Positions 1 through 64,000 of a stretch of DNA of 64,000 nucleotides are shown piece by piece. The stretch covers positions 4,477,743 through 4,541,742 of the forward strand of contig NZ_KZ987724.1 in NCBI RefSeq assembly GCF_003614185.1, in the 5' to 3' direction. Origin of the DNA: Paenibacillus aceti. GTDB lineage: Bacteria > Bacillota > Bacilli > Paenibacillales > Paenibacillaceae. Both the position numbers and the translations under genes were made by a program. Every line of letters begins with the position of its first letter. The stretch's first letter is position 1. The notes beneath the pieces are model-generated. The model ran no database searches, had not been told where the DNA came from, and saw only the letters and a list, made by a program, of their open reading frames with translations.

Positions 1-1
1 G

Positions 2-130
2 GGGAAGGCAAAAGCAAGAGCTATTCATGCTGTGCTCAAATTCGGACAGGAAGATATTCTGGTCGTGGATGAAGCGGCAGCGGTTGAAATTGTGAAAGAG
101 ATCGAACGGCAGGGACATGGTTCAGAATAA
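2..130 (+). CDS. cggR: CggR-type glycolytic repressor, C-terminal fragment
   Basis: Only the last 42 codons are in the window; the gene starts upstream of base 1. The frame ends in the TAA at 128-130. The peptide contains KARAIHAVLKFGQEDILVVDE, the end of the sugar-phosphate-binding SorC/DeoR-like domain that CggR shares. CggR represses the gapA operon in Bacillales and is relieved by fructose-1,6-bisphosphate. Placement 84 bases upstream of gapA on the same strand is the conserved arrangement and is the main reason for the name. The operator would lie upstream of this gene, outside the window. Confidence 0.8.
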   Translation, partial: GKAKARAIHAVLKFGQEDILVVDEAAAVEIVKEIERQGHGSE

Positions 131-214
131 TTAGGTAGAATGACTATGGTTTACTCATGACAGGCTTACTTGCCTTGTCTTGATTAATAAAAAAGAACAC
201 TGGGAGGATCAATC

Positions 215-1225
215 ATGAGTGTAAAAGTAGGTATTAATGGATTTGGACGTATTGGACGTTTGGCTTTCCGTCGTATTCAAAATGTTGAAGGCATCGAAGT
301 AGTAGCAATCAATGACCTGACAGATGCTAAAATGTTGGCTCATTTGTTGAAATATGATACTACGCAAGGAAAATTTGATGGCGAAGTTGAAGTTCATGAC
401 GGCTTCTTCAAAGTTAACGGTAAAGAAGTTAAGGTTCTTGCTAACCGCAACCCTGAAGAATTGCCTTGGGCAGAACTTGGCGTAGATATCGTTCTCGAGT
501 GCACAGGCTTCTTCACAACAAAAGAAAAAGCTGAACTTCACCTTAAAGGCGGCGCTAAAAAAGTCGTTATCTCCGCTCCAGCTACTGGCGACATGAAGAC
601 AGTTGTATACAACGTTAACCATGAAATCCTTGATGGCTCCGAAACTGTTATCTCCGGTGCTTCTTGCACAACGAACTGTTTGGCTCCTATGGCTAAAGTA
701 CTTCAAGACAAATTCGGCATCGTAGAAGGCTTGATGACTACGATCCACGCATATACTGGCGACCAAAACACTTTGGATGCTCCTCATGCGAAAAGTGACT
801 TCCGTCGTGCGCGTGCAGCTGCTGAGAACATCGTTCCTAACACCACTGGTGCTGCTAAAGCAATCGGTCTGGTAATCCCAGAATTGCAAGGCAAATTGGA
901 TGGCGCAGCTCAACGTGTACCGGTTCCAACTGGTTCCCTGACTGAGCTTGTAACTGTTCTTGATAAGAACGTTACTGTTGACGAAGTTAACGCAGCAATG
1001 AAGGAAGCTTCCGATCCAGAAACTTATGGCTACACTGAAGATCCTATCGTATCTTCCGACATCAAGGGTATGACTTTCGGTTCCCTGTTCGACGCTACGC
1101 AAACAAAAGTATTGACTGTTGGCGACAAACAACTCGTTAAAACTGTAGCATGGTACGACAATGAAATGTCCTACACTGCTCAATTGGTTCGTACTTTGGA
1201 ATTCTTCGCTAAGAAAGTTAAGTAA
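215..1225 (+). CDS. gapA: Glyceraldehyde-3-phosphate dehydrogenase, type I
   Basis: Cytosolic NAD-dependent GAPDH, converting glyceraldehyde-3-phosphate to 1,3-bisphosphoglycerate. The 336-residue protein has the N-terminal Rossmann motif [12 protein letters not shown] (residues 3-14), the catalytic SCTTNC with the nucleophile at about Cys151, and the C-terminal WYDNEMSY signature. A GGGAGG ribosome binding site lies about 8 bases before the ATG. It follows cggR and precedes pgk, so it is the catabolic paralogue. Codon choice is noticeably more biased than in later parts of the window, as expected for a highly expressed gene. A 13-bp perfect hairpin follows the stop and may set gapA mRNA level relative to the downstream genes. 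Confidence 0.98.
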
Positions 1226-1250
1226 TTTACGCTATTTCCGAATATACAAT

Positions 1251-1290
1251 ACCAAAGAGGAGTGACCTGCCTTAAGGACTCCTCTTTGGT
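1251..1290 (+). terminator. Hairpin between gapA and pgk (terminator or mRNA stabiliser)
   Basis: Arms ACCAAAGAGGAGT and ACTCCTCTTTGGT are perfect 13-nt reverse complements around a 14-nt loop. No clean U-tract follows, so it may be a partial terminator or a 3' stabilising/processing structure rather than a full stop. Uncoupling gapA from pgk-tpiA-gpmI-eno is common in Bacillales. Confidence 0.65.
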
Positions 1291-1485
1291 TCATGGATTG
1301 AATTATTATTATTTTGTAAATCTAAGTTTTTAGATGGACATTCACACACACATAATTAAATTATAGATATAGAGAGCAATACCGCTTAGGAGAGAAATCG
1401 AAAGTCATATTAAGATTTGTGAGGGGCTAGCCACGTCATTATGATAGGAGCGGCACCGCGCATATTTAATAGGAGGAACGTGGAG

Positions 1486-2667
1486 ATGAACAAGAAAAGC
1501 GTACGTGATGTAGAAGTAACCGGCAAACGTGTATTTGTACGTGTAGATTTTAACGTGCCAATGCAGGACGGCCAAATTACGGATGATACCCGGATTCGTG
1601 AAACACTGCCTACTGTGAAGTACCTGATCGACAATGGTGCTAAAGTGATTCTTGCCAGCCACTTGGGTCGTCCAAAGGGTCAAGTGAATGAATCGATGCG
1701 TCTTACTGTTCCTGCTCAACGCTTGTCCGAGCTGCTTGGCAAGGAAGTTACCAAGGTAGACGAAGCTGTAGGTGCTGCAGTAAAAGCGAAAGTCGACGCT
1801 ATGAACAACGGCGATGTACTGGTGCTTGAAAATGTTCGTTTCTATCCAGGGGAAGAGAAGAATGACACTGAATTGGCTAAGCAATTCGCCGAATTGGCTG
1901 ACTTGTTCGTGAATGATGCTTTTGGCGCGGCTCACCGTGCACATGCCTCGACAGAAGGCATCGCTCATTTCTTGCCTGCTGTATCCGGCCTTTTGATGGA
2001 GAAAGAATTGTCCGTACTCGGCAAAGCGTTGTCCAATCCGGATCGTCCTTTCACGGCCATTATCGGTGGGTCCAAGGTTAAGGATAAGATCGATGTAATC
2101 GACAACTTGCTTAACATCGCTGACAATGTATTGATCGGCGGCGGCCTGGCTTACACCTTCTTCAAGGCGCAAGGCCATGAAATCGGGAAATCTCTGCTTG
2201 ATGATACGAAGCTCGATGCATCGCTCGGATTCATCGAAAAAGCGAAGAAGCTCGGTAAGAACTTCTATCTTCCAGTGGATTGTATCGTAGCTGATGATTT
2301 CAGCGCTGAAGCGAACCACAAGGCAGTGGATATCGACAGCATTCCTGCAGATTGGGAAGGCGTGGACATCGGGCCGAAGACGCGTGCACTTTATGCGGAC
2401 GTGATCAAGAATTCCAAATTGGTTGTATGGAACGGACCGATGGGCGTATTCGAAATCGATATCTTCGCTAACGGAACGAAAGAAGTGGCTGAAGCTTGCG
2501 CAGCAACTGAAGGCTATACCATTATCGGCGGCGGTGATTCCGCAGCAGCAGCTGAGAAATTCCACCTGGCTGATAAGATGGATCATATCTCCACTGGCGG
2601 TGGCGCTTCCCTGGAATTCATGGAAGGCAAGGCGCTTCCAGGCGTAGTGGCTCTGAACGATAAGTAA
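1486..2667 (+). CDS. pgk: Phosphoglycerate kinase
   Basis: Transfers phosphate from 1,3-bisphosphoglycerate to ADP in glycolysis. The 393-residue protein starts [20 protein letters not shown], carries the PGK signature RVDFNVPM near residue 20, the substrate-binding [10 protein letters not shown] segment and the C-terminal nucleotide-binding GGGDSAAAA / STGGGASLE motifs. The frame is open back to 1441, but ATG 1486 is chosen because AGGAGG at 1471-1476 precedes it at a normal distance and the protein N-terminus then matches the family. It lies about 260 bases after gapA and 37 bases before tpiA. Confidence 0.97.
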
Positions 2668-2677
2668 GCAGAAATAA

Positions 2678-3457
<780 letters not shown>

Positions 3458-3458
3458 G

Positions 3459-5006
3459 ATGACGACTCCAAAACCGGTAGCATTAATCATCATGGACGGC
3501 TTCGGACTTCGTAACGAAGTAGAGGGCAATGCGGTTGCACAAGCGACTAAGCCTAACTATGACCGTTATTTGAAGCAATATCCTCATTCGACCTTGACCG
3601 CTAGTGGCGAAGCTGTAGGGCTTCCAGAAGGTCAAATGGGGAACTCCGAAGTCGGTCACCTCAACATCGGTGCAGGTCGGATCGTGTATCAAGATTTGAC
3701 TCGGATTTCCAAATCGATTCGCGAAGGTGAATTCTTTGAGAATGAGACCTTGTTAAACGCGGTACGCAGCGCCAAGAACAAAGGCAAGAAGCTTCATCTA
3801 TACGGCCTTCTGTCGGATGGCGGCGTCCATAGCCATATTAATCATATGCTGGCGATGCTCGACCTGGCTAAGAAAGAGGGTATGCATGATATATATATTC
3901 ATGCTTTCCTCGATGGCCGCGACGTAGCTCCAGATAGCGCGAAGAGATATCTTGAGATTCTGATCAATAAAATTAATGAAGTGGGCATCGGCAAGATCGC
4001 TACGGTACAAGGCCGTTACTATGCGATGGACCGCGACAAGCGTTGGGAACGGGTGGAGAAATCCTACCGTGCCATCGTATACGGCGAAGGACCAAAATAT
4101 ACCGATCCGATCAAGGCGGTTACGGAATCTTACGAGAAGTCCGTATTTGACGAATTCGTAATGCCTACGGTCATCGTGGATGAGAATGATCAGCCTGTTG
4201 GCTTGGTTGAATCGGAAGATTCCGTAATCTTCCTGAACTTCCGTCCTGACCGGGCGATCCAATTGTCCAACGCTTTTACGAATGAAGATTTCCGCGGCTT
4301 CGACCGTGGACCGAAATGTCCGAAGGATCTCTACTTCGTATGCTTGACCCTGTTCTCGGAGACCGTGAACGGATTTGTGGCTTATTCACCGAAGAACCTG
4401 GATAATACCTTCGGCGAAGTGCTGGTACAGCAAGGTAAGAAGCAGCTTCGTATCGCTGAGACCGAGAAGTATCCACACGTAACCTTCTTCTTCAGTGGCG
4501 GACGTGATGTTGAGCTTCCAGGCGAGACACGCGTACTGATCAATTCGCCGAAGGTTGCAACTTATGACCTTAAGCCTGAGATGAGCGCTTATGAAGTGGC
4601 CGAGGCTTGTGTGAAGGAAATCGAGAAGGATGTGCATGACGCAATCATTCTCAACTTCGCTAACCCGGACATGGTGGGTCACTCCGGTATGCTGGAGCCA
4701 ACGATCAAAGCGGTAGAAGTAACTGACGAATGCGTAGGCAAAGTTGTAGATGCAGTCAAAGCTAAGGGCGGCGTAGTTGTTATTATCGCTGACCATGGTA
4801 ATGCAGATATGGAATTCGACGATCTTGGCCGTCCGCATACAGCTCATACTACTAACCCGGTGCCATTTATCGTGACCGATGAGAACGTAGTGCTTCGCGA
4901 AAGCGGCATTCTGGCTGACGTAGCTCCAACGCTGCTTGATCTGATGGGACTTCCTAAGCCGGAAGAAATGACAGGGCAATCGATGATTGCCAGCCGTAAG
5001 GCATAA
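3459..5006 (+). CDS. gpmI: 2,3-bisphosphoglycerate-independent phosphoglycerate mutase
   Basis: Converts 3-phosphoglycerate to 2-phosphoglycerate through a phosphoserine intermediate and needs Mn2+. The 515-residue protein belongs to the alkaline-phosphatase superfamily: MDGFGL carries metal-ligand Asp13, [10 protein letters not shown] carries the nucleophile at Ser63, and the C-terminal blocks [11 protein letters not shown] and ADHGNAD hold further metal ligands. The frame is open upstream inside tpiA (to 3396), but ATG 3459 follows GAGGGGGC near the tpiA stop and gives the normal family N-terminus [16 protein letters not shown]. There is one base between the tpiA stop and this start. Confidence 0.97.
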
Positions 5007-5049
5007 TTATTAAGATCTTTTTGCAAGATAGCTAATATAACTTAATTAA

Positions 5050-6369
<1,320 letters not shown>

Positions 6370-6489
6370 GATACAGAGGGATTCAACAGAATGCCGCTCA
6401 GTTATACACCAAGTCAGTCATCAAGATAAAAGAGGCGGCTTAAGCAACTATACTAGCTAGTTCGAAACATCATAGTCAGTCAATAAGGG

Positions 6490-6525
6490 AAGGGCCTGTC
6501 CGAGACGTCGGCAGGTCCTTTTCTG
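6490..6525 (+). terminator. Rho-independent terminator of the glycolytic operon
   Basis: AAGGGCCTGTC pairs with GGCAGGTCCTT (two G-U pairs) and is followed by TTTTCTGTT. It separates eno from secG. Confidence 0.8.
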
Positions 6526-6555
6526 TTGGCGGCTCTTCCAATTTAGTATATCCAG

Positions 6556-6584
6556 TTGTTATTCCCTGGGTATTGTGCTACAAT
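6556..6584 (+). promoter_or_regulatory. SigmaA-type promoter for secG
   Basis: TTGTTA at 6556-6561, a 17-base spacer, then TACAAT at 6579-6584, about 80 bases before the secG start and just after the eno terminator. Confidence 0.65.
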
Positions 6585-6662
6585 AATAGTGCTGTTTTTA
6601 TATCTAAAATTATGTTGCTAAGGAAATAGATTTCCGCATTTCTACTTAGGAGGTGGATTTGG

Positions 6663-6896
6663 ATGAATGTCTTTTTAGAGGTACTGCTCGTTATTTTCTC
6701 TGTGGGTTTGATTGTAGTTGTATTGCTGCAGGAAGGAAAGAGCGCAGGTCTCGCCGGTGCCATCTCCGGGGGTGCAGAACATCTCTTTGGCAAGAAGAAA
6801 GCTCGCGGTCTGGAGCTTGTGCTGGAGCGGACTACCATCGCTCTGGCGGTCGGATTCTTCGTTATGGCGATTGTAGTTGCCATCTTTGCGAAGTAA
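6663..6896 (+). CDS. secG: Preprotein translocase subunit SecG
   Basis: Small integral membrane subunit of the SecYEG translocon. The 77-residue protein has two transmembrane segments (about residues 3-22 and 54-75) separated by the conserved loop [19 protein letters not shown], which is diagnostic of SecG. AGGAGGTGG precedes the ATG. It has its own promoter (6556) and terminator (6921) and sits upstream of rnr and smpB, the usual order in Bacillales. Confidence 0.95.
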
Positions 6897-6920
6897 CCTG
6901 TCAACTCTCATAATGAAATG

Positions 6921-6966
6921 AAGGGGTTGTCCTTATCGTTAAGATATCAGGGACAATCCTTTTTTG
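6921..6966 (+). terminator. Rho-independent terminator after secG
   Basis: AAGGGGTTGTCC and GGGACAATCCTT form a stem with G-U pairs across a loop of about 17 bases, followed by a T-tract at 6960-6965. Confidence 0.8.
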
Positions 6967-7098
6967 TATATCCTTGTGAGGATTAGCATGGAAGGCAGGG
7001 ATGTAAAGAACGCAATTCGTGTATACTAAAGTATATACCAAAATACTAATACTTACCGGTAAATGGACAGTGGACAGGCCGGCCTGAGGTGGGAGTTT

Positions 7099-9894
7099 AT
7101 GATAACAGAAGCAGAACTGCTTGCATTTATGCGTGAACAGGCATATAAACCGATGACATACCAGGAATTAGAGCAATATTTTCAAATATCCGATGCCGCG
7201 GAGTTTAAGGAATTTCTCAAGCTGTTGAACCAGTTGGAGCAGGAAGGGACCATCTTATTAACACGCAGCCAGCGCTATGGAGTGCCTGAGCGGATGAACC
7301 TGGTTAGGGGTCGCCTGCAGGCACATGCCAAGGGGTTTGCTTTCCTGATTCCTGAGGATCGCGAGCATCCGGATGTATATATTCATGCGAATGATCTGAA
7401 GAGTGCCATGAACGGCGATACGGTGCTGGTGAGGATTAATTCCAAGAGCGTCGCCGGCGGCAAGCTGGAGGGCGAAGTGGTTCGCATCGTCAACCGGGCG
7501 GTTGTCCAAGTGGTCGGTGTCTTCCAGAGCTTTGAGGCTTATGGATTCGTACTGCCGGATGATAAGCGGATTAATCGTGATATTTTTATTCCGAAGGAGT
7601 CTTTTGCCGGGGCAGTTGATGGGGAGAAGGTCGTCGTTCGGATTGTAAACTATCCTGAGGGAAGGTCGTCGGCGGAAGGCGAGATTATTGAAATTCTCGG
7701 GCATAAGGACGATCCGGGCGTGGATATTCTCTCGATTATTCGCAAGCATCAGCTTCCAGAAGCGTTTCCTGATGATGTGATGGCAGAGGCGATGGATGCG
7801 CCTGATGAGATTGCGGAGGAAGAGATTGGGAAGCAGGGGCGGCGTGATCTGCGCGATAAGGTGATCGTCACGATTGATGGCGAGGATGCGAAGGACCTGG
7901 ATGATGCGGTCAATGTAGAGCTGCTGCCCAACGGGCATTACAAGCTCGGCGTGCATATTGCCGATGTAGGCTATTATGTCAGGGAAGGCTCCAAGCTGGA
8001 TCAGGAGGCTTATAATCGCGGCTGTAGCGTCTATCTGGTCGATCGGGTGATTCCAATGTTGCCGCATCGGCTGTCGAATGGAATTTGCTCCCTGAATCCG
8101 AAGGTAGACCGCTTCACGCTGTCCTGTGAGATGGAGTTTGATGAGAAGCTGCATGTGGTGAAGCATGATATTTTTACGAGTGTGATCCGTACAACGGAGC
8201 GAATGACTTATACGAATGTCCGCAAGATCCTACAGGATGAAGATGTGGAAGTAACCGAGCGTTACAGCGATCTGGTCGATATGTTCAAGACGATGCGGGA
8301 TCTGGCTATGAAGCTGCGCTCGAAGCGGATGAAGCGCGGAGCGGTTGATTTCGACTTCGAAGAAGCGAAGGTACTCGTAGATGAGAGCGGCAAGGTCACG
8401 GATATTGTCAAAAGAGAGCGCTCGATTGCCGAGCAGATCATCGAGGAATTCATGCTGGCGGCGAATGAGACGGTGGCGGAGCATTTCCACTGGCTGAAGG
8501 TGCCGTTCATCTATCGGATTCATGAAGATCCCGATCAGGAGAAACTGATGAACTTCATGGCTTTTGCTGCTAATTTCGGTTACACCGTGAAGGGCGGTAA
8601 GAGCAATAAGGTGCATCCGCGTGCGTTGCAGACGCTGTTGGAGGATATTCAGGGCACGAAGGAACAGACGGTGATCAGCACGATGATGCTGCGGTCGATG
8701 AAGCAGGCGAAGTATGATGCGGAGAGCACGGGGCATTTCGGTCTGGCTGCAGAGTTCTATACACACTTCACCTCGCCGATCCGTCGGTATCCTGACCTGG
8801 TGATCCATCGGATTATCCGTGAGGTGATTGAGCATAACGGGGTGCTGCCTGCGGATCGGCAGGAGTATCTGGTGAGTCGCATGAAGGAGATTGCGCAGCA
8901 ATCGTCTGAGCGTGAGCGAGTAGCGGTGGAAGCGGAGCGGGATACCGAGCAGCTGAAGAAGGCCGAATATATGCTGGACAAGGTCGGCGAGGTATTCACG
9001 GGCATGATCAGCAGTGTGACGAGCTTCGGGATGTTCATCGAGCTGGAGAACACGGTTGAGGGCCTGATTCGCTTGAGCGCGATGACCGATGACTATTATC
9101 ATTTCCATGAGCAGCATATGGCGCTGATTGGGGAGCGGACTTCGCGGATTTTCCGGATCGGCGATGAGGTCGAGATTCGTGTAGCTCGTGTGAATATGGA
9201 TGATCATACGATCGATTTCGAGCTGGTAGATATGAAGCCGAGGAAGCGCGGAGATTCCTCCTTTGATGGAGGGCCTGATTCGCGCGGTGGATCCAAAGTG
9301 GGGAAACGGCGTGGCGAGCGCGGTGGTTCTGGTGAAGGCTCTGGTGGCAGAGCTAAAACTGGCGTTAGTGCTGGTGCTGGAGGTAAGTCAGGTGGCAAGA
9401 AGGGGAAACTCGGTAAGGCTGGAAGTAAGAGCGAGCGCAAAGACAAAGCCAAGGGCGGCGGTAAGAGTGGCAAGTCGGGGAAAGGCTCGACGATTCAAGC
9501 TGGTGCGGATCAGCCCGTTGTTGGTGAGGATTGGATCGATAGTATACCTGTTGACAACGGTGTGTATAAGGCGAAGCGGGGCAAGCGCGGTAAGAAGGCG
9601 GCTGCTGGTGGTGCAGGCGCAGCAGCCGGGATCGCGCTTGGCGGCGAGAGTAGCAAGCGCAGGGGCTCCACCGCGGGCGATGGCGCAGGTGATGCGCCCG
9701 CGGTGAGCTTTGGCTTCGGCTCCGGTAAGGGTGGCTATGCCGCCGGGTCGGTTGCCGTCAGCCGCGATGGTGGTAGTTATCGTGGTGGTGAGAAGCGCTC
9801 GCGGAAGGACAAGCCTGGAGGCGATGGCTCCCGCAGCAAAGCCAAGTCCGGCGGCAATAGTACCGCAGCCTTCGTACGTAAGAAGAAGAAGTAA
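7099..9894 (+). CDS. rnr: Ribonuclease R with a long basic low-complexity tail
   Basis: Processive 3'-5' exoribonuclease of the RNB family, working with SmpB/tmRNA in degrading stalled mRNAs and in structured-RNA turnover. The 931-residue protein has an N-terminal winged-helix/cold-shock region, the RNB catalytic centre [11 protein letters not shown] at about residue 258, and an S1 domain at about 628-713. The remaining ~218 residues are Gly/Ser/Lys/Arg-rich and probably disordered; this tail is much longer than in Bacillus subtilis RNase R. The frame is open to 7063, but ATG 7099 follows GAGGTGGGAG and gives the family-like start MITEAELL. rnr, smpB and ssrA are adjacent and functionally linked. 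Confidence 0.95.
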
Positions 9895-9954
9895 GCAGGT
9901 TACAGGTTGCTGCTAAGGTTATTAGGTGGAAGTAAAAGGGCAATTTGATAATTA

Positions 9955-9990
9955 GAGCGGATGGAGCGGGATGCTGCGTTCGCTCTTTTT
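9955..9990 (+). terminator. Rho-independent terminator after rnr
   Basis: GAGCGGATG pairs with CGTTCGCTC (two G-U pairs) across a 13-base loop, followed by TTTTT. The rest of the 9895-10501 gap is AT-rich; apart from two imperfect 30-base repeats near 10025 and 10055 and the smpB promoter I see nothing in it. Confidence 0.8.
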
Positions 9991-10421
9991 CAAATGGTTT
10001 TATCATAGTTGCAGCTTAAATTGGAGAATTGTCCTCTGTATAGGGACTTTTTGAAGAATTGTCTTTTAAATAGTGGACATTAATGAAGAATTAAAATCAG
10101 CAAACGCCAGCTTCATAAACACAAAATGTAGATTATTTTTATGTAATATAACTATATATTGATTATTGTGTCTTGCCCTCAACATATACCTGGTGTCCAC
10201 CATTTGAAAAACATTTTACCTGATTTGTCCGTGTAGAGGAGACGGAAGGAGGGGATTGTATAGATTAAGCTATATATAGTTTTATATATTTACTGCAAGT
10301 GAATAATATATCAGGAAAATGCAGAGCTAAGTATGCTAATTCTATATGTAAAAGGGGATGTATTCTCTGGAAATTCTGATGTTGATTATGCCGTGGGCCA
10401 TTTGCGAGAGGGTGCAAAATC

Positions 10422-10450
10422 TTGATTTTAGACTGCAGAATTGTTACAAT
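10422..10450 (+). promoter_or_regulatory. SigmaA-type promoter for smpB
   Basis: TTGATT at 10422-10427, a 17-base spacer, and TACAAT at 10445-10450 preceded by TGT, giving an extended -10. It is about 50 bases before the smpB ATG. Confidence 0.6.
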
Positions 10451-10501
10451 TAATCTCTAGCGTAATTGCTCAAATCAGTTGAGGGATGAGGAGGAAAGGA
10501 C

Positions 10502-10981
10502 ATGGGCAAGAAGAATGATGGCAAGGTTTTGGCGCAGAATAAGAAAGCTTCCCATGACTACTTCATCGAGGAGACTTTTGAGGCAGGTATGGTGCTGACG
10601 GGTACGGAGATTAAATCAGTCCGCAATGCCCGGGTGAATATTAATGATGCTTTTGCGACGATTCGTAATGGCGAAATTCATATTCATAATATGCATATCA
10701 GTCCTTTTGAGCAAGGGAATCGCTTCAATCCAACCGATCCAACCCGTGCACGTAAGCTGCTGATGCATAAGTCGCAGATTCATAAGCTGCTGGGTCTATC
10801 CAAGCAAGAAGGCTATTCGATTGTACCGCTGAAGATTTATGTGCGCAACGGATATGCAAAGCTGTTGATCGGGCTGGGTAAAGGGAAGAAGCAATACGAC
10901 AAGCGTGAGGCCGCTGCTAAGCGTGATGCTCAGCGCGATATCCAGCGTATTTTGCGGGAGAAGCAGAAAGTCGCCAGATAA
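10502..10981 (+). CDS. smpB: SsrA-binding protein SmpB
   Basis: Binds the tRNA-like domain of tmRNA and delivers it to stalled ribosomes for trans-translation. The 159-residue protein has the oligonucleotide-binding-fold core with [24 protein letters not shown], the RNA-contacting run of Arg/Asn residues, and the basic C-terminal tail ([16 protein letters not shown]) that mimics the missing anticodon/codon in the decoding centre. GAGGAAAGG precedes the ATG. ssrA begins 169 bases downstream, so both partners of the rescue system are adjacent. Confidence 0.98.
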
Positions 10982-11052
10982 TTGAGAATTCTTTGTGGCG
11001 GTGGCATGTGAGCTTTTTCATAATGATGCCTGTTCTTCCTTCAAGTCCATAG

Positions 11053-11080
11053 TTAAGATGGATGTGAAGTGTGTTATACT
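11053..11080 (+). promoter_or_regulatory. Promoter for ssrA
   Basis: TTAAGA at 11053-11058, a 16-base spacer, and TATACT at 11075-11080 preceded by TGT (extended -10). It lies about 70 bases before the mature tmRNA 5' end, which suggests a processed leader. Confidence 0.55.
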
Positions 11081-11150
11081 TAGTTATGTAAGATGCAAAA
11101 TGTATTATGCACCTTTGCCGGATACTCTTGAGATCCAGCCTTTCTATTAC

Positions 11151-11512
11151 GGGGGCGTTTATGGATTCGACGGGGGTAGTTCGAGCATGGGTAGCGGGTA
11201 GTGGGGACGCGTCCGCTTCATCAACGCTAAAGCCAATTAAACGGCAAACAACAAAACAACTTCGCATTAGCAGCTTAATAACCTGTTAGCGAGCTCCTCC
11301 CTTGCATCGCCCATGTGCCAGGATAGGGGCCCAACTTTAGTGGGATACGCTGTCCAGTCTCCGCCTGGGGCTGGCTGAAGAAGACAATCAGGCTGACCTT
11401 AGCGATAGCCGGTTACGGGGCGCTTGCTAAGGTGACATCAAAACCGTGACTACACCCGTAGACACCTATGTGGCGTTGCCTTCGGACAGGGGTTCGACTC
11501 CCCTCGCCTCCA
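11151..11512 (+). ncRNA. ssrA: Transfer-messenger RNA (tmRNA)
   Basis: One-piece tmRNA of about 362 nt. The 5' end GGGGGCG pairs with the 3' CGCCTCC to form the acceptor stem, followed by discriminator A. The canonical block TTTATGGATTCGACGG follows the 5' end, and the T-arm CAGGGGTTCGACTCCCC is near the 3' end. The tag reading frame starts at GGC 11243 and encodes GKQQNNFALAA before tandem TAA stops at 11276-11281; the first tag Ala comes from charged tmRNA. The pseudoknot region lies at about 11282-11460. SmpB and RNase R are encoded immediately upstream. Confidence 0.97.
11487..11512 (+). repeat. ssrA 3'-end att-like core, left copy
   Basis: The T-arm and acceptor 3' strand of tmRNA (CAGGGGTTCGACTCCCC then TCGCCTCCA) recurs imperfectly at 21884-21911. 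The 3' end of ssrA is a classic integration target for tyrosine-recombinase elements, so the pair may mark the ends of an old island. Confidence 0.5.
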
Positions 11513-11527
11513 TATGTAGTACCAGTG

Positions 11528-11554
11528 ACGGACACCATGTTGGTGTCCGTTTTT
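11528..11554 (+). terminator. Rho-independent terminator of ssrA
   Basis: ACGGACACCA and TGGTGTCCGT are perfect 10-nt complements around a TGT loop, followed by TTTT. Confidence 0.9.
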
Positions 11555-11672
11555 GCTTGCTCGTATTCTAAGGGGTGGGGTAAACCGCTTCGGCTCTAGG
11601 GCTTCAGGCTACTCTGACGTCGAATACGACATATTTCTGATGATGTATATGGCGGTACCTCTGTACGTAGCA

Positions 11673-11786
11673 GTTTTGATGTCAGCCAAGCAACGCCCCA
11701 TAATCGGCTTTCGCTAGAACCAGACTACTTGTCTTCTCCTGTTTGCCACAGGCGAAGATGGGACAGCATATCCCACTAAAGTGGCT
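11673..11786 (-). ncRNA. Inverted, diverged tmRNA pseudoknot-like sequence
   Basis: Read on the minus strand this segment aligns almost without gaps to 11333-11444 of the neighbouring ssrA, at roughly three quarters identity by eye. The conserved blocks are ACTTTAGTGGGATA, GCTGTCC, CGCCTG, AGAAGACAA, AGCGA, AGCCG, GGGGCG and TGACATCAAAAC, corresponding to the tmRNA pseudoknot region. I cannot find a tag frame ending in ALAA, nor a convincing acceptor stem or T-arm, in the flanks. It may be a decayed second tmRNA, perhaps brought in by a mobile element, or a separate structured RNA. The rest of 11555-12011 has no gene. Confidence 0.55.
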
Positions 11787-11845
11787 AGAAGTGTGTAGGT
11801 GGAAGACAAGAGGCATAAATAGATGTATCATCGTATAGAATGCAA

Positions 11846-11882
11846 AAAACCCAACTCTGCTAACGAAGCGGAGAAGGGTTTT
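11846..11882. terminator. Bidirectional terminator-like hairpin 1
   Basis: AAAACCC/GGGTTTT outer stem and CTCTGC/GCGGAG inner stem enclose the loop TAACGAA, with A-runs upstream and T-runs downstream, so it could work on either strand. It shares an 18-nt apical segment with hairpin 2. Confidence 0.6.
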
Positions 11883-11888
11883 AATTGA

Positions 11889-11928
11889 GTGTAGTCAGCT
11901 CTGGCTAACGAAGCGGAGAAGACTGCAC
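11889..11928. repeat. Hairpin 2 sharing the same apical segment
   Basis: GTGTAGTC/GACTGCAC forms the outer stem around CTCTGGC-TAACGAA-GCGGAG. The 18-nt string GCTAACGAAGCGGAGAAG is identical to 11859-11876, but the outer stem has a different, still self-complementary sequence. Confidence 0.5.
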
Positions 11929-12352
11929 TTATCCGTATTATTTCTGTATAATTATGATATTATGTATGTGGATGAAAGTCAAGTCGTACGTTCTTATTTT
12001 GGTTATTTGAGATGTGTACAATGATTTATAATATCTATTTCGATGAAGCAAATAAAATTGACCAGCCAGGAAAAGCGAATTCCTATTATGGTGCGTATGG
12101 CGGTAGTGAACAGACAATGATTGACATAACGCAGACGATACAACGCATGTATGAAGAACTGGGAACCAAGAGTGAATTGCATTTCCGGGAGTACAATCAT
12201 GACCAGCACTTGAAGAAATACTTCGAGGTTCTTCATTATATTATCAATCAAGATGTGAATATTAACATACTTATTGTCGATAACACAGAGGCTCATAGTA
12301 TTGCTGAACAGCTAAAATTGACAATGATGGAGCTACGTAATCTTTTCTATAT

Positions 12353-13434
12353 GACGGATTGTAAAATGAAGTGCGACACCTGCTGGAAATAAATAAAAAA
12401 GAGCCCATGGCCGGATTCGTGTAGAATGAAAGTTCCTACACCCTACATTCACACAAGGAGAATCCACCATGAACTACACACATCTTAGCATAATCGAGCG
12501 CAGCAAGCTAGAAATCCTCCACCAGCAGGGGAAAAGTGCCAGAGCGATTGCCAGAGAGCTCGGCAGACATCATTCCACCATCAGCCGTGAACTGGAGCGT
12601 CACGAGGGTCAGGAGACCTATGGTGCACAGCGAGCCCAGGAGAGCTATACCCAGCGTCGTAAAACCTCGGTTCCCGAAGGCAAGTGGACGCCGGAGCTGG
12701 CTAGAGTCATCGAAGAGAAGCTTCAGGCCACCTGGTCTCCGGAGCAGATCACACAGCGGTTTCGGCAGGAGAAGCAAGCCATCGTATGCTTTAAAACGAT
12801 CTATCGCTGGCTGTACGCGGGCCTGTTGTCCAAAGGCATCCTCACCGTTCTCAGACACAAAGGCAAGCGGCAGAAGCCTGCTGAGACGCGTGGCAAGTTT
12901 ACCGTGGGCAAGTCTATCTCTCAGCGTCCCAAAGAGGTACGGTCTCGGGAAACGTTTGGTCATTGGGAACTCGATACGGTGGTCTCAGGCCGTGGGAAAA
13001 GCAAGGGCTGTGTAGCTACGTTCATTGAGCGTAAAACGCGCTTGTACAAAGCCATTCGGATGCCAGACCGCACAGCGTTGTCTATGGAGATCGCTTTTGG
13101 TGTAGTTGCTTCTGAGTATCCTATCGGAGCCTTTCAAACCGCTACAGCAGATCGTGGCAAGGAGTTTGCTTGCTACACCAATCTGGAGGCCACCCATAGC
13201 ATACAGGTGTACTTTGCTGATCCGTATTCCTCCTGGCAACGAGGCTCCAATGAGAACGCCAACGGCCTCTTGCGAGAGTTTTTTCCCAAAGGAACGGACT
13301 TCGCTCAAGTTACGGACGAGGCTTTACACCATGCTCTTGATCTGATTAACCACAGACCACGAAAATGTCTGGGATGGAGAACCGCTCGCGAATCTTTTTC
13401 AGAGGAACTGTCGCACTTGCCTTGACAATCCGTC
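12353..13434 (+). mobile_element. Complete IS30-family insertion sequence
   Basis: A 1082-bp element. The left end starts GACGGATTGT and, after six variable bases, continues AAGTGCGACA; the right end is the reverse complement with the same two blocks, so the terminal inverted repeats are about 26 bp. The flanking ATAT at 12349-12352 and 13435-13438 is a 4-bp target duplication, and its removal restores the reading frame of the host gene. Length, repeat arrangement and transposase all fit IS30. Intact ends and an uninterrupted transposase suggest a recent and possibly active insertion. Confidence 0.88.
12469..13425 (+). CDS. IS30-family transposase
   Basis: DDE transposase of 318 residues. 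The N-terminal helix-turn-helix (LSIIERSKLEILHQQGKSAR, then ELGRHHSTISREL) is the IS30 signature. The catalytic core includes WELDTVV (first Asp), TADRGKEF (second Asp) and RGSNENANGLLREFFPKGTDF (Glu region), followed by the characteristic [23 protein letters not shown] precedes the ATG. It fills nearly the whole insertion sequence between the inverted repeats, and I see no frameshift or internal stop. Confidence 0.95.
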   Translation: MNYTHLSIIERSKLEILHQQGKSARAIARELGRHHSTISRELERHEGQETYGAQRAQESYTQRRKTSVPEGKWTPELARVIEEKLQATWSPEQITQRFRQEKQAIVCFKTIYRWLYAGLLSKGILTVLRHKGKRQKPAETRGKFTVGKSISQRPKEVRSRETFGHWELDTVVSGRGKSKGCVATFIERKTRLYKAIRMPDRTALSMEIAFGVVASEYPIGAFQTATADRGKEFACYTNLEATHSIQVYFADPYSSWQRGSNENANGLLREFFPKGTDFAQVTDEALHHALDLINHRPRKCLGWRTARESFSEELSHLP

Positions 13435-13988
13435 ATATCAAAATCCCTGAAAGATTATTCTACGGCGTGACACGTCACTTGCAGGGGCCGATAGATGTCA
13501 ACATTAAGATTGATCGCAATGATGAGTACGATACATTAGGATTGCATTCAAAGATCAAAGAGCAGATGAATGCTCATTCTGTATATCGGAGCAAAAGCTG
13601 CAAAATTGCATCTGTTGAGTCGGAAGAATCACATGAGTCCCAGTATTCTGCATTGTAAGTCATCCTTGTCAGCTTCCGACCCTTAATGTAGGTAAGTTTA
13701 TTTCTAAAGTGTTCGTGCAGAAGGAGATGCAAAGGTTGTGCTTTATGAAAATTCAGTAATAGTAGAGATCGGGTAAGCCCTTGATTAAGCCGACAACGAC
13801 TAGACAAGCCTAGGGGGATGTGAGAATATTCCAATATGTCTTATATTCTACAGTGAGGGGAATGACTCTGGTTGTCAGCTGAACTTCGCATATAATTGTA
13901 TACACAAAGAATATATAAAATCATAATATGTGGGATAGAAATAGATCAGATTTAAATAAAAATATAAATGTATCTGAGGGTGATGATT

Positions 13989-14216
13989 ATGTATGACCCG
14001 CAATTTAATGAATTAGTTTCCATTACTTCAGATGACCTATTAAACATGGATAATGACGCAGTACTCTTTGTAATAGGCGTGTTAATTGATCTTTCCTGTG
14101 ATTATAATAATCGAGCTGGATTGCAGAGAGCATACGAATTTATTAAAGAGCTTCGTCTAAGAGAGTTGACTTCTACTCAAAGAGCGATATTAGACTACTT
14201 TGAAGCAAATTATTAG
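13989..14216 (+). CDS. Small hypothetical protein, possibly truncated
   Basis: A 75-residue acidic, helical protein beginning MYDPQFNELVSITSDDLL. ATG 13989 is chosen over 13968 and 13983 because GAGGG at 13976-13980 is 8 bases upstream. The segment LSCDYNNRAGLQRAYEFIKELRLRELTS followed by RAILDYFEANY resembles a single TPR-like unit of the kind seen at the N-terminus of LA2681-like HEPN proteins, and it stops where such proteins would continue. It may therefore be a remnant of a larger gene or a stand-alone small protein. The preceding gap 13659-13988 has no recognisable gene. Confidence 0.5.
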   Translation: MYDPQFNELVSITSDDLLNMDNDAVLFVIGVLIDLSCDYNNRAGLQRAYEFIKELRLRELTSTQRAILDYFEANY

Positions 14217-14308
14217 GATGGAGTTCGTTATTTTAATTTTTCATATTGATAATTTCCTCATATCGGGCATATAATACAAACAAATGTTCTTGTATGGAGA
14301 TGATCGAT

Positions 14309-14536
14309 ATGTTGAGTGATTTAGAACGGAAGGTTCTTAGGATTCTGTACAACTATTCTACGCAACGACGAATGCCGACCAAGCCAGAGCTAGAGCGCAC
14401 CACAGGCCGTAAATACTCGGATATTAAGGCTGCATTAGATGTATTAGTCCAGGAAAGGTATATATTTTGGCCAGACAATCCACGACTTGATACCATTGTG
14501 ATCCTGGAGGGGGGAGCGGGATACATCTATGCCTAA
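14309..14536 (+). CDS. Small winged-helix-like protein
   Basis: A 75-residue protein starting MLSDLERKVLRILYNYSTQRR, followed by MPTKPELERTTGRKYSDIKAALDVLVQERYIFW. The pattern of three helices and a short strand pair is that of a small winged helix-turn-helix DNA-binding domain, with 'GRKYSDIKAALDVL' as the likely recognition helix. ATG 14309 is preferred to upstream in-frame starts because GGAGA lies 8 bases before it. It has no evident partner gene. A specific regulatory target cannot be proposed from sequence. Confidence 0.6.
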   Translation: MLSDLERKVLRILYNYSTQRRMPTKPELERTTGRKYSDIKAALDVLVQERYIFWPDNPRLDTIVILEGGAGYIYA

Positions 14537-14611
14537 ACCTAAGCCGACGATATTGAGCAATCTAGATTATTGGACTAAGTATTAAAGGGGAAGGAATATA
14601 CAGGAAATAGT

Positions 14612-14641
14612 GACGCTGAGCTGAACAATCAGCCCAGCGTC
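14612..14641. terminator. Hairpin between the small wHTH gene and hicB
   Basis: GACGCTGAGCTGA and TCAGCCCAGCGTC pair with one mismatch around ACAA. The T-tract is poor on both strands, so termination efficiency is uncertain; it lies between convergent genes. Confidence 0.5.
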
Positions 14642-14677
14642 TCAACTGGTTTCCATTAGGGAAACTTCAGGCACAGT

Positions 14678-15100
14678 TTAAATACGTTGATTATCAATTC
14701 CGAGGCTTCTTTTTAAACCTTCCTGAAGTACCTGGCTGAAATTTAGATGTTGCCGTTCAGCCTCATCATTTAACCATTTTGGTACTGTAAGAGTTTTTTT
14801 TACCGCCTTCGATTCCATAGCATCTCGAACAGTTGGCATATAAACCTGTACCTCGCAAGCTGCCTCTGTTGAATCTGCTTGCTTCAAAATGGAATCGAGT
14901 GGTGATGGATCGGGAATAGAGTCTCCATCTTGCTCCAGCACATAGATAAACCCTTCGAGCGCTTCACGCGCTGCTGAGTGCGCTTCTTCTGCCGTTTCTC
15001 CAAAAGTATTACAACCGGGGAGATCGGGAAAACGAACGGAAATTCCCTCTTCCGCTGTGTCGAGTAATGCCCAGAAGCGGTAAATGTCCTTCTTGCTCAT
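14678..15100 (-). CDS. hicB: HicB-family antitoxin
   Basis: The 140-residue protein has the partially degraded RNase H-like HicB fold at its N-terminus (FWALLDTAEEGISVRFPDLP, then GCNTFGETAEEAHSAAREAL) and a C-terminal DNA-binding region of ribbon-helix-helix type (KKTLTVPKWLNDEAER, NFSQVLQEGLKRSLG). It neutralises HicA and probably represses the operon. It is downstream of hicA on the minus strand with 7 bases between the genes, the usual toxin-first HicAB order. AGGAGGTAAT upstream of its ATG overlaps the hicA end. Confidence 0.88.
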   Translation of the reverse strand: MSKKDIYRFWALLDTAEEGISVRFPDLPGCNTFGETAEEAHSAAREALEGFIYVLEQDGDSIPDPSPLDSILKQADSTEAACEVQVYMPTVRDAMESKAVKKTLTVPKWLNDEAERQHLNFSQVLQEGLKRSLGIDNQRI

Positions 15101-15107
15101 ATATCTA

Positions 15108-15326
15108 TTACCTCCTTAGGGGAGAGCCTTGCGGCTCTACAAACCCTGCTGATTTAAGAATACTCATTTGCGTCTTGGGAGGAAAGCTTTTCTTAGGATG
15201 CGGTACCGTGACTTTCCCGGGTTTTGTCGGATGTTTGAAGTAATGATGGCTACCATGCACTCCGATTAAAAACCATCCGTCCTCTTCAAGAAGTTTTATG
15301 ATTTCTCTTGAATTATATGCTTTCAT
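15108..15326 (-). CDS. hicA: HicA-family toxin (mRNA interferase)
   Basis: A 72-residue double-stranded-RNA-binding-fold toxin. The N-terminus (REIIKLLEEDGW) and the catalytic block GSHHYFKHP, followed by KPGKVTVPHPKK and the C-terminal ILKSAGF, are diagnostic. The His in GSHH is the expected catalytic residue, so the toxin looks intact. AAGGAGGAC precedes the ATG. It is cotranscribed with hicB from a promoter at 15347-15375 that overlaps palindromic operators. Confidence 0.9.
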   Translation of the reverse strand: MKAYNSREIIKLLEEDGWFLIGVHGSHHYFKHPTKPGKVTVPHPKKSFPPKTQMSILKSAGFVEPQGSPLRR

Positions 15327-15346
15327 TACCGTCCTCCTTATATCTC

Positions 15347-15391
15347 ATTATACACGTATAATAAGTACGTGTAAACGTATAAATAATACGT
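15347..15391 (-). promoter_or_regulatory. hicAB promoter with two palindromic operators
   Basis: On the minus strand TTTACA (15370-15375), a 17-base spacer and TATAAT (15347-15352) form a near-consensus promoter. The spacer is filled by the inverted repeat ACACGTA/TACGTGT (15352-15372), and a second repeat ACGTAT/ATACGT lies at 15375-15391. This geometry suits autorepression by HicB or HicAB. Confidence 0.65.
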
Positions 15392-15466
15392 ATTATAAAG
15401 TTTGGTTTTTTACTACCTTTCCGCCGATTGATAAGAATAACTGGAAATATACCAGACCTTCATTGA

Positions 15467-15578
15467 TACCCACCAGAATCTTGGTTTCTCAACCAAATCT
15501 CTGGTGGGTAATCATTGTGTACTTCAAGGGTAGCGATACCCCTCTTGAAGTGCTCCCTGTCAAGTGCCTCATTGACAG
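15467..15578. repeat. Cluster of three strong hairpins
   Basis: TACCCACCAGA/TCTGGTGGGTA (15467-15510, with inner TTGGTT/AACCAA), ACTTCAAG/CTTGAAGT with GGTA/TACC inside (about 15521-15551), and CTGTCAA/TTGACAG (15557-15578) follow each other closely. I recognise no RNA or transposon family. After them, 15602-15676 reads as an open tail (KSKDIVEAVEFADSDKE, ending IIY-stop) with no start, probably a gene remnant. Confidence 0.45.
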
Positions 15579-15681
15579 AAATAGTTTGCTCCAGAATATT
15601 TAAATCAAAGGACATCGTTGAGGCAGTAGAGTTTGCTGATTCTGATAAAGAGACGATTCAGTCAATCATCTATTAAGTGAC

Positions 15682-15731
15682 AAAAAGAATCCCATGGAAA
15701 AGCAAATAAATAAGCTTCCCCGTGGGATTTT
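15682..15731 (-). terminator. Rho-independent terminator of the adh-aldh-DUF779 module
   Basis: On the minus strand AATCCCACGG and CCATGGGATT (one G-U pair) enclose a 24-base loop and are followed by CTTTTTG. Confidence 0.8.
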
Positions 15732-15758
15732 GTGCAAATTGGTGAATGATCTAGAATT

Positions 15759-16091
15759 CTATAAATTATTCAATTGTTTAGCGCGAATGACGAAGGATTT
15801 ATTTTCTGCACTTTCGAGCGAAAATGAATTTCCAATACCGTCTATTACATCAATGACAATTTGTAGGTGTTGCCAGTAGGACGAGTTTGAGTTATGCATA
15901 TAATACGGTACGTCTAAAACTACTCCTATTTGCTCATCACGGCTGCTAAGGCAGAAGTAACCTGCTGTCATACAGATCGGTGACGTCCCGTCACAGCAAC
16001 CCTCAGAATGAATAAATACTAGTTGACCGTGCTGCTCCTGCAATTGTTTGATTAAATCCTGCGCTGCTTCTGTTGCAATGACTTTCTCCAA
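15759..16091 (-). CDS. DUF779 protein, aldehyde dehydrogenase-associated
   Basis: About 110 residues, starting at TTG 16091 directly after the aldehyde dehydrogenase stop; the frame is open to a TTG at 16127 but the family usually begins just before VIATEAAQDLI. The conserved block HSEGCCDGTSPICMTAGYF, with paired Cys residues, identifies DUF779, a small family nearly always encoded beside acetaldehyde-type dehydrogenases. Its biochemical role is not established. It is the third gene of an alcohol/aldehyde oxidation module with markedly AT-rich codon use. Confidence 0.85.
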   Translation of the reverse strand: MEKVIATEAAQDLIKQLQEQHGQLVFIHSEGCCDGTSPICMTAGYFCLSSRDEQIGVVLDVPYYMHNSNSSYWQHLQIVIDVIDGIGNSFSLESAENKSFVIRAKQLNNL

Positions 16092-16092
16092 C

Positions 16093-17613
16093 TTAGAAGA
16101 ACCCCATTGATTCTTTGTTATAACCAACTAAAATACATTTCGTTTGTTGGTAGTGAGAAAGCATCATTAAGTGGTTTTCACGTCCGATACCAGACTGTTT
16201 GTAACCACCGAATGCAGCGTGTGCTGGATATTGGTGATATGTGTTAGTCCATACGCGGCCAGCTTGTATAGCGCGACCTGCACGGTAAGCGGTTTCACCA
16301 TTACGAGACCAAATACCAGCACCTAAGCCGTATAATGTATCATTTCCGATTTCGATTGCTTCGTCGAAATCTTTGAATGTAGTCACAGATAGTACTGGAC
16401 CAAAGATTTCTTCTTGGAAGATACGCATTTTGTTATGACCTTTGAATATCGTTGGAGCAACATAGTAGCCTTCTGCTTGGTCACCTTCTAAATGGTTTTG
16501 GTAGCCGCCAATCAGTAACTCAGCGCCTTCTTCTTTACCGATTTCGATATAAGAAAGGACTTTATCTAATTGTTGTTTAGAGGCTTGTGCACCCATCATT
16601 GTTTCTGTGTCTAAAGGGTTACCTATTTTGATAGCTTTAACGCGTTCTAACACTTTTTCTATAAATCTATCATAGATTGATTCATGTATTAGTGCACGAG
16701 TAGGACTTGTACATATTTCACCTGAGTTTAGTGCGAATAATACGAAACCTTCAATCGCTTTATCTAAATACTCATCATCTGCATCCATAATATCGGGGAA
16801 GAAGATGTTAGGAGATTTACCACCAAGTTCTAATGTTACTGGAATAATATTTTCAGTTGCATATTGCATAATTGAGCGACCTACTGCTGTTGAACCAGTG
16901 AATGCAATTTTTGCGATACGTGGGTTTGTTGCAAGTGGTTTCCCAACTTCTAAACCTGTACCTTGTACGATGTTGAGTACACCTTTCGGTAGTAAGTCCT
17001 GGATTAATTCGATTAATACACTGATTGAAGCTGGTGTTTGCTCAGCTGGTTTCATTACGATACAATTCCCAGCTGCTAAAGCTGGAGCAATCTTCCACGC
17101 AGCCATAAGAAGAGGGAAGTTCCAAGGGATAATTTGGCCAACCACCCCTAATGGCTCGTTAAAGTGATATGCTACTGTATCACCATCGATTTCACTAATA
17201 CCACCTTCTTGTGCACGAATAACGCCTGCGAAGTAACGGAAGTGATCCACGACTAAAGGAATATCAGCATTTAGTGTTTCACGCACTGCTTTTCCGTTGT
17301 CCCAAGTTTCAGCAACAGCAATCATTTCTAGGTTTTCTTCAATGCGATCAGCAATTTTATTTAAAACTTGTGCACGATATGCAACAGTTGTTTTACCCCA
17401 AGTATCTTTAGCTGCATGTGCCGCATCAAGCGCTAGTTCCACGTCTTCTGCTGATGAGCGAGGTATAGAAGTGAATACTTTACCAGTTACCGGAGATATT
17501 ACATCTAAGTATTGCCCCTTTACGGGTGCAACCCACTCTCCACCGATGAAGTTTTGATATTGTTCTTTAAAGTTAACGACAGCACCTGCTGTATTCGGAT
17601 TATCATAAATCAT
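16093..17613 (-). CDS. NAD-dependent aldehyde dehydrogenase (acetaldehyde type)
   Basis: Oxidises an aldehyde, probably acetaldehyde, to the acid. The 506-residue protein has [21 protein letters not shown], the catalytic general-base block LELGGKSPN, the nucleophile block [14 protein letters not shown], and a C-terminal [10 protein letters not shown]. It matches the AldA/ExaC-like group found next to DUF779. AAGGAGAATG precedes the ATG. It is transcribed after the iron alcohol dehydrogenase, so the pair could convert ethanol to acetate. Codons are strongly A/T-ending compared with the glycolytic and mrp genes, which suggests acquisition from a lower-GC Bacillales donor. Confidence 0.93.
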
Positions 17614-17679
17614 GACTTCATTCTCCTTGACGTGATTAATTTAGTAAGCTTATAAATTTTTTCACGAAAACGTTATATT

Positions 17680-18837
17680 CTACATAGCGTTTTTGATAAT
17701 TTCCATAACCTCTTGTAATTTAGCTTTACGAGGATTTGTTGCTGCAGTAGCATCTTTCATCGCATTTTCAGCTAATGTTTGAATATCTTCCTCTTTAGCA
17801 CCTAGCTCAGCAAAACCACTTGGAATATTTAAGTCTCTAGCCATTTGTTCGATTTTTGCGATACCTTTTTCAGCCGCTTCACGAGTGCTTAATCCCTCTA
17901 TGCTTTCACCTAGTGCAACTGCAATATCGGCGAAGCGTTCTTCTTTCGCAATCAAGTTAAACTTACATACATGCGGAAGTAAAATGGCATTACATACTCC
18001 GTGTGGGTAGTTATAGAATCCACCGAATTGGTGGGCAATCGCATGAACATAACCTAGTGAAGCATTATTAAACGCCATGCCAGCTAATGATTGCGCAAAT
18101 ACCATTTGTTCACGAGCTTCGATATCTTGTCCGTTCGCTACTGCTTTTGGCAAATATTTTGGAATGATTTTGATTGCTTGAATTGCAAGCGCATCTGTGA
18201 TTGGTGTTGCAGCTGTTGAAACGTATGCTTCGATAGCATGAGTCAATGCATCTAGTCCAGTCGCAGCTGTTAATGCAGGTGGCATACCTACCATTAATAG
18301 GGGATCATTGATAGATAATGTTGGTGTTACATGCTTATCAACGATGGCCATTTTCACTTTACGTTCAGAATTGGTTATGATTGTAAATTTTGTTACTTCA
18401 CTACCTGTACCAGCTGTTGTGTTGATAGCAATCAGAGGAACCATCGGTTTCTTTGATTTATCTACACCTTCATAATCGTGAATTCTTCCACCATTAGCAG
18501 CGACAATTCCTATACCTTTACCAGCATCATGAGAGCTACCTCCACCTAGTGTTACGATGCCATCACATTTCTCAGCAAAGTATGCTTCAAGACCTTCTTC
18601 AACGTTTTTATCTGTAGGATTCGGCTCTGCTTTTGGGAAAATCGATACTTCTACGCCAGCCTCACGAATTATACTTGCTATTTTTTCTGAAAGCCCTAAA
18701 TTATGCAATCCGGCATCAGTTACTAATAATGCTTTCTTAATACCTAGACCAGCTAATCTAGTTCCTACTTCATTAACTGCTCCTGCTCCAAATAAGTTTA
18801 CTGATGGCATATAAAATGCACTTTGTTGGTTTGTCAT
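17680..18837 (-). CDS. Iron-containing alcohol dehydrogenase
   Basis: The 385-residue group III alcohol dehydrogenase interconverts a primary alcohol and its aldehyde with NAD(H). Visible motifs are the nucleotide-binding TLGGGSSHDAGKG, TAGTGSEVT, the metal-ligand region ATGLDALTHAIEAY, and HAIAHQFGG with NYPHGVCNA, which carry the Asp and His ligands. AAAGGAGAG precedes the ATG. It heads the adh-aldh-DUF779 run, preceded by a promoter and a CcpA cre-like site. The gene is AT-rich like its partners. Its substrate is inferred from context only. Confidence 0.93.
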   Translation of the reverse strand: MTNQQSAFYMPSVNLFGAGAVNEVGTRLAGLGIKKALLVTDAGLHNLGLSEKIASIIREAGVEVSIFPKAEPNPTDKNVEEGLEAYFAEKCDGIVTLGGGSSHDAGKGIGIVAANGGRIHDYEGVDKSKKPMVPLIAINTTAGTGSEVTKFTIITNSERKVKMAIVDKHVTPTLSINDPLLMVGMPPALTAATGLDALTHAIEAYVSTAATPITDALAIQAIKIIPKYLPKAVANGQDIEAREQMVFAQSLAGMAFNNASLGYVHAIAHQFGGFYNYPHGVCNAILLPHVCKFNLIAKEERFADIAVALGESIEGLSTREAAEKGIAKIEQMARDLNIPSGFAELGAKEEDIQTLAENAMKDATAATNPRKAKLQEVMEIIKNAM

Positions 18838-18913
18838 GATAAAACTCTCCTTTGTGTTTTCTGAAAGTAGGTAAAATAAAAAAATAGTTTAATAGGTATT
18901 AACATATCTATTA

Positions 18914-18927
18914 TGTAAGTGCTTTCA
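18914..18927 (-). promoter_or_regulatory. CcpA cre site upstream of adh
   Basis: On the minus strand TGAAAGCACTTACA differs at one position from the cre consensus TGAAARCGYTTWCA. It lies just downstream of the -10 element, a position that blocks transcription, so glucose repression of the module is likely. Confidence 0.7.
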
Positions 18928-18938
18928 TTCCTATAATT

Positions 18939-18966
18939 ATTATATAGCAGTAAATTTTAATTACAA
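18939..18966 (-). promoter_or_regulatory. Promoter for the adh-aldh module
   Basis: Minus-strand TTGTAA (18961-18966), 16-base spacer, TATAAT (18939-18944). The remainder of the 18838-19257 intergenic region shows nothing else I can support. Confidence 0.5.
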
Positions 18967-19257
18967 CGAATTTAACCTTTCAAATTTAAACGTTCACATA
19001 AGTTTAACAATTACTTCCTCTGATCAGCATGGAATATTCGAAGGAACGCACCGAGGAATGATGGCGTGCCGACAATGCGCGGTCCTTACTTGTTCGATGA
19101 AACAAATTCGAATTATAATTGAGTAATGGCCAATCAACATGATAATTTCGTTTCAGGTGGCTTTATCGTTGAAGTTGGGATGAGTGTGTCAGGCCATAGC
19201 GGAGATTCTTCTAATGAGAATGGTATGTTCTGATATGGAAGGAAGAGTGAATGGAAC

Positions 19258-20637
19258 ATGATAGGAAGAAACGACCCGTGTCCTTGCGGTAGCGGGAAAA
19301 AGTATAAGCAATGCTGTTTGGCGAAACAATCGGAAGTACAGGCGGGACAGGTGAAGGAAAGGCATTTTTTCGATCGGAAGTATAAGCTGACAATGGAGCT
19401 TTATTCCTTTTTGGCTCAGAAGCATGGTGGGGAGTGGGCATTCGATCGTCAGAAATATAGACCCTTTGATTCTTCATTAGGTATAGCGAGAGAAGGGTAC
19501 GGCAACATGTGGGCATTCTTCTTTCGTGTGTATGATAACGGTATGCGCGGAATCGACTGGTTTCTGGAAGAGCGGGGCAAGAGGTATTCCGGAGAAGACC
19601 GGGAGATGCTTGAAAGATGGAGAATAATGAAGATTTCGTGCTTTCAGTTGGTTGACCAATATGAACAAGGTACGGTTATCGAGGACATATGGTCTGGTGA
19701 ACGGTTTCGTATGCCTTACTGTGAAACCATGATGGAGGAGCTGCCTCCTTGGTCTACAGCTGTCGGTATGATTGAGCCGTATGCTGAGGATTGGTGCATT
19801 CACGGGGCTATGACGTGGGATCACCCGGAAATAAAATCAGTGGTGATGACCCGGGTACAGGAGCTGCAAGAAGAAAAGGCACGAACTTCCGGCAGGAAGC
19901 TATCATCTACCGAAATACTAATCGAGAATTACCCGGAGATAATCAATTTGAGCCACAGCGATAATCTTAGAAAGAGTAAGCTTGTTAAGGATCATGAGAG
20001 TACGAAAGAACTGATTTATGTGACTTACAGGTATAATTGTGAAGATCCCGAGCTGTTGGTAGATATGTTATTGGATAGAGAGGATGAATATATTCTGATG
20101 CCTGGTACGGATCCGGCAGAGAGTAAACTCGTGATAAGCCGGGTAGAAAAGCTGGACGGTTTATTCAATACGATTCCAGCAGACTGTAGGAAACGACTTA
20201 TGTTGGATGAGATCGATATCTCGTACGATCTGGGCAATATTGTGATCGACAATCAAGAGGTAACGGTTAGCGGTTGGTGGAGCGACGAGATGGAGTCCAC
20301 ACTGAAGCTGCTCGAATCTGATATAGCCTCAGCCGTGGGTCTGTCCCAAGTCGATGAACAAAGGGAGGCACACCAAGTGCCCCAGAATATCGTGTTTAAA
20401 AAAAGTAATATCATTACTGAAAAGCCTCTTTCAGAGCAAGAGATTACTGCTTATGGCAATCTTCCACATCTGTTGCAAGGGTTTCGCGATGAACGGGAGA
20501 AGCGGCCTGAGGAGAGTGCTGAGACGCTTATGAGAAGCAGGGAATATAAACAATACCGGATGAATCCAACAGTAGCGAATCTGAGTCTCTTGCGCATAGC
20601 CTTGGGGATGCCGGAAAGTCCATTTTCCCGGCGATGA
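19258..20637 (+). CDS. SEC-C motif protein
   Basis: A 459-residue soluble protein that opens with a zinc-binding SEC-C motif, GRNDPCPCGSGKKYKQCC (residues 3-20), with the CxC and CC ligands in the standard order. SEC-C motifs occur in SecA and in many stand-alone proteins and often mediate protein or nucleic-acid contacts. The rest (WAFFFRVYDNGMRGIDWFL and downstream) is acidic and helical and I recognise no enzyme signature. The protein has no clear operon partner and sits near the right end of the accessory segment. The function is unknown; confidence applies to the gene being real. Confidence 0.8.
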   Translation: MIGRNDPCPCGSGKKYKQCCLAKQSEVQAGQVKERHFFDRKYKLTMELYSFLAQKHGGEWAFDRQKYRPFDSSLGIAREGYGNMWAFFFRVYDNGMRGIDWFLEERGKRYSGEDREMLERWRIMKISCFQLVDQYEQGTVIEDIWSGERFRMPYCETMMEELPPWSTAVGMIEPYAEDWCIHGAMTWDHPEIKSVVMTRVQELQEEKARTSGRKLSSTEILIENYPEIINLSHSDNLRKSKLVKDHESTKELIYVTYRYNCEDPELLVDMLLDREDEYILMPGTDPAESKLVISRVEKLDGLFNTIPADCRKRLMLDEIDISYDLGNIVIDNQEVTVSGWWSDEMESTLKLLESDIASAVGLSQVDEQREAHQVPQNIVFKKSNIITEKPLSEQEITAYGNLPHLLQGFRDEREKRPEESAETLMRSREYKQYRMNPTVANLSLLRIALGMPESPFSRR

Positions 20638-20932
20638 GACCTGTGTGTGTCGGGTATTGCAGCCTAGGATAATGATGAATGGAATACAGAATGGGCCAGC
20701 CAATATTAACTAAAATACTGCTTCAATCCTCCTGCACCTTGAGCTGTCCAGAACCATACTATTTAAAAGTAATTACACAAATAGTATGGCAATATTTTGA
20801 ATGCTTATTATGTGTTATGGGTTCTATTATTTGCTGGATATAAAATTATACTTGTACTTTTATGTATGGCGATTGTTCCCGTTTTGGCGAGAAATAACGT
20901 TAATCAGAGGAGTGATGTGATCGCAATGCTCT

Positions 20933-21160
20933 AGCGGTCAAAAATGTCCGTTAGAGCATGAAAACAACACCTACGCTCCTCCAACGGACACTTTTGACCG
21001 TTAGAAGCGCAAAATGCAATTTTTCGCGACAATTTCCCTTGTAACGGACATAATTGTCCGTTACAAGGGCTAGGTGCCACAGAATTAACGCTAACGGACA
21101 ATAATGTCCGAGTGATCGGACCAGAACATGGGGATGTTCACATTTCTGGGCACGCAAAAG
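20933..21160 (+). repeat. CGGACA-hairpin repeat, copy 1 (full length)
   Basis: A 228-bp element starting AGCGGTCAAAAATG and ending TTCTGGGCACGCAAAAG. It contains a long inverted pair built from GTCAAAAATGTCCGTT and AACGGACACTTTTGAC, then the perfect palindrome CCCTTGTAACGGACA/TGTCCGTTACAAGGG (21036-21069), then a third copy of GCTAACGGACA. A second full copy lies inverted at 53971-54203 and an internally deleted copy at 58853-58899. The gap 20638-20932 before it contains nothing I recognise. Confidence 0.85.
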
Positions 21161-21352
21161 TAGACATTAACAATAACGATTATCAATATATAAATAAAAG
21201 TGGGAGATGCTCGCAGATTAAGTATGCGAAACTGGGAAAGGTAGCAATTGTTCAGGGGAAGTAACATTCACATCTTTCAATGCAGAATCTTAACTGTATT
21301 TGTGTACACTGTGGTATTCAAATAAAAGTGCTTTTTTTATTTCTCAAAGGCG

Positions 21353-21511
21353 ATGATAGATAAAGACCTTAGCAAGGAAAGTGTTAAGCCATTATCTTCG
21401 AAAACTGGATTTGTTGTAATGAAAGTCCCTGACACAGTAGCTGAATCAGAAGATGGTTTGATTCTAAGACTGGAAAAAGATGAGGACAAGGTCACTATTA
21501 ATTTGAGATAG
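21353..21511 (+). CDS. Short open frame, probably a gene remnant
   Basis: A 52-codon frame starting MIDKDLSKESVKPLSSK and ending EDKVTINLR-stop. The ribosome binding site is weak. Just upstream, directly after the repeat end at 21160, another start-less frame runs VDINNNDYQYINKSG to a TAA near 21264. Both look like C-terminal scraps of larger proteins rather than functional genes. No family is recognised. Confidence 0.3.
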   Translation: MIDKDLSKESVKPLSSKTGFVVMKVPDTVAESEDGLILRLEKDEDKVTINLR

Positions 21512-21536
21512 CTGAAGTTGCCACTAGTATGAAAAG

Positions 21537-21580
21537 AAACCGCAAGCCTTAGGGATTTCTCCCCAGGGTTTGCGGTTTTT
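21537..21580 (+). terminator. Rho-independent terminator
   Basis: AAACCGCAAGCC pairs with GGGTTTGCGGTTT, followed by TTTT. Confidence 0.75.
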
Positions 21581-21661
21581 GAGTTTCATCGCTTCAAAGA
21601 AACTAATATACATCTCCTTTTCGCTAGTAGATCTATCTATGCTAAGGTAGGGGGACTCAAG

Positions 21662-21835
21662 ATGTTTTCAAATCGAGAACAGCTCCAAGAAATTTTGAGA
21701 AAAGCGAATCAATATGCACGGAAGCAAGCGAGGGAGTCGGGTGCATCCATTTATTATATGAAGAATAACAAACGAGTTCGTGAAGATGGTGAAGGAAACA
21801 AGTTCGAGATCATTTATGATGCCGCCGGAAAGTGA
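21662..21835 (+). CDS. Small conserved-looking protein of unknown function
   Basis: A 57-residue protein starting MFSNREQLQEILRKANQYAR and ending YDAAGK. AGGTAGGGGG lies upstream of the ATG at a workable distance. The arrangement 'ARKQARESGASIYYMKNNKRVRE' followed by 'GNKFEIIYDAAG' resembles small Bacillales proteins with an amphipathic helix followed by two strands, and the codon use is coherent, so I regard it as a real gene. It ends 49 bases before the tmRNA-like 3' end at 21884. Confidence 0.65.
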   Translation: MFSNREQLQEILRKANQYARKQARESGASIYYMKNNKRVREDGEGNKFEIIYDAAGK

Positions 21836-21883
21836 CATGAGTTTGAGTATCATGAGTGACACCAAACCGACCATGACGGTATA

Positions 21884-21914
21884 CAGGGGTTTTCGACTCC
21901 CCTCTCCTCCACCA
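21884..21914 (+). repeat. ssrA 3'-end-like sequence, right copy
   Basis: CAGGGGTTTTCGACTCCCC, then TCTCCTCCACCA. It repeats the tmRNA T-arm and acceptor end (11487-11512) with a 2-base insertion and one substitution. About 30 bases upstream, TGACACCAAACCG resembles TGACATCAAAACCG of the tmRNA pseudoknot region. It is best explained as a displaced tmRNA 3' end at the far side of an integrated element. Confidence 0.6.
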
Positions 21915-22112
21915 TGCAAATCCATAATCGCACGAGGTTGTGGTTTTTTTATATTTGGGGTATTACTGTAATGAGACGTGATGTCAGGAGTATTCTATCG
22001 GGATTATGCGGTGCATACTCCTATGCTATAATTGAATATAGCGCAGTTTCATTCAGAAAAATTCACATTTCCTATATATAAATCTATTGGACAAGGGGTG
22101 CATTGACCAACC

Positions 22113-23429
22113 ATGCACGATTATCAGACTTTCTTGCACCACAAGTTGATTATTATCGGTGCAGGCGCATCAGGACTCATGGCTGCCGTTACAGCACGGG
22201 ATTTGGGTATCGATACCGCCATTCTAGAGGGTAACGACCGGATTGGGAAAAAAATCGCAATGACAGGTGACGGTCGTTGCAATATTACGAACGATTCCAC
22301 TATGACGGGTACGGACGACGAAGTGGTGGCCTTATCGCGCAAGTACCATAGCAGTCAGGCTGAATTTCCGTTGCCTGTGTTGCAGCAATTCGGCATCCGT
22401 CAAACCATTGATTTTTTCAATATGCTTGGATTGCCGCTTACGAAATTGAAAGAGGGCTTAATGTATCCGATGTCGCTGCAGGCTGCATCCGTGTTGGATA
22501 TTTTTGAGCTTGCTCTGGAGGAACGGAACGTTCCGGTGTATCTTAACAACAAGGTGCTGGATGTTACCGTATCGACGGATCATCCGCGATTCAAGATTAC
22601 ATGCCGCAACGAGACAGATGAGCAGCAGATTGTCTATACCAGCGAATATCTGTTTATATGTACGGGTGGCCTGACTGGCCAGAATGCGGGGACGGATGGG
22701 TCTGGGTATGTGCTTGCTCAAAACATGGGGCATGCGATGGTCGAACCTGTGCCGGCAATAGTGCAATTAAAGGTGCAATACCCATATATGAAGGCTCTAT
22801 CCGGCATCAAACTTCAGGGACGGGCCCACATCCTTGTAAACGGCGAGATCGTTCGCAGCGAAACCGGTGAAATTCATTTCGCCGATTACGGCTTTTCCGG
22901 CCCACCGATTCTTCAACTCAGTCGGATAGCCGCCGTTCATCTCTCGAGAGGGGATTCCGTGACTTTATCCATCGATTTGATGCCGAACCGCACGAAGGAG
23001 GAGGTTATCGAATTCCTGGAGATGAACTGGGGAACATTCGCACACCGACCGGTTGCGGAATCCTTCATCGGTTTTTTACACAAGAAGCTGATCCCTGTCA
23101 TGCTGAAGGAAGCGAGAATCGATCAAGAGCCAAACCTACTTTGCCAGGATCTCTCGTGGAAAACGAAAGGGGTCTTTTATAAAATATTGAAGCGTTGGGA
23201 CTTTAAAGTAACAGATACCCATAGCTTCGAGAAGGCACAAGCGACAGCCGGTGGCATCGTTACAAAAGATCTCTTCGCGGACACGTTAGAATCCAAGCTC
23301 GTGCCTGGGCTCTATTTCGCTGGCGAGGTGATGGATGTCGACGGCGAGTTCGGCGGCTACAACCTGCAATGGGCCTGGAGTTCCGGCTATGCGGCCGCGA
23401 TGGCGTTAGGGAAACATATTTTCAAATGA
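22113..23429 (+). CDS. HI0933/BaiN-family flavoprotein, copy A
   Basis: A 438-residue FAD-dependent oxidoreductase-like protein. The N-terminal dinucleotide-binding motif IIIGAGASGLMAAVTARD, the family block GNDRIGKKIAMTGDGRCNITN, the central CTGGLTGQNAGTDGSGY and the C-terminal GLYFAGEVMDVDGEFGGYN with LQWAWSSGY are the HI0933-like/BaiN signature. Bile-acid-dehydroxylating BaiN belongs to this family, but most members have no known substrate. Its stop overlaps the region where the paralogue begins, so the two genes form a tandem pair. Copy A starts about 200 bases after the tmRNA-like remnant. Confidence 0.9.
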   Translation: MHDYQTFLHHKLIIIGAGASGLMAAVTARDLGIDTAILEGNDRIGKKIAMTGDGRCNITNDSTMTGTDDEVVALSRKYHSSQAEFPLPVLQQFGIRQTIDFFNMLGLPLTKLKEGLMYPMSLQAASVLDIFELALEERNVPVYLNNKVLDVTVSTDHPRFKITCRNETDEQQIVYTSEYLFICTGGLTGQNAGTDGSGYVLAQNMGHAMVEPVPAIVQLKVQYPYMKALSGIKLQGRAHILVNGEIVRSETGEIHFADYGFSGPPILQLSRIAAVHLSRGDSVTLSIDLMPNRTKEEVIEFLEMNWGTFAHRPVAESFIGFLHKKLIPVMLKEARIDQEPNLLCQDLSWKTKGVFYKILKRWDFKVTDTHSFEKAQATAGGIVTKDLFADTLESKLVPGLYFAGEVMDVDGEFGGYNLQWAWSSGYAAAMALGKHIFK

Positions 23430-23461
23430 AGCCATTAGAAAAAGGAATGAACTCAACACAT

Positions 23462-24787
23462 ATGTATAAATCGAAATCTACAATGCACCACGAGCTGTTC
23501 ATTATCGGTGCAGGTGCTTCTGGTCTTATGGCGGCCGTTACCGCGCGAGACCGAGGGGTCGATGTCGCGATCATTGAAGGCAACGACCGGGTAGGCAAGA
23601 AGGTACTAACGACCGGCAACGGTCGCTGTAACATTACGAACCAATCCACGGCGAAGGGGACGGACGAAGCGGTCGCACTATCGCATAAATATCACAGCAA
23701 TCAAATGGAATTCCCGCTGCCTGTGCTGCAGCAATTCGGCGTCCGGCAAACCGTCGATTTCTTCAACGCACTCGGCCTTCCGTTGATCGCCGTGGAGAAT
23801 GGCCGGATGTATCCGATGTCGCTGCAGGCAGCATCTGTATTGGAGGTTTTCCGGATTGCGCTAGAGGATCGGTATGTTCCGATACACTTCAAAACCAAAG
23901 TATTGGACGTTACCGTATCGAAGGGACATCCGCGATTCACAATTTTGTGTCAAACGGAAGCAGAGGGAGAGGTCGTGTATACCAGTGATTATCTCTTTAT
24001 CTGTACGGGCGGCCTTACCGCACCAAAGACAGGAACGGATGGATCTGGTTATACGCTTGCCCAGCGACTGGGACACACACTGATCGATCCTGTACCTGGG
24101 ATCGTACAATTGAAGCTGCAATATCCGAACCTAAAGGAGTTGTCCGGCGTCAAATTCGAGGGATTGGGCCATATCATCGTCAACGGCGAAGTTATCCGCA
24201 GCGAATATGGGGAAATCCTGTTTACAGACTACGGCGTCTCCGGCCCACCGATTCTCCAGCTAAGCCGGAAGGCTGCGTATCAGCTCAAAAGAGGAGAAAC
24301 AGTAACCTTATCGCTTGATTTGATGCCAGACCGCACGGAGGAAGAAGTCGTCGATTTTCTGGATACGCATTGGGGAACGTTCGGATACCGGACGGTTGCA
24401 GCTTCCTTGATCGGTATCTTTAACAAGAAGCTGATCCCTATTCTGTTGAAAGAGGCGGGGATCGACCAAGAGCCGAACCTCCTATGTCAGGATTTATCGT
24501 GGAAAACCAAGAAAATATTGTGCCAACTCATAAAGCGTTGGAAATTTATCGTAACTGATACCAATGGCTTCACGAATGCACAAACGACGGCCGGCGGGAT
24601 CGATACAACAGAGTTAAGAGAAGGAACGCTAGAATCGAAGCTAGTACCTGGACTTTATTTTGCCGGTGAAGTGATGGATGTGGATGGAGATTGCGGTGGC
24701 TATAACCTGCAATGGGCCTGGAGCTCCGGCTATTCCGCCGCGACGGCACTTGCTGATCAACTTACAGGCATCATGGAAAAAGATTGA
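23462..24787 (+). CDS. HI0933/BaiN-family flavoprotein, copy B
   Basis: A 441-residue paralogue of the preceding gene, with the same motifs (IIGAGASGLMAAVTARD, GNDRVGKKVLTTGNGRCNITN, GLYFAGEVMDVDG, YNLQWAWSSGY). The two are similar along their full length by eye. The frame is open to 23369; ATG 23426 would overlap the upstream stop as ATGA, but ATG 23462 gives an N-terminus that aligns residue for residue with copy A, so it is preferred. Two complete, diverged tandem copies point to an old duplication with retained function. A terminator follows at 24870. Confidence 0.88.
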   Translation: MYKSKSTMHHELFIIGAGASGLMAAVTARDRGVDVAIIEGNDRVGKKVLTTGNGRCNITNQSTAKGTDEAVALSHKYHSNQMEFPLPVLQQFGVRQTVDFFNALGLPLIAVENGRMYPMSLQAASVLEVFRIALEDRYVPIHFKTKVLDVTVSKGHPRFTILCQTEAEGEVVYTSDYLFICTGGLTAPKTGTDGSGYTLAQRLGHTLIDPVPGIVQLKLQYPNLKELSGVKFEGLGHIIVNGEVIRSEYGEILFTDYGVSGPPILQLSRKAAYQLKRGETVTLSLDLMPDRTEEEVVDFLDTHWGTFGYRTVAASLIGIFNKKLIPILLKEAGIDQEPNLLCQDLSWKTKKILCQLIKRWKFIVTDTNGFTNAQTTAGGIDTTELREGTLESKLVPGLYFAGEVMDVDGDCGGYNLQWAWSSGYSAATALADQLTGIMEKD

Positions 24788-24869
24788 TAGTTGTTTTGCT
24801 CCCCGCACGCAGGGAACACACACCGGTGAATTGTGGATTTGTACAGCCACGGTTTGCCTCCATTTAAAG

Positions 24870-24893
24870 AACCCGCTCAGTAAGCGGGTTTTT
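24870..24893 (+). terminator. Rho-independent terminator after the flavoprotein pair
   Basis: AACCCGCT/AGCGGGTT with a 5-base loop, then TTT. No other feature is seen in 24788-25165. Confidence 0.85.
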
Positions 24894-25165
24894 GCTTTGA
24901 TGGGGGAGGACAAGTGGACGAAATGTAGACATATTGATCTTAAACATATTCGAGATCATTCAATAAATCATCAAATCATCAAATAATCAATCAGGACACC
25001 TTAGAAAATAGAAATATACTAATTAAAAGAAAGAGTTAGTGAATCTCCAATCCTAGCCTAAAGTCTAGTTTCAGATACCACCTAAGACGGTTATGTCAGC
25101 CGAATAGGGCGGATATAATGGGTTTATAACTCAGAGCGGACTATGAGTCAAAGGAGTGTTTGAAT

Positions 25166-25945
25166 ATGAAGGCAACAGAAGCGACTGCACCGGCGCAGAC
25201 AGGTAAGGTAAGATGGGTGCTTTTTAATCCCAAAACCTATGCAACGATCCTCTATTTACTGCTATCACTCCCGTTAGGGATTCTCTATTTTACAGTGGCG
25301 ATAACGGGAATTGCACTATCCATCGGTTTAACTCCAATATTTATCGGAATTCCGCTGTTTTTTGGAGTAGCGAAGCTGTTAAATGGGATCGTGAAATTTG
25401 AGCAAAACATGATTAGACAAATTTTAGGTTTACCTACTCCTCCTGTTTCGTATAACCAGAACCAACAGTCTGATGCTGAGCAGAACTGGTTGAAGCGAAT
25501 GATGAAAAATTTTGACGGAGGGTTATTCATTCGAAACTTGATGCTCGTATTACTGAGATTTGTAACAGGCATCGTATTCTTTATTATTATGGTAACGGCG
25601 ATTTCACTAGGTCTAGGATTGATTGCTCTCCCAGTCGTGCATATCATTTTGATGAATGAAATGCAGCTAGATATATTAGAGAATAGCTTGTTTGGTTATT
25701 TCCATATAGATTGGACCTATAATCAGCAATATCTGTTTTACGTAGGAGCTGGCGTTATACTTTTTTGGGTCGCGCTTCGCATTGTGAATGGACTCATGCA
25801 AATTCAGCGTAGAATCATGTATGTGGATGAGCCGTATCAGCCGTCAGTGCCCATGGAAACACAAATACATGCAACGGTTCAGCCGCAATATTATGGCTAT
25901 CAAGAGGATCAGTCTACGCAAGGGATGATACAGTCCAGTCTATAG
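25166..25945 (+). CDS. Stand-alone 'sensor' domain membrane protein
   Basis: A 259-residue integral membrane protein with two pairs of hydrophobic segments (about residues 23-75 and 123-195). The first pair reads GILYFTVAITGIALSIGL then PIFIGIPLFFGVAKL, a layout typical of the 'putative sensor' membrane domain usually fused to histidine kinases. Here no kinase domain follows; the C-terminus is a polar tail rich in Gln and Tyr. ATG 25166 is chosen over TTG 25160 because AAGGAG is 9 bases before it. No obvious partner gene is adjacent. Confidence 0.7.
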   Translation: MKATEATAPAQTGKVRWVLFNPKTYATILYLLLSLPLGILYFTVAITGIALSIGLTPIFIGIPLFFGVAKLLNGIVKFEQNMIRQILGLPTPPVSYNQNQQSDAEQNWLKRMMKNFDGGLFIRNLMLVLLRFVTGIVFFIIMVTAISLGLGLIALPVVHIILMNEMQLDILENSLFGYFHIDWTYNQQYLFYVGAGVILFWVALRIVNGLMQIQRRIMYVDEPYQPSVPMETQIHATVQPQYYGYQEDQSTQGMIQSSL

Positions 25946-26035
25946 GGAGCTTAACGAAATTCGTCTGACAGGTTTAAAATATATCTGGAACAGCCCGACC
26001 GTGTGAGGCCGGGCTTGGGTCTATGTACGCTCATC

Positions 26036-26569
26036 ATGGACATACTTGAAAATGATTGGGTTCCGATTGAAAATGAAAGGGGAAGCTTCGAATACATGAA
26101 AAGGAGAATAAAGCCATTGCCCGATGATGAACTGAGGGCTATTCTGCGAGCGGCAGACGATATCATTGCCGAAGGTGGGAGGACACTTCTCACAAAAATT
26201 TTGAAAGGTTCAAAGGAACGGAAGCTATTAGAGCTTGGACTTGATCACAATCCTTCTTATGGCTTTTATAGGCACCTTACATTGGATCAGATTACGGAGA
26301 AAGTGGATCATATGATTCAATCAGGTTTTCTGAAGACGGAGGGGAACTGGAAATTCCCCACAATTATTTTTACTCCGCTTGGTTGGGTAATCGAAAAAGA
26401 TAGGCGTGCTGAAGAGTTTGTGCAAGAATGGGATCGCTGGCTGGATAATAACGTGACTCCGCTTAATATGGAATATTTGAAGGATCGAAACCGCGCTATG
26501 ATCTTCTTGTTCCTGTATAAAATTTTGTGCTCTCGGGATAATCGGTATATTCCTTTTTTAGCTTTGTGA
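26036..26569 (+). CDS. RQC-minor-type DNA-binding protein
   Basis: About 177 residues. The core (RAADDIIAEGGRTLLTKILK, then GLDHNPSYGFYRHLTLDQI, MIQSGFLKTEGNW, FTPLGWVIE) has the pattern of the RQC-minor family, which is related to the winged-helix RQC domain of RecQ helicases. Function in bacteria is not established. The start is uncertain: GTG 26003, ATG 26036 and ATG 26096 are in frame and none has an ideal ribosome binding site; a hairpin at about 25991-26016 argues against the first. A terminator (26628) follows. Confidence 0.6.
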   Translation: MDILENDWVPIENERGSFEYMKRRIKPLPDDELRAILRAADDIIAEGGRTLLTKILKGSKERKLLELGLDHNPSYGFYRHLTLDQITEKVDHMIQSGFLKTEGNWKFPTIIFTPLGWVIEKDRRAEEFVQEWDRWLDNNVTPLNMEYLKDRNRAMIFLFLYKILCSRDNRYIPFLAL

Positions 26570-26627
26570 TTATAAAAAAGTGCAGGCTGAAATTCGAAGT
26601 GTTATTCAAGCCTTGCAAAAGAGTGAA

Positions 26628-26647
26628 GACACCGATCAGGTGTCTTT
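26628..26647 (+). terminator. Rho-independent terminator
   Basis: GACACC/GGTGTC with a 5-base loop, followed by TTTTT. Confidence 0.8.
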
Positions 26648-26758
26648 TTGATTCACACAGCTTTATCGATGCCCTAAACCCTTATGACATAAGGAGTTAT
26701 GGCGATGTGTATCATTTTTTGCAGATATGTAAGGGCTTGCAAAATATGAGCATTAAAA

Positions 26759-26772
26759 AGTGAACGTTTTCA
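26759..26772 (-). promoter_or_regulatory. Possible CcpA cre site upstream of the ABC importer
   Basis: On the minus strand TGAAAACGTTCACT fits TGNAANCGNWNNCW. It is about 160 bases before the solute-binding protein gene, a plausible place for catabolite control. Prediction only. Confidence 0.45.
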
Positions 26773-26929
26773 GTCCATTGTGTTGCTGGGTATGATGTGG
26801 AAAAGGGAGGTGCTTGGCTAGGCAGGCAATGAACAAGCAGCACATAGCTAGGCCGTTTTAGAGTATGGGGTTTTGTTATCCGAACTACATTTGAATCAAA
26901 GAGAACAAATCAATGGGGAGGTTGTATTC

Positions 26930-28465
26930 ATGAAGAAAATTATGGCCCTGCTGCTCGCAGGTACCATGGCGATGGGGTTGTTGTCCGCATGCGGTTCAGG
27001 TTCTGGCAACTCCGAAGCTCAAGGTAACAAATCAGGCAACTCGACAACTCCAGAAAAGAAATACTCTGTAAGCGCGATGAACATCTTGTTTGGTGCAGCA
27101 CCGCCGACTACGAATAGTTCAGGGATTAAAGCGATTGAAGAACGTTATAACATCGAATATAAATATATTCCGGTTGCGGCTGGCGACTATAACAATAAGA
27201 TAGGCGTAACGGTTGCTTCTGGCGATATGCCAGATCTTATGCTTCTGGAAGATACTTCACCAAGCTATTTTAACTGGGTGCAGAACGGCATGTTCCTTCC
27301 AATAGAAGACTATATCAAGGATTACCCGAATCTCAGCAAGGTTCCACAGAGTGTATGGGAAACGCTTACAACAGACGGACACATCTATGGTATTCCGCGG
27401 CTCAGAGGGATTCCGTTCCATACAATGGCCATCCGTCAGGACTGGTTGGATAAGCTGGAACTTCAGATGCCAACGAACTACGATGAGCTTTACAACGTCA
27501 TGAAAGCGTTCACAGAGAATGATCCGGACGGTAACGGCAAGAAGGATACGTATGGGTACGCGCTCGATGGTGACTTTAGTGGTGCGAATGGCTTGTTCGG
27601 GCCGAACCGTGCGCTTCGTACAGGCTGGTATGAAGACGGCAACGGTGGTATTCAGCACGGCTACCTGATGCCAAATGCCAAGACTTCGATTGAGTTTATG
27701 ATGAAGGCCTATCAGGATGGATTAGTAAGCTCTGACTACACGATCAAGAAAGGGGCTCAAGCGGAAGAAGACTTCCTGACAGGCAAAGCTGGTATTATTG
27801 GTAACTGGGCGTATACCGCATTTTCTAAGGCTCGTATGGATAAGGCACTGGCTGTAAATCCAGACTTCAAGGTGGCACCAGTTCCTCCATTAACAGCTGC
27901 GGATGGATATAAAGGAAATGGTATGGCGGAAGGCTATTATGGATTCTTCGTTATGCCAGTCACACTGGGCAAAGAGGAAGATAAGGTTAAAAAGTTGTTA
28001 AGCATCCTGGATGACATGATGGGCGAAGAGGGCGCTAGTTTTATGCAATGGGGTATCGAGGGAGAGCATTATACGGTTGAAAATGGTGTGAATGTACTGA
28101 CAGATAAAGGTTCCTCCGAAGGAACAGGTAAGTACTTGCTTACGAACCATGCGGCTGAAGGGGATTGGATCTTTACCCCGGACGACACTGAATTAACAAA
28201 GAGCTTGAAGGAGCAAGCATACAAGGTGGCTATGGAGGGTGAGCCGTATCTAGACATGTCTGTAGGCCTCTATTCACCAGCAAACGCAGAGAAGGGCACG
28301 GAGCTTCGCCAATATCTATTGGATGAAGTGAACAAGATTGTAATGGGTCAACGTCCGCTTGATGATTATGACAGTATCATTCAAGAATGGAAGAATCGCG
28401 GCGGTGAGCAGATCATTCAAGAGATGAATGAGGCGTACAAGAAGCGTCTTGAGCAGCAAAAATAA
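26930..28465 (+). CDS. ABC importer solute-binding lipoprotein (LplA-like)
   Basis: A 511-residue extracellular sugar-binding lipoprotein. The signal peptide MKKIMALLLAGTMAMGLLSAC ends in the lipobox LSAC (Cys at residue 21), followed by a Gly/Ser/Asn-rich linker. The body shows the type 1 solute-binding pattern (NIEYKYIPVAAGDYNNKIGV, DMPDLMLLEDTSPSYF, GIPRLRGIPFHTMAIRQDW). The frame is open from 26873 but ATG 26930 follows GGGGAGG and starts at the signal peptide. It belongs with two permease genes downstream; no ATPase is encoded, so a shared housekeeping MsmX-type ATPase probably drives transport, as is usual for this class. Confidence 0.92.
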   Translation: MKKIMALLLAGTMAMGLLSACGSGSGNSEAQGNKSGNSTTPEKKYSVSAMNILFGAAPPTTNSSGIKAIEERYNIEYKYIPVAAGDYNNKIGVTVASGDMPDLMLLEDTSPSYFNWVQNGMFLPIEDYIKDYPNLSKVPQSVWETLTTDGHIYGIPRLRGIPFHTMAIRQDWLDKLELQMPTNYDELYNVMKAFTENDPDGNGKKDTYGYALDGDFSGANGLFGPNRALRTGWYEDGNGGIQHGYLMPNAKTSIEFMMKAYQDGLVSSDYTIKKGAQAEEDFLTGKAGIIGNWAYTAFSKARMDKALAVNPDFKVAPVPPLTAADGYKGNGMAEGYYGFFVMPVTLGKEEDKVKKLLSILDDMMGEEGASFMQWGIEGEHYTVENGVNVLTDKGSSEGTGKYLLTNHAAEGDWIFTPDDTELTKSLKEQAYKVAMEGEPYLDMSVGLYSPANAEKGTELRQYLLDEVNKIVMGQRPLDDYDSIIQEWKNRGGEQIIQEMNEAYKKRLEQQK

Positions 28466-28557
28466 TTGATTCCAAGTCATGGCCCTGGCCTTACCTGGTT
28501 AAGGCTGGGGCACATGTCTATGCACCGAGTGGGAAGTACTTAATGGAGGTGGAAGAG

Positions 28558-29526
28558 ATGTCCGTTGAAGCAGCAACCTCTGTGCCTGTTCCGGCGAATA
28601 AGCAGAAAAAGCCAAAGAGCGGCATGAGTCGGATCTGGCAAACTTTTTGGAACGAGAAATATCTCTGGTTGATGGCACTGCCGGGAATCCTGTATTTTGT
28701 CATCTATAAATATTTACCGATGTTAGGCATAGTTATCGCTTTTAAAGATTACAACCTTATGCTTGGCATCTGGGACAGCAAGTGGGCTGGCCTGAAGCAT
28801 TTTTACCGTATTTTTGAAAATCCAGATATCTGGCGTATCTTTATCAATACGTTGATTATTAGCTCTTATCAGATTGTATTCGCTTTTACGATTCCGATTG
28901 TGCTGGCGATCATGATTTATGAAGTATCGAGGAACACATATCGGCGCATCCTGCAAACTGTATTCTATATGCCTCACTTCTTATCATGGGTTGTGGTGGC
29001 AGGGATCTTCTATCTGATCTTCCGTAGTGACGGCGCGATGAATTCGATGCTGGCGGATCTGGGACTTGGCCAGATCAACATCCTGTCGAATCCTGAAAAC
29101 TTCCGAATCATGCTCGTGCTTCAGGTAATCTGGAAGGAAGCTGGCTGGGGGACCATTATTTATCTCGCGGCATTGTCCAGTATTAATCCATCGTTGTTTG
29201 AAGCAGCGAGGATCGATGGAGCCTCTCGTTTTCGCCAAATTTGGCATATAACACTTCCAGGCATCCGCAGTACGATTATCGTTCTCTTTATCCTTCGCTT
29301 AGGCAGCGTGCTGGATGTTGGATTCGAGCAGGTGTTCTTGATGCTGAATTCTTCGGTCCGAGAGGTAGGCGAAGTCATAGAAACCTATGTGTATCAGGTA
29401 GGGGTTGTGAATAGTAACTTCAGTTTCTCCACGGCGGTTGGCTTAATGAAGGGTCTCATTGGTCTTGTGCTCATATTCGGGGCGAATAAGCTGGCCAAGC
29501 GTGTGGGTGAACGTGGTGTATTCTAG
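28558..29526 (+). CDS. ABC importer permease (LplB-like)
   Basis: A 322-residue inner-membrane permease with six hydrophobic segments, starting near LWLMALPGILYFVIYKYLPM. The ATPase-coupling EAA loop reads EAARIDGASRFRQIWHITLPG (about residues 218-238). ATG 28558 is chosen because GGAGGTGG lies just upstream. It sits between the lipoprotein and the second permease and presumably forms a heterodimer with the latter. Family members import oligosaccharides or breakdown products of complex polysaccharides. Confidence 0.92.
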   Translation: MSVEAATSVPVPANKQKKPKSGMSRIWQTFWNEKYLWLMALPGILYFVIYKYLPMLGIVIAFKDYNLMLGIWDSKWAGLKHFYRIFENPDIWRIFINTLIISSYQIVFAFTIPIVLAIMIYEVSRNTYRRILQTVFYMPHFLSWVVVAGIFYLIFRSDGAMNSMLADLGLGQINILSNPENFRIMLVLQVIWKEAGWGTIIYLAALSSINPSLFEAARIDGASRFRQIWHITLPGIRSTIIVLFILRLGSVLDVGFEQVFLMLNSSVREVGEVIETYVYQVGVVNSNFSFSTAVGLMKGLIGLVLIFGANKLAKRVGERGVF

Positions 29527-29588
29527 GCTTCGAGAAGCGGAATTTCCCCACATCTGTATGCAAAGGCACCATGAAAGGAGCGATTGAG

Positions 29589-30464
29589 ATGATGAAACGG
29601 GCAACGATAGGGGATCGTTGGTTCAACGTAATCAACGGCACTTTACTTATATTGTTTGCACTTGTGACGATACTGCCGATCATTCACGTATTCGCGATGT
29701 CCTTCGCGACAGTGGAGGAGACATTGTCGGGTAAGTTCATTCTATGGCCATCCGAATGGACGACGGAGGCATATAAATATATTTTTGATACAGGCGTTTT
29801 CTTCTTATCGTTAAAAAATACGGTATGGATTACAGTAGTCGGTACCGTAATTAATGTTATTGTTACAGCATTGCTTGCGTATGTTTGTTCGCGGCAGCAA
29901 TTCAGCGCCCGTCGCGTCGTGATGTTCTTAGTTCTGTTCACGATGCTGTTCGGCGGAGGGATGATTCCTACTTACCTCGTCGTAAAAGGAACAGGACTTA
30001 TCAACTCACTATGGGCATTGATTCTGCCCGGTGCAGTCTCCGCCTTTAATATGCTTGTCATGCGCGACTTCTTTGAATCACTGCCTGAAGAACTGATAGA
30101 GGCATCCCGCATTGATGGCTGCGGCGATTTGCGCATCTTGTGGCGTATTGTCATGCCACTCTCGCTTCCAATCCTGGCGACATTCACGCTGTTCTATGCG
30201 GTAGGGAACTGGAACCAGTACTTCTCCGCGATTCTGTATCTCAATGATCCAGACAAGTGGCCGCTCCAAATTTTGCTACGTCAGGTCGTACTGGTCGGAC
30301 AGGCGGACATCTATTCCAATCTAGACCCAACGGTACCTATTCCACCGTCTTTATCGATTCAGATGGCAACGGTGGTACTGGCTTCCTTCCCGATCGTGGT
30401 GCTGTATCCATTTTTGCAGCGATATTTTGTTCAAGGGCTGACGCTAGGTGGCGTTAAAGGTTAA
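29589..30464 (+). CDS. ABC importer permease (LplC-like)
   Basis: A 291-residue permease of the CUT1 type with the N-terminal WFNVINGTLLILFALVTILP, multiple membrane segments and the EAA loop EASRIDGCGDLRILWRIVMP. The C-terminus ends RYFVQGLTLGGVKG, common in this subfamily. The frame is open to 29571, but AAAGGAG at 29573-29579 supports ATG 29589 (or the adjacent 29592). It is the last gene of the importer run and converges on the AraC-type regulator gene; I see no strong terminator in the 26-base gap. Confidence 0.92.
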   Translation: MMKRATIGDRWFNVINGTLLILFALVTILPIIHVFAMSFATVEETLSGKFILWPSEWTTEAYKYIFDTGVFFLSLKNTVWITVVGTVINVIVTALLAYVCSRQQFSARRVVMFLVLFTMLFGGGMIPTYLVVKGTGLINSLWALILPGAVSAFNMLVMRDFFESLPEELIEASRIDGCGDLRILWRIVMPLSLPILATFTLFYAVGNWNQYFSAILYLNDPDKWPLQILLRQVVLVGQADIYSNLDPTVPIPPSLSIQMATVVLASFPIVVLYPFLQRYFVQGLTLGGVKG

Positions 30465-30490
30465 AGGGTAAAATAGTAAATCAAGCTTCT

Positions 30491-32845
30491 CTATTCTTCG
30501 TCCTTATTAAATTGCTTTCGATACTGCCCAGGTGTCATGCCGGTTGTCTTCTTGAAGGTACGAATGAAGCTCTGTACCGAATTGTAGCGCAGTTTGTCAG
30601 CGATGTCTTGAATACGCATGTCCGTATCCATGAGCATCGACTTCGCCTGTTCGATTCGATACTGAATTACGTAGTCGACGAAGTTCTGGCCGGTATGCTT
30701 TTTGAATAATCGGCTCACTTGGAAAGTATTCATCTCCATCCGGTCCGCGCAATGCTGAAGCGAGATATCCTGATCATAATGCTCGTGAATATACTGAGTA
30801 AGCTGGCGGATCTGTTCTGCTTGCGCAGGCTGGGACTTCTCGGTCAGGCACTCGCGGATGACACCGAAGATCGAAGCGCTGAAGAAGGCTTCTACTTCTC
30901 CCAGCGTCTGCTGTGCCGATAGACTGCTTAGTAACGCCCGGTGACGCTCAGGAGTTAATACAATACTGTGATGCACCTGTAAACAGCGATAAATGGAGCC
31001 GACCAATTGCGAGAAGAAGCCGTGAATGGATTGCACAGGAAACACAGCGCCATCCTTCAATCCTTCCATAAGGTGGATGAATTCGGCCTCGGCTTCATCG
31101 ATTTGAGCGAGCTTAAGCTTGTCGAGAATCTTATAGGTTAATTCGGCGATATCTTCAAACTGCATGCTCGTAGCCGGGTCCAGCTCATTTATAAAGATGG
31201 TCTGCTCTTCGTGAAGCACGAAACGATAGCGAGCCGCTTGATCCGCTTGTTTATAAGCCTCGGGTAGTCCCGTTAGGCCCTGCAGAGAATAGGATACAGA
31301 CAATGTAGCCGATAGCTTCAAATATTGCTGAATCGTTTCGAGCAGATGGTTACTGGCCTTTCTCAGCTGTTCGGCTTCCAGTACATCACTGTGAGCTACC
31401 AGGGTCAGGAAACGGCCCGGATGCATCATAAGAGTGTGAATGTTGCCATAGTTGCCCATGACTTCGTGTGCTATATTTTCTATAGCAAAATAAAGTAAAT
31501 ATTGATCATCCTGCGGATATTGCGCATACAGCTTCCATGGATCGAACTCGAGCAGGATGACGGCTATGTAGGTATCGTTCGGCGAGAATCTAAGATCAGA
31601 ACGGGCATCCGGCTCTTGTATATTGCCTACCAAGTATTGATGAAGTGTATGAGTCTCCATCTTGTCCTTATAGCGCTCCAGATTCTTCTCGAGCTGCTGA
31701 GTATGGCGCAGCATCGTATGTATGGTACGAGTGACTCGTTCGATCTCGTTGCGACCTGTGGCGTTATCGTTATCTTCAGCATCGCCCTGCTTATAAGCTT
31801 GGATGGAACGGGTTAAGTTTCGCACTGGTCGATACAGTGAAGTAGCGGCATGTAGGGCAATAATTGAAGCGATTAGCACTAGGAGCGCAGCGACACTGTA
31901 TACTAATAGCTTTACATGATTCACATTACGGTATAGCTCCGCCTCCGATATCGAAGAGACGTAGTACCAGTTCTGATTACGGGCTGGCTTCACGTTCATG
32001 ACAGAAGGTGTCCCATTCAGGGACATCTTTATTGGCTCTAGAGTCTCTGCCTGCTTAATCTGTGTAAGGTTTGGCTCGCTTAGACGAGTGCCGATATAGT
32101 TACGGTCGTTGTGGAAGACGATCTGCCCGCTCTCATTTACCACGAATATCTCGTGAGTGTCATAGTTGTTTTTTGAAGCAAGCTTGTTGCCAAGAGCATC
32201 TGCGTCAAGATAAGCAATAATGGCGCCGGTTATCGACTTCTTCATTGAGGAGTCCTCGGCGACAGGACGAATAAGCGTCAATACATTTTGATTGATTCGT
32301 GTATTGGCCGGCAGGCTGGTGCGTGTATCGATCCATACCCCTTGAATGGACAGTTGTCTGGCCTTATCAAGTGATGTGGAGTCGCGGAATTGCTCCTCGG
32401 TCAGGAATTGATTGTCCGAGGTCAGAATCTTCCTGGAATGAAAAGAATAGAAGTCGACTTCTATGACGTCCTCCATGCCACTCCGGATATTAGCGAGAAT
32501 GTTTTTGATCTGACGAAAGGTATCGATATCGTTAGCGGACAGTTCTTTATTGGCGTATTGCGTCAAAATGCCCGTGTAGTCGCTTCGACTAGAGTATGTA
32601 TATTGGAGCAGCAGCTCATCGATCTTCTTTAACTGATCATGCATCCGATCTTGAGCATTTTGCACCAGCATCTTATTGTACATAGATGCTTGATCCTGAA
32701 TCGTCGATGTCAGGATGTTGGTAATGAATAACCCGAAGATAAGAACCGGGATCGTAGACAATAGCAGCATATAAATAATGAGTTTCTGCTTATGATAATT
32801 CGGTCGTCGAAGCAGAGGGAGTTTAGCGAACATGTGTTGTATCAT
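30491..32845 (-). CDS. Membrane-bound AraC-type regulator
   Basis: A 784-residue one-component regulator. A cytoplasmic N-terminus and a first membrane segment (about residues 23-45) precede a ~260-residue extracellular sensor region, a second segment (VKLLVYSVAALLVLIASIIAL), a HAMP-like linker, and a C-terminal AraC DNA-binding domain (DISLQHCADRMEMNTFQVSR and QDIADKLRYNSVQSFIRTFK). Such regulators are characteristic of Paenibacillus polysaccharide-utilisation loci and control adjacent importers and hydrolases. AGGAGGG lies 7 bases before the ATG. It is divergent from the heparinase-like gene and convergent with the importer, which points to control of both. Confidence 0.9.
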   Translation of the reverse strand: MIQHMFAKLPLLRRPNYHKQKLIIYMLLLSTIPVLIFGLFITNILTSTIQDQASMYNKMLVQNAQDRMHDQLKKIDELLLQYTYSSRSDYTGILTQYANKELSANDIDTFRQIKNILANIRSGMEDVIEVDFYSFHSRKILTSDNQFLTEEQFRDSTSLDKARQLSIQGVWIDTRTSLPANTRINQNVLTLIRPVAEDSSMKKSITGAIIAYLDADALGNKLASKNNYDTHEIFVVNESGQIVFHNDRNYIGTRLSEPNLTQIKQAETLEPIKMSLNGTPSVMNVKPARNQNWYYVSSISEAELYRNVNHVKLLVYSVAALLVLIASIIALHAATSLYRPVRNLTRSIQAYKQGDAEDNDNATGRNEIERVTRTIHTMLRHTQQLEKNLERYKDKMETHTLHQYLVGNIQEPDARSDLRFSPNDTYIAVILLEFDPWKLYAQYPQDDQYLLYFAIENIAHEVMGNYGNIHTLMMHPGRFLTLVAHSDVLEAEQLRKASNHLLETIQQYLKLSATLSVSYSLQGLTGLPEAYKQADQAARYRFVLHEEQTIFINELDPATSMQFEDIAELTYKILDKLKLAQIDEAEAEFIHLMEGLKDGAVFPVQSIHGFFSQLVGSIYRCLQVHHSIVLTPERHRALLSSLSAQQTLGEVEAFFSASIFGVIRECLTEKSQPAQAEQIRQLTQYIHEHYDQDISLQHCADRMEMNTFQVSRLFKKHTGQNFVDYVIQYRIEQAKSMLMDTDMRIQDIADKLRYNSVQSFIRTFKKTTGMTPGQYRKQFNKDEE

Positions 32846-32971
32846 GAGTGACCCTCCTGTTGAAATTCAAGTCATGCTATGAATTAGTATAAATGGACAT
32901 GAAACCGCTTGCAATGACATTTTCCAAAGAAGATAGAGATTAACATTTTAACTAGGCAGGAGGACGACGTA

Positions 32972-34894
32972 ATGTTAACAAAAGAGACTAAATTGAGTTC
33001 ACGTAGATTGTCATTGAGGACAAAGGCTCCATTCGAGCCGTTCCCTAGGGCTGCTGAGCGAGCATCCTGGGAGGGTTTGAGTGAATCGGTACGCAGGCTC
33101 TGGATCACGGCAGGCGAGCAGCATCTTCAACAGGATTGGCCTTCTCTTCCGGCGACCTTATATATGGATTATGTACGCACGGGAATTCGAGATCACTATC
33201 AAAACCCGGGTTTTATGAGAAGACAGATGCTGCTCAGACTGGTTATGGCCGAGTGCATGGAATATAAAGGCCGGTTTCTCGATGATATTGTAAATGGCGT
33301 GTGGGCGATCTGTGAGGAGTCAACCTGGTGTTGGCCGGCGCATCTTAATAATCTGGATACGCATCGTCTGGAGGAACTCCCTGACCTCGACCATCCGATC
33401 ATCGACCTTGGTGCAGGTGAGACGGCTTCATTGATTGTCTGGACGTGCTATTTGCTGCAGGAAGCACTGGAGCGCCATAGCCCCAATCTTGCGAAGCGGA
33501 TGCTTCGAGAGCTGAGAGTGCGCATTTTGGAGCCTTACGATCGAGAGGACCGTTTCTGGTGGATGTCTTTTGATGAGCATGAACTCATTAACAATTGGAA
33601 CCCGTGGTGCAATTCGAATGTGCTTGCGGTAATCCTGATCGCCGAACAGGACATGGCCCGCAAGGAGCGTATGCTTGAGAAGCTGCTTCGCAGTCTGGAC
33701 CGGTTCATCGGTTCTTATCAAAAGGACGGAGGCTGTGATGAGGGCCCGGCCTACTGGGGACATGCGGCGGGAGCGCTATTCAATGCCTTGCAATTACTGT
33801 GTGCGGTCTCTGCGCATTATCAGGAACTGTATCAGGATGAGAAGATCCGGAATATGGCTCGGTATGTGATGAATATGTACATTGGGGAAGGGCAGTTCAT
33901 TAGTTTTGCTGACTCGTCCGCCAAGCTTACAGTAAAGGCAGAAGTGATCTATCAATTTGCCAAGGCATTGAAAGATGAAGAACTCATGAGCTTCGGGAGG
34001 CAGATGTACCTGCGTCAGGGTGGATATGAGCATTGGAATGATGAGGATTTTCTCTCCAACCTGCAAGTGATTCTAGGTGAAACCTTTCAAGTGGAAGAAT
34101 TATGGCGAAATAGTGGTAAAGAGGATGCCGAGAAGCAGCAGTCGATCCTGCTCCCGATGGACGTATGGATGGAAAGTGTCGAGGTGATGGTTGCTCGTGA
34201 CACGAAGGAGGGGAATGGCTTCTGTCTCGCGGCCAAAGGAGGCCATAACGATGAGAGCCACAACCATAATGATATTGGGAGCTTTATAGCCTATCTGAAT
34301 GCAGAGCCTGTGCTGATTGATGCAGGAGTAGGTGTCTATACATTTAAGACCTTTAGCGCGGAACGCTATTCGATATGGACCATGCAATCTGCCTATCATC
34401 AGACGCCTACCATTAATGGGTGTATGCAAGCTGCAGGGAAGAATTATCGTGCCCAATCGGTTCATTACGAAGCCGATGGGGTGATAAGCCGCCTTGCTAT
34501 GAATCTATCGGGCGCCTATCCAGAGGAAGCGGGCGTTATGAGCTGGGAACGTTCCGTTCAGCTTGCTCGTGGAGTCGATGGACAGGAAGGATGCTCTGAA
34601 GTTCTGATTTCGGACCAAGTTGAATTTAAAAAGGAGACCCAGGATATCGTTCTCCATTGGATGAGTGCATCTGCACCTGTTATGGAAGCAGACCAGTGGG
34701 TGATCTCAACGAGTAAAGGCAGCAAGGTCGCTATGCAGTACGATACAGAGCTTTGGGACGTAGAGATTGAACCGATTACTTTAACGGATAAAAAGTTGAT
34801 GGGCGTATGGGGATCAACGATTTATCGGACCAATATGCGTATGAAAAAGGCTGTTTTGTGTGGCGGGTGGCAGTTTACGCTGAAGTGTTTGTGA
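32972..34894 (+). CDS. Heparinase II/III-like polysaccharide lyase
   Basis: A 640-residue protein with an N-terminal alpha/alpha toroid (WWMSFDEHELINNWNPWCNSN, KDGGCDEGPAYWGHA) and a C-terminal beta-rich domain containing ESHNHNDIGSFIAYLNAEP, the catalytic-His region of the heparinase II/III family. Members cleave uronic-acid-containing polysaccharides or oligosaccharides by beta-elimination. No signal peptide is visible, so it probably acts in the cytoplasm on imported oligosaccharides supplied by the importer at 26930-30464. AGGAGGACG precedes the ATG. The exact glycan cannot be read from sequence. Confidence 0.85.
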   Translation: MLTKETKLSSRRLSLRTKAPFEPFPRAAERASWEGLSESVRRLWITAGEQHLQQDWPSLPATLYMDYVRTGIRDHYQNPGFMRRQMLLRLVMAECMEYKGRFLDDIVNGVWAICEESTWCWPAHLNNLDTHRLEELPDLDHPIIDLGAGETASLIVWTCYLLQEALERHSPNLAKRMLRELRVRILEPYDREDRFWWMSFDEHELINNWNPWCNSNVLAVILIAEQDMARKERMLEKLLRSLDRFIGSYQKDGGCDEGPAYWGHAAGALFNALQLLCAVSAHYQELYQDEKIRNMARYVMNMYIGEGQFISFADSSAKLTVKAEVIYQFAKALKDEELMSFGRQMYLRQGGYEHWNDEDFLSNLQVILGETFQVEELWRNSGKEDAEKQQSILLPMDVWMESVEVMVARDTKEGNGFCLAAKGGHNDESHNHNDIGSFIAYLNAEPVLIDAGVGVYTFKTFSAERYSIWTMQSAYHQTPTINGCMQAAGKNYRAQSVHYEADGVISRLAMNLSGAYPEEAGVMSWERSVQLARGVDGQEGCSEVLISDQVEFKKETQDIVLHWMSASAPVMEADQWVISTSKGSKVAMQYDTELWDVEIEPITLTDKKLMGVWGSTIYRTNMRMKKAVLCGGWQFTLKCL

Positions 34895-34924
34895 TGGTGT
34901 GGGAAATAGTAGATGCATTGCTGA

Positions 34925-34974
34925 AGAACTTGCTTCGTTCCGTCCTCATCGGCGGAGAGAGCAAGTTCTTTTTT
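34925..34974 (+). terminator. Rho-independent terminator after the lyase gene
   Basis: AGAACTTGCT/AGCAAGTTCT, then TTTTTT; the 25-base loop contains further pairing potential. Confidence 0.85.
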
Positions 34975-35088
34975 AATAACAGTGGGTTACGATGCTAATG
35001 CTATTGTTCCCACCAGGTTATAACTGTTTTAATGTTATAAAGGTATAACTTGCTATGTGAAGATCATACTATAGGAGGATGAGATCAA

Positions 35089-35382
35089 ATGAATGGTGTG
35101 GTCAAATTGACGAAAGAGAAACCGAATGAAATTCATTATTTCCGTAAAGTGGGACGAATGGGCAATAGTCTTGGGGTAAGCTTGCCTAAATCTCTGGCTG
35201 CAAAGCTGAATCTTTTGCAAGGTGATGAAATCGAGTTCATCGAAAATGACCGTGGTGAAGTGGTATTTAAAAAGGCTCGGCAAGGGCAGCTTCCGGATAA
35301 TATCAGATCAGAAGTGCTTGAGGCGTTCTTTGATGTTTTTGAAGAAGATAAGGGCATCCTTGAGGATTTAAGGGATCGATGA
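35089..35382 (+). CDS. AbrB/MazE-type antitoxin
   Basis: A 97-residue protein with a swapped-hairpin AbrB-type DNA-binding fold: VGRMGNSLGVSLPKSLAAKL then LNLLQGDEIEFIENDRGEVVF, followed by an acidic C-terminal segment (EVLEAFFDVFEEDKGILEDL) suited to toxin binding. TAGGAGGATG precedes the ATG. The toxin gene starts one base after its stop, giving a tight bicistronic type II toxin-antitoxin operon. It likely represses its own promoter. Confidence 0.85.
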   Translation: MNGVVKLTKEKPNEIHYFRKVGRMGNSLGVSLPKSLAAKLNLLQGDEIEFIENDRGEVVFKKARQGQLPDNIRSEVLEAFFDVFEEDKGILEDLRDR

Positions 35383-35383
35383 T

Positions 35384-35782
35384 ATGACTAAGTTTCTTAC
35401 CAAGGAAGAAGTTATTTCAGCGCATTATTTCATGATGAAAAGAATGGATGACGCAGACCAAGCGGGTGTTAAGGATCATGGCCTGCTGGAATTTGCGGTA
35501 CATAGCCCGCAGCAAAGTATTTTTGGAGAGGATGCGTACCCAACTATATTTGATAAGGCCGCTGCTTTGCTGGAATCCTTGATAAAAAACCATTGCTTCC
35601 ATAATGGAAATAAGCGCACAGCCTATCTGGTCACAAAATCATTTTTAATGTTGAATGGATATCATCTGCGCATGGAACGTAAATATGCAGTAGAGTTTAT
35701 TGTGGATATAGCAACAGGTTTGCATTCATTTGAGAAGGTAGCTCTTGTTCTGAGGGAATATTCTGAAGAAATGAGTGGCTAA
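35384..35782 (+). CDS. doc: Doc-type Fic toxin (death-on-curing family)
   Basis: A 132-residue Doc protein. The Fic-fold active-site motif is HCFHNGNKRTAYLVTKSF (HxFxxGNKR, about residues 68-76), which in phage P1 Doc phosphorylates elongation factor EF-Tu. The N-terminus (FLTKEEVISAHYFMMKRM) and the region GLLEFAVHSPQQSIFG match the family. It overlaps no bases with the upstream AbrB-type antitoxin but is separated by only one. All key residues are present, so the toxin appears intact. Confidence 0.9.
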   Translation: MTKFLTKEEVISAHYFMMKRMDDADQAGVKDHGLLEFAVHSPQQSIFGEDAYPTIFDKAAALLESLIKNHCFHNGNKRTAYLVTKSFLMLNGYHLRMERKYAVEFIVDIATGLHSFEKVALVLREYSEEMSG

Positions 35783-35815
35783 ACAAAAATTCACCCCTTC
35801 GTCTTCACCATCAAA

Positions 35816-35840
35816 AACACCATCCGCAGGGAGTGGTGTT
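35816..35840 (+). terminator. Hairpin after the toxin-antitoxin operon
   Basis: AACACCA/TGGTGTT with an 11-base loop, followed by CTTGTTCTT. It lies between convergent genes. Confidence 0.55.
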
Positions 35841-35879
35841 CTTGTTCTTACGGGTATTCACTTTTTCACCTGATCTCGC

Positions 35880-36530
35880 TCATTTTCGGCCGAAATCGGC
35901 TTTGATCTCGCCCCAGACTTCGGTGTTCCATTTTAATACTTTGTTTGTATAGGTGTTAGTATGGAGCCATTTCAGGGCTCTGTCGGCAAGCTCCCAGATT
36001 TCTTGGGTCGTAGCGTCTCTTACCAAATTCGAACGGATTTCTTTCTTTTTCAGCCAGCTAAGTGCGGTTCTGGAGTCGGAATAGACGGTCCTGGTGCTAC
36101 CCTTCTTCTTCAGATAGGCAAGACCGTGAACAATTGCGATGAATTCTCCAATATTATTCGTTCCTTTCGATATAGGCCCATGGTAGAAGAGGAGCTCACC
36201 GGTTTGTGTATCTACTCCCTTGTATTCTACGATCCCCGGATTTCCACTACAGCCGACGTCGACACTGATGCTATCCATATCAATTTCCTCAAGGGGTTCT
36301 GCGGATAAGTCCAGTTTTTTCTGGGCCGACTGGCTTGGTTTCGTCTTGCTGGATTGCCCCCAATGCTTCTTCCACCCATCACGGAAGGCTTGCTCGGCCT
36401 CTTTCTTAGAGCCATACGACTTATACTTTGCATCAGGATATTGATTGGTCTGCTGTTGACACTCCGCCCACGTATTATATACTCCAGGCTTATTGCCTAC
36501 CCATACTACATAAAACTTTTGTTTTGCCAT
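35880..36530 (-). CDS. Ribonuclease H with viroplasmin-like N-terminal domain
   Basis: A 216-residue RNase H1-type enzyme cleaving RNA in RNA-DNA hybrids. The N-terminus (KFYVVWVGNKPGVYNTWAEC followed by YPDAKYKSYGSKKEAEQAF) is the hybrid-binding caulimovirus VI-like domain; a polar linker leads to the catalytic RNase H domain with SVDVGCSGNPG, NNIGEFIAIVHG and VYSDSRTALSW providing acidic residues. Unlike classical RNase HI the first Asp sits in VDVG rather than TDGS. It is a single gene between two convergent or divergent neighbours. Confidence 0.88.
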   Translation of the reverse strand: MAKQKFYVVWVGNKPGVYNTWAECQQQTNQYPDAKYKSYGSKKEAEQAFRDGWKKHWGQSSKTKPSQSAQKKLDLSAEPLEEIDMDSISVDVGCSGNPGIVEYKGVDTQTGELLFYHGPISKGTNNIGEFIAIVHGLAYLKKKGSTRTVYSDSRTALSWLKKKEIRSNLVRDATTQEIWELADRALKWLHTNTYTNKVLKWNTEVWGEIKADFGRK

Positions 36531-36671
36531 AATGCCACCTTCTCAATTTCGCAATTAGAAAATTAAATCTTGTAAACTTTAGCTTCGACAGAGGCTTTTT
36601 GAATTCCTTTTATTAATTTATTGAATCATCTAGAATGCTATACATCAAAGCCGAACGGAAAAGATGTCATA

Positions 36672-36680
36672 TGATATAAT
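36672..36680 (+). promoter_or_regulatory. Extended -10 promoter for ung
   Basis: TGATATAAT gives a TGn-TATAAT extended -10 element about 40 bases before the ung start; no good -35 is seen. Confidence 0.5.
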
Positions 36681-36719
36681 TCAGTTATATCTTTTTTACA
36701 ATGGCAGGGGGCTAGAAAT

Positions 36720-37397
36720 TTGAAGGCTATATTGAAAAATGACTGGGCGTCTGAGCTAGAGCAGGAGTTTGCGAAGTCATATTATCTGAATCTGCGGCAG
36801 TTTCTTATTAGTGAGTATCGGACAAAGACCATTTATCCTGATAAATATGATATTTTTAATGCTCTGCACTATACTCCGCTGGCTGACACCAGGGTGGTTA
36901 TTTTGGGTCAGGATCCCTATCATGGACCAGGACAAGCCCACGGCTTAAGCTTTTCTGTAAAAGAGGGCGTAAATCCGCCTCCATCCCTACAAAATATGTT
37001 TAAGGAGCTTCAGAGCGATCTGGGCTGTTACATACCGAATAATGGTCATTTGCTTAAATGGACCCAGCAGGGCGTGCTGCTTCTTAACACCGTGCTCACA
37101 GTAAGGGCGCATGAAGCAAATTCTCATAAGAACAAAGGCTGGGAGAATTTTACGGATAAAGTGATTGAGACGATCAACCGGAAAGAGGAGCCCGTCGTGT
37201 TCCTGTTATGGGGAAGCCATGCTCAGAAGAAGGCGGAACTGATTACGAACCCACGGCATTTTCTAATTCGTTCGCCGCATCCAAGTCCATTGTCGGCACA
37301 TAGGGGGTTTTTTGGCAGTCGGCCTTTTTCCCGTACTAACGAATTTCTACGTAAGATAGGCCAACCAGAAATCGATTGGCAAATTCCCAACTTATAG
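36720..37397 (+). CDS. ung: Uracil-DNA glycosylase, family 1
   Basis: Excises uracil from DNA in base-excision repair. The 225-residue protein has the water-activating motif [18 protein letters not shown], the [12 protein letters not shown] segment, [21 protein letters not shown] and the DNA-intercalating [13 protein letters not shown] loop. The start is TTG 36720, supported by CAGGGGG about 8 bases upstream and by the family N-terminus MKAILKNDW. It is transcribed alone and terminated at 37411. Confidence 0.97.
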
Positions 37398-37410
37398 AAG
37401 GAAGAGCAAA

Positions 37411-37432
37411 GACACCTCTCAGGTGTCTTTTT
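37411..37432 (+). terminator. Rho-independent terminator after ung
   Basis: GACACCT/AGGTGTC with a CTC loop, followed by TTTTT. Confidence 0.88.
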
Positions 37433-37475
37433 AAGTTTAGGTTCCTTTGAGCAAGGTATATATATAGATAAAATC

Positions 37476-38240
37476 TTACGGCTCATAATCATATTTCATC
37501 TGTTCCGACAATTCCTGGCAGGCAGCCTTGAGTATATCGATGAATATGGCTAGCTCCTCGTCGCTGACCCGCGAGACTAAGGTAGAGATACTAATCGCGG
37601 CGAGCACCTTGTTTTTACCCTTAAAGATGGGCACCGCTGCACATTGCACCCCTTGTTCATTCTCCTCATTATCTATTGCAAACCCTTGCTGCTGTATCTT
37701 TTCCAGCTCTTTACGGAACACCGCCTCATTGGAGATCGTGCTAGCCGTCTGTTGCTGGTAGGAATAGCCCTGTAGCAGACGCTCGATTTCCTGCGGTTCT
37801 TGGTAAGCCAGAAGGACCTTGCCAATGGCCGTTGAGTGGAGAGGGAGTCTCCGGCCTAGTCGAGAATACCGGATGATGGCCTGTTCTCCTTCCACCTTAT
37901 CGATATAGACCCCTTCCCGTCCATCCAAAATCCCCAAATGAACCGTTTGCCCTGTTTTGGCGGCCAAATCGAGAAGATATTTATGGGCAGCCTTCCTGAT
38001 ATCTATATTGCTAATGACTAAATTTCCTCGTTCTGCTAGCTTTAAGCCCAATCTGTATTTTCCATCCTCAGGATTTTGATCGATGTAAGAGTATTCTCGC
38101 AGAGTGCTTAACAAGGAATGCACCGTGCTTTTGTGCAGCTCCATTTTCTCGCTGATCTCTGTAATTCTGAGCTCTGTAGTATGTTCGTCAAATAAATCTA
38201 AGATTTTCAAGGCCCTTTCTACCGATTGAATGATTGGCAT
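37476..38240 (-). CDS. IclR-family transcriptional regulator
   Basis: A 254-residue regulator with an N-terminal winged helix (QSVERALKILDLFDEHTTEL, ITEISEKMELHKSTVHSLLS) and a C-terminal IclR effector domain (GQTVHLGILDGREGVYIDKV, GRRLPLHSTAIGKVLLAYQ, GVQCAAVPIF). ATG 38240 is preferred over GTG 38249 because GAGGTG is 7 bases upstream. It is divergent from the aldonate operon; two matching 17-bp palindromes in the shared intergenic region are probable binding sites. IclR proteins such as KdgR and YagI control sugar-acid catabolism, consistent with this context. Confidence 0.92.
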   Translation of the reverse strand: MPIIQSVERALKILDLFDEHTTELRITEISEKMELHKSTVHSLLSTLREYSYIDQNPEDGKYRLGLKLAERGNLVISNIDIRKAAHKYLLDLAAKTGQTVHLGILDGREGVYIDKVEGEQAIIRYSRLGRRLPLHSTAIGKVLLAYQEPQEIERLLQGYSYQQQTASTISNEAVFRKELEKIQQQGFAIDNEENEQGVQCAAVPIFKGKNKVLAAISISTLVSRVSDEELAIFIDILKAACQELSEQMKYDYEP

Positions 38241-38254
38241 ATGTAACACCTCGT

Positions 38255-38271
38255 GTTTGTTATTATAAAAC
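38255..38271. promoter_or_regulatory. Predicted IclR operator 1
   Basis: GTTTGTTATTATAAAAC, an imperfect palindrome 14 bases before the iclR start, matches operator 2; consistent with autoregulation. Confidence 0.55.
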
Positions 38272-38368
38272 TATAGATCATTATATCAAATTTAGTCCGG
38301 TTATAAATAAGGAAAATTGTAAAATATTTGATGAGCTAAATAGGTGCTTTGTAACGGAATTGACACAG

Positions 38369-38404
38369 TGTATTCGCTTACAGCTAAAACAGCTATGCTA
38401 TAAT
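38369..38404 (+). promoter_or_regulatory. cre-like site and promoter of the aldonate operon
   Basis: TGTATTCGCTTACA (38369-38382) read on the minus strand fits the core TGNAANCGNWNNCW exactly. It overlaps TTACAG, which with extended -10 TGCTATAAT (TATAAT 38399-38404) could form the operon promoter, spacer 15. CcpA repression is inferred. Confidence 0.45.
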
Positions 38405-38434
38405 CAACTCAAAAGTTATGAATAGTAGAACGTA

Positions 38435-38451
38435 GTTTTATAATGTAAAAC
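38435..38451. promoter_or_regulatory. Predicted IclR operator 2
   Basis: GTTTTATAATGTAAAAC has perfect GTTTTA/TAAAAC arms and shares the half-sites of operator 1. It lies about 160 bases before the dehydrogenase start. A larger inverted pair ATTATAAAACTA/TAGTTTTATAAT also links the two sites. Confidence 0.6.
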
Positions 38452-38611
38452 AAATTAATCCCGTCAAAGAAAACAAAGGAGCATTTTGGCCGAAGCTAGA
38501 GGAACTCGTGGTTGGATTTATGCTCAGAGATCTTCGAAGTTCATCATGTTAATGAATATGTGAACAAATTCACATATTTCTTATATATCAAACACGATAA
38601 GGAGAGATGAC

Positions 38612-39796
38612 ATGTTAACACCAAGAAAAATTTATTGGCCTGCTATTAATCTTGTCGGTCCTGGAAGTGTGAGGTTCGTCGCAGAGGAAGTAGCAAAATT
38701 AAATCTTAAGAAGGCTTTGCTTGTAACAGATAAGGTCTTAAATGAAAACGGTGTTGTGAAGCAGATCACCGATGCATTGGATGAAGGTGGCATTGTTTAC
38801 AGCATATTTGACGAAGTGAAGCCAAATCCAACTACGACTAATGTTCATGATGGCTTGGCTGTTTTCCAAAAAGAAGGCTGTGACTTTATCATTACGGTCG
38901 GCGGTGGCTCCCCGCAAGATACCGGGTCTGCTATAGGGATTTTGGCGACAAATGGTGGTCGTATTGCCGATTATGAGGGGGTTGGAAAGTCTAAGAATAA
39001 ATCAGTACCGATTGTGGCGATTAGTACAACCGCCGGTACTGCTGCAGAAGTCACGATCAATTATGTAATTACGGATGAAGCGCGAAAGTTAAAAATGATC
39101 ATGGTTGATCCCAACGCACTGCCGGTTATAGCTGTGAATGATCCGGAATTAATGATGAAAAAGCCAAAGGGGTTAACAGCTGCCACGGGATTGGATGCTC
39201 TTACTCACAGTATTGAAGGGTACACTGCTAAAGGTTCCTTCGAGCTCTCTGATGCGATCGCCCATAAATCAATTGAGCTCATTGGAAGATACATCGAAAG
39301 AGCAGTGGAGAATGGTTCGGATTTAGAAGCTCGTTCCGGGATGGGGTGGGGCTCCTTTATCGCTGGTCTTTGCTATTCCAATGCCGGACTAGGAATCGTT
39401 CATAGCATGGCTCACCAATTAGGAGGAGAGTATGATCTCCCGCATGGGGTTGCCAATGCAATGCTGCTGCCATTCGTCATGGAATTCAATATGGATGCTT
39501 GTCCCGATAAATTTGCTGAAATTGCTCGAGCATTAGGCGTAGATACTTCGGCTGCTACGTCAGTAGAAGAAGCCGCCCAAATGGCTATTACTGAAGTCCG
39601 GCGGATTTCCAGAGCAGTGGGTATTCCATCCCTTCGCGAATCGGCCTTCAGGGTTGAGGATGTGGAGAAATTGGCCAAGCAGGCATTGAAGGATGCTTGT
39701 ACAGCGGCTAACCCGAAGCCTGTGACGAAGCAAGATATTATCGCTATTTATATGAAGGCATATGAGGATGAGGCTGGCGCGGCAGTGACACAATAA
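38612..39796 (+). CDS. Iron-containing alcohol dehydrogenase (probable glycolaldehyde/aldehyde reductase)
   Basis: A 394-residue group III alcohol dehydrogenase with VGGGSPQDTGSAIG, STTAGTAAEVT, ATGLDALTHSIEGY, and HSMAHQLGGEYDLPHGVANA carrying the metal-ligand residues. AAGGAGAG precedes the ATG. It leads the IclR-linked operon with a sugar-acid dehydratase, permease and aldolase. If the aldolase yields glycolaldehyde, this enzyme could reduce it to ethylene glycol; that substrate assignment is an inference from the Dahms pathway. It is only distantly similar to the AT-rich paralogue at 17680 and uses typical host codons. Confidence 0.88.
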   Translation: MLTPRKIYWPAINLVGPGSVRFVAEEVAKLNLKKALLVTDKVLNENGVVKQITDALDEGGIVYSIFDEVKPNPTTTNVHDGLAVFQKEGCDFIITVGGGSPQDTGSAIGILATNGGRIADYEGVGKSKNKSVPIVAISTTAGTAAEVTINYVITDEARKLKMIMVDPNALPVIAVNDPELMMKKPKGLTAATGLDALTHSIEGYTAKGSFELSDAIAHKSIELIGRYIERAVENGSDLEARSGMGWGSFIAGLCYSNAGLGIVHSMAHQLGGEYDLPHGVANAMLLPFVMEFNMDACPDKFAEIARALGVDTSAATSVEEAAQMAITEVRRISRAVGIPSLRESAFRVEDVEKLAKQALKDACTAANPKPVTKQDIIAIYMKAYEDEAGAAVTQ

Positions 39797-39877
39797 TCAG
39801 GAAACGCAGGGACGGAAGAGTAAGATGTTCTCGAAAACCACATTGTTGTTCATTAACTAAACCTGGGAGGGGTTACG

Positions 39878-41848
39878 ATGTCAATAAACACAATTTTCGG
39901 TGAAGAAAACGAAACAATCTATGACGTACAGACACATGCAGCTGGACCTGGGGGTTCACTTCCATTAACTCCGGAAATATTGAGAGAGCGGCCGAGCGGC
40001 GATATTTTCGGAATGACACTGGATGCCGGGATGGGGTGGGAACCCTCCAAGCTCCTTGGGAAGCAAGTCATGATCCTTGGCACATTAGCTGGGATGCGTG
40101 CTGAAGATGGAACACCGATCGCACTCGGCTATCATACTGGCAACTATGAACTAGGCTTGCAAATGAGAGCTGCAGCTGAAGAAATTGCTAAATTAGGTGC
40201 TGTCCCTTATGCGTCTTATGTCAGCGATCCATGTGATGGTCGCTCTCAGGGGACAACCGGTATGTTCGACTCACTTCCATATCGCAATGATGCGGCTATG
40301 GTAATGCGACGCTTAATCCGTTCCCTGCCACAAAGGAGCGCTGTTATAGGTGTAGCCACTTGTGATAAAGGTCTGCCAGCCACCATGATGGCGTTGGCAT
40401 CGATGAGAGATCTGGCGACCATCCTGATTCCTGGCGGTTCAACGCTTCCTCCAACCGAAGGCGAGGATGCGGGTAAGGTTCAGACGATTGGCGCGAGATT
40501 TAGCAATAACGAGCTGTCATTAGAGGATGCGGCAAGGCTTGGCTGTGCAGCATGCGCCTCGGCTGGAGGAGGCTGTCAGTTCTTGGGTACAGCGGGAACT
40601 TCACAGGTCGTCGTGGAGGCCTTGGGACTGGCGTTGCCACACTCGGCCTTGGCACCCTCCGGTCAGCCCGTATGGGAAGAGATCGCCAAGCAGTCAGCCC
40701 GGGCCGTGCTGGAGCTGGAGAAGAACGGGATCACGACGAAGGATATTGTGACGGATAAGGCGATTGAAAATGCTATGTTCGTCCATGCGGCATTCGGCGG
40801 ATCAACGAACCTACTGCTGCATATTCCTGCCGTAGCACATGCGGCTGGCTGCAAAGTGCCAACAGTCGATGATTGGGAGAGAGTTAACAAGCTGGTTCCT
40901 CGCCTAGTCAGTGTACTGCCGAATGGACCCGTTAATCATCCGACCGTTCGCGCTTTTCTAGCTGGAGGAGTCCCTGAGGTGATGCTTCATTTAAGGAAGC
41001 TTGGCCTGCTGCATGAAGATGTGCTTACAGTGACTGGGGAGACGCTTGGAGCGAACCTGGATTGGTGGGAGAAATCAGAACGACGTGCCAAATTCAGACA
41101 GTTATTAGTGGAGCTGGACGGAGTTCATCCGGACGAAGTCATCATGGATCCAACCCAGGCCCAAGAATGGGGATTGACTTCCACGGTCACGTTCCCTAAG
41201 GGAAATATCGCACCAGAAGGTTCTGTGATTAAATCTACCTCGATCGATCCATCCGTTGTTGGAGAAGATGGCGTTTATCGTCATACCGGCGTTGCCAAGA
41301 TCTTCACATCTGAGCAAGCGGCGATCAAGGCGATTAAGACAGGAGGCATTCATGCGGGGGACATTATGGTGGTCATGGGTGGCGGACCGTTAGGAACAGG
41401 AATGGAAGAGACCTATCAATTAACATCCGCTTTGAAGCACTTATCCTATGGGAAGCAAGTCTCTCTGATTACAGATGCCCGTTTCTCAGGCGTATCTACT
41501 GGAGCCTGTATAGGTCATGTAGGGCCAGAAGCTCTGGCAGGAGGGCCTATTGGAAAATTGCGTGATGGTGATGTTATCGAGATTATCGTTGACCGTAACC
41601 ATCTGGTCGGCTCCGTTAACTTTATCGGCACGGAGGATAACAGACTGTCCATTAATGAAGCGACTCAGGTGTTGGAGGAACGTGAATTACATCCGCATCT
41701 TCAGCCAGAGCCTGCCCTGCCAGAGGATACCCGTCTATGGGCTGCGCTCCAATACGTCAGCGGAGGAACCTGGCGAGGATGTGTCTATGATATCGATCGG
41801 ATCATTGAAGTTCTGAATGCTGGTATGAAGGCATTGACGAGTAAATAG
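39878..41848 (+). CDS. YjhG/YagF-family D-xylonate (aldonate) dehydratase
   Basis: A 656-residue member of the IlvD/Edd superfamily, converting an aldonate to its 2-keto-3-deoxy form. The iron-sulfur cluster Cys residues appear in [28 protein letters not shown] and [20 protein letters not shown]; the C-terminal [22 protein letters not shown] block is also family-typical. Length (about 655) and sequence style match the YjhG/YagF branch rather than IlvD (about 560) or Edd (about 600). GGGAGGGG precedes the ATG. Permease and aldolase genes follow. Confidence 0.9.
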
Positions 41849-41887
41849 AAGAATTGACCTACTACAAGCAACTGGAGGCTTGATATT

Positions 41888-43234
41888 ATGCCATTATTTA
41901 TTGTCGTGCTCGGAATCATCCTGTTACTTGTTTTGATTACTGGCTTTAAACTGAACACATTTGTATCACTGATCATTGTATCCTTCGGAGTGGCGTTAGC
42001 TCTTGGAATGCCCCTCGATAAAATCGTGTCATCCATTGAAGGCGGATTAGGAGGAACGCTCGGTCATATTGCCCTGATCTTCGGACTTGGCGCCATGCTC
42101 GGTAAATTGATTGCCGATGCCGGAGGGGCGCACCGGATTGCCATGACCTTAATCGACAAATTCGGGGAGAAGAGAATCCAATGGGCTGTAGTTGTCGCTT
42201 CATTTATCGTCGGGATTGCCCTATTTTTTGAAGTTGGACTAGTTCTCCTGATTCCGATTGTATTTACGATCGCCAAACAATTGAAGGTACCTATTGTATA
42301 TTTGGGTATTCCAATGGCTGCTGCTCTACTAGTCACACATGGCTTCTTACCTCCCCATCCAGGCCCGACGGCTATTGCCGGTGAGTATGGTGCTGATATT
42401 GGGATGGTCCTGCTCTACGGAATTATCGTTGCCATTCCTGCGGTCATCATAGCAGGTCCAGTCTATACGAAATTGGCTAAGAAGATTGTTCCAGGCGCTT
42501 TTGATAAGACAGGTAATATCGATTCCTTGGGCGAGCAAAAAGTGTTTAAACTCGAAGAAACCCCGGGTTTTGGAATTAGCGTCTTAACTGCGATGTTTCC
42601 GGTCATTTTAATGTCCATTGCAACCATTATCAATATGGTGCAGACATCAACCGGGATGGAGAATAACACCTTCTTCTCCTTGGTTAATCTCATAGGCAAT
42701 GCTTCCACTTCAATGCTGATATCACTAATTATAGCGATATTCACGATGGGGATTTCACGAAAGATCCCATTAAAAGAAATTATGAACTCCTGCGCGGTCT
42801 CAATTAGCCATATTGGCATGATGCTATTGATCATTGGTGGTGGTGGTGCCTTCAAGCAAGTGCTGATCGATGGCGGTGTCGGCGATTATGTAGCTGAATT
42901 ATTCACGGGTTCCAATATGTCGCCTATACTATTGGCCTGGATCGTAGCCGCTATCTTGCGCGTCTCTTTAGGATCTGCCACGGTGGCCGCACTATCGACT
43001 GCAGGGCTAGTCATACCATTGCTTGGACAATACGATGTCAATCTGGCACTTGTTGTCCTGGCGACGGGGGCAGGCAGCTCAATATGCTCCCATGTCAATG
43101 ATGCCGGATTCTGGATGATTAAAGAATATTTCGGCCTAAGTATGAAAGAAACCTTCGGTACCTGGACCGTTCTCTCTACTATTGTCTCTGTGGTAGGGTT
43201 AGGATCCATTCTATTATTAAGCTTGGTAGTTTAA
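41888..43234 (+). CDS. GntP-family aldonate:proton symporter
   Basis: A 448-residue polytopic membrane protein with about 12 hydrophobic segments. [36 protein letters not shown], and [21 protein letters not shown] are the hallmark GntP blocks. The family imports gluconate and related sugar acids. It is encoded between the dehydratase and the aldolase with short gaps, so it probably imports their substrate, most likely a pentonate such as xylonate. TGGAGGC lies upstream of the ATG. Confidence 0.93.
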
Positions 43235-43279
43235 CAGAAAAATACAAAAAAGCTCCATCAGTTAAAGGAGAGAGATTCC

Positions 43280-44200
43280 ATGAAAAAAGCACAATTTCTA
43301 ACCCCTGTGGTGACGGCCTTTGATGCAGAAGGCAATTTGGATCAACAGGCTAATCGCGATATATATGATTTCTTGATCCGGGGAGGTGTAGATGGCTTAG
43401 TAGTCTTGGGTAGCACCGGCGAATTCTTCTCCATGAAGGATGCTCAGAAGAGGGAGTTAATCAATCTTGTAGTGAGCCATGTAAATCATCGAACGAAGGT
43501 GTATATCGGGACCGCATGTATGACCGTGGAGGACACGATCGATCTATCTAACTATGCTATTGATGCTGGAGCGGATGGAGTTATGATTGTAAGCCCGTAT
43601 TATTTTGCACTCTCGGATGAAAGTATTGAATACTATTATGATCAGGTTATAGGGGCGATCCAGGGCGATGTTTATTTATATAATTTTCCGGCTAGAACCG
43701 TCCATGATCTAACTCCAGAAATCACGCTCAATCTACTAAGGAAGCATAAAAATATTAAAGGTTATAAAGATACGGTCACGGAGATGGGGCACACTAGAAA
43801 ATTGATACAAACTGTCCAAAGCGAGTTCTCTGACTTCATCATCTATTCTGGATTCGACGAATACTTTGTTCATAATGTTCTTAGTGGAGGGAATGGATGC
43901 ATCGGTGGGCTGTCCAACTTGTATCCCGAAGTATTCTCCGAATGGGTGAATGCTATCCATACCCATGATCTTGGAAAGGCCGCTACGATCCAGAGGATTG
44001 TCGACAAAATGATGGAGCTTTACGAGATCGGGACCCCGTTTATTCCCGTTCTGAAGAAAGCGATGGTGCTCAGAGAGATCGGTCTACAGGAATTCTGCAA
44101 TAAGACGTTCATCCAGCTTGATCAAGGACAGACGGAATCCATTCATAATATTTTACAGGAAATCGATGAATTGATTGCTAATCACCACATCTTCAGGTAA
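43280..44200 (+). CDS. DapA-family 2-keto-3-deoxy-aldonate aldolase (YagE/YjhH-like)
   Basis: A 306-residue TIM-barrel aldolase. GSTGEFFSMKDAQKRELI is the DapA family signature, YNFPARTV carries the catalytic Tyr, and GYKDTVTEMGH carries the Schiff-base Lys. E. coli YagE and YjhH act on 2-keto-3-deoxy-D-pentonates, releasing pyruvate and glycolaldehyde. The adjacent YjhG/YagF-type dehydratase makes the same role likely here. A lysine-biosynthesis role is unlikely given the operon. AAAGGAGAG precedes the ATG. A hairpin follows the stop. Confidence 0.88.
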   Translation: MKKAQFLTPVVTAFDAEGNLDQQANRDIYDFLIRGGVDGLVVLGSTGEFFSMKDAQKRELINLVVSHVNHRTKVYIGTACMTVEDTIDLSNYAIDAGADGVMIVSPYYFALSDESIEYYYDQVIGAIQGDVYLYNFPARTVHDLTPEITLNLLRKHKNIKGYKDTVTEMGHTRKLIQTVQSEFSDFIIYSGFDEYFVHNVLSGGNGCIGGLSNLYPEVFSEWVNAIHTHDLGKAATIQRIVDKMMELYEIGTPFIPVLKKAMVLREIGLQEFCNKTFIQLDQGQTESIHNILQEIDELIANHHIFR

Positions 44201-44245
44201 CAGGATTTACAAGTTACTTCCTGTACTAATTAAGGATATAAGTGA

Positions 44246-44272
44246 GAAAGACCACCTTCTAGGTGGTCTTTC
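44246..44272. terminator. Hairpin after the aldonate operon
   Basis: GAAAGACCACC/GGTGGTCTTTC is a perfect 11-bp stem with a 5-base loop between convergent genes; it may serve both. Confidence 0.75.
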
Positions 44273-44296
44273 CACGTTATAGGAGCTTACTAGGGG

Positions 44297-45328
44297 CTAC
44301 CTAACTTCTAGTTGAAACTGAAATTCGCTCGAGCGTTTGCAACCGCCCGGGACATCTTTGATATAGAAATTAATGCTCATACTAACGTCATGTGTATTGT
44401 AGATGCTATGCCATAAGGTTCTGACCGGATAATCGTTGCATGGCTTGACATACACAAGAGAATTAATATCTCGAATCGACTCATAGGAGAATAACTTGGG
44501 GGAGTGGGCAGTGAGTTTCTCTTTTAAAACATTGTATCTATTATACATATCACTATCTGGCAATGTATCGTCGGCGCTATATCTATGTAATAAGAAGTTG
44601 GTAATGGGAAGCGGCTCTGTCTCCGCGTCAATGATATAACAACGATTCGTGGTGTAGGAATATTCGAAGACAAAGCTATTACCGCTCCGATCAGCGATCA
44701 TATAGTGTAACGGGTGAAAGCCATAGTAGATTTTGTGGGAGAGCAGGGCTGCCTTGGCTTCCTCGACAGTTGCACATGTATCCAGAAGATATCTCATAAT
44801 CTGCAGTTCATGAAGTCCTACACGATGTGTGGTGCAAGGCTCAGGAGGATAGTTTATTTTCGATTCATCATCTGAAAAGACGGCGACGACAAGCCCCTTT
44901 TCATTAATGCCATCGAGTACCGCACCGGCCAGATCATAATTGGTGGTACAGAGGGAGGCATAGCCTTCATCAGGATAGAGCTCGATAATGTAGGGTTCAC
45001 TCAACATAGCTGGATTATCGGGGGAAGCTTCCTGTCCATCCAATGCCAGCAGCCAGTAATCAAAATTTCTGCTTAGCATACCATGGCCTGTTTCGGTCTT
45101 TGAAGGAGGATAATAAACGGCAGAGCACCCGAACGGGTCGACACGGTACATGAGTTCATTCAGGTTATAATCATCGTCCTCCAGATGGATATTTAGAGCT
45201 TTGGCCATACCACGCATTCTCTCGTAGTAGAGAGGGTAATGGTCAAGAATATATTTTCTCTGGCAGCGATTTGGCAGAGCTTGCTGAGGCTTGCTTGGAA
45301 TGTGGATGTTATAGCGGGTTTGAGCCAT
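44297..45328 (-). pseudogene. C45-like acyltransferase gene, main fragment
   Basis: The 343-codon frame encodes the core of an N-terminal-nucleophile acyltransferase/hydrolase of the penicillin-V-acylase/acyl-CoA:6-APA acyltransferase (C45-like) type. DPFGCSAVYYPP holds the probable nucleophilic Cys, followed by MLSRNFDYW and later TTNYDLAGAVLDGINEKGL. The first ATG (45328) has no ribosome binding site and a TAG stop lies just upstream in frame, because a partial tandem duplication separates it from the true start at 45717. Deleting 275 bp (45215-45489) would restore one 381-residue frame. Translation of this fragment is therefore doubtful. Confidence 0.75.
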
Positions 45329-45645
45329 AGCTGCTAAGTGTTGGCCGATTTCATAGTTGCTCCCTTTCTAGCGATTTGGCAGAGCTTGCTGAGGCTTGCT
45401 TGACCATTCTCTCGTAGTAGAGAGGGCCATGGTCAAGAATATATTTTCTCTGGCAGCGATATGGCAGAGCTTGCTGAGGCTTGCTTGACCATTCTCTCGT
45501 AGTAGAGAGGGTAATGGTCAAGAATATAGTTTCTCTGGCAGCGATTTGGCAGAGCTTGCTGTGGCTTGCTTGGAACGTGGATGTTATAGCGGGTGTGAGC
45601 CATAGCTGCTAAGTGTTGGCCGAGTTCATAGTTGCTCCCTTTCAA
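45215..45645. repeat. Nested tandem duplications in the acyltransferase gene
   Basis: A 156-bp segment (45215-45370) repeats at 45490-45645 with about five substitutions. An 84-bp unit recurs at 45215, 45406 and 45490, and a 35-bp partial copy lies at 45371-45405. The 84-bp step is in frame, the 191-bp step is not, so the array breaks the gene. Confidence 0.85.
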
Positions 45646-45717
45646 GGTCAGGTGTCTAACGGTCATGAAGCTATCTGTGCCAAGGGATAGTTGCTGTTCA
45701 TTAACATACAGAGACAT
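45433..45717 (-). pseudogene. C45-like acyltransferase gene, 5' fragment
   Basis: The original start region: ATG 45717 has AAGGAGTG upstream and encodes MSLYVNEQQLSLGTDSF, then LKGSNYELGQHLAAMAHTRY, and runs through the first repeat copy to LYYERM before entering the out-of-frame copy and stopping (VKQASASSAISLPEKIYS). From MAHTRY onward it parallels the start of the main fragment at 45328. It is divergent from a TetR-family gene, with a palindromic operator in between. Confidence 0.75.
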
Positions 45718-45775
45718 GAATAGGCACTCCTTACTATAGATATTAGGAATATGGATGAATCTCCCGCTTATAATA

Positions 45776-45793
45776 TAACTGATCAGTCAGTTA
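45776..45793. promoter_or_regulatory. TetR-type operator palindrome
   Basis: TAACTGA-TCAG-TCAGTTA is a perfect inverted repeat in the 130-bp region between the acyltransferase and the TetR gene, and resembles TetR-family operators built on TGAT/ATCA cores. Confidence 0.65.
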
Positions 45794-45847
45794 ATGTAAA
45801 CAAGTAAATATGAACGATGCTATGCTATAATGAATTTGGGTGATGAT

Positions 45848-46441
45848 ATGGCAAGAACCGTAAACTTAGCTGTTAAAGAACAGAATAGACGAAAGATACT
45901 TGATGCTGCTCTATCCTTATTTTCAATAAAGGGTTTTTTTGCAACTAAGATCACTGAAATCGCCAAGGAAGCAGGCATGAGTCATGCTGCGGTTTTTACG
46001 TATTTCGCGAGTAAAGAGGAGATTCTAAATACCGTTATATTAGAGCCTCTGGAAGAGGAACGTGAGCGGTTCAGAGCATGCTTAAGCTATAAAGGGACAA
46101 CCGGGGAAATCCTGAAACACATCGTTAGAGAGCATGTAACCTCGATTATGAAGAGGAAGGACCTTATACGGGTTATTATGACCGTGATAGGGCAACCGGC
46201 TTATTTTGAACATCAATCGGCTGCTGTGTATGATTTCTCTAACCGTTTTGTAGCTGAGATTGCGCAGTTAATTGAGAAGGGACAAGCGTCGAAGGAGATT
46301 ATGGATGGAGATGCGATGGTAACGAGCTTGGCTTACTATTCTTATGTCAATGGCCTAATCTTTATCGAACCTTTCCCTATTGATCGGATTGAGGAATATG
46401 TGAATAGAGGCTGTCGAATCATTGGGATTTTAGAGGGGTAA
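45848..46441 (+). CDS. TetR-family transcriptional regulator
   Basis: A 197-residue repressor with the TetR helix-turn-helix (RRKILDAALSLFSIKGFFATKITEI, AGMSHAAVFTYFASKEEIL) and a divergent ligand-binding C-terminus. ATG 45848 is chosen; the in-frame ATG at 45830 overlaps a TGCTATAAT extended -10 element (TATAAT 45826-45831). This implies a very short leader. It probably controls itself and the divergent acyltransferase gene through the palindrome at 45776. Confidence 0.88.
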   Translation: MARTVNLAVKEQNRRKILDAALSLFSIKGFFATKITEIAKEAGMSHAAVFTYFASKEEILNTVILEPLEEERERFRACLSYKGTTGEILKHIVREHVTSIMKRKDLIRVIMTVIGQPAYFEHQSAAVYDFSNRFVAEIAQLIEKGQASKEIMDGDAMVTSLAYYSYVNGLIFIEPFPIDRIEEYVNRGCRIIGILEG

Positions 46442-46467
46442 AAAAGAATACATTCCACATTCATCGT

Positions 46468-46497
46468 AAACTCGCCTTAACTGGTCGGGTTTTTTTG
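46468..46497 (+). terminator. Rho-independent terminator after tetR
   Basis: AAACTCG/CGGGTTT stem with one G-U pair, followed by TTTTTTT within 46490-46497. Confidence 0.7.
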
Positions 46498-46626
46498 CTA
46501 TTCCAGGCGAGGAAACTGCCGTAATTTGTTAATAAAAAACATGAAAATGCGCTGTATTTTGGTTTGTGATGTTACTTAATATATGTTAAACTTCAATTAT
46601 GTAACATTATTTCGGAGGGATACTCT

Positions 46627-47190
46627 GTGCAATATGTAAATCCGATTCGAGACGTTGAGACCATTCAAGCGATGAAAGAGGAGTTGAGGAAGAGTTCGAT
46701 CAGAGACCTGCTACTGTTTGTGCTAGGGATCAATACAGGAATCAGCCTTCTGGATTTGCTGCATCTCACGGTGCAGGATGTATGGGATGGCCAGAGTGCG
46801 AAGCAGTACCTCTATATTGAGGATGAGAGGACAGGGGAAGTAAAGGCTTACTACCTTAACGGTAAAATCGCAGAAATTTTAGTCGAGTATTTGTCCAGCA
46901 TCGATTGGAAGGCAGAGGATTATCTCTTCAAGTCGAAGAAGGACGCTCGGCCCATTACTCGTCAGCAGGTCTATCGGATTATTAATCACGTAGCCAGGGA
47001 GGTAGGAATTTCAGAGAAAATCGGGGCGCATACACTGAGGAAGACCTTCGGTTATCATGCGTATCATAAGGGTATTGCCATTTCCATCATCAAGTCGATC
47101 CTGAATCATCATTCCACAGCGGAGACGTTAAGATATTTAGGCGTCGAGAAAAGCGAGCAACAGCCGATCAAGGTAGATGTGAACTTATAA
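46627..47190 (+). CDS. Small tyrosine-recombinase-like protein lacking the first catalytic Arg
   Basis: A 187-residue protein consisting only of the catalytic domain of the tyrosine recombinase/phage integrase family. HTLRKTFGYHAY (HxxR), LNHHSTAETLRYLG (His and Tyr nucleophile) are intact. The first catalytic Arg is expected in TGLRxxE/DLL, but here the block reads NTGISLLDLLHL, so that Arg appears to be replaced. GTG 46627 follows GGAGGG. Without an N-terminal core-binding domain and with the altered active site it may be inactive or have a non-recombination role. No attachment site is evident nearby. Confidence 0.8.
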   Translation: MQYVNPIRDVETIQAMKEELRKSSIRDLLLFVLGINTGISLLDLLHLTVQDVWDGQSAKQYLYIEDERTGEVKAYYLNGKIAEILVEYLSSIDWKAEDYLFKSKKDARPITRQQVYRIINHVAREVGISEKIGAHTLRKTFGYHAYHKGIAISIIKSILNHHSTAETLRYLGVEKSEQQPIKVDVNL

Positions 47191-47286
47191 GAGTGGCTTT
47201 CCGTTTTGTGAAAATAACAACACGAATACTCCCCACATGTAAGGATGCGGAGAGTTTCAATTTGAGGTAAAATATATTTTCTTTAT

Positions 47287-47970
47287 CTACTCATCTGCGG
47301 TGCTTAGATTCATTGCCGTTTTGAGATCTACGTTTTTAAGTTCAGTGACCGTTCCATCGGTAACTAGAACTTGCAGAGTTTCAGCGTCTCTCATAAAGCG
47401 GAAAATTCCATTATCGAAGTCTGTATTCACTTCTTTGAAGAAGATGCCTTCATATACGGTATCTTTATCATGATTGAAGCTTAGTTGATACTGATCTCCA
47501 TCCTTGATCAAATAAGCACGAACACCCTTTTCATAAATCCCTTCTTCATCCCGGATGGAACGGGCAACAGAAATAATGTGCAAATCAACGAACGGGACAT
47601 CACGCACCAAGGAATTAATAATCGATCCTTTGGTGATTTGTTCCCAACGACTGTGTGCGGTCTGGCCGAGAATGATCTGAGTAATATTATGATCTCTAGC
47701 TACCTCTGCAATGACCTTGGAGACAGGACGGCTCTCATTATCCTTTATAATGAATTGGGCTGATTCATGAGAGTTAGCGAACTCTTTCCATTGTTCAATA
47801 TAGAATATCTTCTCGGCATCCAATTCATCGAACGGCTTCGGGTCAATTGTCAATATATAGAGTGGAGCCTGGAGCATGTTTGCGATCTTACAGCCGCGCT
47901 TGATTAACCTTTCTCCATTTGGTCCATAATAAACGCAGACAAGAATACTTTCGTTATACAAATTGTTCAT
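47287..47970 (-). CDS. Universal-stress-domain protein (KdpD-USP type)
   Basis: A 227-residue cytoplasmic protein. Its N-terminal ~140 residues form a USP-like alpha/beta domain (ESILVCVYYGPNGERLIKRG, APLYILTIDPK, ITQIILGQTAHSRWEQITKG, SIINSLVRD) like that in KdpD; the C-terminal part is an unassigned beta-rich segment. ATG 47970 is preferred over GTG 47985. It is divergent from mrpA and may respond to ion stress, an inference from position. Confidence 0.75.
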   Translation of the reverse strand: MNNLYNESILVCVYYGPNGERLIKRGCKIANMLQAPLYILTIDPKPFDELDAEKIFYIEQWKEFANSHESAQFIIKDNESRPVSKVIAEVARDHNITQIILGQTAHSRWEQITKGSIINSLVRDVPFVDLHIISVARSIRDEEGIYEKGVRAYLIKDGDQYQLSFNHDKDTVYEGIFFKEVNTDFDNGIFRFMRDAETLQVLVTDGTVTELKNVDLKTAMNLSTADE

Positions 47971-48105
47971 TTTTAACCACTTCACCTCAAGTTTAATAGT
48001 AGAGCTCCTTTAAACTATGTAAGACTATAATTGATGTTTAGAAAAGAGTCAAACCCTATTTAAGACAGGTAGGATGAATCACAATTATTATTGGGGAGGG
48101 ATACT

Positions 48106-50517
48106 TTGATTACGTTCTACATCTTCATTTTTCTTCCGTTTCTGTTTGCTTTCCTAGTCCCCTTTTTGTATAAGTATTTGAATCGCCAAGTACATACAGG
48201 ATGGTTTGTATTATTTGTGCCACTATCCATCTTTATCTACCTGGTGGAATATATACCTGCTGTTGCGTCGGGGGCAACATTTGAATATACCTTGTCATGG
48301 ATTCCGAGCTTCGGGATCGATATTACGTCTTATATGGATGGTCTTAGCTTACTGTTCGGTCTGCTCATTACCGGAGTCGGCAGCCTGGTGATCATCTATT
48401 CTATTTACTATATGTCCAAGGTCCGGGAGGCTCTCCATAACTTCTATATATATCTGCTCATGTTCATGGGGGCGATGCTAGGGCTGGTATTCTCGGATCA
48501 TTTGTTGGTTCTGTACGGGTTCTGGGAGTTAACCAGTGTCTCATCCTTCTTGCTGATTGCCTACTGGTACGAGCGGAAGGGTTCGCGTCAGGGCGCACTG
48601 AAAGCGCTATTGATTACTGTATTGGGTGGCTTCGGCATGTTAGCCGGGTTCATTATGCTCATCATGATGGGAGATACCTTCAGTATTCGGGAGATCATCG
48701 CGAATATGGATGCGATACAGGGGCATGCGCTATTCATTCCTGCGCTGCTTTGTATTTTGTTAGGAGCTTTTACGAAATCCGCGCAGTTCCCATTTGGGAT
48801 TTGGCTGCCGGATGCGATGGAAGCACCGACTCCCGTAAGTAGTTACCTCCATTCGGCAACCATGGTCAAGGCGGGCATTTATTTAGTCGCGAGAATGACA
48901 CCGATCTTTGGTGGCAGCGCTGTGTGGTTCTGGCTTGTGGCTGGAATCGGGCTCGTTACCCTGCTCTATGGTTCATTAACTGCTCTGAGACAAACAGATT
49001 TGAAGGCGCTCCTAGCCTATTCCACGATTAGCCAACTAGGACTGATCATGAGCCTGTTGGGAATCGGTTCTTTAGCGGTCTATTTTGGGCCTGGCGAGAC
49101 GGGAACGGTGTTCACGGTGGCTACCTTCGCCGCAGTATTTCATTTATTTAATCACTCTACCTTCAAAGGCAGCTTGTTTATGGTGGTCGGCATTATCGAC
49201 CATGAGACGGGCCGGCGGGATATCCGCTATTTAGGTGGGCTGATGCAAGTGATGCCAATCACGTTCACGATCGCTTTGATCGGTGGCTTCTCTATGGCCG
49301 GATTACCGCCGTTTAACGGATTTTTGAGTAAGGAAATGTTCTTCGCTGCAGTGAATGACGTATCCCATGCCGGTATTTTCGGGTTAAATAAGATAGGGAT
49401 GCTGTTCCCGATCATCGCTTGGGTAGCCAGCATATTTACGTTTGTATACTGCATGATTTTTATATTCAAAACCTTTGGCGGGGCGTACCGTCCCGAGAGG
49501 CTGACGCGAGAAGTGCATGAGGCACCACTCGGTATGCTGATTTCTCCTATCATACTAGGCTTATTGGTAATCCTTATTTTCTTCTTCCCGAATGTGCTGG
49601 GGGAATACATTCTTATTCCAGCCTTGACTGCGATTTTACCGGGGATGCCGATCTCCGGCCATGATGTGAAAATAAGTGCCTGGCACGGGCTGAATACGGA
49701 GCTCATCATGACGATCGGGGTGGTGGTGATCGGTCTGCTTCTGTTCAGAACAGCGAGGCGCTGGATTCAGGTCATGCGAAATTACCCGCAGGGATTAACG
49801 TTAAATCATTTCTATAATCAAGGCTTATCAGGTATGGAAAAACGATCGGCCTCGCTGACTGATCGATATATGACCGGATCGCTGAGGCATTATTTAATAT
49901 ACATTTTCTCGTTCTTCGTCCTATTGCTGATGAGCTCGCTACTGCTGCTCCATGGGATTCAGATCGATTTCTCGAATAACGCAGCCATTAGCATTTATGA
50001 AGTCGGTCTTGTGATCGCGATGATTATCGCCGCGTTCACCGTATTACTCGCTAGCAATCGAATCCTGGCTATTGTTTCATTAAGCGTATTAGGCTATATG
50101 GTTTCCATGTTCTTTGTGATCTTCCGGGCTCCAGATTTGGCATTGACGCAAATGGTCGTTGAGACAGTAACGACGGTGTTGTTCTTGCTGTGCTTCTATC
50201 ATCTGCCCAAGATGACGAAGAAGATCGAACGTATACCTTTTAAGCTGACGAATCTGGTCATATCGGTCGCTGTGGGATTGACGGTGACTTTATTGGCTTT
50301 GTCCGCGAATGGACATAAGCTGTTTGAACCGATTACATCGTTCTTTGAGAATGCCTATGAGCTGGCAGGGGCCAAGAATATCGTGAACGCCATCCTGGTC
50401 GACTTCCGTGGCTTCGATACGATGCTGGAAATATCCGTACTGACGATTGCAGGTCTGGGCGTATATATCCTGGTTCATCAGCGTGTCAAAAGGAGGGGAC
50501 AACGTGAAATCAAATAA
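48106..50517 (+). CDS. mrpA: Mrp Na+/H+ antiporter subunit A
   Basis: The large subunit (803 residues) of the multi-subunit cation/proton antiporter, homologous to complex I NuoL with extra C-terminal segments. Numerous membrane helices are evident; [53 protein letters not shown] and [11 protein letters not shown] are the proton-channel signatures. The start is TTG 48106, 6 bases after GGGGAGGG. It overlaps mrpB by 14 bases. All seven mrp genes are present in canonical order, so the complex should be complete. Confidence 0.95.
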
Positions 50518-50926
50518 TGTGATTTTGAGGAGTGTAGCCCGAGTCGCGGTTGTGATCATTTTGACCTTCTCTTTCTATTTATTCATGAACGGTCACCATA
50601 ATCCGGGGGGAGGATTTATCGGCGGGCTGAGTACAGCTGCTGCTATCGTTCTGATGTATATCTCCTTTGGTATCGAGAAGGTCAGTGAGAATATTCGGAT
50701 GGATTTCCGGAAGCTCGCTGCCATCGGCGTGCTGATCGCGATTGGGACCGGAACGGCAGGCGTGCTCTTCGGCAAACCGTTCTTAACCCAGACCTTCGGT
50801 CATTTTGATCTGCCCATATTTGGAGATACCGAGCTTGCTTCTGCCATAATTTTTGATACCGGGGTGGCTCTAGCCGTCATTGGCACCGCCGTCAATATTA
50901 TTCTAAGCATAAGTGAGGATCGCTAA
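50504..50926 (+). CDS. mrpB: Mrp antiporter subunit B
   Basis: A 140-residue membrane protein with four hydrophobic segments. HHNPGGGFIGGLSTAAAIVL is the conserved MrpB block. GTG 50504 is chosen because AGGAGGGG is upstream and it gives [13 protein letters not shown]; the longer open frame back to 50447 lies inside mrpA. It is coupled to mrpA by overlap and ends one base before mrpC. Confidence 0.93.
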   Translation: MKSNNVILRSVARVAVVIILTFSFYLFMNGHHNPGGGFIGGLSTAAAIVLMYISFGIEKVSENIRMDFRKLAAIGVLIAIGTGTAGVLFGKPFLTQTFGHFDLPIFGDTELASAIIFDTGVALAVIGTAVNIILSISEDR

Positions 50927-50927
50927 T

Positions 50928-51266
50928 ATGGAGACACTCATTGTTATACTCGTCGGTATTCTAATATCCATCGGAACCTATTTAATTCTGTCGCGACAGC
51001 TGCTGCGGATTGTGCTCGGGTCCTCTATTATAAGCCATGCTGTGAATTTATTGATCATCACTTCCGGAGGCCTGAAGACGGGGAGCCCTCCTCTGCTTGG
51101 AGAGAAGGTAGCTAGCTTCACCGATGCGATCCCGCAAGCCTTGATTTTGACAGCCATCGTCATCAATTTCGCGGTGACAGCGCTAGTATTAGTCTTATGT
51201 TATCGTTCCTATCAGAACTTCGGGACAGATGACATGGAGCAATTAAGGGGAAATGAGCATGAATAA
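50928..51266 (+). CDS. mrpC: Mrp antiporter subunit C
   Basis: A 112-residue NuoK-like subunit with three membrane helices (ETLIVILVGILISIGTYLIL, IVLGSSIISHAVNLLIITS, QALILTAIVINFAVTALVLV). ATG 50928 follows the mrpB stop by one base. It overlaps mrpD by 8 bases. Confidence 0.93.
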   Translation: METLIVILVGILISIGTYLILSRQLLRIVLGSSIISHAVNLLIITSGGLKTGSPPLLGEKVASFTDAIPQALILTAIVINFAVTALVLVLCYRSYQNFGTDDMEQLRGNEHE

Positions 51267-52734
51267 TTTATTGATTACTCCCGTCGTCATTCCCCTGTTT
51301 ACGGGAATGGTGTTGATCCTTTTTCAGAGGAATATTAGGCTTCAACGAGTACTTAGCTTGGTGGCCTTACTAGTTACCAGTGTGATCTCTGTTCTATTGA
51401 TGAATCAGATTAGAAGCGGCGGGATCCAGACCCTCCAGCTAGGTGGCTGGGAAGCGCCGTTTGGTATTAGCTTCGTCGGGGATATGTTCAGCGCAATGCT
51501 GTTGCTGGCCACCTCGGTAGTCTCGATATGTTGTCTGCTCTACGCCTTTCCATCGATAGGCCGCAAGCAAGAGAAGCTTTATTTCTATCCTTTGTTCTTA
51601 TTCCTGGTGACGGGCGTCAACGGCTCGTTTCTAACCGGGGACCTATTTAACTTATACGTCTTTTTTGAAGTGTTCCTGGTCGCTTCCTACGTCTTGATCA
51701 CCATGGGCGGAGATAAGAGACAGCTGGGGGAGTCGCTCAAATATATTTTTACGAATATTATTTCGTCGGCTTTCTTTCTCATGGGGATTGCTTATCTATA
51801 CTCCATTACAGGTACGTTGAACCTCGCCCATTTGTCGATTCGCATCGCTGAGGTGGGGCAGGACGGGTTAATTACGACCGTTGCGTTCTTGTTCTTGATT
51901 GTGTTCGCTTTGAAGGCTGGGCTGCTGCTTTATTACTGGTTGCCAGGATCGTATAGTGTACCGCCAACGGCCATCGCTGCGATCTTCGCTGCGCTGCTCA
52001 CCAAGGTGGGCATCTATGCCATCTTCAGAATGTTCACGCTCATCTTCTATCATGAGCCTCAGATTACCCATCTGCTTATAGGGATACTGGCGGCGATTAC
52101 GATGGTGCTAGGTGGGCTCGGAGCGATTGGTTATTGGGATTTACGAAAAATATTAACGTTCAACGTGGTCATCAGCGTCGGATTTATTATGGCGGGGCTT
52201 GTCTCCTTAACACCGGAAGGTATTACAGGGTCTATCTATTATTTAGTTCACGATATGCTGATTAAGGCGCTTGTCTTTTTGGTCGGCGGAACCATTATCC
52301 ATATCACGGGAACGAGTAATCTGAAGGAGATCAGCGGTTTGATTCGTCACCATCCTCGCTTAGGCTGGATGTTCTTCATCGCCGCATTGTCTATGGTCGG
52401 GATACCGCCGCTCAGTGGTTTTCTTGGCAAAGTGTTCATTACACAAGGCAGCTTCGAGGCCGGTTATTACTGGCTCGGAGGAATCGGTCTGCTCGCCAGC
52501 TTGTTCATTTTATACTCGATGATCAAGATCTTTATGAACGCCTTTTGGGGAGAGACCACTCTGAGTGTCGAGGAAGAGAAGGGGACGACGAAGGGCTTGC
52601 TGCTCCCTATCGCGCTATTGACTATAGCTAGTCTCACATTAGGAATCGGTGCTGAAGGCATCGCGGATTATGTGTCCCAAGCGGCAGAGGAATTGTTGAA
52701 TCCGAATCTCTATATTCATGCAGTGTTTGACTAA
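51259..52734 (+). CDS. mrpD: Mrp antiporter subunit D
   Basis: A 491-residue NuoM/N-like channel subunit with about 14 membrane helices. LTGDLFNLYVFFEVFLVASY, LLLYYWLPGSYSVPPTAIAA and YLVHDMLIKALVFLVGG are typical. ATG 51259 is favoured over ATG 51253 by spacing from AAGGGG. Together with MrpA it forms the proton/sodium translocating core. Confidence 0.94.
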   Translation: MNNLLITPVVIPLFTGMVLILFQRNIRLQRVLSLVALLVTSVISVLLMNQIRSGGIQTLQLGGWEAPFGISFVGDMFSAMLLLATSVVSICCLLYAFPSIGRKQEKLYFYPLFLFLVTGVNGSFLTGDLFNLYVFFEVFLVASYVLITMGGDKRQLGESLKYIFTNIISSAFFLMGIAYLYSITGTLNLAHLSIRIAEVGQDGLITTVAFLFLIVFALKAGLLLYYWLPGSYSVPPTAIAAIFAALLTKVGIYAIFRMFTLIFYHEPQITHLLIGILAAITMVLGGLGAIGYWDLRKILTFNVVISVGFIMAGLVSLTPEGITGSIYYLVHDMLIKALVFLVGGTIIHITGTSNLKEISGLIRHHPRLGWMFFIAALSMVGIPPLSGFLGKVFITQGSFEAGYYWLGGIGLLASLFILYSMIKIFMNAFWGETTLSVEEEKGTTKGLLLPIALLTIASLTLGIGAEGIADYVSQAAEELLNPNLYIHAVFD

Positions 52735-52748
52735 AGGGGGGAATCATT

Positions 52749-53228
52749 TTGCCCGTTCAGGTATTACTCAATATATTTATAGCCTACTTGTGGATGTTTC
52801 TCCAGGATAGCACGAGCATTATTAACTTTATCAGCGGCTATTTCGTCGGCTTGTTCGTTCTGTTCTTTATGCGTCGCTTCTTCAAGAAGCCGTTCTATAT
52901 TTTCACATTGGCTGCGGTCGGCAAGCTGTTCGTTATCTTCATACAAGAGCTGGCTACCTCCTCGCTGATGGTCATGAAGCATATCCTCCGTCCCAAGATC
53001 GATGTCAAACCGGGGATTTTCAGACTGGAGACGGATTTAGAGGGGGATTTGGAGATTACGCTCCTGTCCTTATTGATCTGCTTGACCCCAGGCTCGGTCG
53101 TGATGGAGATCACCCCGGATGCCAAAGCGTTGTATGTTCATGGTCTGAATATGCCCGAGTCCCGGGAGTCGGTATTAAAATCAAAGTTAATCTTCGAAAA
53201 AGCGATAAAGGATGTGACGAGAAAATGA
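52749..53228 (+). CDS. mrpE: Mrp antiporter subunit E
   Basis: A 159-residue subunit with two N-terminal membrane segments and a soluble C-terminus (LLSLLICLTPGSVVMEITPD, ALYVHGLN) characteristic of MrpE. The start is TTG 52749 after AAGGGGGGA. Its stop overlaps the mrpF start (ATGA). Confidence 0.93.
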   Translation: MPVQVLLNIFIAYLWMFLQDSTSIINFISGYFVGLFVLFFMRRFFKKPFYIFTLAAVGKLFVIFIQELATSSLMVMKHILRPKIDVKPGIFRLETDLEGDLEITLLSLLICLTPGSVVMEITPDAKALYVHGLNMPESRESVLKSKLIFEKAIKDVTRK

Positions 53229-53506
53229 TCTTCGAGATAATATTGACTATCGCTTTATGTCTGTTAATGCTGGCGATTATGGCTAATGTATATAGGGTTA
53301 TCAAGGGGCCATCCAGCGCGGATCGGGTGCAGGCGCTAGATTCAATCGGCATTAATCTGATCGCTAGTATTGCCATATTCTCTGTGCTGCTGCATACCCA
53401 TGCCTTCTTTGATCTTATCTTGTTAATCGGAATCCTGTCGTTCATCGGAACGGTTGCCTTTGCCCGGTTTATTGAAAGAGGTGTTGTCATTGAGCGGAAG
53501 CAGTGA
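53225..53506 (+). CDS. mrpF: Mrp antiporter subunit F
   Basis: A 93-residue subunit with three membrane helices; YRVIKGPSSADRVQALDSIG is the family signature. It overlaps mrpE by four bases and mrpG by 17, so translation of the three is probably coupled. Confidence 0.93.
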   Translation: MIFEIILTIALCLLMLAIMANVYRVIKGPSSADRVQALDSIGINLIASIAIFSVLLHTHAFFDLILLIGILSFIGTVAFARFIERGVVIERKQ

Positions 53507-53891
53507 ATTTGTCAGCGCGATTTTTATATTGATCGGGGCTATTATCAGCTTCATCAGCGCGATTGGGAATGTTCGACTGCCGGATGTGTATACGAGGTCT
53601 CATGCTGCATCTAAAAGTTCTACGCTAGGCGTGTTATGCACGTTGGTTGGAACCTTGCTGTACTTCCTGATTTCCGACGGTTATTTCAGCATTCGTCTCA
53701 TCTTGGGCATCTTCTTCGTATTCTTAACCGCCCCCGTCGCGGCGCATGTCATCTGCCGGGCAGCCTATCGCCACCATGTGCCGTTAGCAGAGGCAAGCGC
53801 TCAAGATGAATTGAAGGACTATTATATGGAGAATGAGAAGCCGGATACAGATCATAAGGCTAAGCTGATCGAGACAGAGGCCAGGATGTAA
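53490..53891 (+). CDS. mrpG: Mrp antiporter subunit G
   Basis: A 133-residue subunit with three membrane segments; IGNVRLPDVYTRSHAASKSS is diagnostic of MrpG. TTG 53490 is chosen, preceded by AGAGGTG, because the longer frame to 53454 lies within mrpF. It closes the operon; a strong terminator fused to repeat copy 2 follows. Confidence 0.92.
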   Translation: MSGSSEFVSAIFILIGAIISFISAIGNVRLPDVYTRSHAASKSSTLGVLCTLVGTLLYFLISDGYFSIRLILGIFFVFLTAPVAAHVICRAAYRHHVPLAEASAQDELKDYYMENEKPDTDHKAKLIETEARM

Positions 53892-53930
53892 TATGCTGGT
53901 ATAGGATCAGAGGAATCGGTCATATAAAAA

Positions 53931-53975
53931 AGAAGCGTCTCCAAGTCGATTTTCCGACTTGAAGACGCTTCTTTT
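53931..53975. terminator. Terminator of mrp operon, shared design with 58897-58946
   Basis: AGAAGCGTCTCCAAGTCG pairs with CGACTTGAAGACGCTTCT around TTTTCC-type loop bases, with A-run before and T-run after, so it can act in both directions. A related hairpin lies beside repeat copy 3. Confidence 0.88.
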
Positions 53976-54203
53976 GCGTGCCCCCAAATGCGAACATCCC
54001 TCTGTTCTGTCTGGATCAAGCGGACACGGACATAAATTTCCGTTAGCGTTGGTTCTGTGGCACTCCGCCCTTGTAATGGACATAAATGTCCGTTACAAGG
54101 GAAATTGCGCGAAAAATGGCATTTTGTGCTTCTAAGGGTCAAAAGTGTCCGTTAGAGGAGCGTAGTGGTTATTTTCAGGCTCTAACGGACATTTTTGACC
54201 GCT
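53971..54203 (-). repeat. CGGACA-hairpin repeat, copy 2 (full length, inverted)
   Basis: The reverse complement matches copy 1 (20933-21160) end to end, with the same three hairpins and the same ends (AGCGGTCAAAAATG and GCACGCAAAAG). It fills the gap between the mrp terminator and the cstA end. Confidence 0.85.
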
Positions 54204-54218
54204 GCAGCCCCTTATGAG

Positions 54219-56027
54219 TTATACTCCGAACTCTTTGGCTAATTCGGTCTGAGGTACTTTCCAGAGCTCAATCCACTTCTTGATAGCGGTAATCATAATA
54301 ACTAACCCCAGGATCAACATGATAATGGAAAGAACGCCGTTTAACATGCTATAACTCTTGGAAGCTGGGTTCAGATACACATTCATAACCATCCAGTAGC
54401 CTGCGGCGTTGACAGTTACGTATAGGTAAGCTAATGGAATCAAGCATGTGAGCACATACCAACGTTTATCTGCAATCTTCAGCACAATGGTCGCGCCGAT
54501 AATTAATCCAATGGAAGCCATCAACTGGTTGGAAACTCCGAACAGTGCCCAGATCGAGCTGATATCTCCGGAATAGAGAAGATAGCCCCAGACGAAACAC
54601 GCTAACGCACTTGCAAAGATGTTGCCCGGTAACCAATCTGTTCTCTTTAATGGCTTATAGAGATCTCCGAAGAAATCTTGAATCAAATAGCGTGCTACAC
54701 GAGTACCAGAGTCGATGGCGGTAAGAATAAAGACGGCTTCAAAGAGAATGACAAATTGGTAGAAGTAAGAAGCCAGGTTTGCAAACCAAGGGAGTTTAGT
54801 GAAGATATAAGTCATCCCCACCGCTAGTGTGACCGCTCCACCCGTACGTCCTTCCAGATCCATTCCAACCTCTGCAGCTAGATCTTTCAGATGAACGGTA
54901 TCCATCCCGAGGGCGGCGAATGCTTCAGGAGAGGAGTTAATTGCAAAGTAGTCCCCTGGCTGAAGGGAAACAGCAGCGATCAAAGCCATAATGGCTACAA
55001 GACATTCAACGAGCATGGCGCCGAAGGCTACAGGTTTAATATCCTTCCAGCGATTTATCATTTTAGGTGTAGTGCCTGACCCTACGAATGCATGGAATCC
55101 TGAAATGGCGCCACAAGCGATGGTAATGGAGATGAATGGCCAAACGGGACCTGCGACGATGGGACCTCCACCATGAATGAAGTCGGGAATAATCGCCGGG
55201 AATTGAACCGTCGGATTTACATAGAATACTCCAACAATCAAGGCTCCGAAAACTCCGATTTTCATGAAGGTACTTAAATAATCACGAGGTGCAAGTAATA
55301 ACCAAACAGGTAATGCTGCGGCGAAGAATGCATATATAGGTAAAATAATGGCAAGCGTACTCGCATCGAGTGTTAAGAAATCTCCAAACGCTGTACCTTG
55401 GATACTCGGTCCAAACAGAATTCCAGCCATAATCAAGATAAAACCGACGATGGTTGCTCCTTTTAAATGGCCTGTAATCCGGTGATAGAGTCCTACGCCC
55501 ATAGCGATCGGGATCGTGATACCTACTGAGAAAACACCCCATGGATTGTGCTCCAGGGCATGGAGTACTACCATAGAAAGTCCAGCCATGGTGATCGTGA
55601 TGATGAATAACATGGCAAGCCCTGTACAAAAGGCCGCAACCGGACCCAGTTCCTCTTTAGCGACTTCAGAGAGGGATTGTCCATTTTTTCGCATGGAAGC
55701 AAATAAGACAACGGCATCATGTACGGCTCCGCCGATCACGGCCCCGACAAGCAGCCAGATGAGTCCAGGTAAATAACCGAATTGTGCGGCCAAGATGGGA
55801 CCTACTAATGGACCCGCGGCAGCAATGGCTGCAAAGTGGTGACCGAACGTGACCCATTTATTGGTAGGCACATAATCTTTGCCATCCTCCAGCTCATGGG
55901 CTGGAGTTTCCTTTGCCGCATCCATCTGCTCAAGCTTTAATATTTTTGCTGCCATGAACGTACCGTATAGACGGTAAGCAATTAGCAAGATACATATAGC
56001 CCCTACAACGATGGTAACTGCATTCAT
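54219..56027 (-). CDS. cstA: CstA-family transporter (peptide/pyruvate type)
   Basis: A 602-residue polytopic membrane protein. FGHHFAAIAAAGPLVGPILA, GAVIGGAVHDAVVLFASMRK, FHAFVGSGTTPKMI and TAIDSGTRVARYLIQDFFGD are CstA hallmarks. E. coli relatives CstA and BtsT transport peptides and/or pyruvate. GGGGGGATT precedes the ATG. A LytT/LytS-type two-component system encoded directly upstream resembles the BtsSR-BtsT and LytST arrangements that respond to pyruvate. A cre-like site lies between lytT and cstA. Confidence 0.92.
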   Translation of the reverse strand: MNAVTIVVGAICILLIAYRLYGTFMAAKILKLEQMDAAKETPAHELEDGKDYVPTNKWVTFGHHFAAIAAAGPLVGPILAAQFGYLPGLIWLLVGAVIGGAVHDAVVLFASMRKNGQSLSEVAKEELGPVAAFCTGLAMLFIITITMAGLSMVVLHALEHNPWGVFSVGITIPIAMGVGLYHRITGHLKGATIVGFILIMAGILFGPSIQGTAFGDFLTLDASTLAIILPIYAFFAAALPVWLLLAPRDYLSTFMKIGVFGALIVGVFYVNPTVQFPAIIPDFIHGGGPIVAGPVWPFISITIACGAISGFHAFVGSGTTPKMINRWKDIKPVAFGAMLVECLVAIMALIAAVSLQPGDYFAINSSPEAFAALGMDTVHLKDLAAEVGMDLEGRTGGAVTLAVGMTYIFTKLPWFANLASYFYQFVILFEAVFILTAIDSGTRVARYLIQDFFGDLYKPLKRTDWLPGNIFASALACFVWGYLLYSGDISSIWALFGVSNQLMASIGLIIGATIVLKIADKRWYVLTCLIPLAYLYVTVNAAGYWMVMNVYLNPASKSYSMLNGVLSIIMLILGLVIMITAIKKWIELWKVPQTELAKEFGV

Positions 56028-56157
56028 ATTGTAATCCCCCCATTGGATTAAAATAATGAGAATTTGAGATCATCATACCTGATGAAAACTGAAATTTATG
56101 ATTTTCACCTTAGAACACAAAAAAGAGGGGATGGATTACAAATATGACAGGACGAAA

Positions 56158-56173
56158 TGCAAAAGCGCTTACA
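56158..56173. promoter_or_regulatory. cre-like site upstream of cstA
   Basis: TGCAAAAGCGCTTACA contains the core AAGCGCTT of CcpA sites, with two mismatches to TGNAANCGNWNNCW in one outer half. It lies between the lytT stop and the cstA start, about 130 bases upstream of cstA. Confidence 0.5.
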
Positions 56174-56174
56174 T

Positions 56175-56906
56175 CTAGAAACCAAATAAATTTCTTAAAT
56201 CTTTTACGTAAGTGCGGCTTACAGGTATACTGGACCCTTCCTTCATGATCAGATTGTAGGTTGAATTGAACCAAGGCTGGATTTCAGTAATGTGATCGAT
56301 ATTGACGATGAATCCACGATGGACCCTGATAAATTGGTCGGAATTGAGTTTTTTCTCCAGCATAGTGAGCGACTCGCATACCTTGTATTCACGTTCCAAT
56401 GTCTTAATGGCACATTTACCTTCACATGAGCCTAAATAGGCGATCTTTTGACAATCGATCAAGACAATTCGTTCATCAAGGAGAACAGCGATTTTCCCGG
56501 ATTGTGTGGGGGATGGAGTAGCCTGACAAGTATCCTCCGGAACTCTATGCATTCTATGAACCTTCTCTAACGTTTGCTGGATTCGCTTCTCATTAAATGG
56601 TTTTAAAATATAATCAACCGCATTTAATTCGAATGATTTCAGGGCGTATTCATCATAGGCCGTAGCAAATACAATGACAGGAGTCGGGTCTAAAGTAAGC
56701 AATTGCTTGGCTAACTCAAGCCCGTTATCTTCTGCGAGCTCGATGTCCAAAAATACAACATCTGGCCTCAAAGCTGGAATTTGTTCAAGTGCATCTTGTT
56801 TACTATCCGCTTCACCGACGATTTCCACCTGTTTACTGCGAAGCAAAAGATATTTTAGCTCATCCCTGGCAAGGGGTTCATCGTCCACGATAAATGCTCT
56901 CAACAT
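56175..56906 (-). CDS. lytT: LytTR-family response regulator
   Basis: A 243-residue regulator. The receiver domain has the acidic pair in VDDE, the phosphorylated Asp in VVFLDIEL and the Lys in YILKPFNEKR; the C-terminal LytTR domain (KIAYLGSCEGKCAIKTLERE, FIRVHRGFIVNIDHI) binds DNA through beta strands. GGAGAGAATG precedes the ATG. It is downstream of its probable kinase and upstream of cstA, the likely target. Confidence 0.9.
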   Translation of the reverse strand: MLRAFIVDDEPLARDELKYLLLRSKQVEIVGEADSKQDALEQIPALRPDVVFLDIELAEDNGLELAKQLLTLDPTPVIVFATAYDEYALKSFELNAVDYILKPFNEKRIQQTLEKVHRMHRVPEDTCQATPSPTQSGKIAVLLDERIVLIDCQKIAYLGSCEGKCAIKTLEREYKVCESLTMLEKKLNSDQFIRVHRGFIVNIDHITEIQPWFNSTYNLIMKEGSSIPVSRTYVKDLRNLFGF

Positions 56907-56931
56907 GACTCATTCTCTCCTTTATGATCGT

Positions 56932-57010
56932 GTTTAAAAAGTCAGACTTTCAGCACCGAGAAGGTTAAGCTCTCAGAATAGCTTCGTGATCAAAGGGGGA
57001 CTTTTTAAAC
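56932..57010. repeat. 79-bp inverted-repeat element between lytS and lytT
   Basis: GTTTAAAAAGTC and GACTTTTTAAAC are perfect 12-nt arms around a 55-base centre. The lytS stop codon TAA lies inside the right arm. It may be a small mobile-repeat insertion, an attenuator, or an mRNA-stability element. Confidence 0.6.
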
Positions 57011-58765
57011 AACCTCTGTATGATCAAGGGGGATAGACATTGTGACTAGGGTTCCCTTTCCAACTTCACTCTGGACTCTTAAGGAAGCTCGCCCATTATA
57101 AATGCCTTCCAAGCGTTCAGTAATATTAAAAATGGCCGTTCCAGTTCCTTTTTGGGAATCGACAGTTTGCTCCCCAAGTACACGCAACTTCTCGCTATTA
57201 ATGCCTGTCCCATTATCCTCAACCCCAATATTCATGAATCCCTTTGCAGCATCAATGCGGATGGTTATTTTTCTGTTTTCTTTTATATTTGTAAAGGCGT
57301 GGTGAATGGCGTTCTCCACAAGGGGTTGTAAGGAAAATGGAGGCAGCAGGACTTTCTCAAGACCTGGCTTGATCTCCCAAACAATTTGATACTTATTCGG
57401 AAAGCGAGCTTGCTCTAGTGATAAATAGGCCTCGACATGTTCGATTTCCTTGTCCAGGGGAATGAGCAATTGCCGGGCCCCCTGCAGATTACTACGAAAG
57501 AAATTACTCAGATCAATGAGTAGTTGTCGCGCTCTTTCGACATCAGTACGGCATAATGCAGAAATCGTATTAATCGCATTAAAGAAGAAATGGGGATGTA
57601 TTTGCGCTTGCAGAGCTCTGATTTCCGCATCCTTCAGTAGCTTCGTTTGCTGCTCCGCTTGGGCTAATTCTAGCTGGGTGGAGAATAGATTGGCTAATCC
57701 TTCGGCTAATTCTTGCTGAACTTCTGTTAATTTATCCGGATTTGTGAAGTACATTTTAAGCGATCCCACCGTCGTCCCATGGACTTTTAATGGAATCACA
57801 ATAGCGGCCTGCAAGGGGCAATCATCTTGAAAGCAATGAATATCCTTCTTCGATTTCACTACATGAATTACGCCTTGTTTGAGCACTTTTTTAGTTAATT
57901 TAGTGGCCAGCCCCTCAAGTGGTGTATGATGATCAGAAGCGGCACCCACATGGGACAGTACCTTGTGATCATCGGTAATAGCTACAGCATCTGCATCCGT
58001 TCTTGAGAGTATAATTTGGGAGATCTCCTTACATGAATCTGGATTCAAGCCTTGCCGAAAAAAGGGAAGCGTTTGCTCCGCAATTTGAAAAGTACGATTG
58101 GTTTGGGAGGCACGGGTCCTCTCTTTATCATTCAGTACCGACTGAATAATAACGACGAATAGCAAAGTCCCAAAGCCGTTTCCAATAATCATGGGCAGTC
58201 CTATTAACTGAACAAGCTCCCAGGCATATGCAAATGGTTTGGCCGTGAGCAAAATAATAATCATTTGCACCGCTTCTAATGTCATTCCTAAAGCAACGGT
58301 GAACAATGGAGTAAGTTTAGTAGACTTCCTTCGCCGCCATTTTCCGATATATCCGGCAGTAGCACCTGCCAAAATCGTTGATATGGCACAGGCTGCAGCA
58401 GTAAAACCTCCGAGTGAATAGCGGTGTAAACCAGCAATCAGTCCACTTCCTAATCCAACGGCGGGTCCTCCTAGCAGGCCTCCAATGAAAACACCCATGA
58501 CCCTCGTGTTGGCAATTGCATTCTCGGAATCAATAGTAGCTAGCCAATGCCAATTATGGTTGGCAATGGTACTGTGGTGGATTTCAATCCCTGTATAGTT
58601 ACTAATAATTCCGAATGCTCCGAACAGGATCGTAAGTTTAATTTTATCACTTACTTTGTGGTCCCCTTGTACAATTTGACGGAATGATTTCATTTGAGAC
58701 AGTAAAAAAGCGGCAGTCACAATGATACCTATTTTTTCAATCATGAAAGGCAGTAGTTGCAACAT
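57005..58765 (-). CDS. lytS: LytS-type sensor histidine kinase
   Basis: A 586-residue membrane kinase. The N-terminal ~200 residues form the 5TM-LYT sensor (GVFIGGLLGGPAVGLGSGLI is typical), followed by a GAF-like domain (residues ~230-360) and a His-kinase region with ALQAQIHPHFFFNAINTISA containing the phospho-accepting His and an ATPase domain (LQPLVENAIHHAF, VEDNGTGI). The pairing with LytT and CstA resembles pyruvate-sensing systems. The stop codon lies in an inverted-repeat element. Confidence 0.92.
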   Translation of the reverse strand: MLQLLPFMIEKIGIIVTAAFLLSQMKSFRQIVQGDHKVSDKIKLTILFGAFGIISNYTGIEIHHSTIANHNWHWLATIDSENAIANTRVMGVFIGGLLGGPAVGLGSGLIAGLHRYSLGGFTAAACAISTILAGATAGYIGKWRRRKSTKLTPLFTVALGMTLEAVQMIIILLTAKPFAYAWELVQLIGLPMIIGNGFGTLLFVVIIQSVLNDKERTRASQTNRTFQIAEQTLPFFRQGLNPDSCKEISQIILSRTDADAVAITDDHKVLSHVGAASDHHTPLEGLATKLTKKVLKQGVIHVVKSKKDIHCFQDDCPLQAAIVIPLKVHGTTVGSLKMYFTNPDKLTEVQQELAEGLANLFSTQLELAQAEQQTKLLKDAEIRALQAQIHPHFFFNAINTISALCRTDVERARQLLIDLSNFFRSNLQGARQLLIPLDKEIEHVEAYLSLEQARFPNKYQIVWEIKPGLEKVLLPPFSLQPLVENAIHHAFTNIKENRKITIRIDAAKGFMNIGVEDNGTGINSEKLRVLGEQTVDSQKGTGTAIFNITERLEGIYNGRASLRVQSEVGKGTLVTMSIPLDHTEVV

Positions 58766-58852
58766 AAAATCACCATCCGTTCGGTTTTATTCTCTACAGT
58801 CCATTTGTATCCTATAACAAGATATAAGGATTTGTCGACTTCGCCATGATCA

Positions 58853-58899
58853 AGCGGTCAAAAATGATGGGGATGTTCATATTTTTGGGTACGCAAAAG
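58853..58899 (+). repeat. CGGACA-hairpin repeat, copy 3 (internally deleted)
   Basis: Only 47 bp: AGCGGTCAAAAATG is joined directly to ATGGGGATGTTCATATT and ends GTACGCAAAAG. Both outer ends of the full-length copies are retained and everything between is missing. Confidence 0.75.
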
Positions 58900-58946
58900 A
58901 GGCGCCTCCAAGTCAGAAGGTCGACTTTTGAGACGCCCCTTTTTTG
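58897..58946. terminator. Terminator beside repeat copy 3
   Basis: GGCG-CCTCCAAGTC pairs with GACTTTTGAGACGCC, flanked by A-rich and T-rich runs. The arms share CTCCAAGTC and GACGC with the terminator at 53931 that abuts repeat copy 2. Confidence 0.75.
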
Positions 58947-58979
58947 TGATGTGCCCTCGATGTTGGCACTCCGCTTATG

Positions 58980-60518
58980 TTACTTCTTCATCCATTCCTG
59001 CACATTCCACACTTGCGTGACCCAGCCCTCGTAGAAGTTCGGCTCGTGGGAGACGAGCAGGATCGTGCCAGTATATTTCCTGAGCGCGTCCTGAAGAGCG
59101 GCCTTGGCGCGAACGTCGAGATGGCTGGTCGGCTCATCCAGCACGAGCACATTGCTATCGGTCAGCATGAGCTCGCATAGCCGAACCTTAGCCTGCTCCC
59201 CGCCGCTCAGGAGGCGGATCTCCTTGCGGATATGCTTCTCGGTCAACCCAGACTGGGCGAGCAGGCGCCGGAAATCCTTCAGCGTCAGATCCGGGCGAAG
59301 CGCCGATAAATGCTCCAGAGGGCAATGCTCGGGAGGCTGCTCCTCTTGGGCGAAATAGGCCGCTTTGACCCGGTCGCCGAATTGAACAGTGCCGCCCAGA
59401 GCCGGAATATAGCCGAGCAAGGTCTTGAGCATCGTCGACTTGCCGATTCCGTTATAACCGACGATGGCGATCTTCTCTCCGCGTTTGACTGTCAGATTGA
59501 CTGCAGCGAATAACGGCTCACTATAGCCGATCTGAAGACGCCTTGCTTCAATGACCGTGCCTGCCGGGTCGGCGTACACCTGGAAGGCGAAGCGCGGCTG
59601 CATCCCGGAGGGCGGCCTATCGATCCGCTCCATCCGCTCCAGCATTTTCTCCCGGCTCTTGGCCTGCTTCGCCTTGCGAATGCGGTTCTTCTGAATGAAT
59701 TCCTCCATCCGCTCGATCTCCCGCTGCTGCCGCGTGTAAGCGGTTTGCAGCTGCTCCTTATTCAATTCATAGCTGCGCTTGAACTGCTCGTAATTGCCGG
59801 GGTATCGGCGAATGGATTGGTGCTCTAAGTGAAAAATGGTTGTCGTGATCGCATTCAGAAATCGCTCGTCATGGGAAACAACGAGGTAGGCCTGCTCATA
59901 CCGGGTCAAATACCCGGTAAGCCACTCGATATGCACGTCATCCAAATAGTTGGTCGGCTCATCCAGCAGCAGGACATCGGGCTGCTCCAGCAATAGCTTG
60001 CCTAGCAGCAGCTTCGTGCGCTGACCGCCGCTCAGCTCGCTCACGTCGCGCTCCGGGTCGAGCGCGAGGAGGCCTAATCCGGCAGCAACCTCCTCGATCT
60101 TTGTATCGACCAGATAGAAGCCGGAATGCTCTAGCTGCTGCTGTATCTCGCCATAACGGGTCAATAAGGAATCGAGATCCTCTTTGCCTTCGGCCATTTG
60201 GGCCGCGAGCTGATTCATCCAGGTCTCCATCGTATACAGCTCCGCATAGGCCGTGCGCAAATATTCGATTATAGTCATTCCTGCCTGCAGATCGATATGC
60301 TGCTGCAGGTAGCCGACGCGGATCCCCGGCAGCCAATCGACAGTTCCGCGATCGGGCAGCAGCTCACCCGACAGGATGCGAAGCAGCGTGGATTTTCCTG
60401 CGCCGTTGCCGCCGACCAGGCCAGCACGCTCTCCCCGCACAAGGCGGAAGCTAATATTGTGAAATACGTTCTTGTCTCCATACGTATGGGACAGTTGTTC
60501 AACCGTAACCATGCTCAT
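58980..60518 (-). CDS. ABC-F family ATPase (ribosome-associated, possible antibiotic resistance)
   Basis: A 512-residue protein with two ABC domains and no membrane segments. Domain 1 has GGNGAGKST, LSGGQRTKL and LLLDEPTNYLD; domain 2 has GYNGIGKST, LSGGEQAKV and VLDEPTSHLD. The linker contains the basic coiled segment (QREIERMEEFIQKNRIRKAK) that enters the ribosome in ABC-F proteins. The frame is open to 60593, but ATG 60518 follows AAGGAGAG and gives the standard start. Its ~300-nt leader with a small uORF and a terminator is like those that induce antibiotic-resistance ABC-F genes (vmlR, vga, msr types), which supports a ribosome-protection role. Confidence 0.85.
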   Translation of the reverse strand: MSMVTVEQLSHTYGDKNVFHNISFRLVRGERAGLVGGNGAGKSTLLRILSGELLPDRGTVDWLPGIRVGYLQQHIDLQAGMTIIEYLRTAYAELYTMETWMNQLAAQMAEGKEDLDSLLTRYGEIQQQLEHSGFYLVDTKIEEVAAGLGLLALDPERDVSELSGGQRTKLLLGKLLLEQPDVLLLDEPTNYLDDVHIEWLTGYLTRYEQAYLVVSHDERFLNAITTTIFHLEHQSIRRYPGNYEQFKRSYELNKEQLQTAYTRQQREIERMEEFIQKNRIRKAKQAKSREKMLERMERIDRPPSGMQPRFAFQVYADPAGTVIEARRLQIGYSEPLFAAVNLTVKRGEKIAIVGYNGIGKSTMLKTLLGYIPALGGTVQFGDRVKAAYFAQEEQPPEHCPLEHLSALRPDLTLKDFRRLLAQSGLTEKHIRKEIRLLSGGEQAKVRLCELMLTDSNVLVLDEPTSHLDVRAKAALQDALRKYTGTILLVSHEPNFYEGWVTQVWNVQEWMKK

Positions 60519-60631
60519 ATCGGTTCTCTCCTTTGTTCGCTTCAAGATAGGAAGCCAACCGGGAGAACAGCAAAAGATAAAGGCAGTTTTCAATTGTCGT
60601 TGTGAAGCAAAAAAGTATACAAAAAATGGGT

Positions 60632-60662
60632 AAGGCCAACTTGCACCTCACCCATACAGATC
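60632..60662 (-). terminator. Leader attenuator of the ABC-F gene
   Basis: On the minus strand ATGGGTGAGG and CCTTACCCAT pair around a short loop and are followed by TTTTTT. It lies about 115 bases before the ABC-F start and downstream of the promoter and uORF, so it would stop transcription in the leader by default. Confidence 0.75.
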
Positions 60663-60743
60663 TATACGCATGAAAGGATAGTGGCTCTTTATCTTCTGTT
60701 CTTCGGTTGGCTTAGCGTTAAAAATGGGCAGACTTCTCCCGTC

Positions 60744-60785
60744 TTAGGCCAAATTCCGTTGAAGAACAGTCGATAAATAGAACAT
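60744..60785 (-). CDS. 13-residue leader peptide (uORF) of the ABC-F gene
   Basis: ATG 60785, preceded by GAGGTGGAAAGGA, encodes MFYLSTVLQRNLA and stops at TAA. The uORF overlaps one side of a long hairpin (GTTCTTC/GAAGAAC plus TTGGC/GCCAA). Stalling of a drug-bound ribosome on it could shift folding away from the downstream terminator. This is inferred by analogy with known attenuated resistance genes. Confidence 0.6.
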   Translation of the reverse strand: MFYLSTVLQRNLA

Positions 60786-60828
60786 TTTCCTTTCCACCTC
60801 ATTTAATAGTTAGTTCCTTACAGTGTGC

Positions 60829-60857
60829 AGTATACGCACCATTCGTCTGCATGTCAA
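60829..60857 (-). promoter_or_regulatory. Strong sigmaA promoter of the ABC-F transcript
   Basis: Minus-strand TTGACA (60852-60857), exactly 17 bases, TATACT (60829-60834). Transcription would start about 40 bases before the uORF. Confidence 0.8.
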
Positions 60858-60984
60858 GTTATGGCAATGCGCCCTTCCGTTCGGACGGTCTTAATCCGCG
60901 ACATTATTATCTACATATGGTATCCTCATTTTTAACGAGCATTGTGATGGAATATAACGTTAACTGGAATGGGAGAGAGGCTGC

Positions 60985-62241
60985 TTGTTTTCTTATGCGA
61001 TAAGGGATCCTAAGGAGAGACGAATCCTGTACGGGCTGATGGCTTTTGTGTTGGTGCTGTCCGTATCGATCGTGTTATCCTATGGCGACTACTTTTTTCT
61101 GGGCGATCCGGACAAGCCTAATAATGATGATGTGAAATATATTCAGACGGCAAAAATATTACTGAACGAAGGGACGCTCGCCTATAACACCGGAACCGAG
61201 CCTTCCTCTTTTATTATGCCGGGCTTTCCTTTGATATTAGCAGGATTTCTGGCAGTTTTCGGACAAGATGGCGGGGGAGTAGTGGCCTTTCGACTATTTC
61301 AGTGCTTACTCCAAGCAGGTTCTCTCTATCTCATTTTCATTATTGCCCGCTATATATTTAATTCGAGGATTGCCTTCATTACTTGCATAATAAGCGCGTT
61401 GTATCTCCCGGACTATTTCTCTTCGGGGGTTATTCTGTCGGAGACGATATTCCGTACGGTGATCCTGCTGCTCGTCTGTGTGATGATCACTGCTGTACAG
61501 TCCAAGCACTGGGGAGGGTATGCCCTCATCGGCGTGCTTACGGCTGCGGCAGCTTACTTCAAGCCCCAGGCCTCCTTATTCCCGGCGGTACTGCTTATTC
61601 TATGGTGGAAAGAGAAGTACACGTGGAGGGAAATGCTGCGATTCACCTGTCTGATCGGTGTGGTGTACATCGCTTTGCTCTCCCCATGGTGGATTCGCAA
61701 TGTGGTTACCTTTGACCGCTTCATTCTGTTTACTGAATCCGGGGGTAGCCCGTTTTTGTTAGGGACGCGAATTTATCATCTGATGCCGCCTGATGGCTTC
61801 TTCGATGCTTATCCCCAATATGATCGGGAGACGCTCTTCCAGGGCTCGGACGCCAGCGCGATGACCAAAGGACTCGATATATTGAAATATGGATTTACTC
61901 ACAATCCGCTTTTGTACCTGTTATGGTATACAGTAGGCAAGTTCATCGGACTTTATTTTGAGGCTTATTATTGGCTGCCGATATTGGGCGTAGGTTTGGT
62001 GGCGGGGCATGTGATTCAAGCGCTGTTGATCTTGCTTAGTATAGCGGGAATAGTATGGTCCCGGAGGGTAAGCAGCTGGCAGCATCAGATGCCGCTCCTG
62101 CTGACGATCCTATATTTTACGGTGATTTATGTGCCGTTTATAGCTTTCTCAAGGTACGGCTACCCGAATGTGGTGTTCCTGCTGATGTATACGGCTCTAG
62201 CTGTGGACCAGATCCTGCAGCGGAGGAAGCTGCGTGCATAA
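60985..62241 (+). CDS. GT39-like membrane glycosyltransferase
   Basis: A 418-residue polytopic protein. After the first membrane segment, the extracytoplasmic loop GDPDKPNNDDVKYIQTAKIL contains the paired acidic residues typical of the PMT/ArnT (GT39, GT-C) fold; about ten more hydrophobic helices follow. Members transfer sugars from lipid-linked donors to proteins or lipids. The start is TTG 60985 after GGGAGAGAGG. It has its own terminator and no linked pathway genes, so the acceptor is unknown. Confidence 0.75.
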   Translation: MFSYAIRDPKERRILYGLMAFVLVLSVSIVLSYGDYFFLGDPDKPNNDDVKYIQTAKILLNEGTLAYNTGTEPSSFIMPGFPLILAGFLAVFGQDGGGVVAFRLFQCLLQAGSLYLIFIIARYIFNSRIAFITCIISALYLPDYFSSGVILSETIFRTVILLLVCVMITAVQSKHWGGYALIGVLTAAAAYFKPQASLFPAVLLILWWKEKYTWREMLRFTCLIGVVYIALLSPWWIRNVVTFDRFILFTESGGSPFLLGTRIYHLMPPDGFFDAYPQYDRETLFQGSDASAMTKGLDILKYGFTHNPLLYLLWYTVGKFIGLYFEAYYWLPILGVGLVAGHVIQALLILLSIAGIVWSRRVSSWQHQMPLLLTILYFTVIYVPFIAFSRYGYPNVVFLLMYTALAVDQILQRRKLRA

Positions 62242-62360
62242 GACGAGATGGTGTGGTTGAAGTAATGGCTGCGATTCGTAGAGGATGCGATTAATAGATG
62301 GTACAATTCGTAGATTGCGCTTAGTTGCAGATATGCATCTATAATACATCACTCCCACCA

Positions 62361-62395
62361 AAAACCGCCAGAGCGAAACTTCTCTGACGGTTTTT
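62361..62395 (+). terminator. Rho-independent terminator
   Basis: AAAACCGCCAGAG pairs with CTCTGACGGTTTT with one mismatch, followed by TTTTC. Nothing else is seen in 62242-62685 apart from the ribosome binding site of the next gene. Confidence 0.85.
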
Positions 62396-62685
62396 CTCTT
62401 TGTGTCTAAGATAGTTTCTCTATACTCCATAAGGCCCTCTAGGCTTACGCAATCCTTGGTTGAATAGTCTTAGGAGGTTCGGCGGGATTTGCAGCTCGGC
62501 TGCGGTTTTTCCGGGACAGGTAAATAAATGTATATGAAAGGTCATGATTTATCTATTTGAATTAAGAGCTAAGTTTCTTACTGTTACAGTAGGCGCTGCC
62601 TATGCCACTTATAACATGGGGAAAGCACGGAAGGGAGGAAGGAGCTTCGAACTTAAGTTTCAAAAAAAGAAAGGAGCTAGCATGT

Positions 62686-64000
62686 ATGAGATGGGGTAAA
62701 CGATGGTTATCGGTTGTCATGATTACAGTTATGCTGTTCGCGTTGATTCCGGCTGCGTATGCGGAGGAGACGGCTCCATTAATATCGGTGGAGGAGGAGG
62801 TTACGGCTGGTCAGAAGGGTGAAGATGGCTCGAATTCCGCTCAGATCACCTTACCAGAAGCTCAAGAAGAGCAAGAAGGTGGGGAAGATCAGGCTTCACT
62901 GGAACCAGATGCCGAGGCCAATTTGGATTCGGCTCAAACCGTTTCCTCTGAAGCGCAGATTCCACAGACTGAGCCCGAGCTACAAGGCGTGACCTCAGCG
63001 GTCTACGGTGAGCCGCGGAACCTGGCGTCAGGTCTCTCCTATGAATGGTCGGAAGCGCCGGAAGCCGCGTATGCGGATGAAAGTAACAAGCTGACGGATG
63101 GCCAATACGGGGGGCTAGACATCTCCGATCCGGCATGGGTCGGGCATCTGAAGAGGAAAACTCGCGAAGTCGTATTCGATCTGGGCGAGCCCAAATCGAT
63201 CACGAACATCAAGGCGAACTTCCTGCAGGACTGGCCGACGAATAACGTGCTCATGCCCCTGACGGTCTCGATGTATGCCTCCGAGGATAAGCAGAATTGG
63301 GGGCTGCTCTCGCATTATGCCACCCAGACCTTGTGGAGAGATGGGCAATATAGAGAGACCTACGAATGGGATGGGAGCAAGGACGGAATCAAGGCGCTAG
63401 GCCCAGATGCGAAGATCGCCTACGCTCGTTACGTGAAGGTCACATTCTCCATGCATACGAAGGCGATGAGCTCCGTGGATGAGATTGAAATATGGGGAAC
63501 GGACGGGAAAGCCGAGGACGCTACAATCGTTCCAACACAGCAACCGGCATTTCTGGCTCCAGGTGAGGCGACAGCGGGGATCAAGCATCTTGGGCTATTT
63601 TACAACGGTCACTATAGTAATGATCTGGGAACTTGGATGAAGGAGCGGATTATCCCGAATATCAGCTATGTTGACAAGACCGGGGAGCCGGTGGATTGGC
63701 TCTTCGATGGTATTCTCTACCTGGGAACCTTCTCACCGCAAGGCCGCAGCTTCGGGGCAGGGTCAGATGTGCCGTCTATTCTGGAGGATTGGGAATGGTA
63801 CTTGGACAAAACCTTCGCTTCGGAAGGAGATATGGTTCAGTTAAATGAAGCGACTAGGGAAGTCGGAGCCAAGCTGGGACAGCCGGATTACAAGGAGAAG
63901 GTTGTCTTGATGATTCCGTATCCGGATGAGGGAGTGGCTAATTTCGGCACCGTTGACGGAGAAAATTTAAGCTTCAGAGCCTCCGTGGTCGGAAAAGAGA
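62686..64000 (+). CDS. Secreted DUF4855 protein, 5' part
   Basis: The frame is open to the window end, 438 codons so far. A signal peptide (MRWGKRWLSVVMITVMLFAL, cleavage after AAYA) is followed by a Glu/Gln-rich linker, a discoidin-like beta domain (NLASGLSYEWSEAPEAAYAD, LTDGQYGG, VVFDLGEPKSITNIKANF) and a region starting KHLGLFYNGHY, typical of DUF4855. DUF4855 proteins are secreted and often carry carbohydrate-binding modules; their activity is not established. ATG 62686 follows AAGGAG by 9 bases; the ATG at 62682 is out of frame. Confidence 0.85.
   Translation, partial: MRWGKRWLSVVMITVMLFALIPAAYAEETAPLISVEEEVTAGQKGEDGSNSAQITLPEAQEEQEGGEDQASLEPDAEANLDSAQTVSSEAQIPQTEPELQGVTSAVYGEPRNLASGLSYEWSEAPEAAYADESNKLTDGQYGGLDISDPAWVGHLKRKTREVVFDLGEPKSITNIKANFLQDWPTNNVLMPLTVSMYASEDKQNWGLLSHYATQTLWRDGQYRETYEWDGSKDGIKALGPDAKIAYARYVKVTFSMHTKAMSSVDEIEIWGTDGKAEDATIVPTQQPAFLAPGEATAGIKHLGLFYNGHYSNDLGTWMKERIIPNISYVDKTGEPVDWLFDGILYLGTFSPQGRSFGAGSDVPSILEDWEWYLDKTFASEGDMVQLNEATREVGAKLGQPDYKEKVVLMIPYPDEGVANFGTVDGENLSFRASVVGKE

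What the first reader, a model, noticed from the sequence alone, without database searches (positions are those of the whole stretch)
11673..11786. Inverted, diverged tmRNA pseudoknot-like sequence directly downstream of ssrA
The minus strand aligns over about 114 nt with at most one gap to the pseudoknot region of the adjacent tmRNA (11333-11444), at roughly 75% identity by eye. Shared blocks include ACTTTAGTGGGATA and TGACATCAAAAC. An opposite-strand second tmRNA is not a local tandem duplicate. It suggests a foreign tmRNA carried by an element, or reuse of this fold in another RNA. Transcripts from this strand would also be complementary to ssrA in the matching blocks only if read antisense.
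Basis: seen in the sequence. Interest (0 to 1): 0.85.

Follow-up and report, generated by a model that had tools for sequence, protein, structure and literature searches.

The report
Dead inverted tmRNA fragment beside ssrA
A broken, backwards piece of the tmRNA gene sits next to the intact gene, most likely as a passenger of small pieces of mobile DNA, some with likely phage-defence genes, that collect at this spot in Paenibacillus relatives; it looks like a fossil and not a second working tmRNA.

Summary
In detail: minus strand 11782-11673 matches the pseudoknot 2-4 part of the adjacent tmRNA at 87 of 111 columns. A second tmRNA or a reused fold is not supported. tRNA-like and mRNA-like parts are not detected, and Rfam gives no tmRNA hit there. 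In 12 related copies pseudoknot pairs are broken as often as random substitution predicts (64 seen, 61.7 expected); among tmRNAs 4 are broken where 184.3 are expected. The fragment is half of a ~270-nt unit whose other half, a ~120-bp conserved tail, abuts the ssrA terminator. The tail was detected in 22 of 296 family genomes, 8 of 19 genera, each time downstream of ssrA on the opposite strand. Three carriers from different genera, with smpB fourfold sites 66-72% different, share unit and a DUF3800 cargo gene at 71-98% identity per 60-bp window, which points to horizontal transfer. Best reading: a decayed ssrA fragment in the ssrA-proximal end of islands that move between Paenibacillaceae. The tail is the constrained part; its job is unproven, perhaps an attachment arm. 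Transfer is supported for that trio only, and no circular form was found.

The parts
11151..11515 (+). Intact host ssrA (tmRNA), tag GKQQNNFALAA
   Evidence: ARAGORN; Rfam RF00023 199 bits
11527..11551 (+). ssrA intrinsic terminator; the conserved tail abuts it from the other side
   Evidence: 11 pairs, T run on the + strand
11546..11664 (-). Conserved tail: ssrA-proximal end of the unit; no tmRNA homology above shuffles, no consensus RNA structure, changes less than the neighbouring noncoding island DNA
11673..11782 (-). Inverted decayed copy of the tmRNA pseudoknot 2-4 region (tmRNA model 184-300)
11783..12011 (.). Island spacer with two hairpins sharing CTAACGAAGCGGAGAAG, alignable with carriers G059 and G193 and in part with G052
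12012..12392 (+). 5' piece of a DUF3800 cargo gene (318 aa in G059 and G193)
12469..13425 (+). IS30-type transposase gene (HTH_38, rve; the IS30 label is recalled) lying inside the DUF3800 region
21883..21911 (+). Same-strand relic of the ssrA 3' end (model 336-362), probable far boundary of the island; followed by a terminator-like stretch resembling the one behind ssrA in G012
   Evidence: weak alone (E 0.04); sequence, comparison sequence (by eye)

Best explanation
It is a fossil: a decayed, reverse-oriented fragment of an ssrA gene (pseudoknots 2-4) carried inside the ssrA-proximal end of small genomic islands that sit next to ssrA in Paenibacillaceae and move between genera. Shown: homology, loss of the pairing, fixed convergent position, differing cargo, same-strand ssrA 3' relics downstream. 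Supported for one trio of carriers: horizontal transfer of unit plus cargo. Inferred: the fragment was captured once or a few times when an island excised or inserted imprecisely at ssrA. Inferred and less sure (about 0.4): the tail beside it is the working part, a protein-binding arm of an attachment site used by a recombinase acting in trans, since no recombinase gene was seen in the window's island. The pseudoknot piece is a passenger.
For: Pseudoknot pairs in 12 inverted copies: 64 broken, 61.7 expected at random; 38 tmRNA comparisons: 4 broken, 184.3 expected (17 of 20 candidate pairs used, three dropped because under 85% of tmRNAs form them). In the first tree all four inverted copies then known separate from the genus ssrA rows at 86%. 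Five tails and four upstream flanks show no homology to the window's tmRNA ends above shuffles. Transfer: smpB fourfold sites differ 36/50, 35/53, 35/53 among G000, G059, G193 (three genera), but the shared DUF3800 gene differs 6/29, 10/26, 26/97 and 60-bp windows over the first 840 bp are 0.71-0.98 identical (for G000 only a 126-aa fragment of the gene was compared). Within the unit the pseudoknot piece changes like the neighbouring spacer (14/106 v 20/170, 19/106 v 32/169, 13/106 v 17/169) and faster than the tail (4/107, 9/110, 5/107; Fisher p 0.014, 0.042, 0.052); the tail is below fourfold sites in all three pairs (p 0.007, 0.0004, 9e-6). Tail in 22 of 296 genomes, all 22 downstream of and opposite to ssrA, 16 within about 270 bp (coordinates). 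Same-strand ssrA 3' relics among the cargo. Pseudoknot piece absent while both flanks remain in G052.
Against: Shared cargo, the direct sign of transfer, was measured for G000/G059/G193 only; for G013, G048 and G039 the unit's conservation (G013-G048 80.9% over 324 columns, G048-G039 74.9% over 394) is not explained by a demonstrated transfer. In two of three island pairs the pseudoknot piece differs less than fourfold sites (Fisher p 0.034, 0.012; third 0.376), so weak constraint is not excluded. The pair test uses the closest tmRNA as stand-in parent, and its control is helped by choosing pairs that tmRNAs form; the copy-against-chance comparison is not affected by that. Four of 37 RNAalifold pairs show a two-sided change. 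Some copies resemble their own host's ssrA most or nearly so (G295, G219, G224, G144), and G295's copy groups with its host gene at 83%, which suggests more than one capture or local conversion; a single origin is not rejected (AU p 0.254). No circular form was found.
Confidence: 0.8

Rival explanations
1. A functional non-tmRNA RNA that reuses the tmRNA pseudoknot fold, transcribed from the minus strand and ending at the ssrA terminator.
For: Unit found in at least 12 of 296 genomes; pseudoknot pieces 74-87% identical among G000, G013, G048 (56-65% with G039) although smpB synonymous sites differ at 62-74%. Four of 37 predicted pairs show a two-sided change.
Against: Pairs broken at the random rate; RNAalifold covariation term +1.94, unfavourable, for four units, and 3 pairs without two-sided change for 14 tails; none of eight single-sequence folds stands clearly below its shuffles (z -1.52 to 0.84); by eye the sequence upstream of the pseudoknot piece is not alignable between carrier groups, so no shared promoter is seen; transfer explains the high identity in one trio.
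Confidence: 0.04
2. A foreign, once complete tmRNA gene delivered by a phage or integrative element.
For: Mobile setting; copies in several genera.
Against: No trace of tRNA-like or tag parts; no match to the window's unit in the phage and plasmid collections and one match to a tail pattern in viral contigs that looks like chance; the copies fall among or beside Paenibacillaceae ssrA (no distant tmRNAs were in those trees).
Confidence: 0.03
3. An inverted repeat that controls ssrA: plus-strand read-through RNA folds back on the tmRNA pseudoknots.
For: The arms are about 78% alike in the window; in four of 12 copies (G144, G224, G219, G295) at most three of the other 37 tmRNAs are as similar as the host's own.
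Against: For 6 of 12 copies eight or more of the other 37 tmRNAs are at least as similar as the host's own; the ssrA terminator lies between the arms.
Confidence: 0.04
4. The tail is an ancestral ssrA-flanking regulatory or RNA element of the chromosome, and islands merely insert around it.
For: Tail convergent with ssrA in all 22 carriers and directly at it in 16, in 8 of 19 genera, with diverged copies in G018, G009, G004.
Against: No tail at E 1e-5 in 274 of 296 genomes (strict filters can miss weak ones); it is shared together with cargo by G000, G059, G193; no RNA structure; stops or indels in the tail frames.
Confidence: 0.2

Closest known systems
tmRNA gene fragments and pseudogenes formed by genomic-island integration (PMC4131195, passages seen)
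   Same: A partial ssrA piece besides the working gene, attributed to islands that insert at ssrA
   Different: Here the piece is inverted, lacks the gene's 3' end, and is part of a conserved unit shared by several genera
ssrA-specific genomic islands of Dehalococcoides (PMC3146451, passages seen)
   Same: Tandem islands at ssrA with direct repeats of the ssrA 3' end and varied cargo
   Different: There the integrase gene dsiB overlaps attL at its 3' end; here the ssrA-proximal end carries a tail and a dead tmRNA fragment, and no integrase was seen in the window's island
tmRNA (Rfam RF00023)
   Same: Homologous to the pseudoknot 2-4 stretch
   Different: No tRNA-like domain or tag frame detected, pairs not kept, no covariance-model hit

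Membership tests
tmRNA (RF00023) | tRNA-like domain formed by both gene ends | tested here: not met
tmRNA (RF00023) | mRNA-like part with tag reading frame | tested here: not met
   profile match starts after the tag, at model 154-184 depending on the copy
tmRNA (RF00023) | pseudoknot helices kept through substitution | tested here: not met
   64 broken v 61.7 expected; control tmRNAs 4 v 184.3
tmRNA (RF00023) | covariance-model score above the family cut-off | tested here: not met
   for the window, for G144; other carriers not scanned with Rfam for the unit
ssrA gene fragment left by island integration | sequence homology to part of ssrA beside an intact ssrA | tested here: met
ssrA gene fragment left by island integration | same strand as ssrA and carrying the gene's 3' end | tested here: not met
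   the finding is inverted and lacks positions 301-363; ordinary same-strand relics occur nearby in relatives
ssrA-specific genomic islands | insertion at the ssrA 3' end with a direct repeat at the far boundary | tested here: inconclusive
   clear relics in several relatives; for the window itself the repeat at 21883-21911 is weak (E 0.04)
ssrA-specific genomic islands | own integrase | tested here: not met
   none of the 12 shown of 13 Phage_integrase matches of G000 lies in the island (nearest in the window about 46663-47151); none of its 7 Resolvase matches lies in the window; ORF lists read by eye
ssrA-specific genomic islands | excision as a circle | not testable with these tools
   needs PCR or reads

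The most novel reading that the evidence does not exclude
The ~270-nt unit is a fixed docking end of a cassette-like system: single cargo modules, some of them defence genes, are swapped at a near-constant junction (the start of the inverted pseudoknot piece) beside ssrA, by a recombinase supplied in trans or by homologous recombination through ssrA-derived sequence, with same-strand ssrA 3' relics marking earlier modules.
Probability: 0.2. Interest if true: 0.65.

Novelty: new variant of a known kind. Interest (0 to 1): 0.38.

Why it matters
It shows how a convincing 'second tmRNA' in raw sequence can be a gene fossil, and gives a countable test (pair breakage against a substitution null, with real tmRNAs as control) that separates the two. 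It also marks ssrA as a site where small islands, some carrying defence-like genes, accumulate in Paenibacillaceae, with a conserved end that can be used to find them.

Tried and rejected
Tail as a hidden tRNA-like domain: no homology above shuffles (against the window's tmRNA only). Tail as protein-coding: over 53 alignment columns of 14 tails, the plus-strand frame that reads ..GSRASGFSDVEYDIFLM.. is stopped in 4 of 14, the other two plus-strand frames in 13 and 14, the minus-strand frames in 6, 12 and 1 of 14; in the minus-strand frame open in 13 of 14 the third codon position varies least (12 against 20 and 19), so I do not call it coding. I briefly considered a type I toxin-like peptide there (recalled resemblance only) and dropped it. 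Antisense control of ssrA: host matching mixed. Phage, plasmid and viral sources: no match or one chance match. The first impression that slow evolution meant RNA function was overturned for one trio by the island comparison. Copy-to-copy pair tests were too small to add anything (7 broken, 8.4 expected over five comparisons, one pair tested both ways). Rows dropped: three tmRNAs lacking the anchor strings (L020, L024, L027); identical rows collapsed. The R1 and R2 family searches use strict filters and one search's listing is cut, so carrier counts are lower bounds. PADLOC was given 9 cargo proteins: 5 matched, 4 did not.

Full report
Observation. ssrA is at 11151-11515 (+). The reverse complement of 11673-11782 aligns with tmRNA 11334-11444, 87 of 111 columns identical, one gap; under the more permissive scoring 94 of 122, score 62 against at most 15 in 1000 dinucleotide shuffles. 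In 500-base windows of the whole 64 kb, apart from ssrA itself and windows overlapping this site, the next best score is 21, at the relic near 21883.

What is missing. Rfam at E up to 5 over 11513-12010 gives only a sub-threshold isrD match, and nothing for the carrier G144. A profile of genus tmRNAs matches only positions 184-300 here, 154-300 in G013, 156-299 in G048 and 154-295 in G039, that is pseudoknots 2-4 (numbering recalled from the tmRNA literature). Beyond that the flanks show no tmRNA homology above shuffles.

The unit. The match is one half of a ~270-nt unit; the other half is a ~120-bp tail that runs up to the ssrA terminator. A tail-only model (R2) finds 22 of 296 genomes at E 1e-5, 8 of 19 genera, one copy each. 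All 22 lie downstream of ssrA and on the opposite strand; 16 within about 270 bp, six displaced by 0.85 to 20.5 kb (G214, G048, G051, G009, G039, G052) (coordinates).

Mobile setting. The genes beside the unit vary: DUF3800 in G000 (broken), G059 and G193; one 579-585-aa protein in G144 and G295; an AbiLi/AbiLii pair in G013 (303 and 88 bits); a MkoC (Mokosh) homologue at 1163.6 bits in G224; a weak DzbB match (33 bits) in G193 (5 of 9 proteins given to PADLOC matched). Same-strand relics of the ssrA 3' end, of different lengths, lie downstream in G059, G193, G224, G111, G219, G295, G051, G004, G012 and G018. By eye the sequence right behind ssrA varies widely among the loci printed. This resembles the tandem islands at ssrA described in Dehalococcoides (PMC3146451, passages).

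Horizontal or selected? smpB synonymous sites between carriers are near saturation (pS 0.62-0.74 among G000, G013, G048), yet the pseudoknot pieces are 74-87% identical among these three and whole units about 81-82%, which at first suggested strong selection. The island comparison gives another reason for one trio: G000, G059 and G193 belong to three genera (smpB fourfold differences 36/50, 35/53, 35/53) but share unit and DUF3800 gene, whose fourfold sites differ only 6/29, 10/26, 26/97. Inside it the pseudoknot piece diverges like the adjacent spacer and about two to three and a half times more than the tail (Fisher p 0.014, 0.042, 0.052); it is below fourfold sites in two of three pairs. 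For G013, G048 and G039 no shared cargo was measured, so transfer is not shown there.

Structure test. For 17 helix pairs formed by at least 85% of 38 tmRNA rows, each inverted copy was compared with its closest tmRNA and broken pairs were counted against the same number of randomly placed substitutions. Twelve copies: 64 broken, 61.7 expected. The same test on 38 tmRNAs, each against a randomly chosen tmRNA of 68-82% identity: 4 broken, 184.3 expected. The control is helped by picking pairs that tmRNAs form; the comparison of copies with chance is not. RNAalifold gives an unfavourable covariation term for four units, with two-sided changes at 4 of 37 pairs, and three pairs without any for 14 tails. 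Eight single-sequence folds have z between -1.52 and 0.84. The tmRNA fold is not kept.

Origin. In the first tree the four inverted copies separate from the genus ssrA rows at 86%. With 12 copies, six form a clade (79%), G224 and G219 pair (99%), G295's copy joins its host's ssrA (83%) and the rest are unresolved; one common origin is not rejected (AU p 0.254). In G052 the flanks remain but the pseudoknot piece is absent, so the tail does not need it. G144 and G295 share the 579-585-aa gene at about 95% but only 55-72% over the first 240 bp behind ssrA; the change falls inside or at the start of the pseudoknot piece, so cargo was exchanged near that junction.

Mechanism, with likelihoods. That the pseudoknot piece is a non-functional passenger: about 0.8. 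That the tail is a recombination or attachment arm: about 0.4, from its position, conservation and sharing with cargo, with no direct proof. Among listed Phage_integrase hits in 16 of the 22 tail carriers none is within 20 kb of the tail, but that listing is cut. Resolvase hits do lie near two units: one with an internal stop about 2 kb from G295's, and three on G144's contig 7-11 kb away.

Literature. Three full-text searches (15 of 252, 11 of 11 and 12 of 21 papers listed) showed, by titles and abstract openings, no paper on an inverted ssrA fragment in Paenibacillus. Fragments of tmRNA genes made by island integration are mentioned in PMC4131195 (passage). Other papers were seen in search listings only.

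Noticed in passing
window 12012-13658: A DUF3800 cargo gene is split by an IS30-type transposase gene; a further piece of it is read in the ORF 13365-13658. 318-aa relatives sit in the same place in G059 and G193.
   Followed up: partly
window 14678-15326: HicB/HicA toxin-antitoxin pair on the minus strand inside the probable island (Pfam).
   Followed up: no
window 13968-14216: 82-aa ORF; the DNA here is 75% identical over 272 columns to a stretch of the 514-aa gene that lies next to the unit in G039.
   Followed up: partly
window 11844-11935: Two neighbouring hairpins with the shared sequence CTAACGAAGCGGAGAAG, alignable in G059 and G193 and in part in G052.
   Followed up: no
window 22113-24787: Two adjacent ORFs (438 and 472 aa) that look like paralogous flavoproteins by eye, just beyond the ssrA relic; no family search was made.
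   Followed up: no
L094:13807-14117: G193 holds a long same-strand ssrA relic (model 38-347, 323 bits) 5.8 kb behind the intact gene.
   Followed up: no
L030:1979-2162: G012 holds a same-strand 3'-half ssrA relic (model 180-363) followed by CCA, about 4 kb behind ssrA.
   Followed up: partly
L096:10066-13509: Mokosh MkoC homologue (1163.6 bits in PADLOC) between ssrA relics in G224.
   Followed up: partly
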